Assembly (NCBI GenBank): GCA_035506275.1
Contig: DATJPT010000010.1
Location: forward strand, 62,001 to 126,000
DNA length: 64,000 bases
Direction of reading: 5' to 3'
Source of the DNA: Bacteroidota bacterium
Lineage (GTDB): Bacteria; Bacteroidota; Ignavibacteria; UBA10030; UBA8401
Made by a program: the position numbers and the translations under genes. The notes under the pieces are model-generated. The model was given only the letters and a program-made list of their open reading frames with translations. It had not been told where the DNA came from and did no database searches. This document shows positions 1 through 64,000 of the stretch, piece by piece (within the stretch, counting starts at the first letter, position 1; each line of letters starts with the position of its first letter).

Positions 1-208
1 CGTCGGATATGATCCTGCCGAATCCGACGAGGGTTCCTGAATCGTAAATAGACAAACGATACCAGCTGTGAGCGATTGCAATGCCCAGGTCGGCTTTTGT
101 AAAGCTATACTCGTCGTTCCAACCGGTTGTTTGAAATAGATCCCAGTAATCATCAATAAGAGGAAGCTCCTCGCTGGTTTTGAACGAAGCAGGCCGTTGA
201 TCCTTCAT
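1..208 (-). CDS. GNAT-family N-acetyltransferase (N-terminal part, cut by window start)
   Basis: Reading the minus strand from an ATG at 208 gives 69 residues open to the window edge. The protein begins MKDQRPASFKTSEELPLIDD, then has a ..DLFQTTGWNDEY.. segment and a strand ending in LVGFGRIISD. This pattern (an N-terminal helix with TGW, then a beta strand with GxxRxxSD) is that of small GNAT acetyltransferases, which move an acetyl group from acetyl-CoA to an amine. The acetyl-CoA-binding motif would lie outside the window, so the substrate cannot be judged. A good minus-strand promoter sits at 296-326. Family assignment is from residue pattern only. Confidence 0.72.
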   Translation of the reverse strand, partial: MKDQRPASFKTSEELPLIDDYWDLFQTTGWNDEYSFTKADLGIAIAHSWYRLSIYDSGTLVGFGRIISD

Positions 209-295
209 CGCATTCTCGCGGATTTGGCGTTTCGGAAAAGATGGACAGAGATGATTCAGTGGGCACGGCTGATCCACAATAACACCGTGACGAAG

Positions 296-326
296 CTAAA
301 CTAAAATAAATCGGGGGAAAATGCAA
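296..326 (-). promoter_or_regulatory. promoter for the GNAT gene
   Basis: On the minus strand TTGCAT (326-321) is followed after exactly 17 bases by TAGTTTAG (303-296). The same layout, TTGnnn-N17-TAnnTTTR, is found before several other genes in this window and resembles the Bacteroidetes -7 box. Transcription would begin near 290, about 80 bases before the ATG at 208. Confidence 0.5.
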
Positions 327-492
327 CCGATGCCGTCAACGGGTAGCGCTACAGTTTTCCTCATTCCTCATCTCCGATCGGGAACGGAGTAAATATTTCA
401 GCCAAGGCCAAGATACCGACGCTGCTCCGAACTGAGTTTGGGAGCGAGTGGGGGAATGCTCATCCTGTATAACCACCCAGCAATCTATTCAT

Positions 493-523
493 TTGACATT
501 CCGGCGAAATTGCTCCATATTTG
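493..523 (+). promoter_or_regulatory. promoter for the ABC-2 permease pair
   Basis: TTGACA (493-498), a 17-base spacer, then CATATTTG (516-523). This matches the TTGnnn-N17-TAnnTTTG form seen at 31480 and 32262 with one mismatch in the -7 box. Transcription from here would give a leader of about 200 bases before the ATG at 728, and that leader contains the hairpin at 638-676. Confidence 0.45.
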
Positions 524-637
524 CGTGGAAACTTTCCCGCGAATTGCTTCCTTTCGACGGTAAAGGTTCCGTTGCATTGACCCCGGTACAACGGGGACTC
601 CTATGTGCAGGGAATTGTGACGCAAGAGAAATTAGAA

Positions 638-676
638 GCCTCTGTTGGCAACGCCGGCAGAGGCTATTTTATTTTG
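638..676 (+). terminator. intrinsic-terminator-like hairpin in the permease leader
   Basis: GCCTCTG (638-644) pairs with CAGAGGC (658-664) across a 13-base loop and is followed by TATTTTATTTTG. It lies between the putative promoter at 493 and the permease start at 728, so it may act as an attenuator rather than the end of an upstream gene, because no plus-strand gene precedes it in the window. Confidence 0.45.
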
Positions 677-727
677 AGCCTGTCATTCCGGCCGGGCACT
701 CCACGGAAGCAATGCGATGGTTCACTT

Positions 728-1858
728 ATGATCAACCGGGTTTTTGCTATAGTCAAAAAGGAATTAAGGCAGGTCGTTCGCGACAAACGAACTCTGGGCA
801 TTCTCGTGGTCGTTCCCGCCTTCATGATCGTCATGTTCGGCTATGCGCTGAATTTCGACGTCAAGCACACGACCCTCGCACTTTACGACGAGGAAAAGAG
901 CTGTGAAAGCAGGGCGTTCACCGAAGAATTTCTTCATTCGGAATATTTCGATTTCAAGTACGTACTCAAGGACAAAAGTGAGATCGATGATCTGCTGGGG
1001 CGAGAACAATGCAGGATCGTCATCGTTATCCCGCGCGATTTTTCCCATCATTTGAAGGAAGGGGTTGAAGCGCCGGTTCAGTTCATCGCCGATGGGGCCA
1101 ACTCGAATGCCGCCACCACCGCCATCGGATATGTCATGGCGATCACGCAGGAATACTCCACCAAGATCGTTCTGCAGTCCCTTCAACGAGAAGGAAGAAC
1201 TGATATTTCCATGCCGATCGATTTTCGCCCCCGGGTGTGGTATAATCCTGAGCTTCGAAGCGCCAAATTCCTCGTTCCGGGCCTGATCGCGTTCATCCTG
1301 ATGGTGACCGCAGTCGTCTCCACTTCGCTCTCCGTCGTGCGCGAAAAAGAGAGGAATACCATCGAACAAATTATCGTCTCGCAGACCCGTCCTGTCGATT
1401 TCATCCTTGGCAAGACCATCCCGTACATGATCCTTTCGTTCGCGGCATCGCTCATCATCCTTCTGGTGAGTTATCTCCTTTTTGACGTCGCAATAAAAGG
1501 GAACATAATTCTTCTTCTCGCTCTTACGCTTATCTTTCTGACCGGCTGTCTGGGGCTCGGGCTGCTTATTTCGACGCTCGCTGAAACTCAGCAGGTCGCG
1601 TTCATGCTGGCCGTGATGCTCACAATGCTCCCGACGTTTCTTCTTTCAGGATTCGTGTTCCCGATCAGAAACATGCCCGTCGTGATCCAGGCTATAACGT
1701 ATCTGATCCCCGCACGATATTTCCTGGTCATTCTTAGAGGGATCATTCTCAAGGGAGTTGGATTGAGGGCGATATTCCCTGAGGTTATCATGTTGATCGT
1801 ATTCGCCGCTATCGTTTTAACGGTCAGTGCTGCAAGGATGAAGAAGAGGAGCTGGTAG
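728..1858 (+). CDS. ABC-2 type exporter permease (YbhS/YhhJ-like), first of a pair
   Basis: A 376-residue membrane protein starting MINRVFAIVKKELRQVVRDKR. The layout is typical of ABC-2 (ABC2_membrane_3) permeases: one N-terminal membrane segment (about residues 20-42), a large periplasmic domain of about 130 residues, then five hydrophobic segments from about residue 180 to the end. The family exports drugs or lipids across the inner membrane, powered by a separate ATPase and usually helped by a HlyD-type adaptor. An in-frame extension back to 605 has no family similarity, so the ATG at 728 was chosen. It ends 4 bases before a paralogous permease (1863). No ATPase or adaptor gene is visible next to it, which is unusual for this family. 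Confidence 0.85.
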   Translation: MINRVFAIVKKELRQVVRDKRTLGILVVVPAFMIVMFGYALNFDVKHTTLALYDEEKSCESRAFTEEFLHSEYFDFKYVLKDKSEIDDLLGREQCRIVIVIPRDFSHHLKEGVEAPVQFIADGANSNAATTAIGYVMAITQEYSTKIVLQSLQREGRTDISMPIDFRPRVWYNPELRSAKFLVPGLIAFILMVTAVVSTSLSVVREKERNTIEQIIVSQTRPVDFILGKTIPYMILSFAASLIILLVSYLLFDVAIKGNIILLLALTLIFLTGCLGLGLLISTLAETQQVAFMLAVMLTMLPTFLLSGFVFPIRNMPVVIQAITYLIPARYFLVILRGIILKGVGLRAIFPEVIMLIVFAAIVLTVSAARMKKRSW

Positions 1859-1862
1859 TCGC

Positions 1863-2996
1863 ATGGAGACCATCCTGACCTTCATCCAAAAAGAGTTCCA
1901 GCAGCTCCGACGCGACCCGAAGATGATCGCGATCAATTTTTTTGCGCCGATTTTCCAATTGATCATCCTCGGGTACGCCGCAACGCTGGATGTGCGCGAT
2001 ATTCCGATGATCGTGTACGACATGGACGATTCTCCAACGAGCCGAGACTTCATCAGAAAATTCTCGGAGTCCGGCTACTTCTCGCTGGCCGGACAGGCCC
2101 TAACGTACGCCGACGTTGACCGGGCGATCGACAGCAGGGGGGCGTCCATTGCCGTCGTCATTCCCCTGAATTTCAGCAACGATCTCATTTCCGGCATTCC
2201 ATCCCAGCTCCAAATTATAGCTGACGGCTCCGAAACGAACTCCGCGACGATTGGATTGAGCTATGCTTCGATGATCGTCCAGCAATATTCAGAGAACATT
2301 ATCATCAAGAAATTTGAAGCGGTCAAAGGGAAAGGGGGAAGACCGGCGATGATCGATCCGCTGGTGCGTGTGTGGTATAACCCCGAACTGAAAAGCCGCA
2401 ATTTCATGGTTCCGGGAGTGCTCGCGTTACTGCTCATGGTGTTGACCATGATTCTGACATCGCTCGCGATCGTAAAAGAAAATGAAGCAGGAACTATGGA
2501 ACAACTGATCGTGACGCCGATAAAACCGTATCAACTCGTCATCGGAAAACTTGCGCCGTTTTTTCTGATCGGGATCGTCGATATTGTTTTCGTCCTTTTG
2601 GTCGCGACGTTGTGGTTCGGTGTACCGTTAAAAGGGAGCGCCGTGCTGATTTTCGTTTTATGCATGGTGTTTCAAATGACGACGCTGGGAGCAGGACTGT
2701 TCGTGTCCACGGTTTCGCGCACTCAACAGCAGGCAATGCTCACGTCGGTGTTTTTTGTGATCCTCCCCATGATGTTCCTTTCCGGTTTTGTCTTTCCCAT
2801 CGAGAATATGCCCGCCGTCATCCGATGGTTCACTTACATTATTCCGTTGCGATATTTCTTCGTCATTATCCGAGGGGTATTTCTTAAAGGCGTCGGTCTC
2901 AGAGAATTGTGGGGCGAATCAGCTGCCCTCCTTGGATTCGGAATCATTGTTCTCACCGTGAGCATTTTGCGGTTTCAAAAAAGGATCACGAAGTAG
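1863..2996 (+). CDS. ABC-2 type exporter permease (YbhR/YhhJ-like), second of a pair
   Basis: 377 residues, METILTFIQKEFQQLRRDPK at the start, with the same architecture as the preceding gene: N-terminal membrane anchor, periplasmic domain (about residues 45-175), five C-terminal membrane segments. Shared landmarks in both paralogues are VRVWYNPEL just before the second membrane segment, GTMEQLIVTPIKP-like loops and the LSGFVFPIENMP loop before the last segments. The two products probably form the heterodimeric channel of one exporter, translated together from one mRNA (4-base gap). The driving ATPase is missing from the window. The gene ends 37 bases before the converging L,D-transpeptidase gene. 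Confidence 0.85.
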   Translation: METILTFIQKEFQQLRRDPKMIAINFFAPIFQLIILGYAATLDVRDIPMIVYDMDDSPTSRDFIRKFSESGYFSLAGQALTYADVDRAIDSRGASIAVVIPLNFSNDLISGIPSQLQIIADGSETNSATIGLSYASMIVQQYSENIIIKKFEAVKGKGGRPAMIDPLVRVWYNPELKSRNFMVPGVLALLLMVLTMILTSLAIVKENEAGTMEQLIVTPIKPYQLVIGKLAPFFLIGIVDIVFVLLVATLWFGVPLKGSAVLIFVLCMVFQMTTLGAGLFVSTVSRTQQQAMLTSVFFVILPMMFLSGFVFPIENMPAVIRWFTYIIPLRYFFVIIRGVFLKGVGLRELWGESAALLGFGIIVLTVSILRFQKRITK

Positions 2997-3033
2997 TCTC
3001 TTCTGCACGAACCCGTTGGCGTCGCCACTGTTC

Positions 3034-3555
3034 TCATGGAAGAATGATGATTTTCGTCCCGTCGCGAACGCAACGCCAGATCTCTTCGATCTCAGGGTTC
3101 GTTACAGCGATACAGCCGTCAGTCCAATCGGGGAGAGGGCGTCCATCATTCGGTGCAACGAAACCGTTCGGCAATCCATGAATCATGATCATGCCTCCTG
3201 GCGATACATGGTTTTTTCGGGCTTTCGCTATATCGGCCGGATTTGGATAAGAGACATGCAGGGCAAGGTGGTACAGACTTTTGGACTTTCTCCAATCAAT
3301 AAAATAACTTCCTTCCGGTGTACGGCCGTCTCCTTGTCGTTCCTTCGGGCCGAGAGGATCGCTGCCGAGGCAAATGCGGTACGTTTTTACAGTATCCCCC
3401 CCTTTCAGAAGCATCATTTTTCTGGCGCTTTTAAGGACGATGATCTCGTCAGCGCTAAATCCCTGTGGGAGAAACTTCTCGCCAACAATGGACGGAAGGT
3501 ACAAAAAGAGAATCGCTGCAGAACAGAGTACGGCTAATAAGAAGCACTTTTTCAT
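3034..3555 (-). CDS. L,D-transpeptidase (YkuD domain) family protein
   Basis: 173 residues from the ATG at 3555 (a TTG at 3585 would add ten residues before the signal anchor). Residues 1-22 form a hydrophobic signal or membrane anchor (KKCFLLAVLCSAAILFLYLP). The rest is a YkuD fold: an IHG motif, then DWTDGCIAVTN with the catalytic Cys. This is the usual His...Ser/Thr-x-Gly-Cys arrangement, with Thr in place of the common Ser. Enzymes of this family form 3-3 peptidoglycan crosslinks or attach proteins to peptidoglycan in the periplasm; small stand-alone members like this one are also called murein endopeptidase-like (ErfK/YafK group). It is monocistronic and convergent with the permeases. 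Confidence 0.85.
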   Translation of the reverse strand: MKKCFLLAVLCSAAILFLYLPSIVGEKFLPQGFSADEIIVLKSARKMMLLKGGDTVKTYRICLGSDPLGPKERQGDGRTPEGSYFIDWRKSKSLYHLALHVSYPNPADIAKARKNHVSPGGMIMIHGLPNGFVAPNDGRPLPDWTDGCIAVTNPEIEEIWRCVRDGTKIIILP

Positions 3556-3727
3556 TCCAGGTTTGCGGGAGAGAATCGTTGGCAAATTGGGATATCAGCA
3601 TGGGCACATTGGACGGCCCGCGGAATAAAATTCCTTCAGTCGATCAAACTTAGCGAATAGACTCCAAAGAAAAAAGTGCAAAACAGGCTGCCCCATGAAT
3701 TCGTCGACGAGCTTATTATCTTGAGAA

Positions 3728-3994
3728 GTGAGTGATTGTTACGGGCAGGCCGACGAAGTTTCAGAATACTTTTTTACCCTTAGCGCCAGGAGGAGATTTG
3801 GGACGTTGCCAGCTAATGCTTTTATGGAAATTACCCCCGATGCGCGCTTGAAAGCTCGCCGCTTGCATTTTCATTCAATGCGTTATACCTTTGCAAATCG
3901 GCTTGTGCAGAGTTGGGGTCTTTGTATTGAAGTATTTAATCTGCCACTTGAACACAAAGACAACTCAGGTAATTTTCATTTACAAGGAGAGTAA
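3728..3994 (+). pseudogene. remnant of a tyrosine recombinase (phage-type integrase)
   Basis: The frame 3728-3994 encodes, in its second half, a stretch reading LHFHSMRYTFANRL then about 13 residues and LPLEHKD. This matches the C-terminal catalytic box of tyrosine recombinases (consensus FHDLRHTFAS..., then LGHKD): the Arg of HxLR and the later His are kept, but the conserved His after Arg is Tyr, and the Leu-Gly-His is changed to LEH. The N-terminal arm-binding and core-binding parts and the terminal catalytic Tyr are absent. The piece therefore looks like a decayed integrase end, and it marks the left side of a looser accessory region. The similarity was judged by eye only. Confidence 0.5.
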
Positions 3995-4063
3995 TTGCGC
4001 AGCGGAGTTGAACCGAGGCCGCTCGTTATAAGAGTCAATCCTATCAAAGAAGAAAGGTTGTTA

Positions 4064-4738
4064 ATGAAGGTTTCACATTATTTGTCTCTCTCGTTTCTAA
4101 TTCTGACATTCGCGTCGCAGACCTTCTCTCAAAGTGTTTATCTCGAAAAAGGTCAAAGCGGTATAGGAGTTTTAGGGGATTTCTCTTCCAATCAAAGTGC
4201 GTCAGCAACAGGAGGCTCCCTGGGATATTCTATAAATAGCATTCTCGACGTTGGACTTTCTATATCGAATATCTCACCTTTGCAAAAGTTGGACGGTCGG
4301 GAGTACTACGCTGCTGCTATCGCTTTGTCCATCACACTGACTGCCGTCAAACAAGACCCAACAAACGCTATCTCACTTGCGTTCAGCGCCGCGGACCTTA
4401 GTTACAAGTATACCTCTCCCGCATTAGACCAAAATAGCCCGACCACGGAGCCCACCGGATTTTCGATAGGAGCGTCGGTCTATCGGAATATCACAGTCTC
4501 TCCCGCAATAGAGCTCCAGCCTCAAATCGGAATTTCCTATGCAAGAGTGAACGCCGAAGTCAAAGACACTCATGGCAACCCTGTCATCCCAGGCTATAAT
4601 TCGGCAGTCTTTGATGTTGGGCTTTCATTGCTGTTTCACACAGGACCAACAACTCTCATTGGCATTAGTCCATCGGTTGGGAAAGACAAGTACCATACTA
4701 CGTTTGACCTGGCCGCTGGTTTTGTATTTATCCTTTAA
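4064..4738 (+). CDS. small secreted, probable outer-membrane beta-barrel protein
   Basis: 224 residues from ATG 4064, preceded by AAAGG at 4054-4057. Residues 1-22 form a signal peptide (LSLSFLILTFASQTFSQ, cleavage expected after SQ). The mature part is made of alternating hydrophobic and polar strands rich in Gly, Ser, Tyr and Asn, and it ends with an aromatic/hydrophobic strand (FDLAAGFVFIL), as expected for an outer-membrane barrel. No specific family was recognised. It follows the integrase remnant directly, and an in-frame extension back to 3995 has no support. No terminator was seen downstream. Confidence 0.65.
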   Translation: MKVSHYLSLSFLILTFASQTFSQSVYLEKGQSGIGVLGDFSSNQSASATGGSLGYSINSILDVGLSISNISPLQKLDGREYYAAAIALSITLTAVKQDPTNAISLAFSAADLSYKYTSPALDQNSPTTEPTGFSIGASVYRNITVSPAIELQPQIGISYARVNAEVKDTHGNPVIPGYNSAVFDVGLSLLFHTGPTTLIGISPSVGKDKYHTTFDLAAGFVFIL

Positions 4739-4861
4739 GATCTTGCTTTTGTGGCTGATTAAGATGACTGGACCAGCCGTCGACGATTTTTCCGTAGGCG
4801 CCGGATCTGTCCGCGGACGATTTATTCCAGATTGTCGAATAAGTAATACTGGTTCACGCGT

Positions 4862-5404
4862 ATGAACTTTGTTGAATCGATACCGTTCATCGTGGGATTC
4901 ATTATGCGGGGGGAATCCGGACTATTGATGTGCCTGTTGTATTATGCCAATCAACCTGAATATTGGTTTTTGATTTGCGGGTTTGCTGTTATTGCATCGA
5001 ACGTTTCTTTCCTATGCTATTATTCTCTCGGATTCTATGCGGACCGTTTTAATTCGCTTCATAAGTACGTCGAGATCTTAAAGAAACGGATACCCGCTCC
5101 GTCAATTCACGTTCCGACACCGCTCGTACTGCTCATTCTGAGGTTCTTGATCGGAGTCCGCAATCCCGCGGCCGTATTTATCGGCATAAAAAAATACTCA
5201 GTTGTACAATTTACGATATACAATTTTCTCGGCAGCATCATCTGGATACTGTCATGGTTTGGGGTCTTCTATATCCTCCGTGCTGGGACATACAATGCTC
5301 TTGTTCAATATGGAAATGTGATATACACGGCATATGGCGCATTATTGATTGTATGGATTGCCGGGTCATTCTTATTAAATGCCTTCAAAGAAAAACCATC
5401 ATGA
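4862..5404 (+). CDS. DedA/VTT-domain family membrane protein
   Basis: 180 residues with four or five hydrophobic segments. The central part reads ILRFLIGVRNPAAVFIGI, then KYSVVQFTIYNFLGSIIWI, which corresponds to the DedA signature (RFIPGVRT...aG...M....F..YN..GA..W). DedA proteins are inner-membrane transporters linked to undecaprenyl-phosphate or phospholipid flipping and to envelope homeostasis. The motif Arg residues are kept (RF, GVR), but Thr is replaced by Asn. The N-terminal part is shorter than in typical DedA proteins (about 200-220 residues). It stands alone, and the imperfect hairpin at 5567 may end its transcript. Confidence 0.62.
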   Translation: MNFVESIPFIVGFIMRGESGLLMCLLYYANQPEYWFLICGFAVIASNVSFLCYYSLGFYADRFNSLHKYVEILKKRIPAPSIHVPTPLVLLILRFLIGVRNPAAVFIGIKKYSVVQFTIYNFLGSIIWILSWFGVFYILRAGTYNALVQYGNVIYTAYGALLIVWIAGSFLLNAFKEKPS

Positions 5405-5566
5405 TCGATTTCAGATATTCTCGCACTCTTGCGCTGCTCCCTTTCAACCCTTCACCATCTGAGGCTATTCGTTGACTTAATTCCGAAAAAGGGGTATCAT
5501 TGCATAGTCAACTGCAACTGAACTCCCGGGGAGGACTATTGTGCGGTTGGACCGAGCATATCAAGA

Positions 5567-5610
5567 AACCTCTGGAATTCCGTACAGCGGAATGAAAGAG
5601 GTTTTATCGT
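5567..5610 (+). terminator. imperfect terminator-like hairpin
   Basis: AACCTCT (5567-5573) pairs with AGAGGTT (5597-5603), and inside it ATTCCG (5577-5582) pairs with CGGAAT (5588-5593). A short T-rich tail (TTTTATCGTTT) follows. It lies about 160 bases past the DedA-like gene, which it could terminate. Confidence 0.4.
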
Positions 5611-5650
5611 TTATGGGAGGATGCAAAAAAACCACCTTAATTTAGATAGA

Positions 5651-5869
5651 AGTTTGATAGAAGCTATTTCAAAAATATGTCACTTCATCCTCCCAACGAG
5701 TTTGCGACCCGCAGGGTCTTTGACGGCGCGTCGTTTCATTCGCTTGCCCCCCGGAGGGGTCCTTTGGGGACAGGATGAACCCCCCATTTGTTCACCCTGA
5801 GCGAGTCCCTAAGGGGACGAGTCGAAGGGTCAATCTAATTTCATTCTTCAGATAGCTTCTATTCGAACT
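5651..5869. mobile_element. MITE-like element with imperfect terminal inverted repeats
   Basis: The segment is bounded by two inverted copies of a 26-27 base sequence: 5651-5676 and the complement of 5843-5869. They share AGTT, then ATAGAAGCTAT, then an A-rich end, with a few mismatches and one gap. Inside are several palindromes: GACCCGCAGGGTC near 5706, CCCCGGAGGGG near 5749, and a long imperfect hairpin around 5788-5832 built on CACCCTGAGCGAGTC. There is no coding frame. This is the form of a non-autonomous transposable or palindromic intergenic repeat. A target-site duplication was not evident, so movement is inferred. Confidence 0.4.
5741..5779 (-). repeat. dispersed 39-base repeat, copy 1 (inverted)
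   Basis: The complement of 5741-5779 matches 16644-16682 at 35 of 39 positions by hand alignment. Both contain CCCAAAGGACCCCTCCGGGG followed by a GCAAGCG end. This copy sits inside the MITE-like segment. Confidence 0.6.
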
Positions 5870-5945
5870 TGGTTATTTTTATCACCTACAAGCAGGAAAT
5901 TACCCTGAGGCTAAGAAATTTTTGCCATAAAAATTGAACCAACTA

Positions 5946-5974
5946 TGCGACTGCAATATCATGATGCAGTCGCA
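5946..5974 (+). promoter_or_regulatory. perfect 10-bp hairpin just upstream of a ribosome binding site
   Basis: TGCGACTGCA (5946-5955) and TGCAGTCGCA (5965-5974) are perfect inverted repeats with a 9-base loop. The stem ends 2 bases before the GGAGGGG ribosome binding site (about 5977-5983) of the repeat protein gene at 5990. There is no T-tract, so it is not a terminator. It could be an operator or an mRNA structure that affects translation or stability. Confidence 0.5.
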
Positions 5975-5989
5975 CTGGAGGGGAATAAT

Positions 5990-8128
5990 ATGAAACGAAT
6001 TTTTCAGCTTATTTTTTGGATGAGTGCTCTTTCAGCGCATCCGTTGCAGGCACAATGGGTTCAAACAATCGGGCCCTACGGCGGTAACATTTCTTGTTTT
6101 GCTGTAGATAGTACGTCGATATTTGCCGGTACTGCCAGCGGCGGGGTCTTTCTGTCGACGAATGATGGGCAGACTTGGGTTTCTGCGGAGTCCGGATTGA
6201 TAAACACCAGTACTTGGGCGCTCGCTGCTGATGGTGTGAATCTTTTTGCTGGTACGAACGGGCCGTACGGAGGCGGGTTATTTGCATCGACCGACAACGG
6301 CGCGAACTGGACCGCCCTTGGTTTTGAACCCTACGGTGTGAGGCGCCTTGTCAAAAGTGGCTCGAATCTTTATGCAGCGGCTTTCGGCGGACTTTTTCTC
6401 TCCACCAACGGCGGCGCAAACTGGGATACGCTTTTAACAAAGAGCAACATTACTGCACTCGCTGTGAATAATTCGAATCTTTTTGTCGCCGCGGGCTATG
6501 ATGGTGTTTATCGATCCACGAACAAAGGCCTCAGCTGGACTTTGTCCGATTCCGGACTGACAGATAATATTGTCAACACCCTTGTCATATCCGGCACGAA
6601 CCTTTTTGTCGGAACAACTTTGCCAGTTCCAGTCCCGGTTGACCAGGCGCCACATCCTTACGGCGGTGTCTTTCTCTCGACGAACAACGGTGAAAACTGG
6701 ATGGCAGTTGATTCGGGGTTGCAAAATACACCGGTTACCGTTCTTGCCGTGAAAGGTGCGGATGTCTTTGCGGGGACTTCCAGAGGTGTCTTTCTTTCGA
6801 CAAACAACGGAACAACCTGGGCTCAAATGAATAATGGATTGACGGACACGAACATTAATGTCCTTGCTGTAAAAGGCACAAAGCTGTTCGCGGGCACCGG
6901 CACCGGCATTTTTCTCTCGACGAACAATGGCGCAAGCTGGACTGCGGCAAGCACGGGGATAACGGGTACTTCGATCTCCGCCCTTGGCGGGTTCGGTTCG
7001 AATATCTTTGCAGGTGAAAACGGCATTCAGCTGTCCACAGACAGCGGAAACAGCTGGTTGACGGCGGACTCAGGTATTGGACCGTATTCTTATGTTGATG
7101 CGTTAGCCCAATCCGGCACGGATCTCTTCGCTGGAATGAGATTTCAACACGGCATCCTTCGTTCAACGAACAACGGCACGAGCTGGAGTTTGCTGGATTC
7201 AGGATTGACAAACCTCTACATCACCTGTCTCACCGTGTCCGGTTCGAACCTCTTTGTCGGAGACGGGCAAAGCGGGAATGGTGTATTTCTTTCGACCAAC
7301 AACGGAGCGAATTGGACAGCAGTCGACTCAGGACTGACAAACACCTCGGTCTATTCACTTGCAGTTATCCCCGGCGAGGCTGGCGCCGCCAACGTATTTG
7401 CGGGAACCCAAAACGGCGGTGTTTTTCTCTCAACGAATAACGGCAAGAGCTGGACTTTACCGGGCACGGGATTGTCTAACGAAATAGTCTTTGCCCTTGC
7501 CGGTGAAGGTACGAGACTCTTTGCTGCGACCGGGGAGGGCGTTTACCTTTCCACAGACAACGGCAAAAGCTGGGAAGCCGCCGGTTTAACAAACAATAAT
7601 GTTTCATCCCTTATTGTTATCGGCGGGTATGTTTTTGCAGGGACAGTTTATACAGGCGTATCAAATGGGGGTATATTCCTTTCTGGCAATAACGGCGCAA
7701 ATTGGAAAGCGGTCGATACAGGCATGACTAATACTAACATCAGCTCTCTTGCCGTGATAGGGTCAAATCTTTTTGCGGGGACGTATGGGGGCGGGGTTTG
7801 GAAGCGGTACTTGAATGAGATGATCCCTGATGATGCTGTAAAAGCGACCAAGAGTGGAATACCGACTATATTTACGCTCTCACAGAATTATCCAAACCCG
7901 TTTAACCCAACGACAACGATTTCATTTGCTCTTCCAACCCGGTCATACGTATCATTGAAAATTTTTGATGTGCTGGGAAGAGAAGTATCAACGATTGTTT
8001 CCGGCGTATTACCGGCTGGAAGTTATTCTCGGCAGTGGAATGCGGCAGACATGCCGAGCGGCGTTTATTTTTATCAGCTACGGGCCGGAACATTTAACGA
8101 GACGAAAAAGCTTTTGCTGGTAAAATAA
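5990..8128 (+). CDS. secreted 13-repeat beta-propeller-like protein with T9SS sorting domain
   Basis: 712 residues from ATG 5990 (strong GGAGGGG site; the ATG at 5945 lies in the hairpin and was rejected). A signal peptide (RIFQLIFWMSALSAHPLQA) is followed by about 13 repeats of 38-50 residues of the form GVFLSTNNGxxWxxxxSGLTNTxVxxLAVxGxxLFAGT. These resemble the BNR/sortilin-like and Ycf48-like units that fold as beta-propellers. The C-terminal about 80 residues (SQNYPNPFNPTT..., VLGREV, MPSGVYFYQL) are a T9SS type-A sorting domain, so the protein is expected to cross the outer membrane and be anchored or released at the cell surface. Its function is unknown; repeats 4, 10 and 12 have inserted loops. 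It is a single gene. Confidence 0.85.
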   Translation: MKRIFQLIFWMSALSAHPLQAQWVQTIGPYGGNISCFAVDSTSIFAGTASGGVFLSTNDGQTWVSAESGLINTSTWALAADGVNLFAGTNGPYGGGLFASTDNGANWTALGFEPYGVRRLVKSGSNLYAAAFGGLFLSTNGGANWDTLLTKSNITALAVNNSNLFVAAGYDGVYRSTNKGLSWTLSDSGLTDNIVNTLVISGTNLFVGTTLPVPVPVDQAPHPYGGVFLSTNNGENWMAVDSGLQNTPVTVLAVKGADVFAGTSRGVFLSTNNGTTWAQMNNGLTDTNINVLAVKGTKLFAGTGTGIFLSTNNGASWTAASTGITGTSISALGGFGSNIFAGENGIQLSTDSGNSWLTADSGIGPYSYVDALAQSGTDLFAGMRFQHGILRSTNNGTSWSLLDSGLTNLYITCLTVSGSNLFVGDGQSGNGVFLSTNNGANWTAVDSGLTNTSVYSLAVIPGEAGAANVFAGTQNGGVFLSTNNGKSWTLPGTGLSNEIVFALAGEGTRLFAATGEGVYLSTDNGKSWEAAGLTNNNVSSLIVIGGYVFAGTVYTGVSNGGIFLSGNNGANWKAVDTGMTNTNISSLAVIGSNLFAGTYGGGVWKRYLNEMIPDDAVKATKSGIPTIFTLSQNYPNPFNPTTTISFALPTRSYVSLKIFDVLGREVSTIVSGVLPAGSYSRQWNAADMPSGVYFYQLRAGTFNETKKLLLVK

Positions 8129-9204
8129 TACGGGTGATAAATAGGATTTTGACATTCACGATTCGATCGATAACTGTTTAGAGGCCCAAGCATTAACTCA
8201 AGACGAACGATTGGGATGCAACGATAGACGGAGGGGGGTGAGATTTCTAAATTATTTGTCCCGTAAGAATTCGTTGCCGCACAGGATGCATTTTTAAGAA
8301 GGTCGCCCGCAGGGATACGCCTCTGAGGAAAAACATGCCCATGAATTGGCTCAAGCGAGTGATGTCATTTGGTCGGACGGGTGACCATAATTTTTCACGG
8401 GAAGTTTTGGAATATTTTACGCAGCGGACCAAGACGTGGATAAAGCATATTCCCCAAGTCTTCACGCTAAAACAGCCCGGAAACGGGCATTTCGTAGTTT
8501 GCAATAATCCGGGGAATAGACTATGTTATTTCCTATGGGAAGGAAGTTGAGCTGATGAAACTATGAGACGCCCTATTCTGTTAATCAAGTTGTATATGAA
8601 ATTTTCTCATTTCGCGTTATGAAAAGCTCCGGACTCGGCCGTATTATCATAGGGGTAGTTCTCGGAGCATATTTGGGAACTGGAATCCTTAGCCCAAGGG
8701 TTCCTCTTGTTCAAATGCTCCATGGTAAATTTGACAACTCTCTTTCGTTCCAGAATGAACGAAGTATTGACATTGATGAGAGTCCCTATTGGACGTCTCA
8801 TAAACATCTAACAACGCCAGAATTATTCTCCAGCGACCACATCGTTTGCGCTGCCGAGCCATGGGTCAGCGTTATCACTCCTGAGCTGTCCTTTGAAATC
8901 CAATCCGCAATTCTTCCGATCCCTGCACCTTTCTCTCCGTCTAACGCTTTTCGTGCACCTCCTCGTTCGTAGCCTCAAATCCTAGTTCTGAATATCACCT
9001 TCAACCGACCTATGGAAGAAGCTATCCTTCGGCCGGAGTTTAAATTAAGCTAAGAAGCAGACTGCGAAATATTTCGCGATTCCTCCTTCTGGCGCCATCT
9101 GCGATTATTGATTTGGCTCGCAGCGGAATCATCGCTGAAGAAATGGGACAACGTGAATTCCGTAAGTCCAAAAGATGAAAATATAATTTTCAAGCAATGC
9201 TACC
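8129..9204. other. 1.1-kb stretch without a convincing gene, possibly degenerate
   Basis: Short frames exist on both strands (for example 8247-8504 minus, 8335-8550 plus, 8619-8972 plus), but none has a family-like composition, and the 8619 frame loses protein-like character after its first 25 residues. On the minus strand a stop-to-stop frame at 8801-8974 reads ...GARKALDGEKGAGIGRI, then DWISKDSSGVITLTHGSAAQ. Its VITLTHGS strand looks like a fragment of a real enzyme (faintly eIF-2B/MtnA-like) without a start. The region is best read as decayed DNA. Just before the next gene lies an A/T-rich TATAATTTT stretch (9182-9190). Confidence 0.5.
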
Positions 9205-9708
9205 ATGAAAACAAAGGAAAGTATCGAAGGACTCATTACACAATTATCCAATCGAAATGGGATGGAGCGGGAGCGCGCGAGAAGAGAATTGGTGAAGATC
9301 GGCAGACCCGCTATGCCTTACCTTATCAGCCTGCTCTCAAACCGCAAGCAACATCTGCGTTGGGAGGGATGCAAGGCAATTGGAAGCATCGCCGACCCGG
9401 TGGCATCAAGCGTTCTTGTGAATGTTTTGACCGATGATAATGAGGAAATCAGGTGGCTGGCCGCAGAAGGACTTATTGCGCTGAAACAACACGCATTCGT
9501 GCCTCTGCTGCGAGTCCTTCAGACGAAATTCGATTCCCCTTATGTTCGCTCGGGGGCTCATCACATTCTTGATGCGTTTGAGAAGCAGCATCTTCTCTCA
9601 AAGGAGATGAAAGAAGTACTTGATGCGCTCCGTTATCTGAGGCCTAAGATTTCAGTGGCCTTGGCAGCCAGCAGAGCGCTGCAGTCCAATAGCAGGTCGG
9701 GCAATTAG
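9205..9708 (+). CDS. HEAT-repeat protein
   Basis: 167 residues. Three to four helical repeats of about 30 residues are visible: residues 5-35 (RARRELVKIGRPAMPYLISLL), 37-67 (LRWEGCKAIGSIADPVASSVLVNVL) and 68-100 (IRWLAAEGLIALKQHAFVPLLRVL). This pattern of HEAT or PBS-lyase-type repeats usually serves as a protein-binding scaffold. There is no signal peptide. A ribosome binding site is not obvious. The next two genes encode a proton-pumping P-type ATPase (92 bases downstream) and a ClC channel on the same strand, so a role as regulator or assembly factor of that pair is a reasonable inference, not shown by the sequence. Confidence 0.75.
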   Translation: MKTKESIEGLITQLSNRNGMERERARRELVKIGRPAMPYLISLLSNRKQHLRWEGCKAIGSIADPVASSVLVNVLTDDNEEIRWLAAEGLIALKQHAFVPLLRVLQTKFDSPYVRSGAHHILDAFEKQHLLSKEMKEVLDALRYLRPKISVALAASRALQSNSRSGN

Positions 9709-9799
9709 CTTTGCAGTCTGATTCTGCGGCCTCGAACTCGAACTACCGAACACACTGAAAATGCTCTTCGCCAATCCATGGAAGGAACCCCCCTTGAAT

Positions 9800-12265
9800 A
9801 TGAACGAGGTATCTCGAAACGATCAAACATCGTCATCGCCCGGACGTCCATCAGACTGGGCTGCCCTTCCTCTTTCGGAAGCCAAGATGGAGCTTGGTTT
9901 TTCCGCTGAGGGGCTTAGCGAAGCTGAGGTACAACGGCGCCTGACTCAGTACGGGTATAACGAGCTCGTTGAGAAGAGGGCCAATCCTTATCTCAAATTT
10001 CTCTCCTATTTCTGGGGTCCAATTCCCTGGATGATCGAATCGGCAGCTGTACTGTCGGCGGTCGTGCAACACTGGCCGGATTTCTTCATCATCCTCGTTT
10101 TGATGATTGCTAACGCGGGGGTTGGCTTCTGGGAGGAATATCAAGCCGGCAATGCAATAGCCGCTTTGAAGGCCAAGCTGGCCCTTAAGGCCCGCGTTCG
10201 TCGTGCGGGTAAGTGGAGGTCGATAGCAGCAAGGGAATTAGTGCCGGGAGACACGATCCGTGTGCGGCTTGGGGACATTGTTCCAGCGGACGCTTACGTA
10301 TTGGAAGGCGAGTCCGTTGAAGTTGATCAATCCGCCTTGACAGGTGAATCTTTACCGGTCACGCGCGAGTCCGGTAGAACAATTTACTCCGGATCGATCA
10401 TCCGCAGGGGGGAGAGCGAAGCAATGATCTACGCGACGGGATCAAAAACTTTTTTTGGTAAAACGGCACAACTAGTTCAGACGGCGCACACGGTCAGCCA
10501 TTTTCAAAAAGCCGTGCTGAAAATAGGCAACTACCTTATTATCATGGCCATTGTCCTCGTCGCCTTGATCCTTATCGTGGCTATCGTCCGCGATGACAAA
10601 TTGACGACGGCACTGCAGTTTGCCCTCGTGTTGACCGTAGCCGCTATTCCAGTCGCCATGCCTACTGTGTTATCGGTCACCATGTCTGTCGGAGCGCGGC
10701 TTCTTTCGCGGAAACAAGCTATTGTCAGCCGCTTGGCTGCCATTGAAGAGCTGGCTGGGATGGATATTTTGTGTTCAGATAAAACTGGTACACTGACGCA
10801 AAACAAACTGACCCTCGGTGATCCCTTCTGCATCTCCGGGATAGCTGTTTCGGATGTGATTCTAAGTGCTGCCCTTGCGTCGCGTGCCGAAAATGATGAT
10901 ACAATTGACCTGGCCATATTGAGCGGTTTGAAGGACAGTCAAGTGCTCAATAGCTACCGCGTGACTCACTTTCAACCCTTTGACCCCGTTCATAAGCGTA
11001 CGGAGGCCGCAGTAACATCCCCTGATGGGAAGACGTTCAATGTCTCAAAGGGTGCGCCGCAGGTAATACTCGCGTTGGCATCGAATGCATCGTCGGTTGG
11101 TCCAGTAGTAGAGAAGGTAACAAATGAATTTGCTTCGAGAGGTTACCGCTCGCTTGCTGTAGCACGGACGGATGCAGAAGGTATGTGGCAGTTTCTCGGG
11201 ATACTCCCGCTGTTAGACCCGCCGCGAGTAGATTCCAAAGAAACAATCGAAACAGCTCGAAGTATGGGAGTGAATGTCAAGATGGTGACCGGTGATCAGC
11301 GTTCCATCGCACAAGAAATCGCCACGCAGCTCGGGCTGGGGTCCAACATTCTGGACGCCAGCGGTTTCGTAGCTGACCAAAAATTAGAGACTGAGCAGTT
11401 TAGGGACATCATTGAAAAAGCAGACGGCTTTGCGCAGGTCTTCCCCGAGCACAAGTTCAGGATCGTCAGTGTGTTGCAGGAACGGAACCATATTGTCGGA
11501 ATGACCGGCGACGGCGTCAATGACGCACCCGCGTTGAAGAAAGCCGACGCAGGGATTGCAGTCGCAGGCGCCACTGACGCTGCCCGTGCGGCTGCCTCAA
11601 TCATACTCCTGTCGCCGGGGTTGTCAGTTATCATCGATGCGATCAAAGAGAGCCGCAAGATATTCCAACGAATGAACAGCTACGCCATCTATCGCATCGG
11701 AGAAACTGTCCGCGTGTTGTTATTCATGACCTTTTCGATTCTCATCTTTGACTTCTATCCGGTGACGGCGGTCATGATCGTTCTTCTCGCATTGCTAAAT
11801 GACGGAGCTATCCTCTCGATCGCTTATGACGTGGCGCGGTACTCCAACGAACCAGAAGCGTGGAACATGCGCACGGTGCTGGGCATTGCGTCGATCCTGG
11901 GAGTGATGGGAGTTTTTGCATCCTTTGGACTTTTTTACCTCGGTGAACGCGTCTTTCATCTCAGCCGGGATTTTATCCAACCATTAATGTATCTAAAGCT
12001 ATCAGTGGCGGGGCATTTGACTATTTTTCTATCACGGACTCGCGGCCCATTCTGGTCGACTCGCCCTGCTCGCGTCCTAATTTTTGCAGTACTCGGAACG
12101 CAGCTCATTGCTACGCTGATCGCCGTCTACGGAGTGTTGATGCCTCCGATAGGCTGGGGGTGGGCTGCCGCAATCTGGGCTTATGCCATCGCCTGGTTCT
12201 TGGTGAATGACCGAGTTAAGGTTGCGGCATATCGATTTATTGATCGTCCGAATTCTCGCCATTAA
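9800..12265 (+). CDS. plasma-membrane proton-efflux P-type ATPase (P3A)
   Basis: 821 residues from ATG 9800. A TTG at 9794 sits 7 bases after GAAGGA and may be the true start; an upstream ATG at 9761 lacks a ribosome binding site. It has all P-type ATPase landmarks in order: the N-terminal cation ATPase segment, TGES in the actuator domain, VAAIPVAMP in the fourth membrane helix, the phosphorylation site DKTGTLTQNK, the KGAPQ nucleotide site, and MTGDGVNDAPALKKADAGIAV. The IPVAMP motif and the overall length place it with P3A pumps, which expel protons using ATP. The long regulatory C-terminus of fungal/plant pumps is absent. Neighbours are a HEAT-repeat protein and a ClC channel. Confidence 0.92.
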   Translation: MNEVSRNDQTSSSPGRPSDWAALPLSEAKMELGFSAEGLSEAEVQRRLTQYGYNELVEKRANPYLKFLSYFWGPIPWMIESAAVLSAVVQHWPDFFIILVLMIANAGVGFWEEYQAGNAIAALKAKLALKARVRRAGKWRSIAARELVPGDTIRVRLGDIVPADAYVLEGESVEVDQSALTGESLPVTRESGRTIYSGSIIRRGESEAMIYATGSKTFFGKTAQLVQTAHTVSHFQKAVLKIGNYLIIMAIVLVALILIVAIVRDDKLTTALQFALVLTVAAIPVAMPTVLSVTMSVGARLLSRKQAIVSRLAAIEELAGMDILCSDKTGTLTQNKLTLGDPFCISGIAVSDVILSAALASRAENDDTIDLAILSGLKDSQVLNSYRVTHFQPFDPVHKRTEAAVTSPDGKTFNVSKGAPQVILALASNASSVGPVVEKVTNEFASRGYRSLAVARTDAEGMWQFLGILPLLDPPRVDSKETIETARSMGVNVKMVTGDQRSIAQEIATQLGLGSNILDASGFVADQKLETEQFRDIIEKADGFAQVFPEHKFRIVSVLQERNHIVGMTGDGVNDAPALKKADAGIAVAGATDAARAAASIILLSPGLSVIIDAIKESRKIFQRMNSYAIYRIGETVRVLLFMTFSILIFDFYPVTAVMIVLLALLNDGAILSIAYDVARYSNEPEAWNMRTVLGIASILGVMGVFASFGLFYLGERVFHLSRDFIQPLMYLKLSVAGHLTIFLSRTRGPFWSTRPARVLIFAVLGTQLIATLIAVYGVLMPPIGWGWAAAIWAYAIAWFLVNDRVKVAAYRFIDRPNSRH

Positions 12266-12316
12266 CATGAGTCTTCAATCACGGTATTCATTCTAGAACC
12301 ATTTTGAGAAGGGAAA

Positions 12317-14161
12317 ATGAAAATCAAAGATCCAAATATTCCGGCTACTGCCAGCAAGTCAACTGAGAACTCCCGGATGCTTTTTATGTCGCTTTTAGCT
12401 TCCATTATCGGTATCGCTGCGGGCTTCACCGCATACGGGTTGTACACGCTCATTGCCATAGTAAGTAATCTTGTTTTCTTTCACCGTGTTTCAATTGAAA
12501 TTCCAAAACTTCAGTCGCATATCCTGGGGTATTGGGTGGTGATCGTTCCCGTCTTAGGAGGCATTATTGTAGGATTGATGGCCAAATACGGTTCCTCAAA
12601 GATCAAGGGGCATGGAATTCCTGAGGCAATGGAAGCCGTTCTTACGAATCGTAGTCGAATAGATCCAAAAGTTGCGATTCTTAAGCCCTTATCGGCGGCC
12701 ATCGCAATCGGCACCGGCGGCCCGTTCGGAGCTGAAGGCCCCATCATTCAGACCGGCGGCGCATTGGGATCTTTGGTGGGTCAATTTATTCACACTACAG
12801 CCGCTGAACGAAAGATTTTGCTTGCTTGCGGAGCCGCCGCAGGAATGGCAGCGACGTTTAGCACGCCTATTGCCGCCGTCATCCTCGCTATTGAACTGCT
12901 CGTGTTTGAATTCAAAGCGCGCTCGTTCATCCCGCTCGTGATCGCTACAACCACCGCTACGGCGGTACATTTCCAGTTCATGGGCCGTGGCCCGATGTTC
13001 AATATGGGCGAAGTGGATTTTGGAATTCCGAATTCTCTCCCGATGTTCATCGTCCTCGGTTTATTATGCGGCCTTGCCGCGGTTGTATTCACCAATGCGT
13101 TCTACTGGATTGAGGATCAGTTCGAGCGGCTGTCCAAATTGCGCATTCCGATCGACGAAATGTGGTGGCCTGCAATCGGCGGACTTGGCCTCGGTGTTAT
13201 CGCACTCGCTCTGCCCCGAGTGCTCGGTGTTGGCTACGACACGATTTCCGATATTCTCAACGAACGGCTCACGCTGGTCGTGCTTCTTGCCATTGTATTG
13301 TTAAAAAGCCTGGCGTTAATTGTTTCGCTCGGTTCGGGTACATCGGGGGGGCTCCTCGCACCCATGTTCATGGTGGGAGCTGCCCTTGGAGGCTCTTTCG
13401 CGCTGATCATGAACTCGTTGTTTCCCGGCCTCCATCTATCGCTGTCGGCATTTGCGTTGGTGGGAATGGCAGCGATGTTCGGCGCCGCATCACGAGCGAC
13501 GTTTACGTTCATTATTTTTGCATTTGAAATCGTGCGGGACTACAATGCCATCTTACCCCTGATGCTTGGCTGCGTCATTGCGGACGCTGTTGGATTACTG
13601 TTGATGAAGAATTCCATCATGACGGAAAAACTCGCGCGGCGCGGCCTGCGGGTGCACGGCGACTATGAGGCGGACATTCTTCAACAAACAACGGTGGTAA
13701 AAGTCATGGACAAGGAACCTCAAACAATACCCTCGTCACTGCCGGTCTCTGTGTTGGCAGATCGCATTGTGAGAGGGGATCCATCGGTAACAAAGCATAA
13801 AGCGGTCTTTATGCAAAATGAAAATGAAGAATTGGTCGGGATCATCACACAAGGGGATGTTCTTCGATCCGGCGAACTTCATTCCGAATACCCCGTAACC
13901 GTTTCCGAGGCGGGGAACACTATATTGATTTTGACATATCCAGACGAAACATTGCATGAAGCGTCAACGAAAATGCTGCAGAACAATATTGGCAGGCTTC
14001 CCGTCGTCGAGAGAAGTAATCCAACAAAACTTATCGGCTATCTTGGCAGGACTGAAGTGCTTGGGGCTCGGATGCACCGAATCAAGGAAGAAGAAGTATT
14101 GGAGCAGGGATGGATACGTCACGCAATACGATTGACAAAAATAGAAAGGGAAAAAAGCTAG
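12317..14161 (+). CDS. ClC-family chloride channel/transporter with C-terminal CBS domains
   Basis: 614 residues, preceded by AGAAGGG. About ten membrane helices carry the ClC selectivity motifs: GHGIPE (residue about 95), GPFGAEGPIIQTGG with the gating Glu, and GSGTSGGLLAPMFMVGA. Residues about 445-590 form two CBS domains (VVKVMDKEPQTIPSS..., ...TKLIGYLGRTEVLGA), which in this family bind adenine nucleotides and regulate gating. ClC proteins conduct Cl- or exchange it with H+. The gene lies 51 bases after the proton ATPase, so charge-balancing of proton pumping is a likely role. Confidence 0.92.
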   Translation: MKIKDPNIPATASKSTENSRMLFMSLLASIIGIAAGFTAYGLYTLIAIVSNLVFFHRVSIEIPKLQSHILGYWVVIVPVLGGIIVGLMAKYGSSKIKGHGIPEAMEAVLTNRSRIDPKVAILKPLSAAIAIGTGGPFGAEGPIIQTGGALGSLVGQFIHTTAAERKILLACGAAAGMAATFSTPIAAVILAIELLVFEFKARSFIPLVIATTTATAVHFQFMGRGPMFNMGEVDFGIPNSLPMFIVLGLLCGLAAVVFTNAFYWIEDQFERLSKLRIPIDEMWWPAIGGLGLGVIALALPRVLGVGYDTISDILNERLTLVVLLAIVLLKSLALIVSLGSGTSGGLLAPMFMVGAALGGSFALIMNSLFPGLHLSLSAFALVGMAAMFGAASRATFTFIIFAFEIVRDYNAILPLMLGCVIADAVGLLLMKNSIMTEKLARRGLRVHGDYEADILQQTTVVKVMDKEPQTIPSSLPVSVLADRIVRGDPSVTKHKAVFMQNENEELVGIITQGDVLRSGELHSEYPVTVSEAGNTILILTYPDETLHEASTKMLQNNIGRLPVVERSNPTKLIGYLGRTEVLGARMHRIKEEEVLEQGWIRHAIRLTKIEREKS

Positions 14162-14524
14162 AAGAACCTTTTGATCCTGGTAATAGGTTATTTATACCCA
14201 AATCATCAACTGCGTGCTGTCCAGCGACGGCCGGCACCACAGGAGTTTTGGAACAGAAACGCCAAAGAGGATCTGCGGAAACGGAAAGACCGTTTATGTT
14301 GTGACATCAATAATATTTCTGCATTGAAGAATTTTCTTATTGATTCAACCAGAATCGATTATTATATTAAATTCATAATCCGGTGCGACCGTTAAACGAG
14401 CCTTACGGATTTTCGTTTTTGCAGAAGCACTCGACGTTAAGAAACAGACAAAATACCCGGTTCCTCTCAGGCTCTTAGCTCAGTCCCAACGGGACTTCGC
14501 TTCAAGCCTGCGGATTGTAATATC
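14162..14524. other. intergenic region before tRNA-Val
   Basis: About 360 bases without a credible gene. The only notable content is a 15-base copy of the 5' end of the following tRNA (14470-14484), followed by a small GTCCC/GGGAC hairpin (14483-14494). No clear terminator for the ClC gene was found. Confidence 0.6.
14470..14484 (+). repeat. partial duplicate of the tRNA-Val 5' end
   Basis: GGCTCTTAGCTCAGT at 14470-14484 is identical to tRNA-Val positions 14526-14540, 56 bases downstream. It stops in the D-loop and cannot fold as a tRNA. Such fragments are left by recombination at tRNA genes, but typical integrase scars duplicate the 3' end, so its origin is uncertain. Confidence 0.65.
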
Positions 14525-14599
14525 GGGCTCTTAGCTCAGTTGGTTTAGAGCGCTACCTTGACACGGTAGAGGTCAGAGGTTCGAATCCTCTAGGGCCCA
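14525..14599 (+). tRNA. tRNA-Val (anticodon GAC)
   Basis: A 75-base cloverleaf: acceptor GGGCTCT/AGGGCCC (one G-T pair), D arm GCTC..GAGC, anticodon arm CTACC-TTGACAC-GGTAG with anticodon GAC at 14560-14562, and T arm AGAGG-TTCGAAT-CCTCT. Discriminator base A at 14599. The 3' CCA is not encoded and would be added by tRNA nucleotidyltransferase. It reads Val codons GUC and GUU. It ends 29 bases before the end of the converging ABC exporter gene. Confidence 0.95.
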
Positions 14600-14628
14600 C
14601 AGATCCTTCCCCCGACCGACAGCCCGAT

Positions 14629-16428
14629 CTATTGCTGCAGCAGTTTGTATCTGTAAAATTCTCCCTTCGATTTCATCAGTTTTTTATGGCTCCCCGATTC
14701 TACGCACACTCCGTTCTTGAGCACTAGAATACGGTTGGCATTGCGAATGGTCGAGAGCCGATGCGCGACGATGAATGTCGTTCGCCCCCGAATAAGCCGT
14801 TGTATCGCTTCCTGAATTAGTGATTCCGAGACGACATCGAGCGAGGAGGTGGCCTCGTCAAGAATGATCACCCTCGGGTCCCGTATTAGCGCCCGCGCAA
14901 TTGAAATCCGCTGCCGCTGTCCGCCGGAAAGCCGTGTCCCCAATTCGCCGAGTTTGGAGTCGAGCCCGTGCGGCATTTTCGAAACAAAGTCAACGGCATT
15001 GGCCATCTGCAAGGCCTCCCAAATGCGTCGATCATCGATCGACTGAAGTCCATAGACAATATTTTCGCGTACCGATCCGCTGAAAAGAAGGGGGGTCTGC
15101 GGCACCACCGCAAGAAACCGGCGGTACTGTCGCAGGTCCAATTCCTTCATGTCGACGCCGTCGAGCAAGATCCTCCCCGATGTCGGACGACGGAATCCGA
15201 TGACGAGACTCATCAGCGTGGTCTTTCCTGATCCCGATTCGCCGACGCATGCTATCGATTCTCCGGCATGTATCCGGCAGGAGAAATTTTTGACGGCAGG
15301 AGACAGGCTCTTTTCATACGTAAAGCTGACGTCTTCAAAAGTGAAATTGCCTTTCACCGAATCAACGGGGCGTTTGCCTGCGTTCTGTTCTATATCGGGG
15401 GATTCGAGGACCTCGCTTATCGAGCGGATCGATTCAAATCCTCTGGCGAGCTCCGGGTACGAATTCAGGATCAGGTTTACTGCGCCGACGATCATCGCAA
15501 AGAAACTCTGGAACAAAACAACATCGCCGACGCTGATCGTCTTTCGATACGCGAGAAATGCGCTGAACATCAGGCAGACCAGCATCACCACCTGAAACGA
15601 CGTCCACGAACTCGCTCCGAAGATCGCACCGACCATCTCAAGACGGATTCCTTTGTTTTTTACATTTTCCAGACGGGAATTCATTTTCGAGACTTCGACC
15701 TCTTCCACCCCATGTGCGCGCGTGATCGGGATCATCTGGATCATTTCAATGACGTTCGCCGAAAGCGATTCGATCTCATTCCGGTATTCCATATTCCTGG
15801 CTGTCATCCTTCTTGAGAACAAAAAAACAAGGCTCGAGGAGACGGGAACGGAAACCAAGTAGAACAGTGCGACGATCGGCTGTTTGAAGACGGTGAATGA
15901 GAAGGCGAAAACGATCGTGAGGATGGCCGGCAGAACGGAATTCATAAGGTTCCGGGAGAGGATCTCCAGCGTCTCGACGTCGCGGAGAATCTTGGTCTGA
16001 AGCTTGCCGGATTGATATTTATCGTGGAAGGAAATGGACAGCTCCTGAAGCCGCTTAACGATCGCTGACCTCAGGTTCAACTGCATTGTGTTGACCGCAC
16101 CGCTGAATACCCGCACATAGAGCGTGTGCATCGGAATATTCTGAATAATGATGAGAAAGAAGACACCCCCGACAAGCCATAGATCACCGGAGGAATACTT
16201 GCTTGTATCGCTGATAATGTTGATGATCCTTGCAATGACGACCGGAAGAAACCAAACTGGAGAGTGCTTGATCGTGAAGAAAATGACCGCCACCGCGATC
16301 TTACGGTACTCTCCCCGGTAAATGTGAAGGAAATTCTTGAAAGGGTGATCGTGCGTAAACTCGTACTGCGACAAATCTCTCTCTGTTATCATACTCTCAG
16401 GTGATTGCATTGAGGCGCGGACGTGCAT
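14629..16428 (-). CDS. ABC exporter, fused permease-ATPase (MsbA/lipid A or multidrug type)
   Basis: 599 residues. The N-terminal about 330 residues hold six membrane helices of an ABC type-I exporter. The C-terminal ATPase has Walker A GESGSGKTT, Q-loop VVPQTPLLF, signature LSGGQRQRISIARAL, Walker B VIILDEATSSLD and the H-loop VAHRLST. As a half-transporter it works as a homodimer in the inner membrane, flipping lipids or exporting drugs; substrate cannot be told from sequence. Starts at codons 7 (16410) and 13 (16392) are also possible. GGAGG lies 14 bases before the ATG at 16428. A good promoter lies at 16509-16539. It is transcribed alone, opposite to its neighbours. Confidence 0.88.
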   Translation of the reverse strand: MHVRASMQSPESMITERDLSQYEFTHDHPFKNFLHIYRGEYRKIAVAVIFFTIKHSPVWFLPVVIARIINIISDTSKYSSGDLWLVGGVFFLIIIQNIPMHTLYVRVFSGAVNTMQLNLRSAIVKRLQELSISFHDKYQSGKLQTKILRDVETLEILSRNLMNSVLPAILTIVFAFSFTVFKQPIVALFYLVSVPVSSSLVFLFSRRMTARNMEYRNEIESLSANVIEMIQMIPITRAHGVEEVEVSKMNSRLENVKNKGIRLEMVGAIFGASSWTSFQVVMLVCLMFSAFLAYRKTISVGDVVLFQSFFAMIVGAVNLILNSYPELARGFESIRSISEVLESPDIEQNAGKRPVDSVKGNFTFEDVSFTYEKSLSPAVKNFSCRIHAGESIACVGESGSGKTTLMSLVIGFRRPTSGRILLDGVDMKELDLRQYRRFLAVVPQTPLLFSGSVRENIVYGLQSIDDRRIWEALQMANAVDFVSKMPHGLDSKLGELGTRLSGGQRQRISIARALIRDPRVIILDEATSSLDVVSESLIQEAIQRLIRGRTTFIVAHRLSTIRNANRILVLKNGVCVESGSHKKLMKSKGEFYRYKLLQQ

Positions 16429-16508
16429 CTAAAAACGAAAACCTCCGTCATGGGGGAGCATCGGAGGCTTGCACCGGCTCGGAGACGCGCCGGTCTACGT
16501 TTACCGAA

Positions 16509-16539
16509 TAAATGTAGCAGGAATCGGATGCAGAATCAA
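16509..16539 (-). promoter_or_regulatory. promoter for the ABC exporter
   Basis: On the minus strand TTGATT (539-534 of this kilobase) is followed after 17 bases by TACATTTA (16516-16509). It has the same -33/-7 geometry as the other promoters in this window. The predicted transcript begins near 16502, giving a leader of about 75 bases. Confidence 0.5.
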
Positions 16540-16643
16540 GCCAGACGAATGTATTTCCAGGCGGGGGAGTGTAGCGTCTTTTGGATGGCTGGACGGATTG
16601 AAGAAAATATACACGCTGCAGCCGTTCGACTCCGCCGCGACGG

Positions 16644-16682
16644 CTCATCCTTTTCCCAAAGGACCCCTCCGGGGAGCAAGCG
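16644..16682 (+). repeat. dispersed 39-base repeat, copy 2
   Basis: It matches the complement of 5741-5779 at 35 of 39 positions, with the shared core CCCAAAGGACCCCTCCGGGG. The flanks are also palindrome-rich (GGGCTTCGCGCCC near 16718) but do not show the same terminal inverted repeats as copy 1. Confidence 0.6.
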
Positions 16683-16781
16683 CAGCTCGTCTGGTCAGGC
16701 CATTCCTTTGGGATAAAGAGGGCTTCGCGCCCCGCTCCTTTTCGCCGGGATCTGGGTGAACATTCCTCTCATATGTCATTC

Positions 16782-16816
16782 AAAAAAAACCGCTGCCCGG
16801 ACGGGGAAGCGGTTGC
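16782..16816 (-). terminator. intrinsic terminator on the minus strand with no evident gene
   Basis: Read on the minus strand, AACCGCT and CCCG pair with CGGG and AGCGGTT, and eight T residues follow immediately. It is oriented to stop transcripts coming from about 16820-17000 on the minus strand, where no coding gene is seen. On the plus strand the hairpin lacks a good T-tract. Confidence 0.55.
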
Positions 16817-16930
16817 TTTCCGAACTCTCCGGTGTTACATTGACCTGCAAAGATTTTGCATCGTTTGCCCCCCACGCCGACCGTATTGCGTTATGGCATT
16901 TATGTAAGCTGTCCCACGCCCCAACTCGGG

Positions 16931-16961
16931 TTGAGTTTTGAGTTTTTTTGCCTTACTTTAT
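16931..16961 (+). promoter_or_regulatory. possible promoter for the response regulator
   Basis: TTGAGT (16931-16936), 17 bases, then TACTTTAT (16954-16961). The spacing is right, but the -7 box matches TAnnTTTG only partly, so this is a weak call. Transcription would start about 40 bases before the ATG at 17010. Confidence 0.35.
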
Positions 16962-17009
16962 GTCTTGATTAGTCTGGCTTTTTTTTCGAACTAGGATTGA
17001 AAGATACTG

Positions 17010-17735
17010 ATGACAGAGTCGCAATCGCTTCGCGTCCTTCTTGTTGATGATGAAGATTCATTCCGCCTCAGCATCGAAATGGGGCTGAAAATGACGAGTA
17101 CCTTTGTCATTGAGTCGTGCGCGTCCGGCGAAGAAGCGGTTGATCTCTTAAAAAGAGAGACCTTCGACGTCATCCTTCTCGATAACCGGATGGGGGAGAT
17201 GTCGGGAATGGATGTCCTCGAATGGATGCATAAGCAAAAGATTTCGACGCCGGTCATTCTTGTGACTGCCGCAGGTTCCGAGTCGACAGCGATTGAAGCC
17301 CTGCAACTGGGAGTCTACGATTACATCCGGAAGGATCATCTCGATATCGAGCGGCTCTCGCTCGCGATCAAGAGTGTATACGAACGGTATCAGTATCGGA
17401 AGCAAATTATCGAGAATGATGCGAAAGAACGCCTCCTCCTTGAAAAGCAGCACGAACTTGATTCGCTCAGGACATTCCATGATACGGTGAACTCCATCGG
17501 CCAGTTGGTGGAAAAAAGCCTTGGAGACCTTTCTTCTGCCCTGAAGCGGCATGAAAACGCGTTGCTGGCAACCGTGAAGGAAGGGAAGGAGCAGGAGAGT
17601 AAGGATATTTTCACGGAATTGAAGCAAGGGCTCGAAGTTATCGCCTCGGGAGTCAGTTCGATGCGCAGCCTTTCAACGATGGTGACAAAAAAATTGGATG
17701 AAATTCATATCGTCCCTCAGCATAACAAACACTGA
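17010..17735 (+). CDS. response regulator with receiver domain and coiled-coil tail
   Basis: 241 residues. Residues 8-125 are a CheY-like receiver domain: acidic pair in LLVDDED, phosphoacceptor Asp in VILLDNRMG, Thr in ILVTAAGS and Lys in YIRKD. The rest (about 126-235) is helical and rich in Glu, Lys and Leu, with no DNA-binding, HD-GYP, GGDEF or kinase motif. It therefore likely acts through protein-protein contact, perhaps with a histidine kinase encoded elsewhere. No kinase is adjacent. The next gene, a secreted peptidase, starts about 110 bases downstream. Confidence 0.85.
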   Translation: MTESQSLRVLLVDDEDSFRLSIEMGLKMTSTFVIESCASGEEAVDLLKRETFDVILLDNRMGEMSGMDVLEWMHKQKISTPVILVTAAGSESTAIEALQLGVYDYIRKDHLDIERLSLAIKSVYERYQYRKQIIENDAKERLLLEKQHELDSLRTFHDTVNSIGQLVEKSLGDLSSALKRHENALLATVKEGKEQESKDIFTELKQGLEVIASGVSSMRSLSTMVTKKLDEIHIVPQHNKH

Positions 17736-17844
17736 TGCCTCATCAGCCCGCGTGCCAACGTCGAATACCGGCTTGCCTTTTTTGCCCCTTACGCAACATG
17801 CCTTTCGAAATTTTCAATTTAACTTTCACGATTTGATCTATTCT

Positions 17845-20064
17845 ATGGGACCCTCCATGCGCGCTCTATTTTCTCCGTATAAAACACTCTTTGTCATCGC
17901 TGTTGCTTGCGTTACTCTCTCTGCTCAGACCGATAAAAAGGGGCTGACCCTTGAGGATATTTTTAGCTCCGGCAAATATACAGGGAAAACGCTCAGCGGC
18001 ATCCATTGGATGAAAGACGGGGCACACTTTTCGTACACCGAAAGAGATACGACCGCAAAGGCCACAAGCATCTATGCTTATGATGTCAAAAAGAAATCAA
18101 GCGCGTTGATCCTCAGCACGGTGTCATTAAAGCTGAATCAAAACGACCCGCCGTTTCGTTTTACGACGTACCAGTGGTCTCCGAACGAGAAACAAATTCT
18201 CTTCATCTCTGCGCCGCCGGAGAGGGAATATTTGTCGCGTCTAACGCCCGCAGGCAATGTCTTTTTATTCGACCTGCAGTCCAAATTATTCCGCCGTCTT
18301 ACCAACGTCACTGAGCCTCAATACAATGTAAAATTCTCTCCGGATGGAAATTCTGTTGGTCTGGTCCGTCAAAATAATATCATCGTGATCGATATTGCAT
18401 CCGGCACAGAGCATCAATTGACAAAGGACGGGGCAGAGCATGTCATCAACGGAAAGTTCGATTGGGTCTACGAAGAAGAATTTGAAATTTCGGACGGCTG
18501 GCAATGGTCTCCGGACAGCAAACACATTGCGTTTTGGCGGCTCGATGAAAATCGCGTCCCTGAATACACGATGACCGAATGGGATTCCCTGTACCCAACA
18601 TTGATACCGATGCGTTATCCGAAAGCGGGTGAACCGAACTCCATCGTCAAAATCGGCGTTGTCGATGTCCAGACTGGTACAACGCAGTGGATGGACCTTG
18701 GCGCGAACGACGATATTTACGTTCCAAGAATGAATTGGACGAAAGATCCGTCGGTCCTTTCGATTCAGCGGCTGAATCGCGCGCAGAATACCATCGAGCT
18801 CCTGTATGCCACGATCGCCACCGGGGCGACCAAAGCCGTCGTAACGGAATCCGACGACAAATGGATCGACGTGACGAACGACCTTACGTTCTTAAAGGAT
18901 GGGAAATTTATTTGGCCCTCCGAACGCGACGGCTATCGTCATCTCTACCTCTACAAAAACGATGGGACGCTTCTTAACCAAATTACAAAAGGGGAGTGGG
19001 AAGTGGAATCATTTTACGGCGTGGATGAAGAGAACGGCGAACTGTATTTTTCTTCCACGGAAGAGTCCCCACTTGAACGGCAGGTCTATAAGATCCGATT
19101 GAACGGGAAAGGTAAAACCCGGCTGACGGCAAAGGCCGGAACACATGCGGCAAATTTTTCCCCCTCCATGGAATATTTCCTCGACACGTACTCAAATATT
19201 TCGACCCCTCCGTCCGTAGCAATCCTCAGGAATGACGGAAGGCCGATCGCTACCGTCGTGGAAGGCGCTATTCCGGCCCTTAACGATCTTCAACTGGGGA
19301 AGACCTCATTCCTCTCGGTAACGACGTCCGATGGCGTCCGGCTCAACGCGGCGATTATGAAGCCGGCTGATTTCGATTCAACAAAAAAATACCCGGTTCT
19401 CGTTTATACATACGGCGGTCCCGGCTCTCAGGTCGTTGTCAACAGATGGGAACGGACGTCGGATGTTCTTTGGTACACCTATTTGACGCAGCACGGCTAT
19501 TTGATCTTCATGATCGATAATCGTGGAACCGGTGCACGCGGAAAAGCCTTTAAGACGGCCGGATACAGAAATTTGGGGAAGTGGGAAGTGCATGACCAGG
19601 TGGAAGGAGCGAAGTATCTCGGCTCGCTCCCGTACGTTGACAGATCCAGGATCGGCATCTGGGGATGGAGTTACGGCGGTTATCTGACAAGCATGGTGAT
19701 TCTCAACGGCGCTGATTACTTTAAGACTGCGATCGCCGTTGCCCCGGTCACCAGCTGGCGGTATTATGATAACATTTACACAGAACGCTATATGGGCACT
19801 CCTCAGAATAATCCGGAGGGATATGCGGAGAGCTCGCCGATCACCCACGCTGCAAAACTTAAAGGAAATTTCTTATTGATCCACGGAACGAGCGACGACA
19901 ATGTTCATTTTCAGAACTCGGCGAACTTTGTTTCTGCGCTTGAAAAGGCCAACAAACAGTTCTCGGTCCGGTTTTACCCCGATAAAAATCATGGTATCTA
20001 TGGAGGCGTGACCCGTCTTAATCTTTATACATTGATGACCAACTTCATTTTTGCAAATTTATAG
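17845..20064 (+). CDS. secreted S9 family peptidase, dipeptidyl peptidase IV type
   Basis: 739 residues from ATG 17845. The ATG at 17857 is equally possible; a longer frame back to 17698 overlaps the previous gene and precedes the signal peptide, so it was rejected. A signal peptide (ALFSPYKTLFVIAVACVTLSA) is followed by an N-terminal beta-propeller with the WVYEEEFE double-Glu motif that binds the substrate amino terminus, and a C-terminal alpha/beta hydrolase. The catalytic triad is Ser about 609 in GWSYGG, Asp about 684 in GTSDDN, and His about 716 in DKNHGIYGG. DPP4 enzymes release X-Pro dipeptides in the periplasm or outside the cell, consistent with peptide scavenging. Confidence 0.92.
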   Translation: MGPSMRALFSPYKTLFVIAVACVTLSAQTDKKGLTLEDIFSSGKYTGKTLSGIHWMKDGAHFSYTERDTTAKATSIYAYDVKKKSSALILSTVSLKLNQNDPPFRFTTYQWSPNEKQILFISAPPEREYLSRLTPAGNVFLFDLQSKLFRRLTNVTEPQYNVKFSPDGNSVGLVRQNNIIVIDIASGTEHQLTKDGAEHVINGKFDWVYEEEFEISDGWQWSPDSKHIAFWRLDENRVPEYTMTEWDSLYPTLIPMRYPKAGEPNSIVKIGVVDVQTGTTQWMDLGANDDIYVPRMNWTKDPSVLSIQRLNRAQNTIELLYATIATGATKAVVTESDDKWIDVTNDLTFLKDGKFIWPSERDGYRHLYLYKNDGTLLNQITKGEWEVESFYGVDEENGELYFSSTEESPLERQVYKIRLNGKGKTRLTAKAGTHAANFSPSMEYFLDTYSNISTPPSVAILRNDGRPIATVVEGAIPALNDLQLGKTSFLSVTTSDGVRLNAAIMKPADFDSTKKYPVLVYTYGGPGSQVVVNRWERTSDVLWYTYLTQHGYLIFMIDNRGTGARGKAFKTAGYRNLGKWEVHDQVEGAKYLGSLPYVDRSRIGIWGWSYGGYLTSMVILNGADYFKTAIAVAPVTSWRYYDNIYTERYMGTPQNNPEGYAESSPITHAAKLKGNFLLIHGTSDDNVHFQNSANFVSALEKANKQFSVRFYPDKNHGIYGGVTRLNLYTLMTNFIFANL

Positions 20065-20125
20065 GGGAAATACCTCCCCATCCTGCAAAAAGGACGGGAA
20101 TGACGCCTTAAATGGCGATTGTTTG

Positions 20126-20156
20126 TTGCATGTTTCTTCGTTTTTAGCTAATTTAT
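20126..20156 (+). promoter_or_regulatory. promoter of the thrS-infC-L35-L20 operon
   Basis: TTGCAT (20126-20131), 17 bases, TAATTTAT (20149-20156). The -33 box is identical to that of the GNAT promoter. Transcription from about 20162 would produce a leader of roughly 110 bases ending at the thrS start and containing the terminator at 20225-20260. Confidence 0.45.
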
Positions 20157-20224
20157 AGTTAAACAAGGGAGCATATACTGGAAGTGATTCATAGCGGAAT
20201 TCAGCGAGAAAGAATCAGTTTGTG

Positions 20225-20260
20225 AATCGGAGATAGCTCTCTCCGATTTTTTATTTTTTA
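20225..20260 (+). terminator. intrinsic terminator in the thrS leader (probable attenuator)
   Basis: AATCGGAGA (20225-20233) and TCTCCGATT (20240-20248) form a perfect 9-bp stem with a 6-base loop, and a T-rich tract (TTTTTTATTTTTT) follows. It ends only about 12 bases before thrS. An upstream GATTCA (20186-20191) can pair with TGAATC (20223-20228), which includes the base of the terminator stem, so the two structures exclude each other. That is the layout of transcription attenuation. No T-box consensus (TGGnACCGCG) and no Thr-rich leader peptide were found. Confidence 0.6.
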
Positions 20261-20272
20261 GGTTGTGATGTG

Positions 20273-22213
20273 ATGAACACAGTGACGATAACTTTTCCGG
20301 ACAACAGCAAAAAAGAATTCGAACGCGGGATAACCGGGGCTCAGATCGCAGAGGGGATCAGCCGCGGTTTGGCGAAGAACGCTCTTTCGGTAACTGTCAA
20401 CGGCGAAGTATGGGATCTCAGCCGCCCGATCAACGGCGACGCTGCGGTCAAGATTAATACATGGGATTCTCCGGAAGGAAAATCGACGTACTGGCACAGC
20501 TCCGCCCACTTGATGGCCGAAGCGGTCGAAACACTGTTCCCCGGAACCAGGTTTGGCATCGGCCCGTCGATCGAAAACGGCTTCTACTATGATATCGATA
20601 TGGGGGACCACTCCCTGACGAGCGAGGACCTTGCCGCGATCGAAGCAAAGATGAGGGAATTTGCTGAGCGGGACGAGAAGTTTCAGCGTGAAGAGGTCCC
20701 CTGGGAAAAAGCCGTCGATTATTTCACGAAGAAAGGGGATCAGTACAAACTGGAATTGCTGAATGAGTTCAAGGGGGAATCGATCAGCATGTATCATCAG
20801 GGAGATTTCACCGACCTGTGCTATGGTCCTCACATTCCCTCGACAGGAAAGATCAAGTTCATCAAACTGATGAACGTTGCGGGAGCCTATTGGCGCGGCA
20901 ACGAGAAGAATAAAATGCTTCAGCGGATCTACGGTATCACCTTCCCGACGAAGCAAGAACTCGACGACTATCTTTTCAGGATCGAGGAGGCCAAGCGACG
21001 AGACCATCGCAAGATCGGCGCCGAGATGGAATTATTTCTTTTGACCCCGAAAGTGGGTGCCGGTCTGCCGCTCTGGATGCCGAAGGGAACGGTGATCCGC
21101 GAAACGCTGGAAAAATTCTTGCGCGAAGAACAGCGGAAACGAGGCTATCTTCCTGTTGTCACTCCTCATATCGCGAATTTAGAGCTCTACAAGACGTCGG
21201 GGCACTATCCGTATTACAAGGACTCTCAATTCGCGCCGATCACGATGGAGGATGGAGAACAGTTTTTGCTGAAGCCGATGAATTGTCCGCATCATCATCA
21301 GATCTATTCCGCGAAGCCCCGGTCGTACCGCGACCTGCCGATCCGCCTGGCGGAATTTGGCACTGTGTACCGATACGAACAATCCGGCGAGATGAGCGGA
21401 CTGACGCGCGTTCGCGGCTTTACACAGGATGACGCCCACATTTATTGCTCGCATGATCAATTGAAACAGGAGATCGCACGAACGGTCGAGCTGACCCAAT
21501 TTGTCTTCCGCACATTTGGCATGGAGGTCACCACGCGGCTTTCTTTCCGCGACGACAAGAACGTCGATAAATTCGGGGGCGATGCCGCGTTTTGGGAACA
21601 AGCGCAGCGGGAGATCAAAGAAGTTGCGGACGAGATGAAGCTGACCTATTTCGTCGGAATCGGCGAGGCTTCGTTCTATGGACCGAAGATCGACTTCATG
21701 GTGAAGGATGCCATCGGAAGAACCTGGCAGCTCGGCACAGTGCAGGTCGATTATGTGATGCCCGAACGATTTCAGTTGGAATTCACCGGGGCCGACGGTC
21801 AGAAGCACCGCCCCGTCATCATCCACCGCGCTCCGTTCGGGTCATTCGAGAGATTCATCGGCATTCTCATCGAACATTTTGCGGGGGATTTCCCGCTCTG
21901 GCTCGCTCCGGTGCAGGCGGTCGTTATTCCGATCACCGACGCACACGCAGAATATGCAACGTCCATTCTCGAAAGCCTGAAGAAGGCCGATATCAGGGCG
22001 GAATTTGACGATCGGAACGAGAAGGTCGGATACAAAATCCGCGACTGGGAGCTGAAAAAAGTTCCGTACATGGTTGTCGTCGGCGAGAAGGAGAAGGCGG
22101 CAGGGACGGCGTCCGTCCGCCAGCACAAAAAAGGCGATTTGGGCAGCGTCATTCCGGCAAGATTTATTGAACAGCTCCAGAACGAAATACAACAAAAATC
22201 TATCACGGCATAG
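20273..22213 (+). CDS. thrS: threonine--tRNA ligase
   Basis: 646 residues from ATG 20273 (a GTG at 20270 is adjacent). Order of domains: TGS (residues 1-60), editing domain with the HSSAH motif (about 73), class II catalytic core with the zinc-binding MNCPHHHQIY segment and the FTQDDAHI motif, and anticodon-binding domain (about 545-640). It charges tRNA-Thr in the cytoplasm. Its stop codon overlaps the ribosome binding site of infC, and the order thrS-infC-rpmI-rplT is the conserved one. A leader with a terminator suggests regulated expression. Confidence 0.97.
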   Translation: MNTVTITFPDNSKKEFERGITGAQIAEGISRGLAKNALSVTVNGEVWDLSRPINGDAAVKINTWDSPEGKSTYWHSSAHLMAEAVETLFPGTRFGIGPSIENGFYYDIDMGDHSLTSEDLAAIEAKMREFAERDEKFQREEVPWEKAVDYFTKKGDQYKLELLNEFKGESISMYHQGDFTDLCYGPHIPSTGKIKFIKLMNVAGAYWRGNEKNKMLQRIYGITFPTKQELDDYLFRIEEAKRRDHRKIGAEMELFLLTPKVGAGLPLWMPKGTVIRETLEKFLREEQRKRGYLPVVTPHIANLELYKTSGHYPYYKDSQFAPITMEDGEQFLLKPMNCPHHHQIYSAKPRSYRDLPIRLAEFGTVYRYEQSGEMSGLTRVRGFTQDDAHIYCSHDQLKQEIARTVELTQFVFRTFGMEVTTRLSFRDDKNVDKFGGDAAFWEQAQREIKEVADEMKLTYFVGIGEASFYGPKIDFMVKDAIGRTWQLGTVQVDYVMPERFQLEFTGADGQKHRPVIIHRAPFGSFERFIGILIEHFAGDFPLWLAPVQAVVIPITDAHAEYATSILESLKKADIRAEFDDRNEKVGYKIRDWELKKVPYMVVVGEKEKAAGTASVRQHKKGDLGSVIPARFIEQLQNEIQQKSITA

Positions 22214-22224
22214 GAGATACCCGC

Positions 22225-22785
22225 ATTAAAAGTAAAGGCCCTCGCATCAACGACGAGATTCGGATCGCGCAGATCCGGGTCATCGACGACAACGGGCAGC
22301 AGCTCGGAGTCATGACGCCCCGCGAAGCGATCACCATCGCCCAGCAAAAAGGAAAAGATCTTATCGAAGTTGTGCCTAATGCCACGCCCCCGGTCTGCAA
22401 GATCATGGACTTCGGCAAATACAAGTACGAACTTCAGAAAAAAGAGAAAATTCAGAAGAAACATCAGCACGTTAGCCTGGTCAAGGAACTTCGTTTCCAT
22501 CCGAACACCGACGTTCACGATTTCGAGTTCAAGGCCAAGCATGCGATGCAGTTTATTGCAGACGGGCACAAAGTAAAGGCGACGGTGATATTCAAAGGAC
22601 GGGAAATTACGTATAAGGACCACGGCGAAAGCCTTTTGAACCGCCTCACCGAACGGTTGAGCGAGGTCGCAAAGATCGATCAACCCCTCCATATGGAAGG
22701 ACGCAGCATGATCATCTTCTACGCCCCCGATAAGTCGGGCAAACTGAAGACGGAAAAAGTAGCCACAGAAAATAAACCAGCATAA
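22225..22785 (+). CDS. infC: translation initiation factor IF-3, with AUU start codon
   Basis: 186 residues if translation starts at ATT 22225. The conserved IF-3 N-terminus (KGPRINDEIR) is encoded only upstream of the first in-frame ATG (22312), there is no ATG, GTG or TTG in that stretch, and AGGAG at 22212-22216 is placed 8 bases before the ATT. The same AUU start is used by E. coli infC, where IF-3 represses its own translation by rejecting non-standard start codons. The N-domain ends near residue 75, the linker is KYKYELQKKEKIQKK, and the C-domain follows with VKELRFHPNTDVHDFEFK. IF-3 binds the 30S subunit and proofreads initiation. Confidence 0.93.
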   Translation: MKSKGPRINDEIRIAQIRVIDDNGQQLGVMTPREAITIAQQKGKDLIEVVPNATPPVCKIMDFGKYKYELQKKEKIQKKHQHVSLVKELRFHPNTDVHDFEFKAKHAMQFIADGHKVKATVIFKGREITYKDHGESLLNRLTERLSEVAKIDQPLHMEGRSMIIFYAPDKSGKLKTEKVATENKPA

Positions 22786-22799
22786 CACGAAGGAAAACC

Positions 22800-22994
22800 A
22801 TGCCTAAAATGAAATCGCACCGGAGCGCCCGCAAGACCTTCAAGGTCACCGGGACCGGCAAGATCAAGCGCCACAAGATGAACCGCCGCCATATCCTGAC
22901 GAGCAAATCGACGAAACGCAAACGGCATCTTCGCCGCCCCGGATTGATCTCCGGCGTCGATGAACAGAAGATCAAGCGCTTGTTGGTCGTCTGA
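22800..22994 (+). CDS. rpmI: 50S ribosomal protein L35
   Basis: 64 residues, very basic, beginning PKMKSHRSARKTFKVTGTGKIKR, the standard L35 signature, with a GAAGGA ribosome binding site. It sits between infC and rplT as in most bacteria, 14 bases after infC. It is a structural component of the large ribosomal subunit. Full expected length. Confidence 0.97.
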   Translation: MPKMKSHRSARKTFKVTGTGKIKRHKMNRRHILTSKSTKRKRHLRRPGLISGVDEQKIKRLLVV

Positions 22995-23047
22995 CGAAGT
23001 TTCTAATTCACATCTAATCACATTCACTAAAGGAGAAAAGAGCAACT

Positions 23048-23395
23048 ATGCCACGTTCGCAGAACAAAGTTGCCTCCCATCGCCGTCGCAAGAGAATTTT
23101 GAAAGAAGCGAAAGGCTATTGGGGTGCGAGAAGCAAAGTCCTGACGGTAGCCAAGCACAGCGTCGACAAGGGCTATCAGTTCGCCTACAGGGATAGGAAA
23201 GCGAAAAAGAGAACATTCCGCCAACTGTGGATCGCCCGCATTAACGCCGCGGCCCGCCTGCACGGAATGACCTATTCAGCACTCATCGACGGCATGCATA
23301 AGAAACAGGTCGACATCAACCGCAAGGTTCTTGCTGAACTCGCCGCCGGAAATCCCGAAGCATTTGCAGAAATTGTAAAATTTGTAAAAGCCTGA
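23048..23395 (+). CDS. rplT: 50S ribosomal protein L20
   Basis: 115 residues, matching L20 along its length: [25 protein letters not shown] at the start, then [21 protein letters not shown] and the globular C-terminus. AAAGGAG precedes the start. L20 is an early assembly protein of the 50S subunit, and in other bacteria it represses its own operon. A strong terminator follows at 23402-23448. Confidence 0.97.
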
Positions 23396-23401
23396 TCATT
23401 G

Positions 23402-23448
23402 CTTCCCGCCATACCATGTGTTCGGTATGGACGGGAAGTTTTGTTTTT
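23402..23448 (+). terminator. strong intrinsic terminator between rplT and pheS
   Basis: CTTCCCG plus CCATACC (23402-23415) pairs with GGTATGG plus CGGGAAG (23424-23438), a 14-bp stem with one bulged A, followed by TTTTGTTTTT. The pheS start is only 19 bases further on, and no promoter was seen in between, so pheST is probably expressed by read-through or controlled attenuation at this point. Confidence 0.8.
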
Positions 23449-23466
23449 ATCCGGAACAACAGCATC

Positions 23467-24498
23467 ATGACCGAATCTTCGACCACTCTTGAACAATCAA
23501 TTCAGTCGGTACGCGCCGCTGCCCTGACGGCATCCGAAAAAATTACGTCATCGGATGAGCTGGAAAAATACAGGATCGAGTTCCTCGCAAGGAAAGGACG
23601 CGTCGGCAATCTTTTCGATGAGCTCAAGTCCGTTCCCCCCGAATCGAAGCCGGGCCTCGGCAAGCAATTGAACGAGCTTCGCACTTTCGCCGATTCGTTG
23701 TATCGATCGGCCAAAGAGAAGGTCGAGTCCGCGACCCCGACACGGCAGAGTTTTATCGACCTGACCCTTCCGGGGAGAAGACCTCACATCGGCAGCCTGC
23801 ACCCGATAACCCAGACCCTCAGCGACATCACATCGATCTTTACCTCCATGGGATTCAGTATCGTCGATGGTCCCGAAATCGAGGATGACTACCACAATTT
23901 TGAGGCGCTGAATTTTCCCCCCGATCACCCTGCCCGCGATATGCAGGATACTTTTTTTATTGAGGATACTATTCTGCTCAGGACGCACACGTCGCCCGTC
24001 CAGATCCGAGTGATGAAGGAACGGCGCCCCCCCCTGCGCGTGATCATGCCGGGACGCGTCTACCGGAACGAGGCCATCAGCGCCAGAAGCTACTGCCTCT
24101 TTCACCAGGTTGAGGGGCTGTACGTCGACAGAAATGTGAGCTTCAGCGAGTTGAAGGGGACGCTCGTCGCCTTTGCCCGGGAATTCTATGGAAGCAGCCT
24201 GAAGTATAAATTCCGCCCCAGCTTCTTCCCGTTCACTGAGCCAAGCCTGGAAATGGACATCACATGCTTCCTGTGCTCCGGAAAGGGCTGCCGCGTATGC
24301 AAACATTCTGGCTGGCTTGAGATTCTTGGAGCCGGAATGGTACACCCGAACGTTCTCAGAAATGTCGGCTACGATCCTGAGGAGTTTACGGGGTTCGCAT
24401 TTGGGATCGGCGTCGAACGGACAACGCTTCTGCGCCACAACATTTCCGACATCCGCCTCTTGTTTGAGAACGATATTAGATTTCTAAAGCAGTTTTAA
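23467..24498 (+). CDS. pheS: phenylalanine--tRNA ligase alpha subunit
   Basis: 343 residues from ATG 23467; the longer frame back to 23416 runs through the terminator hairpin and was rejected. An N-terminal coiled coil (about 1-90) is followed by the class II catalytic core: [11 protein letters not shown], the motif 2 region with GRVYRNEAI and LFHQVEGL, a Cys cluster [17 protein letters not shown], and motif 3 [16 protein letters not shown]. It makes Phe-tRNA with the beta subunit encoded 11 bases downstream. Confidence 0.96.
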
Positions 24499-24509
24499 TC
24501 TGAGCACCT

Positions 24510-26951
24510 ATGCGTATATCCCTCAATTGGTTACGCCGTTACATTGAATTTAAAATCAGCCCGGAAGATCTGGCGCAGAAACTCACTTCGGTAGGATTGG
24601 AAGTGGAAGGGATTGAACATCTCGGCCGGGTCTTTGACAATTTCGTCGTAGGCGAAGTGCTGTCGGTCAAGAAACATCCGAACGCAGACAGACTATCCCT
24701 TTGCGATGTACGAGTTGCAGAAAGGGATCATGAGTCTGCCGTGCTGCGGATCGTCTGCGGTGCTCCGAATGTTGCCGCAGGACAAAAGGTCGCGGTGGGG
24801 CTGGCTGGAGCGGTCGTCCCGAAAAATCAACACGACCCCGAAGGGAAACCGTTCACGCTTTCAAAGGTAAAAGTGCGGGGAGAAGAATCGAACGGTATGA
24901 TCTGTTCGGAATACGAACTCGGACTCGGCAAGGATTCAAACGGGATTTTGGTCCTCGATGCGGCCGCGCATGCCGGCGAACCTCTTGCAAAATACCTGGG
25001 GCTCGACGACACGGCGTTCGAAATCGGCGTGACGCCCAACCGCCCCGATTGTTTGAGCCATTACGGCATTGCAAGAGAAGCGGCGCCGCTTCTCAATAAG
25101 AAGCTTGTTCTTCCTAAAACGATCATTCGGGAACAGAAAAAGAGTGACGCAAAGAAGGATATTGCGATCGAGATTAGAAATAATGAAGCTTGTCGCCGTT
25201 ATTCTGCGCGGCTGGTAAAAAATGTCAAGGTCGCTCCTTCGCCGCTATGGCTTCAATCATTGCTCAAGACATGCAACATCAGACCCATCAATAATATTGT
25301 CGACGTTTCAAATTTCGTGATGCTTGAAACAGGCCAGCCGCTGCATGCGTTTGATTACGACAAACTCCGCGGAAAAAAAATTGTTGTCAAGAACGCCGCC
25401 GAAGGGGAAAAATTCACGACACTCGACGGTGTCGATCGCTCGCTTTCTTCATCCATGCTGATGATCTGCGACGGCGAACGAAACGTCGCGATCGCGGGCG
25501 TTATGGGGGGACTGAATTCAGAGATATCGGAAATGACAACGTCGATCCTGATCGAGAGCGCATATTTTCAGCCGTCGAGCATCCGTAAAACCGCGAAGCG
25601 CCTGGGCCTTTCTTCGGATGCGTCGTACAGGTTCGAGCGGGGGACCGATCCTAATGGAACCCTCTTCGCCGCCGACCGTGCCGCTTCGCTGCTTGAAGAG
25701 ATCGCGGGGGGCATCGTCCAAAAAGGGGCCATCGATATCTATCCAAAAAAAATAAAGGAGCGGACGATCGGACTGCGGCTGGACCGTGCCAATAAGATAT
25801 TGGGAACGACGATACGGGCGAACCGCATAAAGAAGATTCTGCTGCCGATCGGCATCAAGCTGCGCACAGCGTCTGGCGGTAAATTTGCATGTTCGGTGCC
25901 GACTTTCCGTCCCGACCTCGAACAGGAGATCGATATCGTTGAAGAGATCGCACGGCTGCATGGCTATACCAACATTCCGGACAGCATGGGATCGATGATC
26001 GATTTTTCGCAGCATAGAACGAACAATAACGCCGTCGATGATATCCGCAATTCCCTTGAAGGAATCGGTTTCCATGAAGTCGTAACAAACAGCCTTGTCG
26101 AAGAGAGTGTAGCAAAGATATTCTCGGAAGACATTGTCCGGATCAAGAATCCTATCAGTAAGGATCTTGCTGCGATGCGTCCGAGCATGGTCGGGAGTAT
26201 GCTCCAGACAGTTTTTTATAATTCGAACTACGGGACCAGCGACATTAGGGTATTTGAAATTGGAAGGACCTATAAGAAGGTCGACAGGAGCTTTCCGAAA
26301 ACCACGGTCCCCGGGTTCTTGGAGACAAAAACCCTCGCAATTTGTATGGCTGGAAGGAAAAATGAGGTCGGATGGTATTCCAGCGACGTCGCCGTCGATA
26401 TTTATGACATCAAAGGGGTTGTCGAGGGGCTGCTGAACAAAATTCTACTTGACAAATTTCAATTTATTTACTATGATAGCCGTAGTCCTTTAACTGAAGA
26501 GACTATAGCCATTGAAAAAGATGGTACTTACATCGGCTCTCTCGGCAAGGTGAAAAAAGATTTACTTAAGAAATTTTCACTTGAAAGTGATGTTTATGTT
26601 GCCGAGCTAACCATTGAAAATTTGATACCGGAGGAAAAAAGCTTCAAAAATTATACGCCGTCATCGAAATTTCCTCCTGTGACGCGAGATTTAGCCTTCA
26701 TTGTTGAAAAGAAAGTATTAGCGGAAGATGTTAACCGGCTTATTCGAACGAGCGGCGCGCCGTTGCTAAAATCGGTTACGCTGTTCGATGTGTTCGAGGG
26801 AGAGCCGTTGAAAGATGGAAAGAAAAGTTTCGCCTTCGCTCTCGAATTGAATTCTGTCGAAAAAACCCTGACGGAGGGCGAAGCCGACGCTGTGATCAAA
26901 AAAATTATCTCTGACGTTTGCGGTAAATTCGGTGCGGAGCTGCGAAGTTGA
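24510..26951 (+). CDS. pheT: phenylalanine--tRNA ligase beta subunit
   Basis: 813 residues, full length. Domains in order: B1, EMAP-like tRNA-binding domain (about 39-155), B3/B4 editing domain (about 210-390, with SNFVMLETGQPLHAFDYD), B5 (about 405-475), the catalytic-like core, and the C-terminal anticodon-binding FDX-ACB domain (from about 718, beginning YTPSSKFPPVTRDLAF). It forms the (alpha-beta)2 enzyme with PheS and hydrolyses mischarged Tyr-tRNA-Phe. It is followed after 29 bases by a coiled-coil gene and zapA. Confidence 0.96.
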   Translation: MRISLNWLRRYIEFKISPEDLAQKLTSVGLEVEGIEHLGRVFDNFVVGEVLSVKKHPNADRLSLCDVRVAERDHESAVLRIVCGAPNVAAGQKVAVGLAGAVVPKNQHDPEGKPFTLSKVKVRGEESNGMICSEYELGLGKDSNGILVLDAAAHAGEPLAKYLGLDDTAFEIGVTPNRPDCLSHYGIAREAAPLLNKKLVLPKTIIREQKKSDAKKDIAIEIRNNEACRRYSARLVKNVKVAPSPLWLQSLLKTCNIRPINNIVDVSNFVMLETGQPLHAFDYDKLRGKKIVVKNAAEGEKFTTLDGVDRSLSSSMLMICDGERNVAIAGVMGGLNSEISEMTTSILIESAYFQPSSIRKTAKRLGLSSDASYRFERGTDPNGTLFAADRAASLLEEIAGGIVQKGAIDIYPKKIKERTIGLRLDRANKILGTTIRANRIKKILLPIGIKLRTASGGKFACSVPTFRPDLEQEIDIVEEIARLHGYTNIPDSMGSMIDFSQHRTNNNAVDDIRNSLEGIGFHEVVTNSLVEESVAKIFSEDIVRIKNPISKDLAAMRPSMVGSMLQTVFYNSNYGTSDIRVFEIGRTYKKVDRSFPKTTVPGFLETKTLAICMAGRKNEVGWYSSDVAVDIYDIKGVVEGLLNKILLDKFQFIYYDSRSPLTEETIAIEKDGTYIGSLGKVKKDLLKKFSLESDVYVAELTIENLIPEEKSFKNYTPSSKFPPVTRDLAFIVEKKVLAEDVNRLIRTSGAPLLKSVTLFDVFEGEPLKDGKKSFAFALELNSVEKTLTEGEADAVIKKIISDVCGKFGAELRS

Positions 26952-26980
26952 GATAACGTCCATAACATCACGGACCGTGT

Positions 26981-27319
26981 GTGCAAGAACAACTTGAGCA
27001 AGAAATAAGTAGTGTTGAAAATTCTCTCGAAGCTGCGCTGAAGCAGCTCTGGGAAAAAGCGTACGCAGCGTCGACCGCGATCAGCTCGCTTCGCGAAGAG
27101 AAGCATGCGATCCAGCTGAAAGCGAACGAGCTTGAAGCACGATTGCTGCAAACGCAGACCGAACTATCAGCGAAAGATGCTGAAATTGATGGGCTCCGGA
27201 AGGATGTGGTTGCGCTTCAATTGACCTCCGCCTCCAACGGAAGCCTGAGCAAAGAAGAGAGGACGCAACTCCAGGTGAAGGTGAAGGCAATTTTAGACAA
27301 GATCAATTCCCATCTATAA
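26981..27319 (+). CDS. small coiled-coil protein upstream of zapA
   Basis: 112 residues from a GTG start. Almost the whole sequence is predicted helix with heptad-like spacing (EQEISSVENSLEAALKQLW, ...LREEKHAIQLKANELEARLLQTQTELSAKDAEIDGLRKDV), and it has no signal peptide. No named family was recognised. It lies between pheT and zapA on the same strand, with 77 bases between its stop and the ATG of zapA, a position often held by short coiled-coil proteins in this phylum. A role with ZapA at the division ring, in the manner of ZapB, is only an inference from position and shape. Confidence 0.7.
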   Translation: MQEQLEQEISSVENSLEAALKQLWEKAYAASTAISSLREEKHAIQLKANELEARLLQTQTELSAKDAEIDGLRKDVVALQLTSASNGSLSKEERTQLQVKVKAILDKINSHL

Positions 27320-27396
27320 ACTATACGAGGTAGTGTTATCGCTGACGTTTGCTGAATTTTCCCAACTTACAACCAGATAGCACATTGGATCTAACA

Positions 27397-27687
27397 ATGG
27401 ACAGGAAAAGCGTGCGGGTTAAAATATTCGGGTCGGAGTATCCGTTACGAGGTGAAAGCGAAGAGTTTACGAAGAAAGTGGCGGGGTACGTGGACACGAT
27501 GATTAACTCAATTCATGACAAGATTCCTGAGCAGCCTCCGCTTACAATTTCTGTCTTGGCCGCACTCAACATTACCGAAGACTTGTTGAAGGAGAAAGAC
27601 AAGAACCGGGAGATCATCAGTAATTTCGAAAATGAGATCGTCAAAATTTCGAATTACCTCGATACAAGTCTCCAGAGCAATGGATAG
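27397..27687 (+). CDS. zapA: cell division protein ZapA
   Basis: 96 residues from ATG 27397, which gives the usual ZapA beginning (RKSVRVKIFGSEYPLRGESEEF). A TTG at 27349 would add 16 residues with no family match. The N-terminal half is the FtsZ-binding globular domain with KVAGYVDTMINSI; the C-terminal half is a coiled coil (ALNITEDLLKEKDKNREIISN). ZapA cross-links FtsZ filaments at the division site in the cytoplasm. The RNA that follows and rny complete a gene order known in many bacteria. Confidence 0.88.
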   Translation: MDRKSVRVKIFGSEYPLRGESEEFTKKVAGYVDTMINSIHDKIPEQPPLTISVLAALNITEDLLKEKDKNREIISNFENEIVKISNYLDTSLQSNG

Positions 27688-27742
27688 GTCATTGTGCAAC
27701 TTTTTACAGGAGGTTTTTTCCAACTCTTTGGCGGGAAAATTT

Positions 27743-28003
27743 AATCCGCACCGTCAGCCGTAGTCAATTACATTAAAGAACCTGACAGTTGTACCAACAG
27801 GGAGTTTGACTCATAACCGTCATATTACAGGCCTCAGCCGGGCCGCCTCGCGCGGAACGGATCTGCGAAACGCCTTCGGGCTTCCTGCGTAAGCGGGATA
27901 GCAGACAGTGGAAGTAAGAAACGGTTAGGCAAACACCCACCGTGTGAAAGAACGAGGTTCTTTAAACACTTTTGCCTAGGGTAGCAGTGCGGATTTTTTT
28001 TTA
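27743..28003 (+). ncRNA. ssrS: structured RNA between zapA and rny, probable 6S RNA
   Basis: No frame is coding here, but the ends pair perfectly: AATCCGCAC (27743-27751) with GTGCGGATT (27987-27995), followed at once by a run of nine T. Inside, a long 3' arm forms from TAGGCAAA pairing with TTTGCCTA, capped by AAAGAAC-GAG-GTTCTTT, and the middle contains further G/C-rich hairpins. A closing stem, an interrupted long helix and a position directly after zapA are all features of 6S RNA, which binds the RNA polymerase housekeeping holoenzyme. At about 253 bases it is longer than the usual 180-200. The class is inferred; that it is a terminated structured RNA is much better supported. Confidence 0.6.
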
Positions 28004-28053
28004 TTGATGCCTCGATCCGTTTCACCAATTGAACTTTACAAGGGATGTTGAAT

Positions 28054-29616
28054 ATGCAAGTCGTGATTATCATCCCCATGGTCGTTATTCTCTGCAGCCT
28101 CGCGGCGTATGCCGGCTGGTACCTTAACGCCCGTTCGGGACAAAATAAGATCATGGGGGCCGAAGAACGCGCAAAGAAGATCATTGCCGATTCCGAGCGG
28201 GAAGCGAATTCCGTCATGCGCGAGAAGCTTCTCGAGGTCAAGGACGAATGGTACAAGAAGAAACAGGAGTACGACAACGAGTCGAACCAGAAGCGGAGCA
28301 AACTTCAGGCGTATGAGAAACAGCTTGCCTCAAGGGAAGAAAACATCGACAGAAAAGTGGAGCTGCTGAACAAGAAAGAGAGAGAACTCCATCAAATTCA
28401 GCGCGAGAACGACGAAAAGTCAAAGACGCTCGAGACCCGGCAGGCGGAACTTGAAAAGATCATTGCCGAGGAAATTGTGCGCCTGGAACGGTCTTCGGGC
28501 TTGTCGCGAGATGAGGCCAAGAAGATCCTGATCGAAACAATGACCAACGCCGCCAAAACCGAGGCCGCACAGACATTGAAAGACCTGCGCGATAAGGTCC
28601 GGGAGACGGCGAAACAGGACGCGCAGAAGATCATCGTGCAAGCCATCCAGCGTTCTGCCGCGGACCATGCAGTCGAGACGACAGTCAGCGTGCTGAACAT
28701 CCAGAGCGACGAAATGAAGGGAAGGATCATCGGACGGGAAGGGAGAAACATCCGGGCGTTTGAAGCCGCGACTGGCGTAGATGTTATTGTAGATGATACG
28801 CCAGAAGCCGTTATATTATCAGGGTTTGACGCCTTTCGCCGAGAAGTCGCTAGAATATCTCTAGAACGCCTCATTGCCGACGGAAGGATCCATCCTGCTA
28901 GGATAGAAGAGGTCGTAGAAAAAGTGAAGGGGGAATTGGAAGAGGAAATTATTCGCGCGGGGGAGAATGCCCTGCTCGAAGTCGGATTGCCCGGAGCCCA
29001 CCAGGAGGTAGTGAAACATATCGGTCGAATGAAATACCGTTCGAGCTACGGACAGAATCTTTTACAGCACAGCATTGAAGTGGCTTATCTCTGTGGAATC
29101 ATCGCTTCGGAGCTTGGGATCGATCCGCTCCTCGCAAAACGGTCGGGGCTCATGCACGATATCGGCAAGACGGTTGACCGGAGCGTTGAGGGGCCGCACG
29201 CGCTTCTCGGTTATGAATTGGCAAAGAAGTACAACGAACATCCGATCGTCGTGAACGCGATTGGCTCGCACCATGAAGACATTCCGATGGAGCATCCGAT
29301 CGCAGCGATCGTTCAGGCAGCCGACGCGATCAGCGGCGCGCGCCCGGGAGCACGCCGGGAATCGGTGGAAGGATACGTCAAGCGGCTTGAGAAGCTCGAG
29401 TCGATGGCGCAGTCGTTTCAGGGAGTCGCGAAGACGTACGCGATCCAGGCCGGGCGCGAGATCAGGGTTATCGTCGAACATGACAGAGTTGACGATGCGA
29501 TGGCCGATCAATTAGCTCACGACATCGCTCAGAAGATCCAGCAGGAGATGGAATATCCGGGGCAAGTGAAAGTCATCGTCATTCGTGAAGTTCGTTCCAT
29601 CGCATTCGCAAAATAG
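28054..29616 (+). CDS. rny: ribonuclease Y
   Basis: 520 residues from ATG 28054, chosen because AAGGG lies 9 bases before it (the ATG at 28045 is almost on top of that site). An N-terminal membrane anchor (VVIIIPMVVILCSLAAYAGWYL) is followed by a long charged coiled coil (to about 200), a KH RNA-binding domain (MKGRIIGREGRNIRAFEAATGVDV) and an HD phosphohydrolase domain (SGLMHDIGK, GSHHEDIPM). RNase Y is a membrane-bound endoribonuclease that starts mRNA decay. The length matches the family. Confidence 0.96.
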   Translation: MQVVIIIPMVVILCSLAAYAGWYLNARSGQNKIMGAEERAKKIIADSEREANSVMREKLLEVKDEWYKKKQEYDNESNQKRSKLQAYEKQLASREENIDRKVELLNKKERELHQIQRENDEKSKTLETRQAELEKIIAEEIVRLERSSGLSRDEAKKILIETMTNAAKTEAAQTLKDLRDKVRETAKQDAQKIIVQAIQRSAADHAVETTVSVLNIQSDEMKGRIIGREGRNIRAFEAATGVDVIVDDTPEAVILSGFDAFRREVARISLERLIADGRIHPARIEEVVEKVKGELEEEIIRAGENALLEVGLPGAHQEVVKHIGRMKYRSSYGQNLLQHSIEVAYLCGIIASELGIDPLLAKRSGLMHDIGKTVDRSVEGPHALLGYELAKKYNEHPIVVNAIGSHHEDIPMEHPIAAIVQAADAISGARPGARRESVEGYVKRLEKLESMAQSFQGVAKTYAIQAGREIRVIVEHDRVDDAMADQLAHDIAQKIQQEMEYPGQVKVIVIREVRSIAFAK

Positions 29617-29634
29617 CCCAGGGTTTGCGTTCCG

Positions 29635-30276
29635 ATGCTCACACGAATTGGCGTAACGGGGGGAATTGGAAGCGGGAAATCCGAAGTCTGCAGCATCCTC
29701 TCATCGTTGGGCGTAACGGTGCTTTCCGCCGATCTCATCGCCCGCCAGCTCTCCGACTCAGACCCAGACATTAGAAAAAAGATCATTTCCGCGTTCGGCG
29801 ATCGATCGTACGATGCGAACACGGGAATTCTTCGCCGGGAGTACATCGCGTCGATCGTCTTTGACAATGCCGGGAAGCTTCGGCTCCTGAATTCAATCGT
29901 CCATCCGCCGGTGCTGGACGCGGTCGACAGAGAGATCCGGCAACTTGAGAAAAACGGGCTGACAGGATATATTGTCGTAGAAGCGCCGCTGATGTTTGAA
30001 TCCAGATTGAACAAGCGCCTCGACTATGTTTTGACAGTTGCGGCAGACGAGCCGCATCGGATCGAACGGGTCCGTTTGCGGTCACACCTGACCGAAGCTC
30101 AGATCCGTTCGCGGATGGAAAGTCAAATTCCGCCGGATGAGGCGGCAGCGGCCTCGGATTTTATCGTCCACAATGATGCATCGCTCGACGAGCTGCGCAA
30201 GAAAGTTGTTTTCTTCCACACAATTTTTTCGGCACTGAAACCACAAACCGCGAAGAACCATGAACATACTCGATAG
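29635..30276 (+). CDS. coaE: dephospho-CoA kinase
   Basis: 213 residues. The P-loop GVTGGIGSGKSEV lies at residues 6-18, followed by the ADLIARQL substrate motif, the conserved HP (VHPPVLDAV) and the LID region VRLRSHLTEAQIRSRMESQ. It carries out the last step of coenzyme A synthesis, phosphorylating the 3'-hydroxyl of dephospho-CoA in the cytoplasm. It starts 18 bases after rny and overlaps the next gene by 17 bases, so all three are probably cotranscribed. Confidence 0.95.
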   Translation: MLTRIGVTGGIGSGKSEVCSILSSLGVTVLSADLIARQLSDSDPDIRKKIISAFGDRSYDANTGILRREYIASIVFDNAGKLRLLNSIVHPPVLDAVDREIRQLEKNGLTGYIVVEAPLMFESRLNKRLDYVLTVAADEPHRIERVRLRSHLTEAQIRSRMESQIPPDEAAAASDFIVHNDASLDELRKKVVFFHTIFSALKPQTAKNHEHTR

Positions 30277-31438
30277 CGAAGCAAAACTTTTTTTCAAGAC
30301 ATACAAACGGCTCCCGCTCGTCGTCGACAGGGGGGAAGGTTGCTACCTCTACACGACGGACGGGAAGAAATACCTGGATATGTTCTCAGGGCTTGCCGTC
30401 AATGCGTTAGGATACGGACACCCCGGCGTGATCGCGGCCATCGAAAAGCAATCGAAGCGGTTCAATCACCTCTCGAATTATTTTGTTCAAGAGCCGCAGG
30501 TCGAGCTTGCCGAGCGCCTTCTTCAGCATTCAAAATTTCAGAAGATCTTCTTCACAAATTCCGGCACGGAAGCGACAGAAGGGGCGATCAAGCTGGCGCG
30601 CAAATGGGGAACCGCCCATAATAAATTTAGGATCTTCGGAATGACGAACGGTTTCAGCGGCAGGTCCATGGGAGCCCTTTCGCTGATGGACAAGGATAAA
30701 TACCGGGAAGGCTATGGCCCGTTCCTCGAGAATTGCGGCCACATTGTCTTCAACGATGTCAGGGATTTGCGGTCAAAAATTGATGATTCGACAGCCGCGG
30801 TGTTTTTGGAATTCATCCAGGGGGAGGGGGGAGTTGTTCCGGTCACAAAAGAATTCATTGACGGTTTGGAAGGACTCCGGAAGAAGCACGGCTTCCTCAT
30901 CGTCGCGGATGAAATTCAATCCGGCATCATGAGGACAGGAAAGTTCTTTGCCTTTGAACATTTCGATTTCCATCCGGACATTGTGACGATCGCAAAACCG
31001 ATCGGCGGCGGACTTCCGCTCGGGGCGATCTTAGGGAACGATGCGGTCGCCTGCGTCTGGTCGTACGGCGTACACGGCACCACGTTCGGCGGGAACCCCG
31101 TCGCCTGCGCTGCAGGAAAGGTCGTGATCGACACGGTGACAACGGAAGCCATGAAAAGGCAGATACAGGAATCGTCCGGCTATTTGTTCAGCCGGCTTCT
31201 GTCGCTCAAAAAGAAATTCGAGACCATCAAAGAAGTCCGAGGAGCGGGGTTCATGCTCGGTGTCGACCTGACCCGGGACAGCACGCCGATCGTCGACCAA
31301 ATGCTCTCGCGCGGGGTGCTTGTCAATTCCACCGCTCAAACGGTTGTTCGAATCCTTCCGCCGCTTATTGCGCAGAAAAATGAGATCGATATCCTGCTGC
31401 AGGTTTTTGAGGAAGCGCTCGCTTCGTTGACAACGTGA
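30260..31438 (+). CDS. argD: class III PLP aminotransferase (acetylornithine/ornithine type)
   Basis: 392 residues. Class III aminotransferase features are clear: SGLAVNALGYGHP near residue 45, TNSGTEATEGAIKLARKW for the PLP phosphate, ADEIQSGIMRTGKFFA with the PLP-binding Asp, and IAKPIGGGLPLGA with the Schiff-base Lys. The closest types are acetylornithine, succinyl-diaminopimelate and ornithine aminotransferases; which one cannot be fixed from sequence, and no arg genes are adjacent. It overlaps coaE by 17 bases. Confidence 0.85.
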   Translation: MNILDSEAKLFFKTYKRLPLVVDRGEGCYLYTTDGKKYLDMFSGLAVNALGYGHPGVIAAIEKQSKRFNHLSNYFVQEPQVELAERLLQHSKFQKIFFTNSGTEATEGAIKLARKWGTAHNKFRIFGMTNGFSGRSMGALSLMDKDKYREGYGPFLENCGHIVFNDVRDLRSKIDDSTAAVFLEFIQGEGGVVPVTKEFIDGLEGLRKKHGFLIVADEIQSGIMRTGKFFAFEHFDFHPDIVTIAKPIGGGLPLGAILGNDAVACVWSYGVHGTTFGGNPVACAAGKVVIDTVTTEAMKRQIQESSGYLFSRLLSLKKKFETIKEVRGAGFMLGVDLTRDSTPIVDQMLSRGVLVNSTAQTVVRILPPLIAQKNEIDILLQVFEEALASLTT

Positions 31439-31479
31439 TCTCGTGTGTACCGAATGTTAAGTATTTGTTAACAAATCCC

Positions 31480-31510
31480 TTGACATTTTAAAGACTCCGC
31501 TATATATTTG
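31480..31510 (+). promoter_or_regulatory. strong promoter of an outer-membrane protein gene
   Basis: TTGACA (31480-31485), a 17-base spacer, TATATTTG (31503-31510). It matches TTGACA and TAnnTTTG in full, the best example in the window. Transcription would start about 31517, leaving about 48 bases of leader before ATG 31565. Confidence 0.7.
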
Positions 31511-31564
31511 CACAGCAATAAATTGCCACGCTTCACTAACCAATAACTATTTTCGAGGTCCGCC

Positions 31565-32155
31565 ATGAAGAAATTCTTAGCGCTTGCTGCAGCAACACTC
31601 CTGTTTACTTCGCTGAGCTTTGGTCAACTTGGATTGCATGATATAGGTGGAGGAGTCGGCTACGTATCGGTTTCATTCACGAACGCAGGCTCGTCATCCC
31701 AGTCTCTTGGCGGATTTCTGATCGCGGCTCATGCAAATCTTGGGGATCTTGCAAAAGATCTCAACTTGGTTCCTGATATCCAGTACTTCTCAACCTCGAC
31801 AACAGTTAATGGAGGGACATGGAAAGTGGGCGACTTTGCCATTAATGCGAATGTTCATTACAATTTTGAGATGGAAGGAATGATCAAACCATACGTCGGC
31901 GCTGGTCTTGGACTTGACTTCTTCAGCACGACAGCCAGTGTGACCATTCCCGGTTACAGCACGGGCTTCTTCACGGTTCCTTCCCAAACGTATAGCGCGA
32001 CAGGATCGGCTACCCGTCTTGGTATCAACCTTCTTGTTGGAGCGAACTATAAGCTGAATGATAAAATGTCTCTGTTGCTTGAACCGCGGTACGTCATTGC
32101 AAGCGATTTGGACAATTTCCAGATCAAAGCCGGCGTAACCTGGGCTTTGAATTAA
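31565..32155 (+). CDS. outer-membrane beta-barrel protein (OmpA/OprF-like small porin fold)
   Basis: 196 residues. Signal peptide KKFLALAAATLLFTSLSFGQ, then about eight amphipathic strands separated by turns (HDIGGGVGYVSVSF, NVHYNFEMEGMIKPYVGAGLGLDFF, MSLLLEPRYVIAS), ending in a strand with Trp and Asn (KAGVTWALN). This is the form of eight-stranded outer-membrane barrels (OMP_b-brl family). No binding function can be assigned. It has its own strong promoter and terminator, so it is probably highly expressed. Confidence 0.78.
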   Translation: MKKFLALAAATLLFTSLSFGQLGLHDIGGGVGYVSVSFTNAGSSSQSLGGFLIAAHANLGDLAKDLNLVPDIQYFSTSTTVNGGTWKVGDFAINANVHYNFEMEGMIKPYVGAGLGLDFFSTTASVTIPGYSTGFFTVPSQTYSATGSATRLGINLLVGANYKLNDKMSLLLEPRYVIASDLDNFQIKAGVTWALN

Positions 32156-32174
32156 CCCCTGAAAATAAGCTGTC

Positions 32175-32212
32175 AAAAAGGCCTTTCCCAAAACGAAAGG
32201 CCTTTTTATTTT
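32175..32212 (+). terminator. intrinsic terminator
   Basis: AAAAAGGCCTTTC (32175-32187) pairs with GAAAGGCCTTTTT (32195-32207), 13 bp with a 7-base loop, and ATTTT follows. It ends the outer-membrane protein gene. The A-run on the 5' side would also let it work on the opposite strand. Confidence 0.9.
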
Positions 32213-32261
32213 ACAGAACTGCTTCTGGTGCCTGGACGTTACGGCAATATTAAATAATTTG

Positions 32262-32292
32262 TTGCTTCTTCAGTTCTCCCTCCCTACATTTG
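32262..32292 (+). promoter_or_regulatory. promoter of the second outer-membrane protein gene
   Basis: TTGCTT (32262-32267), 17 bases, TACATTTG (32285-32292), a full match to TAnnTTTG. The predicted start is near 32299, about 70 bases before ATG 32368. Confidence 0.65.
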
Positions 32293-32367
32293 CCCGATTG
32301 CTCCACGTATCGTTGGCGGCATTCATCAATCAAACAACATTTCCATAAACTCACCTGGAGGGATGTC

Positions 32368-33057
32368 ATGAAAAAAGTTCTTATGCTCTTCTTGGCACTC
32401 GCGATGCTTTTCAGCTTTGCTGCTGCTCAAGATGTTACGCCAGGAGTGAAAGCGGGGTCAAAATCTCTCAACTTTACTTTCGGAGGCTTGGGCGCGTTCG
32501 GCCTTAACGCCACAGGTCCTAATGCACCGACCGCTGGAATTGGCGGTTCATACTTCCTTAACAGCGACGCTGCGATCCGAGTCGGCCTTCAAGTGGTCTC
32601 CACAAGCAGGAGCATTCCTGCAAATGCTCCTACGGGCCTCAGCGGAACGGATGGAACCGGTTCCTCCTTCGGTTTGGGGATCGGCGCTGATTACCTGATG
32701 TACATGACCGCCGGCCGCGTTCGGCCGTACTGGGGGGCCGGACTTCAGTTCATTACGATGTCCAACGACTATAAGCCCCCAGTGGTCGGCAACGCCTCCC
32801 AGGGGGAGGATAAAGACGATCCTGCCAACGGCCCCACCGGTGTTACATTCCAGGTCGCCGGATTTCTCGGCGCGGAATTTTTTATCTACTCCGAACTGAG
32901 CGTCTCAGCGGAATATCAGCTCAACATTGTCAGCCTTAATTCGCAGTCCGACAATGTCCAGAGCAACGGAAATACTTCCGTGACAACCAAAGAACCGAGC
33001 ACGACAACAATTCTCGGATTCGGTTCTGCGGGGGCAACACTGCACATTTATTTTTAG
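32368..33057 (+). CDS. outer-membrane beta-barrel protein
   Basis: 229 residues from ATG 32368, which follows GGAGGG at 32357-32362; the longer frame from 32290 starts inside the promoter. Signal peptide KKVLMLFLALAMLFSFAAAQ. The mature protein consists of beta strands with Gly-rich turns and acidic, Thr/Asn-rich loops (GEDKDDPANGP; VQSNGNTSVTTKEPSTTT) and ends in ATLHIYF with the C-terminal Phe typical of outer-membrane barrels. Function unknown. It is flanked by its own promoter and terminator. Confidence 0.78.
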   Translation: MKKVLMLFLALAMLFSFAAAQDVTPGVKAGSKSLNFTFGGLGAFGLNATGPNAPTAGIGGSYFLNSDAAIRVGLQVVSTSRSIPANAPTGLSGTDGTGSSFGLGIGADYLMYMTAGRVRPYWGAGLQFITMSNDYKPPVVGNASQGEDKDDPANGPTGVTFQVAGFLGAEFFIYSELSVSAEYQLNIVSLNSQSDNVQSNGNTSVTTKEPSTTTILGFGSAGATLHIYF

Positions 33058-33081
33058 TTGTACCGGTCACAGACGTGACAA

Positions 33082-33115
33082 AGGCGTTCTGCGGAACGCC
33101 TTTTTTATTTTAAAA
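33082..33115 (+). terminator. intrinsic terminator
   Basis: AAAGGCGTTC (33082-33091) pairs with GAACGCCTTT (33096-33105), followed by TTTTATTTT. It ends the second outer-membrane protein gene; nadB begins only 22 bases further on. Confidence 0.9.
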
Positions 33116-33136
33116 GAATTTCGTACCTTATGACAT

Positions 33137-34762
33137 ATGGAAATAAAGACGGATTTTCTTGTTCTCGGAAGCGGCATTGCCGGATTGTTCTACGCGTTGA
33201 AAGTGGCCGAGCTCGGGTCTGTAGCCATCGTTACGAAAAAACAGAAAGCGGAATCGAACACGAATTACGCCCAAGGCGGGATCGCTTCGGTTCTCTCGTC
33301 GACCGACTCGTTTGAATCGCATATTGCCGACACCATGAACGCAGGGGCCCACTTGTGCCATCGCGATGCGGTGGAAGTGCTGGTGAAAGAAGGCCCTGAC
33401 CGCGTGAAGGAATTGATCACGATCGGCGTGGAGTTCACCCGAAGAGGAGGCCAGCTCGATCTCGGCAAGGAAGGGGGGCATTCCCAGCACCGTATCGCTC
33501 ATGCAGCAGACCTTACGGGGAAGGAAGTGGAACGGGCTCTTCTCGCAAAAGTATCCGACCATCCGAACATCAAGGTCTACGAAAATCATATTTCGATAGA
33601 CCTCATCACCGAACATCATCTTTTCGAACACGCCAAGAAACAGCATTCCGAGACCCATTGCTGGGGGGCCTACGTCCTCGACGTCGACAATAACGTTGTG
33701 AAGACCTTCCTGGCCCCTGTGACGATGCTGTCGACCGGCGGAGCGGGACACGTGTATCTCCACACCACGAACCCGTCGATCGCGACCGGAGACGGCATTG
33801 CGATGGCATACCGCGCCGGGGCCCCCATCGGCAACTTGGAGTTCATTCAGTTTCATCCCACGGCGCTCTACAACTCGGGCTCGCCGGAATTCCTGATCAC
33901 AGAAGCGGTCCGGGGATTCGGCGGCATATTACGAACGACGTCGGGCGAGGACTTCATGCTTCGGTATGACAAGAGGGGCTCGCTGGCAACAAGAGACATC
34001 GTGGCGCGCGCTATCGACTCCGAACTTAAAAAAAGCGGGGCAGAACATGTGTACCTTGACGTTACCCACTTAAACCCTGAAGAAGTCAAGAATCACTTCC
34101 CGAATGTCTACCGGCGATGCCTCGAGTACAAGATCGACATCACAAAAGAATTGCTCCCTGTTGTCCCTGCCGCGCATTATATCTGCGGCGGCGTCGTGAC
34201 AGACCTCAACGGGCGGACTTCGATCTCGGGGTTGTATGCGTGCGGTGAAGTGAGCATGACGGGGGTGCACGGGGCCAATCGCCTCGCAAGCAACTCTTTG
34301 CTCGAAGCGATTGTTTATTCCCACAGAGCGGCAGAGGACATCAAGCTGCGCCAATTGCCTAAAGAAGCGATCTCCGGCATTCCGCCATGGGACGACTCCG
34401 GCACCATCAACAGCGAAGAATGGGTGCTCATTGCTCACGACCGGCGGGATATTCAGCAATTGATGTGGGATTACGTCGGCATTGTCCGGTCGACACCGAG
34501 GCTGGAGCGTGCCCACCGGCGGATTCAGCTCATTCTGAAAGAGGTGACCGACTTTTACAGGCGCACCAAGGTCACCGAGGCCCTTATTGAGTTGAGAAAT
34601 TTGGCGTGCGTTGCCGACATTATTATTCGTTCGGCGTTGATGAGGCACGAGAGCCGCGGCCTGCACTTTACAACGGATTACCCGAAGCTAGACGACCAAC
34701 ATTGCTTGCATGATACTATCATCACATCGGATTTGGTGAATGAAAAAATCGCGACTCGATAA
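33137..34762 (+). CDS. nadB: L-aspartate oxidase
   Basis: 541 residues. The FAD-binding N-terminus (FLVLGSGIAGLFYALKVAELG), SNTNYAQGGIASVL, the HRIAHAADLTGKEVERAL region, and GVHGANRLASNSLLEAIVYSHRAA are all NadB-type. The enzyme oxidises L-aspartate to iminoaspartate, the first step of NAD synthesis, normally with NadA (not in the window). Length is normal. No ribosome binding site is obvious before the ATG, and the upstream terminator leaves very little leader. It overlaps purF by 23 bases. Confidence 0.95.
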   Translation: MEIKTDFLVLGSGIAGLFYALKVAELGSVAIVTKKQKAESNTNYAQGGIASVLSSTDSFESHIADTMNAGAHLCHRDAVEVLVKEGPDRVKELITIGVEFTRRGGQLDLGKEGGHSQHRIAHAADLTGKEVERALLAKVSDHPNIKVYENHISIDLITEHHLFEHAKKQHSETHCWGAYVLDVDNNVVKTFLAPVTMLSTGGAGHVYLHTTNPSIATGDGIAMAYRAGAPIGNLEFIQFHPTALYNSGSPEFLITEAVRGFGGILRTTSGEDFMLRYDKRGSLATRDIVARAIDSELKKSGAEHVYLDVTHLNPEEVKNHFPNVYRRCLEYKIDITKELLPVVPAAHYICGGVVTDLNGRTSISGLYACGEVSMTGVHGANRLASNSLLEAIVYSHRAAEDIKLRQLPKEAISGIPPWDDSGTINSEEWVLIAHDRRDIQQLMWDYVGIVRSTPRLERAHRRIQLILKEVTDFYRRTKVTEALIELRNLACVADIIIRSALMRHESRGLHFTTDYPKLDDQHCLHDTIITSDLVNEKIATR

Positions 34763-36233
34763 CGACAAACCCCGCTGCGCCTGCGGGATCTTCGGGATTT
34801 TCGACCATCCCCAGGCATCGTTGCTCACCTATTATGGACTTCATGCGCTTCAGCATCGGGGACAGGAAGCCAGCGGCATCGTGACGAACGAGTACGACCC
34901 GAAGAAACAACGGCATCACTTTAACGCAGTGAAAGGAATGGGGCTTGTTACCGACGTTTTCAAAGATTACAGAGTTGTTCAGGACCAACTGAAGGGAACC
35001 TCCGCTATCGGGCACAACCGTTATTCGACCGCGGGGTCGGCGAATAACCGGTCCAACATCCAGCCGTTTACGGTGAACTACCGGAACGGCAATCTGGCAT
35101 TGGCCCACAACGGCAACCTGACAAACTTCCGGACCCTCCGGCAGGAGTTGCAGGATGAGGGGACGATCTTTCAGACGACATCCGACAGCGAGATCGTTCT
35201 CCACCTGATTGCGCGGAGCAAGCAGAAGCAGCAGATTGACCAAATACAGGAAGCGCTGGAGAAAATTGAAGGGGCGTTTTCGCTTCTGATCCTCACCGAC
35301 ACATCGCTTGTCGCCACGCGGGACGTCTACGGAATCCGCCCGCTCGCGTTGGGCATAAAGGACGACCGGTTTGTTGTCGCCTCGGAATCCTGTGCATTCG
35401 ATATGATCGATGCGACATATGTCCGCGATATTGCACCGGGAGAGATTCTCGTCATTGACGACAACGGAACCAAAGCAAAGAAACTTCATTCTCGCCGGCT
35501 GTCGAAGAAGAACGAAAAACCGCACCACTGCATTTTTGAGTATATCTACTTTTCGCGGCCGGACAGCCAGATCTTCGGCGAAAGCGTCGATAAAGTTCGC
35601 CGGAAACTTGGAAAAGCCCTTGCGCAAGAGGCTCCGATCGCTCCCGACAGCGACGAGAAGACGATCGTTATCAGTGTCCCCGATTCAAGCAATACCGCCA
35701 CGCTCGGCTTCGTCTCCGAGAGCAACAAACAGGGAATACCGACGAAGCTTGAGATCGGCTTGATCCGAAACCACTATGTCGGCAGGACGTTCATCCAGCC
35801 CGAACAGGGAGACCGGGAGATGAAAGTCCGGACAAAATACAGCACGGTGAAAGGCGTCCTAAAAGGGAAGAAGGTTGTTCTCGTCGATGACTCGATTGTA
35901 CGCGGAACAACTTCAAAGCAGCTCGTTAAGTTATTGAAAGAAGCCGGCCCGAAGGAGATTCATTTTAGAATAACTTCGCCCCCGATCATCAGTCCATGTC
36001 ACTGGGGAATGGACTTCCCGCGCAAAGAGGAATTGATCGCTGTGCGCTGCAACGCAAATGTCGAAACAATCCGCAAGGAACTGGACGTGGACAGCATCCA
36101 CTATTTATCCCTTCAGAAAATGCTCGACGTTGTTCCTCAAACCGGCGGTAAGAGCTACTGCACTGCCTGCTTCGGCGGAAAATTCCCCACCGGCGTTGAG
36201 ACGACAACGGACAAAAATGGTCTCGAATCGTAG
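34740..36233 (+). CDS. purF: amidophosphoribosyltransferase
   Basis: 497 residues. A short propeptide (MKKSRLDNDKPRCA) precedes the Ntn nucleophile Cys15 in CGIFGIFDHPQ, so self-cleavage is expected as in Bacillus PurF. The glutaminase domain (HALQHRGQEASGI, GHNRYSTAG) is followed by the phosphoribosyltransferase domain with VVLVDDSIVRGTTSKQLV. Cys residues in HHCIFEY, SPCHWG and SYCTACFGG match the four ligands of the 4Fe-4S cluster of the Bacillus-type enzyme. It catalyses the first committed step of purine synthesis. Confidence 0.96.
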   Translation: MKKSRLDNDKPRCACGIFGIFDHPQASLLTYYGLHALQHRGQEASGIVTNEYDPKKQRHHFNAVKGMGLVTDVFKDYRVVQDQLKGTSAIGHNRYSTAGSANNRSNIQPFTVNYRNGNLALAHNGNLTNFRTLRQELQDEGTIFQTTSDSEIVLHLIARSKQKQQIDQIQEALEKIEGAFSLLILTDTSLVATRDVYGIRPLALGIKDDRFVVASESCAFDMIDATYVRDIAPGEILVIDDNGTKAKKLHSRRLSKKNEKPHHCIFEYIYFSRPDSQIFGESVDKVRRKLGKALAQEAPIAPDSDEKTIVISVPDSSNTATLGFVSESNKQGIPTKLEIGLIRNHYVGRTFIQPEQGDREMKVRTKYSTVKGVLKGKKVVLVDDSIVRGTTSKQLVKLLKEAGPKEIHFRITSPPIISPCHWGMDFPRKEELIAVRCNANVETIRKELDVDSIHYLSLQKMLDVVPQTGGKSYCTACFGGKFPTGVETTTDKNGLES

Positions 36234-36235
36234 GA

Positions 36236-39200
36236 ATGGATGAATCCTCCCTAAAAGGTTATCGTTTCGTTCTTGCCATAATCATAGGTACAATTTTTCT
36301 TCGCTCCCCTGCCTTTTCGCAAAAGTACGTCCCCAACGAGTTGATCGTTAAATTCAGCTCCAATGCTCCCGATTCGGTCCTCAATCAAGTTTTCCTTAAC
36401 AGAGATTTTTCGGCTGTCGCATCGCAGACCTATTCGCAGTCGGTACGAAAAGTCTCATCGATCGGTGCGGCGAAGAGAAGCTCTCCTCAAAAAGTCGGAG
36501 TCCGGTCACCAAGTTCGTTGAGCCAAGCGCACCTTGCCCGGGTCATGTTCTCTGATGCCGCATCCACTGATAAAGCTTTGTCAGAATTTCAACAAAGTCC
36601 ATTTATCGATTATGCACAAAGGAATTACATCTATAAGATCGACCAGTTTCCCAACGACTCAGCTTTCTCCGGCCAATGGGACCTGGACCAAATAGGAATA
36701 TTTGAACTCTGGGCGAGCGGCTTTTTTGATCAGCCGCTTCCTCAAGTGATCGTAGGCGTCCTCGATACGGGTGTGGATTACCTTCACCCGGACCTTGCAT
36801 CGAGGATCTACACTAATCCCGGGGAGACAGGTCTCGACGAGTTTGGCCGCGATAAGAGGACCAATGGGGTGGACGATGACGGCAATGGCTATATCGACGA
36901 TTGGCGCGGATACGATTTTGTCGACCAGCCGATTCCCGATATCGGAGATTGGTCCACGCGCGACAATGATCCCATGGATGAAAATGGCCACGGAACTGCC
37001 GTTGCAGGAATCATCGGAGCACAAGTGAATAACAAGCTCGGGATCGCCGGCATCTCTCCGATCGCGCAAATTATCCCGCTCCGTGCATTCAATGCCGATG
37101 GAGATGGGACAGACGCAGACATTGCCGCGGCAATAATATATGCAGCCGACAACGGCGTACAGGTCCTCAATATGAGCTTCGGGGATGTCATTTTGTCTCC
37201 CCTGATGAGGGATGTCATTCACTATGCACACGAGAAAAACGTTGTGCTCATAGCGTCAAGCGGCAATGATGGAACAAGTTATCCTCACTATCCTTCAGAT
37301 TTTAGTGAGGTAATTTCGGTCGGGTCGACATCTCAATCTGAAGAACGATCGTTCTTTTCTTCATACGGACCATCGCTTGCGTTAATGGCGCCGGGCGAAT
37401 CTATCCCCACACTAGGCCTCGGCGGGGGATACCAATCGGCGTTCACAGGCACATCCGCAGCTGCTCCTCACGTTTCGGCGATCGCATCGCTTCTGATCAG
37501 TTTGGCTGAATTAAAGTCCGGCGGAGCAAGCGGTCCACCGCTGACCAACGATGAAGTTCGCGCGAATCTTTTGGCAGGTTGCATCGATCTCGGAGACAAA
37601 GGCTGGGACAATTATTATGGCGCTGGTCTTGTGAATGCTAGAGTTTTACTCTCACAGCCTCAAAGAAACGTCGTACAAATCACATCTCCTTCAGCTGATG
37701 CGCAGCTCAATAATTCTGTTGTCCCGGTCATCGGGACGGCAACGACAGACCAATTGGACTCGGTTAACGTGTTTTATGGAATCGGCGACTCACCGGCATC
37801 GTGGATTCGACTCGCCTCGTATGATCATCGAAATTTTATCAACGATACCCTTGCTCTGTGGAATATAACTTCTTTATTAGATGGAATTTATACTCTTCGA
37901 TTGCAAGTGACAAATATCCAGGGTGGAGATGTTGAAAACAGAGAGCGCGTATTGATCACAAGGTCGGCTCCGAATGTTTTGAGCTTTATTTTCCAGGATT
38001 CCATAGTTGTTCAAGAACAGGAGGGGGCTCTTGCGGTCTTAAAGGTCGACAAGCCATGTTCCGCTAGACTCTGGTTTCGGGAGCATTCCCCCCTCGGACA
38101 GTTCAAAGAGATTGCCTCAGCGGGAATTCAGCTTGACCATTCGTTTCTTTTGACGCAAAAGGATTTCCAACCCGGCGTGTCTTACGATTTTTACGTCCAG
38201 GCCGCCGATCAGGCTGGAAGAACCGTCACGTATCCCGCCGCCGCATTGACCAGCAACAATTACGTCACATTTGATTTTCCAGGTCTTAATATTTCCACGA
38301 CCGGTTTTACGGAGCTGCCATGGACCTTGCCGGAAGGATATTTGTTGAACAAGACCGGAATGATCTCGGGAAAGCCCGTAGTGATCCTGAATCAATATGA
38401 TGCAGCGGGAAGTTTCGGCAAACTGATGGCGTTTCAGTATGTAAATGGCGCATTCATTCCGATCGATTCTACTCCGCGCCAATGGGTTCCTCATGATCTG
38501 AAAGATGCTTTTGGCGACGGAAGGCTTTCTACCCTGGTCCAGGACGAAGGATACACTGAACTGTTAACGTCTGATGCAGGTGGAAGCTCCTTTTTCTCAA
38601 ACAGAACTTTTGTCGATTCGATCGACGTATGGGGAAGCCAGCTTTACGATTTCGACGGCGACGGCAAACTTGACCTCATCGCCCGATCGAGCACGCAATA
38701 CCTTATCTTTAAGAATATGGGGGAGAATAAATTTCAGCTGATGGCACAATTGAGCGATCCGACTCCTCCCTTGCCTGGCGATGCCGCAAATCAATTCGGC
38801 CCTCCGCGGACGTTGGTAGGGGATTTTTCTGGGACCGGGAATACAGAAATATTATTTGCCGACTACGACGGCGATATGGTGATGTACAGCCAGGTGAACA
38901 AGCAGGCTGCCCCCTTTCAGTTTCAACTTGTATGGACCGATACCACAAGCCTGCTCGAAACGAGCGATTACCTCACTGCCGGTGATTTTAACGGTGACGG
39001 CCATCTCGATTTTGCGGTCGCCGGACATTCAAATCTTGATTTGAACGCCGAGCGGGAGTACGACCCGCCGGCGTGGACCGTCCGCATTTTCACTCACCGG
39101 CCGGGCGATTCGGCCTACGTATTCACAAAGATCTGGGATCAGACCTTTTACGGCGTCAAAGCCGGGCTTCAGTACAACAATGGAGTGGCGGCGGGAAAAA

Positions 39201-40585
39201 TATCTGGCTCAACGAATGACCAATTATTTCTGAGCCTTAATCCGTACCTCTACGTGATCGACTATGATCCTTCGAGCCAGTCCTTTGCCCCGGCCTGGGT
39301 TCATTTGTCCGCATCGAACTCGGTCCTCGTTTCGGATTTCAACGGCAACGGGATTCCGGAGTTTAGTTTCAACGCGGGAGGGATGATTCACTTTTTCGAA
39401 AAGACGTCAACTTCATCGAAGCCGCAGACGCCGTGGGGGATTGCGGCGACACCGCTTTCGGCTCGTGCGGTCGAAATACAGTGGAGCTCTGCTGCCCCTT
39501 CATCGCCCCACCGAGTGTACAGGGATTCTGTCTCTCCGCCGCAAACCTTGCTGACAACAGTAAACGGAACGGCCTTCATCGATACTACTGTGGTAGGCGG
39601 AAAAACGTATTGGTATGCCGTGTCGTTGTTGAACCCGGTTGAGAGCGATCATTCGTCGCCCGTGTCCACCATGCCTCACAACCCAGCCCGGATCGACTCT
39701 GTTCTGGAGCAATCGTTGACGCAAATCGCTGTTTGGATGTCGATTCCCTTCGATCAAACCCGGCTGACTTCCGCTGAAATCTTTCTCGATGACACTCTGA
39801 AGCCGGTCTCGCTGGGTGTTCACAATCCCTCTGAATTATTACTGACCTTCGCTCAGCCTCTTGTAACGGGTGCGCACTTTGTCCGCGCAAGGAGCTTATT
39901 TGACGTATACGGAATGGCTGCCGACAGCGCTCAGAAAAAATCGTTCGTTAGTTCGCTCCAACCCGTTCACACATTTTACCTTGAAAAAGCATCGATCATT
40001 TCACAAACAGAATTATTGCTTGAGTTTAACGATACGCTTTCGGCCGCTGCTTTGGATATCGCCAATTATCATTTCTCAAACGCCGTTAGAACCTTCGCCT
40101 TAAAAGAAGCGCAGCTCGATACGCTATCACGGTCAAAAGTGTTTCTTTTTCTTCAGGACAATGAACATCTCACGCCGCTCGGCTTCAGAATGGATTTGAC
40201 GGCAAGTGAGAATATCGTAGACAATGACGGGAATGCTCTTAACGACGGCAAAGGACAAACTCTGTCACTTGTCATCGATGTTGAGAACCTTGATCATGTC
40301 ATGGTCTTTCCGAATCCTCTGCGGTATTCGAACGGCGATGCAGCCCGCAACCATATTACATTCGCGAATCTCCCGCAATATTGCCGCGTGGACATTTTCG
40401 AACCGAACGGAATAAAAGTGGCCAGCGTCGAAGGCGATACCAGGGCTGCCGGACTCGATTGGAATCTGACCGATCAGCACGGGAGGCTTGTCGGATCGGG
40501 AGTCTATGTCTTCATGGCAACACAGCTTGATGCCAACAACAACCAAATCCGCACAAAACTCGGAAAATTTGCGATCATTAAATGA
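36236..40585 (+). CDS. giant secreted subtilase (S8) with FG-GAP-like repeats and T9SS tail
   Basis: 1449 residues beginning 2 bases after purF. Signal peptide (YRFVLAIIIGTIFLRSPAFS), a propeptide-like region (YVPNELIVKF...), then a peptidase S8 domain with Asp177 (VLDTGVD), His252 (NGHGTAVAG) and Ser407 (FTGTSAAAPH). It continues with an Ig-like segment (about 480-590), FG-GAP/VCBS-like repeats (DFDGDGKLDLIARSS, DFNGDGHLDFAVAG), a fibronectin-type region near 1060-1150, further beta domains, and a C-terminal sorting domain (VFPNPLRYSNGD..., LVGSGVYVFMATQ, LGKFAIIK). It is a surface or secreted protease of the type IX pathway. Its stop codon overlaps the pgsA start (ATGA). Confidence 0.9.
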   Translation: MDESSLKGYRFVLAIIIGTIFLRSPAFSQKYVPNELIVKFSSNAPDSVLNQVFLNRDFSAVASQTYSQSVRKVSSIGAAKRSSPQKVGVRSPSSLSQAHLARVMFSDAASTDKALSEFQQSPFIDYAQRNYIYKIDQFPNDSAFSGQWDLDQIGIFELWASGFFDQPLPQVIVGVLDTGVDYLHPDLASRIYTNPGETGLDEFGRDKRTNGVDDDGNGYIDDWRGYDFVDQPIPDIGDWSTRDNDPMDENGHGTAVAGIIGAQVNNKLGIAGISPIAQIIPLRAFNADGDGTDADIAAAIIYAADNGVQVLNMSFGDVILSPLMRDVIHYAHEKNVVLIASSGNDGTSYPHYPSDFSEVISVGSTSQSEERSFFSSYGPSLALMAPGESIPTLGLGGGYQSAFTGTSAAAPHVSAIASLLISLAELKSGGASGPPLTNDEVRANLLAGCIDLGDKGWDNYYGAGLVNARVLLSQPQRNVVQITSPSADAQLNNSVVPVIGTATTDQLDSVNVFYGIGDSPASWIRLASYDHRNFINDTLALWNITSLLDGIYTLRLQVTNIQGGDVENRERVLITRSAPNVLSFIFQDSIVVQEQEGALAVLKVDKPCSARLWFREHSPLGQFKEIASAGIQLDHSFLLTQKDFQPGVSYDFYVQAADQAGRTVTYPAAALTSNNYVTFDFPGLNISTTGFTELPWTLPEGYLLNKTGMISGKPVVILNQYDAAGSFGKLMAFQYVNGAFIPIDSTPRQWVPHDLKDAFGDGRLSTLVQDEGYTELLTSDAGGSSFFSNRTFVDSIDVWGSQLYDFDGDGKLDLIARSSTQYLIFKNMGENKFQLMAQLSDPTPPLPGDAANQFGPPRTLVGDFSGTGNTEILFADYDGDMVMYSQVNKQAAPFQFQLVWTDTTSLLETSDYLTAGDFNGDGHLDFAVAGHSNLDLNAEREYDPPAWTVRIFTHRPGDSAYVFTKIWDQTFYGVKAGLQYNNGVAAGKISGSTNDQLFLSLNPYLYVIDYDPSSQSFAPAWVHLSASNSVLVSDFNGNGIPEFSFNAGGMIHFFEKTSTSSKPQTPWGIAATPLSARAVEIQWSSAAPSSPHRVYRDSVSPPQTLLTTVNGTAFIDTTVVGGKTYWYAVSLLNPVESDHSSPVSTMPHNPARIDSVLEQSLTQIAVWMSIPFDQTRLTSAEIFLDDTLKPVSLGVHNPSELLLTFAQPLVTGAHFVRARSLFDVYGMAADSAQKKSFVSSLQPVHTFYLEKASIISQTELLLEFNDTLSAAALDIANYHFSNAVRTFALKEAQLDTLSRSKVFLFLQDNEHLTPLGFRMDLTASENIVDNDGNALNDGKGQTLSLVIDVENLDHVMVFPNPLRYSNGDAARNHITFANLPQYCRVDIFEPNGIKVASVEGDTRAAGLDWNLTDQHGRLVGSGVYVFMATQLDANNNQIRTKLGKFAIIK

Positions 40586-41151
40586 CGACGAAAGAAAATC
40601 CCTGGACGATCTCCAACGTTCTGAGCCTCAGCCGCATTGTATTGATGGGGCCGGTCGTGTACTTCTTTCTCTCTTCAATGCCGCATCACCGCGAATATGC
40701 CGTGCTGTTCCTCCTTATTGCCGTAACGACCGACGCCCTCGACGGATATTTTGCGCGGCTCCTGCATCAGGAGTCAGAACTGGGAAAGGTGATTGACCCC
40801 TTGGCCGATAAGATCGGCGTCGGCATTGTTGTTGTTTTACTTCTGTTTTTTGGCGATATTCCTTTTTGGTTTGCACTCCTCATTGTAGCGAGAGACTTTC
40901 TCATTTTTTTAGGCGGGCTGTATATCCGAAAGCGAACCGGACTCATTCTTCCCTCGAATATGCCCGGGAAGCTGGCGGTCTCTTTTGTCGCGTTAACATT
41001 GACTCTCTCGATCGTACACTATCGCATTTTTTCGGCGTTAGAGACGATTTCATTTTGGATAAGCGTTACATTGCTCGTGTATTCGTTCGTCGTTTATACA
41101 AGACGATTTATTGCTGTGCTGGCTGCTGATAAAAATAAACCGCGCCTATGA
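40582..41151 (+). CDS. pgsA: CDP-diacylglycerol--glycerol-3-phosphate 3-phosphatidyltransferase
   Basis: 189 residues with about five membrane helices. The CDP-alcohol phosphatidyltransferase motif is complete: DALDGYFARLLHQESELG followed by KVIDPLADK (D-x2-DG-x2-AR-x8-G-x3-D-x3-D). The N-terminal NVLSLSRI is also typical of PgsA. It makes phosphatidylglycerol-phosphate at the inner membrane. It overlaps the subtilase and ftsY by ATGA at both ends, suggesting translational coupling. Confidence 0.92.
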   Translation: MTTKENPWTISNVLSLSRIVLMGPVVYFFLSSMPHHREYAVLFLLIAVTTDALDGYFARLLHQESELGKVIDPLADKIGVGIVVVLLLFFGDIPFWFALLIVARDFLIFLGGLYIRKRTGLILPSNMPGKLAVSFVALTLTLSIVHYRIFSALETISFWISVTLLVYSFVVYTRRFIAVLAADKNKPRL

Positions 41152-42104
41152 GTTTCTTCGACTCGATAAAATTGTCCCGCCTCAAAGACGGCCTTGCGAA
41201 AACGCGGGAGGCCTTTGTTTCGAAGATCGGCAGGCTTGTCCTCTCTAAAGGAACGATCGATACCGACTTCATTCATCAACTGGACGAAATCCTGATCGGC
41301 GCAGATATCGGCGTCGAAACCGCACAGCTCATTCTTTCGGCGGTCAGACAGGAGGCGAAAGATCAGCGCTATGAAAGTCCCGAGGAGCTAAACGCCATTA
41401 TTCGGTCTGCCATCTCGGCAATGTTCCAAAACGGCGGCCAAAAACAGAGTATCGGCCCGATGGAGCCGTTGGCCAGTTCCAGACCATACGTGATAATGGT
41501 CGTTGGCGTGAACGGCGTCGGAAAAACCACGACCATCGGCAAACTTGCATTCAACTATAAGAATGCAGGAAAGAACGTGCTCATAGGCGCCGCAGACACT
41601 TTTCGTGCAGCGGCAAACGAGCAGCTGGAGATTTGGGCCAAACGCGCCGGCGTAACGATCATTCAGCAAGTGCACGGTTCAGACCCTGCAGCGGTCGCTT
41701 TCGACACGGTGAAAGCCGCTCAAGCCCGCAATGCCGACGTCGTTATTATCGACACCGCCGGACGCCTTCACACGAAAGTGAATTTGATGGAAGAACTGAA
41801 AAAAATAAAGCGCGTGATGAAGAAATGCCTGGCCGATGCGCCGCACGAGGTGCTGCTCGTCCTTGATGCCTCGACTGGCCAAAATGCCATCCAGCAGGCG
41901 AAACAATTCGATGATGCTGTCGGCCTTACCGGATTGGTGGTGACCAAACTTGACGGGACCGCAAAGGGAGGGATCATCATCGCAATCACTCGGGCGTTGA
42001 AAATCCCTGTGCGCTTCATCGGCGTTGGCGAGGGAATCGAAGATCTGCAGCCGTTCGATGCATCAGCGTTCGTTGACGCCCTCTTCGAAAAAGCGGCTGT
42101 GTGA
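41148..42104 (+). CDS. ftsY: signal recognition particle receptor FtsY
   Basis: 318 residues, made of the N and G domains only. The long acidic N-terminal domain of E. coli FtsY is missing, as in many bacteria. GTPase motifs: G1 GVNGVGKTTTIGKLA, G2 DTFRAAANEQLE, G3 DTAGRLHTK, G4 TKLDGTAKGG. It docks ribosome-SRP complexes at the inner membrane. It overlaps pgsA by 4 bases and is followed at once by mutL. Confidence 0.96.
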   Translation: MSFFDSIKLSRLKDGLAKTREAFVSKIGRLVLSKGTIDTDFIHQLDEILIGADIGVETAQLILSAVRQEAKDQRYESPEELNAIIRSAISAMFQNGGQKQSIGPMEPLASSRPYVIMVVGVNGVGKTTTIGKLAFNYKNAGKNVLIGAADTFRAAANEQLEIWAKRAGVTIIQQVHGSDPAAVAFDTVKAAQARNADVVIIDTAGRLHTKVNLMEELKKIKRVMKKCLADAPHEVLLVLDASTGQNAIQQAKQFDDAVGLTGLVVTKLDGTAKGGIIIAITRALKIPVRFIGVGEGIEDLQPFDASAFVDALFEKAAV

Positions 42105-42137
42105 GCAGTTTCTCATCACCGTTGCAAAGGATTTGAC

Positions 42138-43958
42138 CTGGCAGCAACCATCAACATATTACCCGACCAGCTCGCGAACAAGATCGCCGCCGGCGAAGTT
42201 GTCCAGCGGCCTGAATCGGTGGTAAAAGAACTCGTCGAAAATTCGATCGACGCAGGGGCGACCTCCATTTCGATCGTTATAAAAGAGGGGGGAAAAAGTT
42301 TCATTCAGATCTCCGATAATGGATCGGGGATGAGTGATGAGGATGCCGTCCTCTCATTCGGCCGTCATGCGACGAGCAAGATACGGTCATACGAAGACCT
42401 CGAGAGTATTCGAACGCTTGGCTTTCGGGGGGAAGCGCTTGCATCGATTGCCGCGGTCGCCCACGTAGACCTGAAGACCCGGCGCCGGGATGAGGAGGTG
42501 GGTGCATTGGTGCGAATGGAAGGGGGGACTCTGAAAGAACACTCGAAAACAAGCGCGCAGCCGGGGACAATGATCACCGTGCGCAACCTCTTCTATAACA
42601 CGCCTGCCCGGCGCAATTTCTTGAAATCAAATAATACCGAATTCAAGCATATTTATGATGTCGTGCAACGGGTCGCGCTTTCCCGTCCGGATATTGCCAT
42701 TCAATTCATAAGCGACGAGGAGAATCTGCTCGACCTGAAAGGGGGGGGCATTCAGGAACGGTTGAAGAATTTATACGGCGAACGGCACTTCGAAACTCTC
42801 ATTCCGATTGGAGAGGAGACCGATCTTCTCTCTATCTCGGGCTTCATCGGCAAACCCGATTTTGCGCGAAAATCGAAAGTCGACCAATACCTTTTTCTCA
42901 ACAAGCGGCCGATCTTCAGCCGGGCGATCAATCATGCGATCTTTTCCGGCTACGAGCATTTGATGGACAAAGGGAATTTTCCCTTCTACCTCGTTTTTCT
43001 CGACATTGACCCTCACAAAGTCGACGTGAATGTCCATCCTTCCAAGATGGAAGTGAAGTTTGCCGATGAGCAGAGCATTTACCGCTTCGTCATTTCGGTT
43101 GTCCGAAAAGCTCTCGGCGCAAACGATCTCGTCCCCTCGCTCGAAGTGAACTCCTCCAAAAATTTTGACCAGTCATTTGCCTCCCTGCGGCATGCTGCGC
43201 TCCCTCACCACTTTTCCGCCGGCTTCAACAATGTTCCATCCGGCCCCTTCCTGGCCTCGACGGAGGGTCCGGCGGGCCACCCTCTGAACCTTGATAAACT
43301 TTTTTCCGATATTCCGACAGTGCCCCTTCCGGAGAACGGCAAACCGCAGCAGTTTGCCCATGGCACCAGGGAAAACGAGGCTCAGGAAGGAAAAGCGATC
43401 TGGCAGCTTCATAATAAATACATTCTTTCGCAGATCAGAACAGGGCTGATGATCGTCGATCAGCATGTAGCTCACGAGCGGGTTTTGTATGAACGGGCCT
43501 TGGCGAGTTTCAAGAATGCCGTCCCGGTCTCCCAGCAGCTGCTTTTTCCTCACACCGCGCAACTCTCCTCGGGCGATTTCGCCCTTGCAAAAGAGTTGAT
43601 TCCTCATCTGCAAGCGATCGGTTTTGAGTTAAAACTCTTCGGAAAAAACACTATTGTCCTTGAGGGTGTGCCGACGGACGTCAAGGCAGGGAGCGAAGGG
43701 AGCATCCTCCAGGATATATTGGATGAATTCAAGAACAATCAGCATCGGGTGAAGCTTGATGCCCGCGACAATGTGGCAAAATCCTTTTCCTGCAAGGCGG
43801 CCATTAAGGCCGGCGACAAGCTTACGGAAGTGGAGATGCGAGTATTAATCGACCAGCTTTTCGCGACATCGATGCCGTACGTGTGCCCTCATGGACGCCC
43901 TGTCGTAGTCAAAATTTCACTCGGCGAGTTGGACAGAAGGTTCATGCGGACATCTTGA
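42138..43958 (+). CDS. mutL: DNA mismatch repair protein MutL, apparent CUG start
   Basis: 606 residues when started at CTG 42138. The conserved N-terminus (INILPDQLANKIAAGEVVQRPESVVKELVENSIDAG) begins before the first GTG (42219), and between it and the in-frame stop at 42102 there is no ATG, GTG or TTG. CTG 42138 lies 6 bases after AAAGGA (42126-42131) and gives an N-terminus of the right length. GHKL ATPase motifs (DNGSGM, RGEALASIA) follow, then the C-terminal endonuclease motif DQHVAHERVLYE and CPHGRP. It is therefore a nicking MutL, as expected without MutH. A frameshift near the start is the main alternative. Confidence 0.88.
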   Translation: MAATINILPDQLANKIAAGEVVQRPESVVKELVENSIDAGATSISIVIKEGGKSFIQISDNGSGMSDEDAVLSFGRHATSKIRSYEDLESIRTLGFRGEALASIAAVAHVDLKTRRRDEEVGALVRMEGGTLKEHSKTSAQPGTMITVRNLFYNTPARRNFLKSNNTEFKHIYDVVQRVALSRPDIAIQFISDEENLLDLKGGGIQERLKNLYGERHFETLIPIGEETDLLSISGFIGKPDFARKSKVDQYLFLNKRPIFSRAINHAIFSGYEHLMDKGNFPFYLVFLDIDPHKVDVNVHPSKMEVKFADEQSIYRFVISVVRKALGANDLVPSLEVNSSKNFDQSFASLRHAALPHHFSAGFNNVPSGPFLASTEGPAGHPLNLDKLFSDIPTVPLPENGKPQQFAHGTRENEAQEGKAIWQLHNKYILSQIRTGLMIVDQHVAHERVLYERALASFKNAVPVSQQLLFPHTAQLSSGDFALAKELIPHLQAIGFELKLFGKNTIVLEGVPTDVKAGSEGSILQDILDEFKNNQHRVKLDARDNVAKSFSCKAAIKAGDKLTEVEMRVLIDQLFATSMPYVCPHGRPVVVKISLGELDRRFMRTS

Positions 43959-44058
43959 AATCGATTCCATGAAATAGGTTAATACATTAAATTGTATTTA
44001 ATTACCTTGTTATTAAGAAACATCAATCTATCTTGATTTCTTCTGGAGGATAGTGAAC

Positions 44059-45729
44059 ATGGCTGGGATTGAGGGCTTGGATGCCGTTAAGAAGGCGAAA
44101 GCGGTTTGGAATGAACATGCGTCAAGGGCGGGAAAGCGGCAAAATATAAAGTTCACTACCGTGAGCGGCGAACCGATTGAAACGCTTTACACCCCCGACG
44201 ATATACAACATATCAACTATCTTTCCGATATAGGCTTCCCCGGCGAATTCCCGTACACGCGGGGTGTTCATCACAATATGTACCGCGGCAAGTTATGGAC
44301 CATGCGCCAATTTGCCGGATTCGGGACGCCCGAGGACACGAACGGAAGGTTCAAGTACCTTCTCGAACATGGCCAAACGGGCTTATCAACGGCGTTCGAT
44401 TTGCCGACACTGATGGGGAGGGATGCGGATGACCCGCTCTCGGAAGGCGAGGTCGGCATTTGCGGTGTGTCAATAAGCTCCCTTGCGGATATGGAGATCC
44501 TGTTCAAAGGAATTCCGCTGGACAAGGTTTCCACGTCTATGACCATCAATGCTCCCGCAGCAATGATGCTCGCTTTCTACATCGCGGTCGGGGAAAAACA
44601 GGGAGTCGCCTCCAAATCGTTGCGGGGGACGATCCAAGCCGACATCCTCAAAGAATATATCGCCCAGAAGGAATGGATCTATCCGCCGTCGCCTTCAATG
44701 CGGCTCATTACGGACATGTTCACTTATTGCGCAAAAGAACTTCCTCAGTTTAATCCTATCTCTATTAGCGGCTATCACATAAGGGAAGCCGGTTCAACTG
44801 CGGTCCAGGAACTCGGGTTCACTCTCGCCGATGGCTTTGCGTACGTTGAAGCCGGGATGGCGGCAGGGTTGGATATCGACGAGTTCGCACCGCGCCTCTC
44901 TTTTTTCTTCAACTCCCATCTCGATTTTTTTGAGGAGATCGCAAAGTTCAGAGCAGCGCGCCGGATCTGGTCAAAGCGGATGCGGTATAAGTACGGCGCA
45001 AAAAATCCAAAGTCATGGATGCTCCGGTTTCACACCCAGACAGCCGGCTGCTCTCTCACCGCTCAACAGCCAGAGAACAATATTATCCGGACGGCCCTCG
45101 AAGCGCTTGCGGGCGTTTTGGGTGGAACGCAGTCGCTCCACACCAATTCGATGGACGAAACGCTCGCTCTTCCTTCCGACAAAGCCGTAAAAATAGCCCT
45201 TAGAACGCAGCAGATTATAGCACACGAAATCGGCGTCGTGAACACGATCGACCCCCTTGCCGGAAGCTATTTTGTGGAGTCGCTGACAACGCAGATGGAA
45301 GAAGAGGCAGAACAGTATTTCGAAAAGATCGATATGCTGGGAGGAGTGATTCCTGCGATAGAAGAAGGGTTCTTTCAACGGGAGATTGCCGAAGCTGCGT
45401 ATCGTTATCAGAGCGACGTGGATAAAAAAGAGAAGATTATCGTCGGTGTTAATGAGTATATTGAGGAGGAAGAGCAGTTGGAAATCCCTATTCTTTACAT
45501 TACCCCGGAAGTGGAAGCCAAGCAAAGAAAACGACTTGCTGAATTACGGCATGAAAGAAATTCAGCAAATGTCGAAGGAGCTCTGGGCGAACTACAGCGG
45601 GGCGCTGCAGATGGATCGAATCTTATGCCGCTGCTCTTGAAGGCGACGAGAGCGTACGTGACGCTCGGTGAAATGTGCAACGCACTTGCCGAACATTTCG
45701 GAGTCTATGAGGAGCCTGCTGTCTTTTAG
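44059..45729 (+). CDS. methylmalonyl-CoA mutase-type large subunit, without B12 domain
   Basis: 556 residues from ATG 44059 (GGAGGA 8 bases before; a GTG at 44053 is too close to it). Acyl-CoA mutase barrel motifs: [67 protein letters not shown], and [22 protein letters not shown]. The approximately 130-residue cobalamin-binding domain (DxHxxG) is absent, so a separate small subunit is needed; none is nearby. It could be methylmalonyl-, ethylmalonyl- or isobutyryl-CoA mutase; the TYAM-like substrate region here reads FPYTRGVHH, which fits methylmalonyl-CoA mutase of archaeal and Bacteroidetes type best. Confidence 0.85.
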
Positions 45730-45765
45730 TATTGGAATCCCATACACTAACGACAGACATTGAAA

Positions 45766-46635
45766 ATGAGACAATATTTCCGCCTTCTGCGTCCGTCTCA
45801 ATGGATCAAGAACACTTTCGTTTTTGCCCCGCTCGTCTTTTCAAAGCATCTCTTCGATTCCCAGTTATTTGGCGTTGCGCTGAAAGGGTTTATCTCCTTC
45901 AGCCTCATCTCCAGCGTTGTTTACATTGTGAATGATATCCTTGACAGGGAAGCTGACGCCGCCCATCCGGTCAAGAAGAACCGGCCGATCGCATCCGGGA
46001 AGGTCTCAACCCTGGCAGCCCTCGCGATGGGCGCAATTCTGGTCCTCGCCGCTTCCCCCTTGGCTCTTTCGCTCCCCGTCGGCTTTCAGCTTGTCCTGCT
46101 GTCATACCTCGTGTTACAGATCCTGTATTCGGTCGGACTGAAGAAAATCGTTATCCTCGATGTGTTCATCATCGCTTCCGGATTCATGCTCCGCGTTCTT
46201 GGCGGCGCTGAAGTTATCAATGTCATGATTTCCCACTGGATCATTCTTTGCACAATGTTTCTGTCGCTCTTTTTGGCTCTGGCCAAAAGACGGGGGGAGA
46301 TCATGTTATTCCAGCAGCACGAGGGGGCATCCGGACGAACAGTGCTTCAGCACTATGACGTGAACTTTCTCGACAGCGCCATGGTGGTCACTTCATCCGG
46401 AATGGCGATTTCCTATGCCTTATATACAGTGGCGGAACGGACCGTGAACGCCTTTGGGTCGGACAATCTGATCTTCACCACCATCTTTGTTCTTTTTGGA
46501 ATTTTCCGCTATCTCTTTCTCGTGATGAGAATGAACATGGGGGAAAATTCGGTCGCGATCATTCTAAAGGACAGGCCGATGTTTATCAATCTTTGTTTAT
46601 GGTTCCTTTCTTGCGTCGCCATTATTTACCACTGA
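45766..46635 (+). CDS. UbiA-family prenyltransferase, decaprenyl-phosphate phosphoribosyltransferase-like
   Basis: 289 residues, eight or nine membrane helices. It starts RQYFRLLRPSQWIKNTFVFAPLVFSKHL, the standard beginning of DPPR synthase-like UbiA proteins, and has the Asp-rich motif NDILDREAD (about residue 55) and the second acidic site near ILDVFIIASGFMLR. These enzymes join phosphoribose (or another group) to polyprenyl phosphate in the inner membrane, the first step to arabinose donors or other glycolipids. No DprE1/DprE2 partners are near, so the product is unknown here. The next gene is 144 bases away. Confidence 0.8.
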   Translation: MRQYFRLLRPSQWIKNTFVFAPLVFSKHLFDSQLFGVALKGFISFSLISSVVYIVNDILDREADAAHPVKKNRPIASGKVSTLAALAMGAILVLAASPLALSLPVGFQLVLLSYLVLQILYSVGLKKIVILDVFIIASGFMLRVLGGAEVINVMISHWIILCTMFLSLFLALAKRRGEIMLFQQHEGASGRTVLQHYDVNFLDSAMVVTSSGMAISYALYTVAERTVNAFGSDNLIFTTIFVLFGIFRYLFLVMRMNMGENSVAIILKDRPMFINLCLWFLSCVAIIYH

Positions 46636-46779
46636 TGCTTTTCATAACTTCCGAACCTTGTTTTCTTATTCTTTTTCAGATAGGCCCCGATCAAGATATA
46701 TCTTCCCGGCATAGTAGCCGATATTCTTAAAATGTTTTATATTGCGGAGAAATTGTCTGTTTTACTTTAGGTTCAAACC

Positions 46780-47883
46780 ATGACTCGTTCGCGCGTCGCC
46801 GTCATCAAGACCAATCCTGCTACAGTCATTTCGGACTATGAGAAACTCCTGAAGCTTGCGGGAGCGGAACAGGCCCTTTCAAAGTCGTCCCCGACGATCC
46901 TAAAAGATAACATCAGCTGGCATTTCCCTTACCTGAGCGCGAATACAACTCCGTGGCAGCTCGAAGGAACGGTCAAAGCCCTTAAGACATGCGGGTATTC
47001 TGATTTGGTTTCGGTACATAACAACACCGTCGTTACCGATCCCTACCGCGGAGAGAAGCTGAACAAGCTCAGCCCGATCTACGAAAAATACGGGATCGAA
47101 GAGCGGTATAATTTCAATCCTAATGAAATACAATGGATCAATTATGCGCCGAAGGCGCGGATGCGCGCCTTGAACAGAATTTATCCGCATGGCATCCGCA
47201 TTCCTGAATATTTTCTCGGAAAGAACATCGTCCATCTCCCGACGGTAAAGACCCATATTTATACGACGACAACGGGCGCGATGAAGAATGCGTTCGGCGG
47301 ACTGCTGAACACTCGACGTCATTACACGCATACCTGGATTCACGAAACCCTCGTCGATCTTCTCGCCATCCAGAAGGAAATTCATTCCGGGCTTTTCGCG
47401 GTGATGGACGGGACGATCTGCGGCAACGGTCCCGGGCCGCGGACGATGATCCCGGTGGAAAAGGACTATATTATAGCAAGCGCCGACCAGGTTGCGATCG
47501 ATGCCGTAGCGGCAAAGATGATGGGGTTCGACCCGTTGAGCATCAAATATCTCCGCCTGGCGCATGAGGATAAACTCGGCTGTGCGGACCCGCGAGACAT
47601 CGAAATCGTCGGGGAAGACATCTCCAGCGTTAATTTTGGCTTCACCGTCGGCGATAATCTCGCCAGCATGGCCGGCGATTTCTTCTGGTTCGGACCGCTC
47701 AAATCGTTCCAAAAACTCTTCTTTCATACGCCGCTCGTGTACGGATTCGTTTTCGGGTCGTACTTTTACCACGACTATCTCTGGTGGCCGCTCAAAGGGA
47801 AGAGCATGATGCGAAAGGTCCGCACGCAGTCGAAATGGGCTAAGTTCTTCGATGAATACGGCGGGGAAGACCTCTCGAAATGA
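46780..47883 (+). CDS. DUF362 domain-containing protein
   Basis: 367 residues. It matches the DUF362 pattern: an N-terminal SRVAVIKTNPATV strand, a central segment with LPTVKTHIYTTTTGAMKNAFGGLLNTRRHY, an AVMDGTICGNGPGPR loop, and ASADQVAIDAVAAKMMGFDPLSIKYLRLA. There is no 4Fe-4S ferredoxin-type cysteine motif, unlike some members. DUF362 proteins are widespread and of unknown function. The C-terminal 70 residues are aromatic-rich (FFWFGPLKSFQKLFFHTP; FVFGSYFYHDYLWWP) and may touch the membrane. It overlaps the EamA gene by ATGA. Confidence 0.82.
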   Translation: MTRSRVAVIKTNPATVISDYEKLLKLAGAEQALSKSSPTILKDNISWHFPYLSANTTPWQLEGTVKALKTCGYSDLVSVHNNTVVTDPYRGEKLNKLSPIYEKYGIEERYNFNPNEIQWINYAPKARMRALNRIYPHGIRIPEYFLGKNIVHLPTVKTHIYTTTTGAMKNAFGGLLNTRRHYTHTWIHETLVDLLAIQKEIHSGLFAVMDGTICGNGPGPRTMIPVEKDYIIASADQVAIDAVAAKMMGFDPLSIKYLRLAHEDKLGCADPRDIEIVGEDISSVNFGFTVGDNLASMAGDFFWFGPLKSFQKLFFHTPLVYGFVFGSYFYHDYLWWPLKGKSMMRKVRTQSKWAKFFDEYGGEDLSK

Positions 47884-48773
47884 CCCCCCGGAAAAAAGCT
47901 GAGCTCGCACTCCTTGGGACAACGTTCATCTGGGGAGGGACGTTCGTGATTATGAAGCTGGGCTTCGCCGATGTGTCCCCCTTTCTCTTCGTCGCGATCC
48001 GGTTTACCCTCGGCTCGATGATCTTTGCCGCATTTTTCCCCTCAAGGTTGCGGTCAATACGCCGATCGACGCTGCGAAGGGGGATTGTCCTGAGCATTCT
48101 CCTGGGCGTGGGCCTTGTGCTTCAGACGTATGGACTTCAGATCACGACGGCGTCGAAGTCGGCCTTTATTACCGGCATGATGGTCGTTTTCACACCAATG
48201 GCGCAGATGCTCATAGAACGCCGTGTTCCAAAGCTCGGAAATATCGTGGGGGTCGTTATCGTCAGCGGTGGATTGTATTTTCTCACTTCGCCGAGCGGGT
48301 CCGGGTTCAACCTCGGCGACCTGTTAACGCTGATCGGCGCGTTCTTATTCGGATTCTATATCGTCTACCTCGATATCTTTTCGAAGGAAGAAGAACTTCT
48401 TCCGCTAGCATTTCTTCAGATCGCGATCACGGCGGTTCTTGGATGGATGCTCGTCCCCTTCGAGGTGCCGCAACTTCATTTGACCTGGAATCTAGCGCGG
48501 CTGCTTTTCTACACCGCATTTCTTTCTACCGTCGTAACGACATACGTTCAGACCCGGTTCCAAAAGGACACGACCCCAACCCGCGCCGGGATCTTATTTA
48601 CGTTGGAGCCGGTCATCTCTGCGGTGTTAGCCTACTTTATTTTAGGCGAAATTTTGGGTATGTTGGGAGTGTTTGGCGCGCTGCTGATCGTCGTTGGAAT
48701 TCTTGTTTCGGAATTATCCGATAATTTCATCAAAAGATTTCACTGGAAATTCCCGTTGCCGGAAGAAGAATGA
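47880..48773 (+). CDS. EamA/DMT-superfamily transporter
   Basis: 297 residues with ten hydrophobic segments arranged as two EamA repeats (starting LLGTTFIWGGTFVIMKLGF and about residue 150). Characteristic ends are TASKSAFITGMMVVFTP and LFTLEPVISAVLAYFILGE. Members move amino acids, nucleotides or other small metabolites across the inner membrane. It is translationally coupled to the DUF362 gene and followed by acylphosphatase 13 bases later; the substrate is unknown. Confidence 0.88.
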   Translation: MTPRKKAELALLGTTFIWGGTFVIMKLGFADVSPFLFVAIRFTLGSMIFAAFFPSRLRSIRRSTLRRGIVLSILLGVGLVLQTYGLQITTASKSAFITGMMVVFTPMAQMLIERRVPKLGNIVGVVIVSGGLYFLTSPSGSGFNLGDLLTLIGAFLFGFYIVYLDIFSKEEELLPLAFLQIAITAVLGWMLVPFEVPQLHLTWNLARLLFYTAFLSTVVTTYVQTRFQKDTTPTRAGILFTLEPVISAVLAYFILGEILGMLGVFGALLIVVGILVSELSDNFIKRFHWKFPLPEEE

Positions 48774-48786
48774 TGGGTCGCCTCCC

Positions 48787-49065
48787 GTGAACAAGGACAT
48801 TCACGCATCGATTACCGTCGTCGGACTTGTGCAAGGAGTTGGATACCGCTGGTTCGTCAACCGGCATTCTGTTGCACTCGGATTGAAGGGCTACGTGAAA
48901 AATAATTACGACGACACGGTCACAGTAGAAGTGGAAGGAGACCGTTCGCTCATCGAAGAGCTCATTACGCATCTGAAAATTGGCCCCCGTTCTGCTCAGG
49001 TGAAGGATGTCCGGGTTGAATGGAGCGCGCCCAACAATCTTTTTCTTGGATTCTCAATCAAGTAG
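48787..49065 (+). CDS. acyP: acylphosphatase
   Basis: 92 residues from GTG 48787, the only start that gives the normal length. Motif [28 protein letters not shown] contains the catalytic Arg (GYRWF) and Asn (VKNN). The enzyme hydrolyses acyl-phosphates in the cytoplasm. The usual GTV after the Asn is DTV here, a mild change. The neighbouring ispF starts 16 bases downstream. Confidence 0.9.
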
Positions 49066-49081
49066 GGGAAGGCCGGAAGCA

Positions 49082-49561
49082 ATGAACAGAATAGGGTTCG
49101 GATACGATGTACACAAGCTAATCCCCGGAAGAAAATTGATTCTCGGGGGCGAAGATATTCCTTCGGAAAAGGGGTTGCTGGGGCATTCCGACGCCGACAT
49201 TTTGCTCCACGCAATTGCCGATGCCCTGCTTGGGGCGGCTTCCCTTGGGGATATCGGCAAGCATTTCCCCGATTCGGACCAACAGTTCAAAGGCATTTCG
49301 AGCCTCGTCCTGCTCGAACGCGTGGCAAAACTGATCTCCGATCATCATTATGAAATTATCAATGTTGATACGACCGTTGTCTTGCAGCGTCCGAAGATTG
49401 CGCCGTACGTCGACCAAATGAAAAGCAATATAGCCGCTGCTCTTCATCTTGATGCATCCAAAATTTCCATAAAAGCGACGACGAATGAAGGCTTAGGGTT
49501 CATCGGCGCTGGAGAAGGGGCCGTTGCGTACGCCGTCGCCCTGATCAATTCCGTTTCATAA
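49082..49561 (+). CDS. ispF: 2-C-methyl-D-erythritol 2,4-cyclodiphosphate synthase
   Basis: 159 residues from ATG 49082. Zn ligands and substrate site are seen in [11 protein letters not shown] and [31 protein letters not shown], and the C-terminal [20 protein letters not shown] is diagnostic. It acts in the MEP pathway of isoprenoid synthesis, forming the cyclic diphosphate as a trimer. IspD is not fused and not present here. Full expected length. Confidence 0.96.
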
Positions 49562-49585
49562 AACCCCTGTCATTCCGCAGCGTCC

Positions 49586-50164
49586 ATGGCCGATTTCCTT
49601 TACTCGATTGATACCGCCGTATTTTTTTTCATCAATCGAACCATCAGCAATCCTGTCCTGGACTGGCTGATGCCCTTCCTGACCGACCTTAATAAACAGA
49701 AAGCAACGATCGTCATCGTTGGCGTACTCTGGCTTTGGTTGATGATCCGCGGAGGGAAGACGGGACGGACGGCCGGCATCCTCCTTGTGGCATCCATCAT
49801 CGTCAGCGACCAATTCAGCAGCACGGTCTTGAAACATCTCTTCACAAGGATCCGCCCGTGCCACGCGCTGCAAGGTGTCCGCCTCCTGGTTGACTGCGGG
49901 AGCGGATATTCTTTTCCCTCCTCGCATGCGGTCAACAATTTTGCCGGAGCCACGATCCTGTCGCATTATTACCGCAGGTACGCCTGGGGTTGGTTTTCTC
50001 TCGCATCTCTCGTGGCTCTGTCCAGACCGTATATCGGCGTCCATTACCCGTCGGACATCGCCGGAGGAGCGCTCATCGGATGGGCGTGCGCTGTCTGCCT
50101 GATCACAGGGTGGGATTATATCGAAAGGAAAATTATCCGCAGGGATCCAGCATCGCCGGCCTAA
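49586..50164 (+). CDS. PAP2-family membrane phosphatase
   Basis: 192 residues with five or six membrane helices. All three phosphatase motifs are present: KHLFTRIRP (K-x6-RP), SFPSSHA (PSGH-like, with Ser for Gly) and SRPYIGVHYPSD (SR-x5-H-x3-D). Proteins of this class dephosphorylate lipids such as undecaprenyl diphosphate, phosphatidylglycerol phosphate or lipid A on the outer face of the inner membrane. It sits 24 bases after ispF and before lnt, an envelope-related group. The exact substrate cannot be told. Confidence 0.88.
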   Translation: MADFLYSIDTAVFFFINRTISNPVLDWLMPFLTDLNKQKATIVIVGVLWLWLMIRGGKTGRTAGILLVASIIVSDQFSSTVLKHLFTRIRPCHALQGVRLLVDCGSGYSFPSSHAVNNFAGATILSHYYRRYAWGWFSLASLVALSRPYIGVHYPSDIAGGALIGWACAVCLITGWDYIERKIIRRDPASPA

Positions 50165-50230
50165 AGTCAATTTGCAAAATTCGATTCTTCTTTCTACATT
50201 ATTTCAGTCATTCTTCGATCCAATTTCTTC

Positions 50231-51883
50231 GTGGACAATTTCACCGAAACGAACAATGCGACACGAACCAATATCGTCCTTGCCATTTCGACAGGCATTC
50301 TTTTCGGGTGTTCGTTCCCACCAATCCCCCTGGGGCCGCTGGCGTGCATCGCGCTGGTGCCGCTGCTTCTTTTAACCGAGCGGCTCCGTTCTCATCGCAG
50401 TCGATTCCTCTACTCGTACCTGACTTTCTTCGTCGCATCCTGCATTGCGCTCTATTGGGTAGGAGGATTTACTCATGCGAAGGATCCGTTTTTGATGCTG
50501 GCCGGAGGATTGCTGCTGCTGTGGGAGCCCCTTTTTTTCAGCGTCATCGTTCTTTCATATCTTGTCGTGCGCAGAAGCTTTGGGTTGAACGCCGGCCTTG
50601 TCGCGCTGCCGTTCATCTGGATTTCGTTCGAATGGCTGTACGCCCTCGGTGAATTCGCGTTCCCCTGGCTGACCCTTGGCAACACCCAAACGTACCAGCT
50701 CGCAAAGATTCAATTTGCAGAACTCACCGGCGTTTATGGCATTTCGTTCTGGCTTGTCATCCTGAACGTCCTTTTCTTCTTCCTTCTGACCGGCGCCATG
50801 AGGAAGAAGGAAGAACTATCCCTGAAAACAAACCTCGCGGTGACGGGGGCAATTGCGGTCGTCTATCTGCTCCCCAATTTTTACAGCATGACGATCGATG
50901 AAAATAGATTCTCGTCATCCGGGCTGCCGCCGCTGACAGTCGGAATTGTTCAGCCCAACGTCGACCCGTGGGCAAAATGGGACGATTCTAAAACGATTGC
51001 CGGCAGAGAGCAACAGATCGGTGAATTTTTAAGGATGACCGGCGAACAAAAAAAGGCCGGTGTTCAAATGTCGGTATGGCCGGAAACGGCAATTTTGTTC
51101 GACCTTCCCGCGATGACCGGAGAGCGGGAAAAAGTGAGGCACGTTCTTGATTCGCTCGATATTTCTTTGACAAGCGGATACATCGGGTACAAGTATTATG
51201 AGAATGGCATTGCTCCGGCAGCGAGCAGCGTTATCCGGGGCACGCACATCCATTATGATTCCTATAATTCCATTCTCTATTTCGAGCCAAAATACGACCG
51301 GATCCAATCGTACGAAAAGATGCGTCTCGTCCCGTTCGCCGAACGGATCCCGTATGCCGGATCGATCTCTTTTCTCATCGAACCGCTGCGCTGGGGAGTC
51401 GGCATCAGCAATTGGGGAATTGGAAGAGACAGTACAGTGTTTGATGATTCAGTTCGCCATGCGAAGTTTCTGGCAATGGTCTGTTATGAGTCTATCTTCC
51501 CGGAGTTTGTCAGCGCCTTTGTAAAAAAAGGGGCCCAGTTTTTGGTGTTCATCACCAACGACAGCTGGTGGGGGAATACATCCGGCGCGCGGCAGCATTG
51601 CCAGTATGCGGTGCTGAGGGCCGTCGAAAACAGGAGGTGGGTCGTCCGGTGCGCCAACGGCGGGATATCTTGCTTTATCGATCCGCTTGGCAGATTGTAT
51701 CAGGCAACCCAAATGTACACAAGGGCGTCGATTACAGGATCGATAATTCCAAGGTCAGAATTGACGTTTTACGCAAAACACGGCGATTGGCTTCCCCGGA
51801 TCGCCGGCATCGTTTCGGGACTTTTTATCGCGGGGAGTGTAATTCAATTTATTTTCTTCCGGCCCAAAAAAACACTGATCTGA
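50231..51883 (+). CDS. lnt: apolipoprotein N-acyltransferase
   Basis: 550 residues from GTG 50231. The N-terminal half has about six membrane helices ([38 protein letters not shown]). The C-terminal nitrilase domain carries the triad Glu285 (WPETA), Lys363 ([11 protein letters not shown]) and Cys418 ([10 protein letters not shown]), plus ITNDSWWG and the final membrane helix. Lnt adds the third acyl chain to lipoproteins in the inner membrane. Length is slightly above E. coli Lnt. Confidence 0.95.
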
Positions 51884-51890
51884 AAACACA

Positions 51891-52922
51891 ATGAACTACA
51901 TTGATCTTCGGAGCGACACAGTAACGAAGCCCTCCGCGGCAATGCGGCAGGCGATGGCGAACGCGGAGGTCGGCGACGATGTGTTCGGCGAAGACCCGAC
52001 CGTCGTTCAATTGCAGGAAAAAGTTGCAGCCCTTCTCGGGAAAGAGAAAGCGCTCTACGTGCCGAGCGGCGTCATGAGCAACCAGCTCGCGATCAAAGCG
52101 CAAACAGAACCGGGCGACGAAATCATTTGCGAGCAGGATGCGCACATCTTCAACTACGAGACGGCGGCCCCATCGTTGATTTCTTCGGTGCAGGTTAAGA
52201 CAATTCCGGGAACAAAGGGCGTCATATGCGCGGGACAGCTTGAGTCGGCGATACGTCCGAAAGTCTACTACATGCCCCGTTCGAGAATGGTATGTCTCGA
52301 GAACACGCACAACCGTGCTGGCGGAACAATCTATCCGATCGATGAGATAGAGCGCATATCGTCCTTTGCCCGCTCGCATGAGATGCTGATGCACTTGGAC
52401 GGCGCGCGGCTTTGGAACGCGTGGGTTGCCACCGGCATTCACCCGAGAGAATATGCGAAGCACTTTGATTCCGTTTCGGTCTGTTTTTCCAAAGGACTCG
52501 GCGCGCCGATCGGCTCGGCAGTCGCCGCGTCCGCCGCGACCATCGAACGCGTTCATAAGTGGCGAAAAGTCTTCGGCGGAGGAATGCGTCAGGCAGGCAT
52601 CATCGCCGCGGGAGCGGTATATGCTCTCGACCATAACGTTGAACGTCTAAAAGAAGATCACGAGAAAGCAAAATTCCTGGCCGAGAAGATCTCATCGATC
52701 CCAAAGCTCTCGCTCGACTTGGACGCCGTGCAGACCAACATCATCATTGTCAACACCGAAGGAACCGGGAAAAAACCGGATGAAATTATTGCGCTGTTGA
52801 AAACGCAGGGACTTTTGGTGACCCTCGGTTCCTACAACAGCATCCGCGCAGTGATGCATCTGGACGTCTCGATGGACCAAGTAAAGCAGGCCGGTGATAT
52901 TCTTCTCTCTACACTGAAATAG
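51891..52922 (+). CDS. ltaE: low-specificity L-threonine aldolase
   Basis: 343 residues. Motifs: [66 protein letters not shown] and [14 protein letters not shown], where the Lys binds PLP. The enzyme cleaves threonine to glycine and acetaldehyde (and related beta-hydroxy amino acids). It begins 7 bases after lnt and ends 1 base before the thioesterase start, so the group is probably one transcript. Confidence 0.94.
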
Positions 52923-52923
52923 C

Positions 52924-53385
52924 ATGGACAAGAAACTCTTTCGCCACCGGACAACCGTCCGGGTGAGAAATTATGAGATCGACTGGCAGGGAATCGTTCA
53001 TAATGCGGTCTATCTTCATTACTTCGAGGTCGGAAGGATCGAGTACCTGAACACCATCGGCGCGAAAGTGGACATCAACACCATTAACAATCAATCCAAA
53101 GTAGTTCTCGCCCGCAACGAGATCGATTACCGTGTTGCGGCACGATACGGCGACACGCTCAACGTCTATTCCCGAATCTCGTCCATCAAGAATACCAGCT
53201 TTATTTTTGAAGGATTGCTGGAGCGGGAATCCGACGGCACAACGATCGCCGAAAATGTCGCTGTCCATGTTTGGCTCAACGATAAAACGAACCGCCCGAT
53301 GCCGGTTCCCGACGACTTCCGAAAACTGGCCCAGAAGTACGAAGGGGAACATTGCCGCATTCAGTGGCCTTCAATCATTGTTTGA
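52924..53385 (+). CDS. acyl-CoA thioesterase, 4-hydroxybenzoyl-CoA thioesterase (hotdog) family
   Basis: 153 residues. The hotdog fold start VRNYEIDWQGIVHNAVYLHYFEVGRIEYL contains the catalytic Asp in place of the usual YxDxDxxG pattern (here YEIDWQG), and ARNEIDYRVAARYGDTLNVYSR follows. Such enzymes hydrolyse acyl-CoA or acyl-ACP thioesters (YbgC/FadM type). It ends directly before trpE (TGA then ATG), so translation may be coupled. Substrate unknown. Confidence 0.87.
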   Translation: MDKKLFRHRTTVRVRNYEIDWQGIVHNAVYLHYFEVGRIEYLNTIGAKVDINTINNQSKVVLARNEIDYRVAARYGDTLNVYSRISSIKNTSFIFEGLLERESDGTTIAENVAVHVWLNDKTNRPMPVPDDFRKLAQKYEGEHCRIQWPSIIV

Positions 53386-54885
53386 ATGAGCATGACGAGT
53401 TTCGAAGAGTTTAAAAAGCTTGCGGGCAGCGGAAACATCATCCCCATCTACGAGGAGTTGATGGCGGATACCGAAACGCCGGTGTCCGTCTATCTCAAAC
53501 TCAAAGACGAAAGCCCATACTCATTCTTGCTCGAAAGCGTTGAAGGGGGAGAGAAGATCGGCCGCTACACGTTTCTCGGATACAACCCGTTCATGGTCTT
53601 CGAGATTCGTGGGAGGTCGTTCACCATCAAGCCGCGGCATCCTGATGTCCATGTTTTGCCCAAGCTTGTCGATCCTTCGATGCATCCGCTTGAGGCGCTG
53701 AAAAAGATCTTCGCCCACTGCAAGACCGTCCCCGTCCAGGGATTGCCCCGCTTCACCGGAGGCGCGGTCGGATACTTTGGATACGAAACCATTCAGTTAT
53801 TGGAAAACGTCCCGTCCGCAAAAATAGACCTCCTTGGAGTTAATGATGCGACGTTGATGTTCTTCGATACGCTGCTGGTGTTTGACGCCGTAAAGCGAAA
53901 CGTTTCGGCCGTTGCCAATGCCTACGTCCCGGCAGGAGCCGGTGAGGCTCAGCTGCGCGAAGAATATGACAAAGCCGTTCTAGAAATTCATCGGCTGAAA
54001 ACCATTCTGCAAAAAAGCGTCTCGTATGCCGTTCACTCTTCCGGATCGATCGGGCAGTTGGAACATTTGATGACCCGGGATCATTTCCTTGCGAACGTTG
54101 AAAAAGCAAAACAATATATCGTCGAAGGAGATATTTTCCAGGTCGTTCTCTCCCAGCAGATGAAAATGGAATACGCCGGCGACCCGTTCGACATTTACCG
54201 CATGCTGAGGACGGTCAACCCATCGCCGTACCTTTATTTCCTCAACATTAACGGCATGTCCATCATCGGGTCGTCCCCCGAATTGCTTGTGCGGCTGGAC
54301 AACGGGATCGTTGAAACACGTCCGATCGCCGGGACACGCAGGCGCGGTGCGACCGCGGAAGAAGATGCCCGCCTGGAAAAAGAATTGCTGGCGGATGAGA
54401 AGGAGTGCGCTGAGCACCTCATGCTCGTCGACCTTGGGCGGAACGACATCGGACGGATATCCGAATACGGAAGCGTCGACGTCACTCAATTTATGGCGAT
54501 CGAAAAATATTCGCATGTCATGCACATCGTTTCCAACGTCCGGGGAAAGTTGAAAAAAGGAATGTCGGCCGTCGATGCGCTGTATTCCTGCTTTCCTGCA
54601 GGGACCCTCAGCGGCGCTCCGAAGATCCGTGCCATGGAGATCATTGCCGAGCTTGAACCAAGCAGACGCGGGGTGTACGGCGGCGCTGTCGGCTACCTCG
54701 ATTTCTCCGGCAACCTCGATTCGTGCATTGCCATCAGAACGATCGTCGTCAACAACGGGGCAGCATATTTCCAGGCCGGCGGAGGAATTGTTCACGATTC
54801 CGTCCCCGAAAAGGAGTTCCAGGAATCGATGGACAAAGTTGCAGCCACGGTCAGCGCGGTGAAGAAATTGCGAAAGGCGGATTAG
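53386..54885 (+). CDS. trpE: anthranilate synthase component I
   Basis: 499 residues. The N-terminal tryptophan feedback motif (SFLLESVEGGEKIGRYTFLG) favours TrpE over PabB, and the chorismate-binding core carries SSPELLVRLDNGIVETRPIAGTRRRG, EHLMLVDLGRNDIGR, GTLSGAPKIRAMEII and the C-terminal VYGGAVGYLDFSGNLD. With the glutaminase encoded 6 bases downstream it turns chorismate and glutamine into anthranilate. The remaining trp genes are not in the window, so this pair is separate from a trp operon or shared with folate synthesis. Confidence 0.92.
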   Translation: MSMTSFEEFKKLAGSGNIIPIYEELMADTETPVSVYLKLKDESPYSFLLESVEGGEKIGRYTFLGYNPFMVFEIRGRSFTIKPRHPDVHVLPKLVDPSMHPLEALKKIFAHCKTVPVQGLPRFTGGAVGYFGYETIQLLENVPSAKIDLLGVNDATLMFFDTLLVFDAVKRNVSAVANAYVPAGAGEAQLREEYDKAVLEIHRLKTILQKSVSYAVHSSGSIGQLEHLMTRDHFLANVEKAKQYIVEGDIFQVVLSQQMKMEYAGDPFDIYRMLRTVNPSPYLYFLNINGMSIIGSSPELLVRLDNGIVETRPIAGTRRRGATAEEDARLEKELLADEKECAEHLMLVDLGRNDIGRISEYGSVDVTQFMAIEKYSHVMHIVSNVRGKLKKGMSAVDALYSCFPAGTLSGAPKIRAMEIIAELEPSRRGVYGGAVGYLDFSGNLDSCIAIRTIVVNNGAAYFQAGGGIVHDSVPEKEFQESMDKVAATVSAVKKLRKAD

Positions 54886-54891
54886 AGGCCG

Positions 54892-55461
54892 ATGATCCTC
54901 ATCATTGACAACTACGATTCGTTCACGTTCAACCTGGTTCAATACCTCGGCGAACTCGGCGTCGAGCTGCGTGTTGTCCGTAACGACGCTCTCTCGCTTT
55001 CGGACATCGAAAAGATGAAGCCCGAAGGAATCGTCATTTCTCCCGGTCCCTGTACGCCGCACGAGGCCGGGATTTCGGTCGAACTCATAAAGAAATTTCA
55101 CGCATCGATTCCGATCCTCGGCGTCTGCCTGGGACATCAGGCGATCGGAGCAGCCTTCGGCGGAGACATTGTTAAAGCACCGACGGTCGTCCATGGGAAG
55201 GTCTCAAAAATAAATCATAACGGACAAGGGATCTTCCGAAAAGTCCCGGATCAATTCTCAGCCGCCCGCTATCATTCTCTCGTCATAAAAAAAGAAACAA
55301 GGCCTAAAGAATTGGAGATCTCCGCGTGGACGGACGACCAGGTGATCATGGGAGTGAGGCATGTCAGTTCACCGACGTTCGGCGTTCAATTCCACCCGGA
55401 ATCGATCGCAACGCAACACGGGAAGATCATTCTTGAAAATTTCATCAGGCGCCGTTACTAG
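54892..55461 (+). CDS. trpG: anthranilate/aminodeoxychorismate synthase glutaminase component
   Basis: 189 residues. Class I glutamine amidotransferase with IDNYDSFTFNLVQYLGELG at the start, SPGPCTPHEAG, the nucleophile Cys in GVCLGHQAIG, and the His/Glu dyad in VQFHPESIAT. Paired with TrpE it supplies ammonia; the same subunit often also serves PabB. It starts 6 bases after trpE and is followed 32 bases later by the LOG gene. Confidence 0.93.
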   Translation: MILIIDNYDSFTFNLVQYLGELGVELRVVRNDALSLSDIEKMKPEGIVISPGPCTPHEAGISVELIKKFHASIPILGVCLGHQAIGAAFGGDIVKAPTVVHGKVSKINHNGQGIFRKVPDQFSAARYHSLVIKKETRPKELEISAWTDDQVIMGVRHVSSPTFGVQFHPESIATQHGKIILENFIRRRY

Positions 55462-55493
55462 CGCGGTCAGAACTTCGAAAAAGGAAAAATCTC

Positions 55494-56201
55494 ATGGCAT
55501 CCAGAACTGAACACGACATTGCTCAGGACAAAAAGCTCGATCAACTCCTAAAGACACAGGACGACATCTGGAGGGTGTTCCGCGTGATGTCGGAATTTGT
55601 CGAAGGATTCCAAACATTCTCCCGCCTCGGGCCCTGCATCACAGTGTTCGGGTCAGCCCGCACGAAACCCGGGACGCGCTATTACGACATGACGGTGGAA
55701 GTAGCGAAGGAATTTGTCAAGAACGGATACGGGATCATTTCCGGCGGCGGACCCGGAATTATGGAGGCGGCAAATAAGGGAGCGAAAGAAGCCGGGGGCG
55801 TTTCGGTCGGGATCAATATCGATCTCCCTTTTGAACAGAGCGCCAATCCGTACATCGACAAGGATAAATTGATCACGTTCAGACATTTCTATGTCCGCAA
55901 AGTCATGTTCGTCAAGTATGCACAGGCGTTCGTGGTGATGCCGGGCGGATTCGGCACCCTCGATGAATTATTTGAATCTGTCACTTTGGTGCAAACCCGG
56001 AAGGTCAACAAGTTTCCGATCATCCTTATGGGAAAGGAATATTGGAGCGGATTGTTCGATTGGGTGAAGAACAGAATGCTCACAGAAGGCAACATCTCGG
56101 AAATTGACCTGCAGCTTTTTTCGATGACCGACGACCCGAAAACCGCGGCTCAGACCGTGGCCGATTTCTACAAAGGAACCGAACACGCCCCGAATTTCTA
56201 G
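55494..56201 (+). CDS. LOG-family protein (cytokinin riboside 5'-monophosphate phosphoribohydrolase type)
   Basis: 235 residues. The LOG/lysine decarboxylase-like motif is complete: SGGGPGIMEAANKGAKEAGG and VVMPGGFGTLDELFESVTL. Family members cleave the N-glycosidic bond of nucleoside 5'-monophosphates; many annotated as lysine decarboxylase lack that activity. The N-terminal 45 residues (KLDQLLKTQDDIWRVFRVMSEFVEGFQ) are a helical extension seen in the longer bacterial LOG group. It precedes polX by 8 bases. Confidence 0.88.
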   Translation: MASRTEHDIAQDKKLDQLLKTQDDIWRVFRVMSEFVEGFQTFSRLGPCITVFGSARTKPGTRYYDMTVEVAKEFVKNGYGIISGGGPGIMEAANKGAKEAGGVSVGINIDLPFEQSANPYIDKDKLITFRHFYVRKVMFVKYAQAFVVMPGGFGTLDELFESVTLVQTRKVNKFPIILMGKEYWSGLFDWVKNRMLTEGNISEIDLQLFSMTDDPKTAAQTVADFYKGTEHAPNF

Positions 56202-56209
56202 AGGTGAGC

Positions 56210-57961
56210 ATGGATAAAGCAAAGGTTTCGGATATACTCGATCAAATCGGGACTCTCCTCGAATTACGGGGGGAGAACCCGTTCAAGTGCCGCGCATACC
56301 ATAATGCCGCGCGGGCGATCGAAGGCGCCACGGCAGACCTCGAAACGCTCGTCCGGGCGGGCGAGCTGAGAAACATCAAGGGCGTCGGCGAAGCGATCGC
56401 TGAGAAGATCTCCGAACTTGTCACGACAGGGAAGTCTGAGTATTATGAGGAGCTGAAATCCTCGCTCCCCGAAGGACTGATGTCGATGCTGCGCATTTCA
56501 GGCGTAGGCCCCAAGAAAGTGAAGATCTTGTACGAGAAGCTGAAGATCAAATCGGTCGAAGAGCTTGAAGCCGCATGCAAGGCGGGGAAGCTTGAAAAGG
56601 TCGAGGGCTTTGGTAAGAAAACTGAAGAGAACATCCTGGCGGGGATAGAAGCGCTGCGGAAACACAGTTCGAAATTCCTCTATTCACAAGCTGAAAAGGA
56701 CGCTCAGAACATCTACAACGTGGTCGTGAAGCAAAAAGGAATTATCCGCGCCGAAATCGCCGGCAGCTTGCGGCGGAAAAAGGAGACCATCGGCGATATC
56801 GATATCGTCGCCAGTGCGAAGTCATCGGCTGTTCCTGCCATCATGAAGGCATTCACGTCGCATTCTGAGGTCGAACGAATAACCGGCCAGGGGGAAACAA
56901 AATCGAGCGTCGTTCTCAAATCCGGTATCAATTGCGACCTTCGCGTGGTCGATGATTCGGAGTTTCCATTTGCGCTCAATTATTTTACCGGCAGCAAAGA
57001 CCACAACGTCCGGCTCAGGACGATCGCAAAAAAATTTAACCTCAGCCTGAATGAGTACGGCTTTTCAAAGCTCGGCTCGGACGAAAAACGGGGGAAGGCG
57101 AAGAAAACGGTTCCGTGCAGGGATGAACAGGGGATCTACAAAGCGCTCGGGCTTGAGTACACCCCCCCCGAACTGCGCGAAGATTTCGGCGAGATTGAAG
57201 CTGCGGAAAAGAACAAATTGCCTCATCTCCTCTCAGAAAAAGATATCCGCGGCACATTCCATTGCCATACAAATTACAGCGACGGGGTCAACACTCTTCA
57301 GGAGATGGCGGAGGGGGCGCAAAACCTGGGATGGGAGTACCTTGGCATCGCAGACCACAGCAAGGTTGCGGTCTATGCAAACGGCCTGACCGAGGACCGG
57401 GTGAAAAAGCAGCAAAAAGAGATCAATACGTTGAATCAAAAATGGCCGGACTTCCGTATCTTTAGTGGTACAGAGGTCGATATCCTTGCCACGGGCGAGC
57501 TTGATTTCAGCGACAAAGTCCTTTCATTGTTCGACTACGTCGTTGCATCGGTCCACAGCAGTTTCAAAATGACCGAAGCCGAGATGACAAAGCGAATTAT
57601 GAAAGCGATCAAGAACAAATATGTGACGATCCTTGGCCACCCGACGGGGCGATTGCTGCTGCAGCGCGAAGGTTATCCGCTGAACCAGACGGCGATCATC
57701 GATGCCGCGGCTGACTACGGAAAGTGCATCGAAATCAACGCGCACCCCTCACGGCTGGATCTCGACTGGCGGATGTGCAAGTATGCAAAGGAAAAGGGGG
57801 TCAAAATATCCATCAACCCGGATGCCCACGTCGTCGACGGTTTGCGAGACGTGCGGTACGGCGTCGGCATTGCGCGCAAAGGATGGCTGGAGAAGAATGA
57901 CGTCCTCAATACGATGAACTTGCACCAGGTCCAAAAATATTTCGGTTCATCTCAACGATAA
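56210..57961 (+). CDS. polX: DNA polymerase/3'-5' exonuclease PolX
   Basis: 583 residues from ATG 56210, placed 5 bases after GAGG (a GTG at 56204 overlaps that site). Helix-hairpin-helix motifs (ELRNIKGVGEAIAEKI, LRISGVGPKKVKILYEKL, LEKVEGFGKKTEENILAGI) lead to a polymerase beta-like core with GDIDIVAS and a third Asp in NCDLRVV, then a C-terminal PHP nuclease domain (TFHCHTNYSDG, IADHSK, EINAHPSRLDLDWR, INPDAHV). PolX fills gaps in base excision repair and removes 3' damage. Full family length. Confidence 0.95.
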   Translation: MDKAKVSDILDQIGTLLELRGENPFKCRAYHNAARAIEGATADLETLVRAGELRNIKGVGEAIAEKISELVTTGKSEYYEELKSSLPEGLMSMLRISGVGPKKVKILYEKLKIKSVEELEAACKAGKLEKVEGFGKKTEENILAGIEALRKHSSKFLYSQAEKDAQNIYNVVVKQKGIIRAEIAGSLRRKKETIGDIDIVASAKSSAVPAIMKAFTSHSEVERITGQGETKSSVVLKSGINCDLRVVDDSEFPFALNYFTGSKDHNVRLRTIAKKFNLSLNEYGFSKLGSDEKRGKAKKTVPCRDEQGIYKALGLEYTPPELREDFGEIEAAEKNKLPHLLSEKDIRGTFHCHTNYSDGVNTLQEMAEGAQNLGWEYLGIADHSKVAVYANGLTEDRVKKQQKEINTLNQKWPDFRIFSGTEVDILATGELDFSDKVLSLFDYVVASVHSSFKMTEAEMTKRIMKAIKNKYVTILGHPTGRLLLQREGYPLNQTAIIDAAADYGKCIEINAHPSRLDLDWRMCKYAKEKGVKISINPDAHVVDGLRDVRYGVGIARKGWLEKNDVLNTMNLHQVQKYFGSSQR

Positions 57962-57979
57962 TTTGAAAAGGAGAAACAC

Positions 57980-58579
57980 ATGAGTGCGCATCGCCGGCCA
58001 TATCTTGGCGCATTAATTCTGATCACACTGGGGGTCCTTTTTCTGCTCGACAATCTCGGAATCGCCGATTTTGGCGCTATCATTTCGACCTACTGGCCGG
58101 TGATTCTTATTCTCATTGGAATTCGTATATTCTTCAGGTACGGACGGGGTCCATCGCAGCCCTCCGCGACGACGGAACCGGTGACGATGGGAACGACGCA
58201 GGAATCCAGCGCCTCTGCCATCCACAACTCAAACGTCTTCGGCGACGTGGACATGAAGATCAGTTCGAGGGATTTCCGCGGCGGTTCGATCTCGAATGTT
58301 TTTGGCGACATGAACATTGACCTCTCGGAAATCGCGCTCGCGGAAGGGGAGCAGGTACTTAAATTGGACGGCGTATTCGGTGACCTCCACGTCTTGGTTC
58401 CGAAAGATATTGAGATCGCAGTGACGTCGCATTCGGTGTTCGGGGACGTGAGGGTCTTAGGAAACATGAAAACAGGATTCGGGCAGGAAATTTTCTTCTC
58501 CTCCCCGAACTATTCGGCGGCCCCCAAGAAGCTTCGGATCCTGTCGAATCAGGTTTTTGGCGACGTGAAAGTGTGGTAG
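57980..58579 (+). CDS. LiaF-like membrane protein with five VFGD repeats
   Basis: 199 residues. Two N-terminal membrane helices (ALILITLGVLFLLDNLGI; YWPVILILIGIRIFF) form the LiaI/LiaF-type transmembrane region, a linker of about 40 residues follows, then a beta domain in which SNVFGDVDMKIS, SNVFGDMNIDLS, DGVFGDLHVLVP, HSVFGDVRVLG and NQVFGDVKVW recur, ending at the C-terminal Trp. This suggests a right-handed beta-helix with one VFGD per turn, as in the cell-wall-active antibiotic response protein family. A regulatory or envelope-stress role is inferred from family likeness only. AAAAGGAG precedes the ATG. Confidence 0.8.
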   Translation: MSAHRRPYLGALILITLGVLFLLDNLGIADFGAIISTYWPVILILIGIRIFFRYGRGPSQPSATTEPVTMGTTQESSASAIHNSNVFGDVDMKISSRDFRGGSISNVFGDMNIDLSEIALAEGEQVLKLDGVFGDLHVLVPKDIEIAVTSHSVFGDVRVLGNMKTGFGQEIFFSSPNYSAAPKKLRILSNQVFGDVKVW

Positions 58580-58636
58580 GCGAAGATGGTGAAAGGCTCT
58601 CAATCGTTACCTATTCATAACCGGGGCTAGAAAAAA

Positions 58637-59617
58637 ATGAGCATCGTTAGCGAACTCGGCATTCCTTCGGGGACGATCGCATATACCGTTCTTCATCAGG
58701 CAGGTCCGAACGCGGAAGCCGCCGATTCTCAAAAGGGGCTCGGCGAAACTTTAGGGAAGGTGAAGTATCATGAGGAATTGAGAAATGCTCTTCAGAATAC
58801 TCTCGCCGAATCCGCCGCCCTGCGCGACGCTTTTCAAGCCTCTCTTTTTGAGGCCAGAAACAGGGCGTCACAGGTTGCAAAGGGAAGCTTGAATCAGTAT
58901 CTGTCGACTCCGATAAAGTCCGACAACGAAGACGTACAGAGAATTATCAGGGAAGCTCTTGAGAAATATTCCGAACAGGTCCTTCCTTCGCCGAATATCG
59001 GGATCGAATCCGCCTGGGTCTCGTATCTTCTGCCGGACGCAAGAATTGTCACGTCGCAAACGAAGGTCTCCGTCCTCATCCGGAAAATGCTTTCCGCCGG
59101 GAAGCTGAACTTAAAACAATTGGGCTTTACGAAGGGGAAGCTTCCCTCAAATATCTTTGAAACCGTTTATCTCCTCGCAACGGGAATTAATCTCGATGTC
59201 CTGGAATTTATCTTCCGCAAGACGATGGCCACCGGCGGCATCTGGCAGTTCGCAGAGAATATGTGGACGGGGGTTTACAATGTCCTTTCAACAGTGGGGA
59301 CCGCAGAACAGAGAGGGATTGCCTGGGAAGCTTCACTCTTCCCCCAGACCGTGCGGATGAAAGGGGGAGAATTTGTTGCGGAGTCGGAAAAAATTTTTGA
59401 ACGGCTCTCTAAAGAATTTAATCTCCACCAGCTGTCGCTGTGGCAGAGTAAATTTCCTTTCCGGGAAGAAAATAATTTCACGCTTCGCATCAGAATGATC
59501 CCCGATCAGAAACTTCTCTTCGAGATCATTAAATGGCTCGGCGCCGTTGAGAACGAGATTGTCAGAACGGCGTTGACGTCGGATGCTGCCCTTGTCGTGA
59601 AGGAGATCATTCCGTAG
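58637..59617 (+). CDS. conserved-looking protein of unknown function
   Basis: 326 residues, no signal peptide and no membrane segment. The first 60 residues are Glu/Leu/Ala-rich helices (LGETLGKVKYHEELRNALQNTLAESAALRDAF), the middle has mixed helix and strand (VSYLLPDARIVTSQTKVSVLIRKMLSAGKLNL), and there is an aromatic-rich segment (GIWQFAENMWTGVYNVLS). I recognise no family and see no catalytic motif. The codon pattern and steady length indicate a real gene, and nth starts one base after its stop, so it belongs to the same transcript. No function is proposed. Confidence 0.75.
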   Translation: MSIVSELGIPSGTIAYTVLHQAGPNAEAADSQKGLGETLGKVKYHEELRNALQNTLAESAALRDAFQASLFEARNRASQVAKGSLNQYLSTPIKSDNEDVQRIIREALEKYSEQVLPSPNIGIESAWVSYLLPDARIVTSQTKVSVLIRKMLSAGKLNLKQLGFTKGKLPSNIFETVYLLATGINLDVLEFIFRKTMATGGIWQFAENMWTGVYNVLSTVGTAEQRGIAWEASLFPQTVRMKGGEFVAESEKIFERLSKEFNLHQLSLWQSKFPFREENNFTLRIRMIPDQKLLFEIIKWLGAVENEIVRTALTSDAALVVKEIIP

Positions 59618-59618
59618 C

Positions 59619-60281
59619 ATGAAAGGAAAGGGGCAGGCGGACTTACCTGGGCAGAGATCAAAGCGCGCGCATTCAATTGAATCGCGCCTGCGAAAAGAGT
59701 ATCCTTCCGTTCCGATGGCCCTCCGTTTTGATAACCCGCTACAGCTTTTGATCTCCGTCATTCTCTCGGCCCAATGCACCGACGCGCGGGTGAATTTGGT
59801 TACTCCATCCCTCTTCGCGAAATACAAGACCGTCGCTGCGTTTGCTGAGGCAGTTCCTGCAGAACTCGAAGAGGCGATCCATTCGACCGGCTTCTTTCAC
59901 AACAAGGCAAAGAATATTATCAGCTGCTGTAAAGCGATCCGCGAAAAGCATGGCGGAAAAGTACCGTCATCGATGGAGGAGCTTATTCAGCTCCCGGGCG
60001 TCGGCCGGAAGACCGCAAACTGCGTCCTCAGCGGCGCCTTCGGCATTACTTCCGGCATTATCGTCGACACGCATGTCGCCCGTCTCGCCAATCGCCTTGA
60101 CCTGAGCGAATCTTCAAACCCAGAGAAAGTTGAACTGGACTTGTGCGGGCTTCTGGAAAAGAAAGACTGGGTTCATTTCAGCAATGCGCTGATCCATCAT
60201 GGAAGGAAGATCTGCGAGGCAAGAAAACCGAAGTGCACGCTTTGTATCCTCAGTGATCTGTGCCCTTCGTCAGCGGCTTAG
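59619..60281 (+). CDS. nth: endonuclease III
   Basis: 220 residues. The helix-hairpin-helix LIQLPGVGRKTANCVLSGAFG contains the catalytic Lys, the catalytic Asp is in IVDTHVARLANRLDL, and the C-terminal 4Fe-4S ligands fit C-x6-C-x2-C-x5-C (CEARKPKCTLCILSDLC). It removes oxidised pyrimidines and nicks the strand in base excision repair. A lysine/arginine-rich N-terminal tail of about 25 residues precedes the core. It converges with the small minus-strand gene at 60294. Confidence 0.95.
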   Translation: MKGKGQADLPGQRSKRAHSIESRLRKEYPSVPMALRFDNPLQLLISVILSAQCTDARVNLVTPSLFAKYKTVAAFAEAVPAELEEAIHSTGFFHNKAKNIISCCKAIREKHGGKVPSSMEELIQLPGVGRKTANCVLSGAFGITSGIIVDTHVARLANRLDLSESSNPEKVELDLCGLLEKKDWVHFSNALIHHGRKICEARKPKCTLCILSDLCPSSAA

Positions 60282-60293
60282 ATCACCGCAAAT

Positions 60294-60536
60294 TCAGGCT
60301 TTGGTGACATCGTCGTAGAGGTGAATAATGCAGGTTTTGCAGAAATAGATTAGTCTCGAATCTCCGACCTCCCGTTCGATAAGCTGCCCTTTGTCAAACT
60401 TCCCCCTGCAGATCGTGCACCGTTCCGTGCCGGCGTTGCCGTCGAGTTTGTTCGACCTCATGATAAATCCGTAGCCGTAGAAAATAACAGCCATGAGCAT
60501 CACGAGAAAAAGAGCTGCCAAAATTGAAAATGTCAT
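60294..60536 (-). CDS. small membrane protein with a two-CxxC zinc-ribbon-like tail
   Basis: 80 residues from ATG 60536, which has AAAGGA 7 bases upstream (a further ATG at 60575 lacks a site). One N-terminal membrane helix (FSILAALFLVMLMAVIFYGYGFIM) is followed by a soluble tail with CTIC and CKTC about 25 residues apart, which could bind one zinc ion. No named family was recognised. It is convergent with nth and divergent from the HD-domain gene. Small anchored zinc ribbons often assist protein-protein contacts, but no role can be assigned. Confidence 0.7.
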   Translation of the reverse strand: MTFSILAALFLVMLMAVIFYGYGFIMRSNKLDGNAGTERCTICRGKFDKGQLIEREVGDSRLIYFCKTCIIHLYDDVTKA

Positions 60537-60608
60537 AAAAAATTCCTTTAATGAACTAGGTAAATGTAGCAACATCCCCCCGAAAATGAAAGAAGAAAGG
60601 CCGGTTCA

Positions 60609-61160
60609 ATGGACCGAATGAGCACTTTTGCGCTTTTGCAAGAGTATACGAAAAGCGAAAGCCTTCGAAAGCACGCGCTGTCGGTTGAGACGGCGATGCG
60701 TGCGTACGCAAGAAAATTTTCTGCTGACGAGGAGATTTGGGGAATCACGGGATTGATCCACGATTTTGACTATGAGATGTATCCTCAGGCTCCCGACCAT
60801 CCGATGAAAGGTTCGGAGATCCTCAAAGCCAGGGGATATTCCGAAGAGGTTCGGACGGCGGTCCTGGGGCACGCCTCGTATTCGGGGGTTCGGCGCGAGT
60901 CACAGATGGCAAAATCATTGTTCGCCTGTGACGAATTATGCGGGTTTATTGTCGCCTGCACGCTCGTGAGGCCGAACAAGAAGATAGAAGGCCTGGAGGT
61001 AAGCTCGGTGAAGAAAAAGTTGAAGGATAAAGCGTTTGCGCGGAGCGTCAACAGGGAGGAGATTATCCAAGGAGCGGCAGAGCTTGGCATTCCACTCGAC
61101 GAACATATTCAATTTGTCATCGATGCATTGAAAGCAAACGCCAACGAATTAGGGCTATAG
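60609..61160 (+). CDS. HD-domain phosphohydrolase-like protein
   Basis: 183 residues (an ATG at 60618 is an alternative start). HD motifs: the N-terminal RKHALSVETAMRAYA with the first His, LIHDFDYEMYP with the HD pair, and GHASYSG with the later His. This is the compact HDIG-like type that acts on nucleotides or has lost activity; the substrate is unknown. The C-terminal about 45 residues (KKKLKDKAFARSVNREEIIQGAAELG) are helical. It is the last gene before the sulfur-carrier operon, with 59 bases between. Confidence 0.85.
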   Translation: MDRMSTFALLQEYTKSESLRKHALSVETAMRAYARKFSADEEIWGITGLIHDFDYEMYPQAPDHPMKGSEILKARGYSEEVRTAVLGHASYSGVRRESQMAKSLFACDELCGFIVACTLVRPNKKIEGLEVSSVKKKLKDKAFARSVNREEIIQGAAELGIPLDEHIQFVIDALKANANELGL

Positions 61161-61219
61161 CCTTTTTTGAACCTTCACGGATCGGTTTGTGTTATAAGAA
61201 GTACGACAAAAAGCCATTT

Positions 61220-62179
61220 ATGAGAATCAGTAATCAATTAGAAATGATTGAGGCGGCAAAGCGGCCGACGACGCTCCACAGGACCGTCGTCGATTTAGTC
61301 GGGAATACTCCGCTCTTGAAAATGAAGCGTATCGGCAAAGAACTCGATGGGGTGGAAATGTACGCCAAGGCCGAATGGAACAACCCCAGCGGATCCGTGA
61401 AAGATCGGGCTGCGTTGAACATGATCCGGGATGCCGAGAATTCGGGGATCCTCACTCACGATAAGACCATTATCGATGCAACAAGCGGGAACACGGGAAT
61501 CGCACTGGCGATGTTCGGCGCCGCATTGGGGTACCGCGTTCATATTTACATGCCTTCGAACGCGTCCGAGGAGAGAAAAAAAATGATCTCCGCCTTCGGC
61601 GCCGAACTGACGCTGACGAACCCGCTCGAAGGAACCGACGGAGCGCAAAGGGAAGTAAGAAGGGAGATCAAAGAAAATCCAGAAAAGTATTTCTATTCCG
61701 ACCAATACAACAACGCGGCGAACTGGAAAGCCCATTACAGCGGAACGGCAGAGGAAATCATCCGCCAGACAAACGGCCGCATCACGCATTTCGTCGCGGG
61801 ATTAGGAACAAGCGGAACGTTCGTCGGCACAACGCGCAAGTTGAAGGAATTCAAGAAGAGCGTCCAATGTATTTCGGTGCAGCCGGACTCCCCGCTCCAC
61901 GGGCTCGAGGGGCTCAAGCACATGCCCTCGGCGATCGTCCCGGGAATTTACGACCCGTCCGTTGCGGATGATTCGATGGAGATTTCCACGGAAGAAGCTC
62001 ATGCAATGATGAAAAGGCTTTCGCACGAGGAGGGATTGCTTGTTGGAATTTCATCGGGCGCAAATCTCGCTGCGGCCATGAGAATTGCAAAGGATATTTC
62101 AGAGGGAGTGATCGTGACGATCCTCTGCGACGACGGTTCCCGGTATTTGAGCGAAGGCATCTGGGAGCGGCATGGTTAA
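61220..62179 (+). CDS. cysM: cysteine synthase (CysM/CysK type)
   Basis: 319 residues from ATG 61220; an in-frame TTG at 61187 adds a tail with no family match. Fold-type II PLP enzyme: VDLVGNTPLLKM, the PLP-lysine Lys61 in NPSGSVKDRAALNMI, TSGNTGIALAMFGAALGYRV, AGLGTSGTFVGT, and the C-terminal GISSGANLAAA and CDDGSRYLSEGIW. It forms cysteine from O-acetyl- or O-phosphoserine and a sulfide source. Its position with a JAMM protease, a sulfur-carrier protein and an E1-like activator suggests it uses a protein thiocarboxylate as sulfur donor, as in the mycobacterial CysM-CysO-Mec system. It overlaps the next gene by 8 bases. Confidence 0.92.
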   Translation: MRISNQLEMIEAAKRPTTLHRTVVDLVGNTPLLKMKRIGKELDGVEMYAKAEWNNPSGSVKDRAALNMIRDAENSGILTHDKTIIDATSGNTGIALAMFGAALGYRVHIYMPSNASEERKKMISAFGAELTLTNPLEGTDGAQREVRREIKENPEKYFYSDQYNNAANWKAHYSGTAEEIIRQTNGRITHFVAGLGTSGTFVGTTRKLKEFKKSVQCISVQPDSPLHGLEGLKHMPSAIVPGIYDPSVADDSMEISTEEAHAMMKRLSHEEGLLVGISSGANLAAAMRIAKDISEGVIVTILCDDGSRYLSEGIWERHG

Positions 62180-62594
62180 GCTCTCAAAGGGGGCCTTTGA
62201 AGCAATCTGCCGGCACGGAGAGGAAGCATTTCCTCATGAATGTTGCGGAGTGCTATTCGGCAAGGTGAACGGGGATCAACGAGCGGTTCACGAAGTGTTT
62301 GTCATCGAGAATCAATTCGACGAGGCCGAACGGTATCATCGCTTTCTTATTACGCCGGACAACTATCGGGAAGCCGAAAAAGTGTCACGCGCAAAGAAGG
62401 TCGATATCCTTGGGTTCTATCATTCTCATCCTGATTCTCCATCCATAGCTTCCAAATACGATCTCGACCACGCCTTCCCGTGGTTCTCTTACATCATCAT
62501 TTCCGTGATGAATAAGAAATACCATGATATTCATTCTTGGGTGATGGAAAACGACCGAAGCAGATTCAACGAAGAGCACGTTGTTATAGACTAA
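62172..62594 (+). CDS. mec: JAMM/MPN+ metalloprotease (Mec-like)
   Basis: 140 residues. The JAMM zinc site is complete: Glu23 in FPHECCGVLFG, and His84, His86, Ser94 and Asp97 in HSHPDSPSIASKYD (H-x-H-x7-S-x2-D). Mec in Mycobacterium removes cysteine from the CysO-Cys adduct; related enzymes (QbsD, HcyD) trim residues after the Gly-Gly of a sulfur carrier. Both jobs are possible here because the neighbouring carrier has extra residues after Gly-Gly. It overlaps cysM by 8 bases. Confidence 0.88.
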   Translation: MVKLSKGAFEAICRHGEEAFPHECCGVLFGKVNGDQRAVHEVFVIENQFDEAERYHRFLITPDNYREAEKVSRAKKVDILGFYHSHPDSPSIASKYDLDHAFPWFSYIIISVMNKKYHDIHSWVMENDRSRFNEEHVVID

Positions 62595-62622
62595 TTTATC
62601 TATTATCAGCAAAGGAGTTATG

Positions 62623-62904
62623 ATGTCGTTCCAAATATTGATCCCGACGCCCCTGCGGCAGTTCACGAACAACCAGGAATCGGTCACCGTCGAGGGAAAA
62701 TCGGTCGGCGAAGGATTAAAAAATCTTTGTACCAGGCATTCGGCGCTTCAGAAACACCTTTATTCCGACGACGGAAGACTCCGGAATTTCGTCAATATCT
62801 ACGTGAACGACGAGGACATTCGCTATCTGCAAAAAGAGGCAACGCAGGTGGCTGAAAAAGATGTGGTCAGCATCATTCCTTCCATTGCCGGAGGGAGGGA
62901 ATAG
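62623..62904 (+). CDS. cysO: MoaD/ThiS-like sulfur-carrier protein (CysO type) with C-terminal tail
   Basis: 93 residues from the second of two adjacent ATG codons (62623, 5 bases after AAAGGAG; the first at 62620 is also possible). It has the beta-grasp layout: ILIPTPLRQFTNNQESVTVEG, a helix GEGLKNLCTRHSALQKHLY, VNIYVNDEDIRYL and VVSIIPSIAGG. After this Gly-Gly come two more residues, Arg-Glu. A usable thiocarboxylate needs a terminal Gly-Gly, so the tail must be cut first, presumably by the JAMM protease encoded just before. Confidence 0.9.
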   Translation: MSFQILIPTPLRQFTNNQESVTVEGKSVGEGLKNLCTRHSALQKHLYSDDGRLRNFVNIYVNDEDIRYLQKEATQVAEKDVVSIIPSIAGGRE

Positions 62905-64000
62905 ATGGCGAACGTCGATTTATCCGGAGAAGAGATTCGCCGCTACGGCCGGCACCTGATCATGCCGGAGGTCGGCATGGACGGCCAGAAGAAGCTGAAA
63001 GCCGCAAGCATCTTACTTGTCGGCGCTGGAGGCCTCGGCTCGCCGCTGGGCCTCTACCTTGCGGCGGCGGGCGTAGGCAGGATTGGAATTGTCGATTTCG
63101 ATGTCGTCGATTATTCGAATTTGCAGCGTCAGATCCTGCACTCCACAAAAGATGTCGGCCGGCCGAAGCTTGCATCGGCAAAAGAGCGGCTCGAAGGGAT
63201 CAACCCGTTCGTAAAGATTGAAACTCACGAAATGCATCTTAACTCGGAGAATGCGTTAGGGCTGTTTGCAGAGTACGATATTATCATCGATGGGACGGAT
63301 AATTTTCCGACACGCTACCTCGTGAACGATGCTTGCGTCCTCACCGGCAAACCCAATGTTTATGGAAGTATCTTTCGTTTTGAAGGCCAAGCGTCGGTGT
63401 TTGCGACGAAGGACGGCCCATGTTACCGTTGCCTCTATCCTGAACCGCCTCCGCCAGGCCTGGTACCGAGCTGCGCGGAAGGGGGGGTGCTTGGAATTCT
63501 TCCAGGGATCATCGGCACGATTCAGGCAAACGAAGCAGTGAAATTGATCATCGGAAAAGGGGAACCGTTAGCGGGACGGCTTCTCCTGTTCGATGCGCTG
63601 AAAACAAAATTCCGGGAACTCAAGCTGAGAAAGAACCCTGATTGCCCTGTCTGCGGACAGCACCGCACCATTACATCGCTCATCGATTATGAAGCGTTCT
63701 GCGGCGTACAAGCCGGCTGGGATACGTTCACGCGCGAAGAGCAATACGAAATTACCGTCGACCAACTGAAGCAGCGGCTCGACAAGAAGGACGACCTTTT
63801 TATCCTCGACGTCCGTGAACCGCAGGAATACCAGATTTGCAACTTGAACGGATATTTGATCCCCCTTCGCGATCTGCCGAAGCGCATCAACGAACTTGAT
63901 ACGGCGAAAGAGATCGTCGTCCATTGCAAGGTCGGCGGAAGAAGCCGGCAGGCTGTGGAATTCATGAAGCAAGCCGGTTTCCGGAAGGTGAAAAATCTCG
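62905..64000 (+). CDS. moeZ: MoeZ/MoeB-type E1-like adenylyltransferase with rhodanese domain (3' end outside window)
   Basis: The gene starts one base after the cysO stop (TAG then ATG) and stays open to the window end, so at least 365 residues. ThiF/MoeB domain: RYGRHLIMPEVGMDGQKKL, the nucleotide loop LLVGAGGLGSPL, the adenylation region DFDVVDYSNLQRQI, DGTDNFPTRYLVND, and two zinc CxxC pairs (CYRC, CPVC). From about residue 290 a rhodanese domain follows with the active Cys341 in VHCKVGGRSRQ. It would adenylate the carrier's terminal Gly and load sulfur, as MoeZ does for CysO. About 25-30 residues are missing. Confidence 0.93.
   Translation, partial: MANVDLSGEEIRRYGRHLIMPEVGMDGQKKLKAASILLVGAGGLGSPLGLYLAAAGVGRIGIVDFDVVDYSNLQRQILHSTKDVGRPKLASAKERLEGINPFVKIETHEMHLNSENALGLFAEYDIIIDGTDNFPTRYLVNDACVLTGKPNVYGSIFRFEGQASVFATKDGPCYRCLYPEPPPPGLVPSCAEGGVLGILPGIIGTIQANEAVKLIIGKGEPLAGRLLLFDALKTKFRELKLRKNPDCPVCGQHRTITSLIDYEAFCGVQAGWDTFTREEQYEITVDQLKQRLDKKDDLFILDVREPQEYQICNLNGYLIPLRDLPKRINELDTAKEIVVHCKVGGRSRQAVEFMKQAGFRKVKNL

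Follow-up and report, generated by a model that had tools for sequence, protein, structure and literature searches.

The window, a 64,000-nucleotide stretch of a Bacteroidota genome (assembly GCA_035506275.1, contig DATJPT010000010.1, positions 62,001 to 126,000; genome G000 below), contains a run of translation genes headed by thrS (table 1). Pfam matches confirm thrS, infC, rpmI, rplT, pheS, and pheT, including the pheST pair that the preliminary description had listed as possible. The frame of infC has no ATG, GTG, or TTG before 22312, and it appears to start at ATT, as E. coli infC does. Between the tRNA-Val(GAC) gene and thrS lie an ABC-transporter-like ORF, a response regulator, and a DPP-IV-like gene, and reading by eye finds no terminator-like hairpin right after this tRNA.

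Table 1. Features of the thrS locus, in window coordinates
Feature	Position	Strand	Basis or remark
tRNA-Val(GAC)	14525..14600	+	5.6 kb upstream in the window, same strand; adjoins thrS in most relatives
Predicted Bacteroidota-type promoter	20126..20156	+	TTGCAT (20126-20131) and TAATTT (from 20149); TTGCAT-N17-TAATTT, 20-nt spacing after TTG
Predicted transcription start	20161..20161	+	from the published position of the -7 box, -12 to -5
Upstream hairpin TGATTC (20185-20190) / GAATCA (20212-20217)	20185..20217	+	part of minimum free energy fold; compatible with terminator
Proposed antiterminator pairing GATTCA (20186-20191) / TGAATC (20223-20228)	20186..20228	+	present in sequence
Terminator hairpin	20224..20249	+	9 Watson-Crick pairs and one G.T; sequence, fold, conservation
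T-tract TTTTTTATTTTTT, predicted release region	20247..20259	+	kept in relatives with other stem sequences
thrS	20270..22213	+	start GTG 20270 or ATG 20273; Pfam tRNA-synt_2b, HGTP_anticodon, tRNA_SAD, TGS
infC (IF-3)	22225..22785	+	probable ATT start 22225-22227 behind GGAG; Pfam IF3_N, IF3_C
rpmI (L35)	22800..22994	+	Pfam
rplT (L20)	23048..23395	+	Pfam
pheS, pheT	23416..26951	+	pheS 23416-24498, pheT 24510-26951; Pfam

The thrS leader in the window

As first described, a 9-bp stem followed by a strong T-tract stands between the candidate promoter and thrS. Its arms, AATCGGAGA (20225-20233) and TCTCCGATT (20240-20248), form nine Watson-Crick pairs around the loop TAGCTC with an outer G.T pair, and the T-run TTTTTTATTTTTT ends 10 nt before the possible GTG start. 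The T-tract scores 5.56, near the top of eight compared in genome G000 (range 3.11-5.58), and in its exact form the hairpin with its T-run is unique in that genome. The Bacteroidota promoter consensus appears in print as TTTG / TAnnTTTG. A promoter inside the T-tract, with a start past the terminator, was rejected by eye because its spacing misfits in the window.

The terminator is the top-listed of 15 terminator-like sites in 18000-26000, a region whose shuffles give a mean of 10.8 sites. The whole leader has an unremarkable folding energy (z = -1.13, matched by 27 of 200 shuffles). A general terminator scan alone is weak evidence for a thrS leader terminator, and it is conservation that makes the case. 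Another strong terminator-like hairpin in the window (33080-33110) lies 36 nt ahead of a 541-aa ORF; it has no promoter match upstream and is probably the end of the preceding gene.

No Rfam cis-regulator reaches gathering score within the window, and the interval 20050-20350 yields chance matches only at E up to 10 (best ToxT_thermometer, E 0.71). The absence of a T-box consensus noted earlier agrees with the Rfam scan, in which the T-box model has no match at gathering score in the window or in 10 further loci; the L20-leader model has no match in the window either, and the 23S rRNA, whose L20 site a mimic would resemble, was not found in genome G000. The window leader also contains, by eye, no Thr-rich ORF, again in agreement with the preliminary description. 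A possible short frame seen by eye in G000 and its genus-mate G001 was dropped as a leader peptide, being neither Thr-rich nor conserved further.

Conservation of the hairpin and of what precedes it

We searched 98 genomes of the order, of which 90 contain thrS and 84 have a readable gene start; the six loci dropped have a thrS match without the N-terminus. Under one fixed rule (hairpin and T-tract within the last 80 nt before thrS, 160 nt for L011), the element lies directly before thrS in 70 of the 84 loci, compared with 1.5% of shuffles. By family the counts are 16/18 in f1, the family of the window, 2/5 in f2, 8/13 in f3, 1/2 in f4, 14/17 in f5, and 29/29 in f6. Two of the 14 loci that fail this strict call, L011 and L012, show a hairpin by eye with a shorter T-run. 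A looser rule finds the hairpin in 73 of the 84 loci and in 12 of 41 further named loci (79 named loci were taken, 38 of which duplicated the 84; one further locus lacking a gene start was left out). Among these 41, Ignavibacterium- and Melioribacter-like genomes often carry the hairpin, and it is absent by eye from Kapabacteria-like genomes. Some of 20 more distant genomes of the class, read by eye, have tRNA-Val and the hairpin (L205, L206, L209, L210, and L213); many have neither. The hairpin can be lost, since in several f2 and f3 genomes tRNA-Val runs into thrS with no hairpin between them.

Stems vary yet pair, as in CGGAG/CTCCG, CGTCCC/GGGACG, and CGTCCCGC/GCGGGACG, and most of the 70 hairpins keep the core CGGAG/CTCCG or CGGA/TCCG. 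The hairpin caller accepts paired stems only, so the pair counts, taken from fixed-rule calls, describe the variety of paired stems and are no free covariation test; a MAFFT alignment of 25 hairpins misplaced those of f5 and was left unused. The f5 relatives have other stem sequences and retain the T-tract, and reading by eye reveals no conserved motif in the loops. The T-tract begins a median of 22.5 nt before the thrS start, and there is therefore no room for another promoter.

Within f1, TTG-N20-TAnnTT precedes the hairpin in 15/17 readable leaders (shuffles 2.6%) and TTGCAT-N17-TAnnTT in 13/17 (shuffles 0.06%), L020 being too short to include; L015 and L017 show, by eye, TTGCAT and TATACT at a shorter spacing. 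With the promoter before the hairpin, a thrS transcript has to cross the terminator. Promoter and hairpin core are separated by one of three distances: 72-75 nt in G000, G001, and two genomes of g2, 27-29 nt in nine others, and 7 nt in two genomes of g8. It is therefore the hairpin that stays constant, and not the leader before it. The predicted mRNA of the 7-nt group (L025 and L026) begins with the hairpin, and with almost no RNA before it there is little space for a leader peptide.

Outside f1, tRNA-Val(GAC) commonly lies within 320 nt upstream of thrS (f5 17/17, f6 23/29, f3 10/13, f2 4/5, f4 0/2); within f1 it lies upstream in 4 of 18 loci, at up to 1500 nt, and these four (L014, L022, L023, and L024) have the order tRNA-Val, promoter, hairpin. 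Forty-six non-f1 loci combine tRNA-Val with the hairpin, separated by 9 to 155 nt (<40 nt in 23), and none of the 46 gaps contains the promoter pattern. At these loci run-through of the hairpin is the only way for thrS to be read, unless a promoter of another type hides in the gap or the tRNA. The RNA between the tRNA or start site and the hairpin shows no conserved structure overall when folds are compared with shuffles: mean z is -0.91 for f1, -0.02 for f3, and -1.32 for f6, not clearly more stable, and z falls below -3 in a few f6 leaders (L046, L073, L028, L034, and L041).

Terminator, switch, or binding site

To the preliminary description the leader looked like an attenuator in which GATTCA pairs with TGAATC in competition with the terminator; such a switch would be thrown by some signal. 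That pairing exists and overlaps the base of the terminator stem; for G000 taken singly, about 3% of shuffles produce an equally good helix, and similar overlaps are present in two f4 and some f3 leaders. We nevertheless give such a switch hardly any credence. The pairing is lost in the genus-mate G001 (shuffle p 0.73), where the upstream hairpin TGATTC/GAATCA is likewise not conserved by eye. We compared the pairing between the upstream stretch and the bases at the hairpin foot with shuffles in 54 leaders (the other 19 of the 73 called loci had too little upstream sequence), and 5 of them reach p<0.05 (the window at 0.027, L022, L057, L085, and L087), which is near chance. Only the window and L022 do so among the 16 f1 leaders tested, and the partner in L022 sits upstream of the L022 promoter. 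Combined p values are 0.10 for f1, 0.24 for f6, and 0.014 for f3; a TTTCAG..CTGAAA pairing touches the terminator foot in some f3 leaders (L085, L087, and L088), and f3 may have a foot pairing of its own. On its own the competitor is weaker than the terminator by about 10 kcal/mol (-2.8 against -13.2), and the best full fold containing it reaches -19.0 kcal/mol against -22.3 with the terminator. Furthermore, GATTC has a closer partner in the earlier GAATCA, a non-competing pairing (TGATTC/GAATCA, -3.4 kcal/mol) that leaves the terminator intact. GATTCA/TGAATC is thus not a trait of the window's family. Lack of conservation in relatives is the outcome that the preliminary description had itself named as refuting, and it counts against the switching part alone; the other part, a terminator behind a promoter, is borne out across the order.

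The hairpin and T-tract are conserved, no promoter fits after them, and a promoter or tRNA stands before them, all of which argues that thrS transcripts have to cross a terminator. We therefore read the hairpin as restricting the flow that starts at the promoter. Our preferred interpretation, to which we assign a probability of about 0.58, is that the thrS leader holds an intrinsic terminator acting as a flow restrictor, with no built-in antiterminator and with descent from a tRNA-Val operon; it is probably a restrictor and not a sensor. RNA polymerase would start near 20161 and make about 95 nt, part of the transcripts would be released in the T-tract (at about 20254-20259), and the remainder would read through into thrS-infC-rpmI-rplT and perhaps pheST. 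How much reads through would depend on hairpin and T-tract strength, possibly also on polymerase-bound factors, and not on GATTCA/TGAATC. Most likely the element goes back to a tRNA-Val operon that relied on read-through of this same hairpin to express thrS; in the window's family a promoter between the tRNA and the hairpin would then have been gained or retained, the tRNA having become separated in the window. The transition from tRNA terminator to thrS leader can apparently be seen in L014, L022, L023, and L024. Several observations seem to weigh against a restrictor: 14 of the 84 order loci fail the strict call and the hairpin can be lost, the CGGAG core is kept more than pure structure should need, and a few f6 leaders have stable upstream folds. 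In addition, the T-tract is among the strongest of the eight, so an unregulated terminator must be leaky to serve an essential operon.

The kept stem core, together with the uniqueness of the hairpin and T-run in the genome, would suit autoregulation in trans: termination would change when ThrRS, IF-3, L20, or an elongation factor attaches to the hairpin or to the leader as it emerges. L20 acts in this way by attenuation in B. subtilis (PMC10931766), and no antiterminator is visible in our leaders, an absence from which, in the case of the rimP-leader, the involvement of a protein has been argued (Naville and Gautheret 2010, PMC2965389). The different stems of f5, loops with no motif by eye, and the lack of an Rfam L20-leader or T-box match speak against such binding, and we consider it possible but unlikely. 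The hairpin might also be a relic of tRNA-Val termination that does nothing for thrS today, which fits the tRNA-Val that precedes it in most relatives; however, the window's family keeps the hairpin with a promoter between tRNA and hairpin or with no tRNA near, and an essential operon would be expected to shed a useless terminator quickly, making this quite improbable. Even less probable is a hairpin that protects the mRNA 5' end, or a U-rich ribosome landing site, in place of a terminator: the predicted L025 and L026 transcripts would match a 5' hairpin, but families with different stems all have the T-run directly against the stem, and what precedes the hairpin in many relatives is a tRNA and not an mRNA 5' end.

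Related leaders and wider pattern

A literature search covering titles and abstracts found no account of this particular leader. The closest analogue is the rimP-leader (PMC2965389), a short conserved terminator before an operon of ribosome and transcription factors; the sequence of its stem is conserved, it lacks any larger structure, an antiterminator cannot be seen in most species, and it sits 4-130 nt before the gene. It differs in its genes (rimP-nusA-infB) and stem (GGGc..gCCC, compared with CGGAG..CTCCG before thrS), and the window has no rimP-leader Rfam hit. The L20-leader of the B. subtilis infC operon attenuates transcription before infC-rpmI-rplT (PMC10931766), as the thrS element would, but it has two alternative L20-responsive structures, whereas the window has none such, places thrS first, and has no Rfam match. 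The GraL/greA leader of E. coli (PMC6829880) is comparable: it is very short (19 nt before its terminator), transcription terminates within it, and it is hard to class as attenuator or riboswitch. It differs in gene and sequence, in that its terminated RNA also acts in trans, and in that termination there increases with GreA. T-box leaders of thrS and other synthetases share a terminator in a synthetase leader, but the window leader is too short and has no Rfam T-box. We would thus place the thrS element outside the rimP-leader, T-box, and L20-leader families. The E. coli thrS translational operator is a regulatory leader before the same downstream gene order, acting on translation via tRNA-like hairpins, whereas the window leader has a T-tract terminator instead.

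Other promoter-proximal terminators may exist in the genome. A background scan of 1.664 of the 3.715 Mb of G000, with ORF starts set mechanically, gave 96 terminator-like sites, 22 of them within 50 nt before an ORF start and 5 of these 22 with a promoter pattern up to 150 nt upstream, a count made without shuffle control. The five precede thrS, a Pyr_redox enzyme gene that we take to be lpdA, greA, lon, and one uncharacterised ORF (Pfam supports greA, lpdA, and lon). The greA site (L249:9485-9615, G000 contig 10) has a promoter, a short leader, the hairpin AGCCATTGTTC..GAACGATGGCT, and a T-rich tail; its hairpin recurs in 18/18 family loci by eye, without shuffle control, with a different stem in L298. 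At the lpdA-like gene (L188:12335-12505), a promoter is followed by about 95 nt, the hairpin AGAGGGAAT..ATTCCCTCT, and a T-tract just before the ATG, and the hairpin is found in 12 of the 16 family loci shown, of 20 found, again by eye and without shuffle control. Before lon (L193:8330-8466), 31 nt separate a promoter match from a 6-pair hairpin with T-tract, 45 nt ahead of the ATG.

Speculatively, growth genes of this Bacteroidota/Ignavibacteria lineage (thrS-infC-rpmI-rplT, greA, lpdA, and perhaps lon) could use promoter-proximal terminators with no antiterminator as an early-elongation checkpoint, their read-through following the global state of RNA polymerase (GreA, NusA, nucleotides, ppGpp) and not gene-specific sensors; we hold this to be an improbable generalization. 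What the present analysis contributes is a conserved terminator in the leader of thrS-infC-rpmI-rplT, from a branch that has had little study, and a plausible origin for it, as a tRNA operon terminator kept as a restrictor once the promoter lay behind the tRNA. The contrast within the window's family, in which about 1, 22, or 70 nt precede the same hairpin, is a natural experiment on the importance of the upstream leader.
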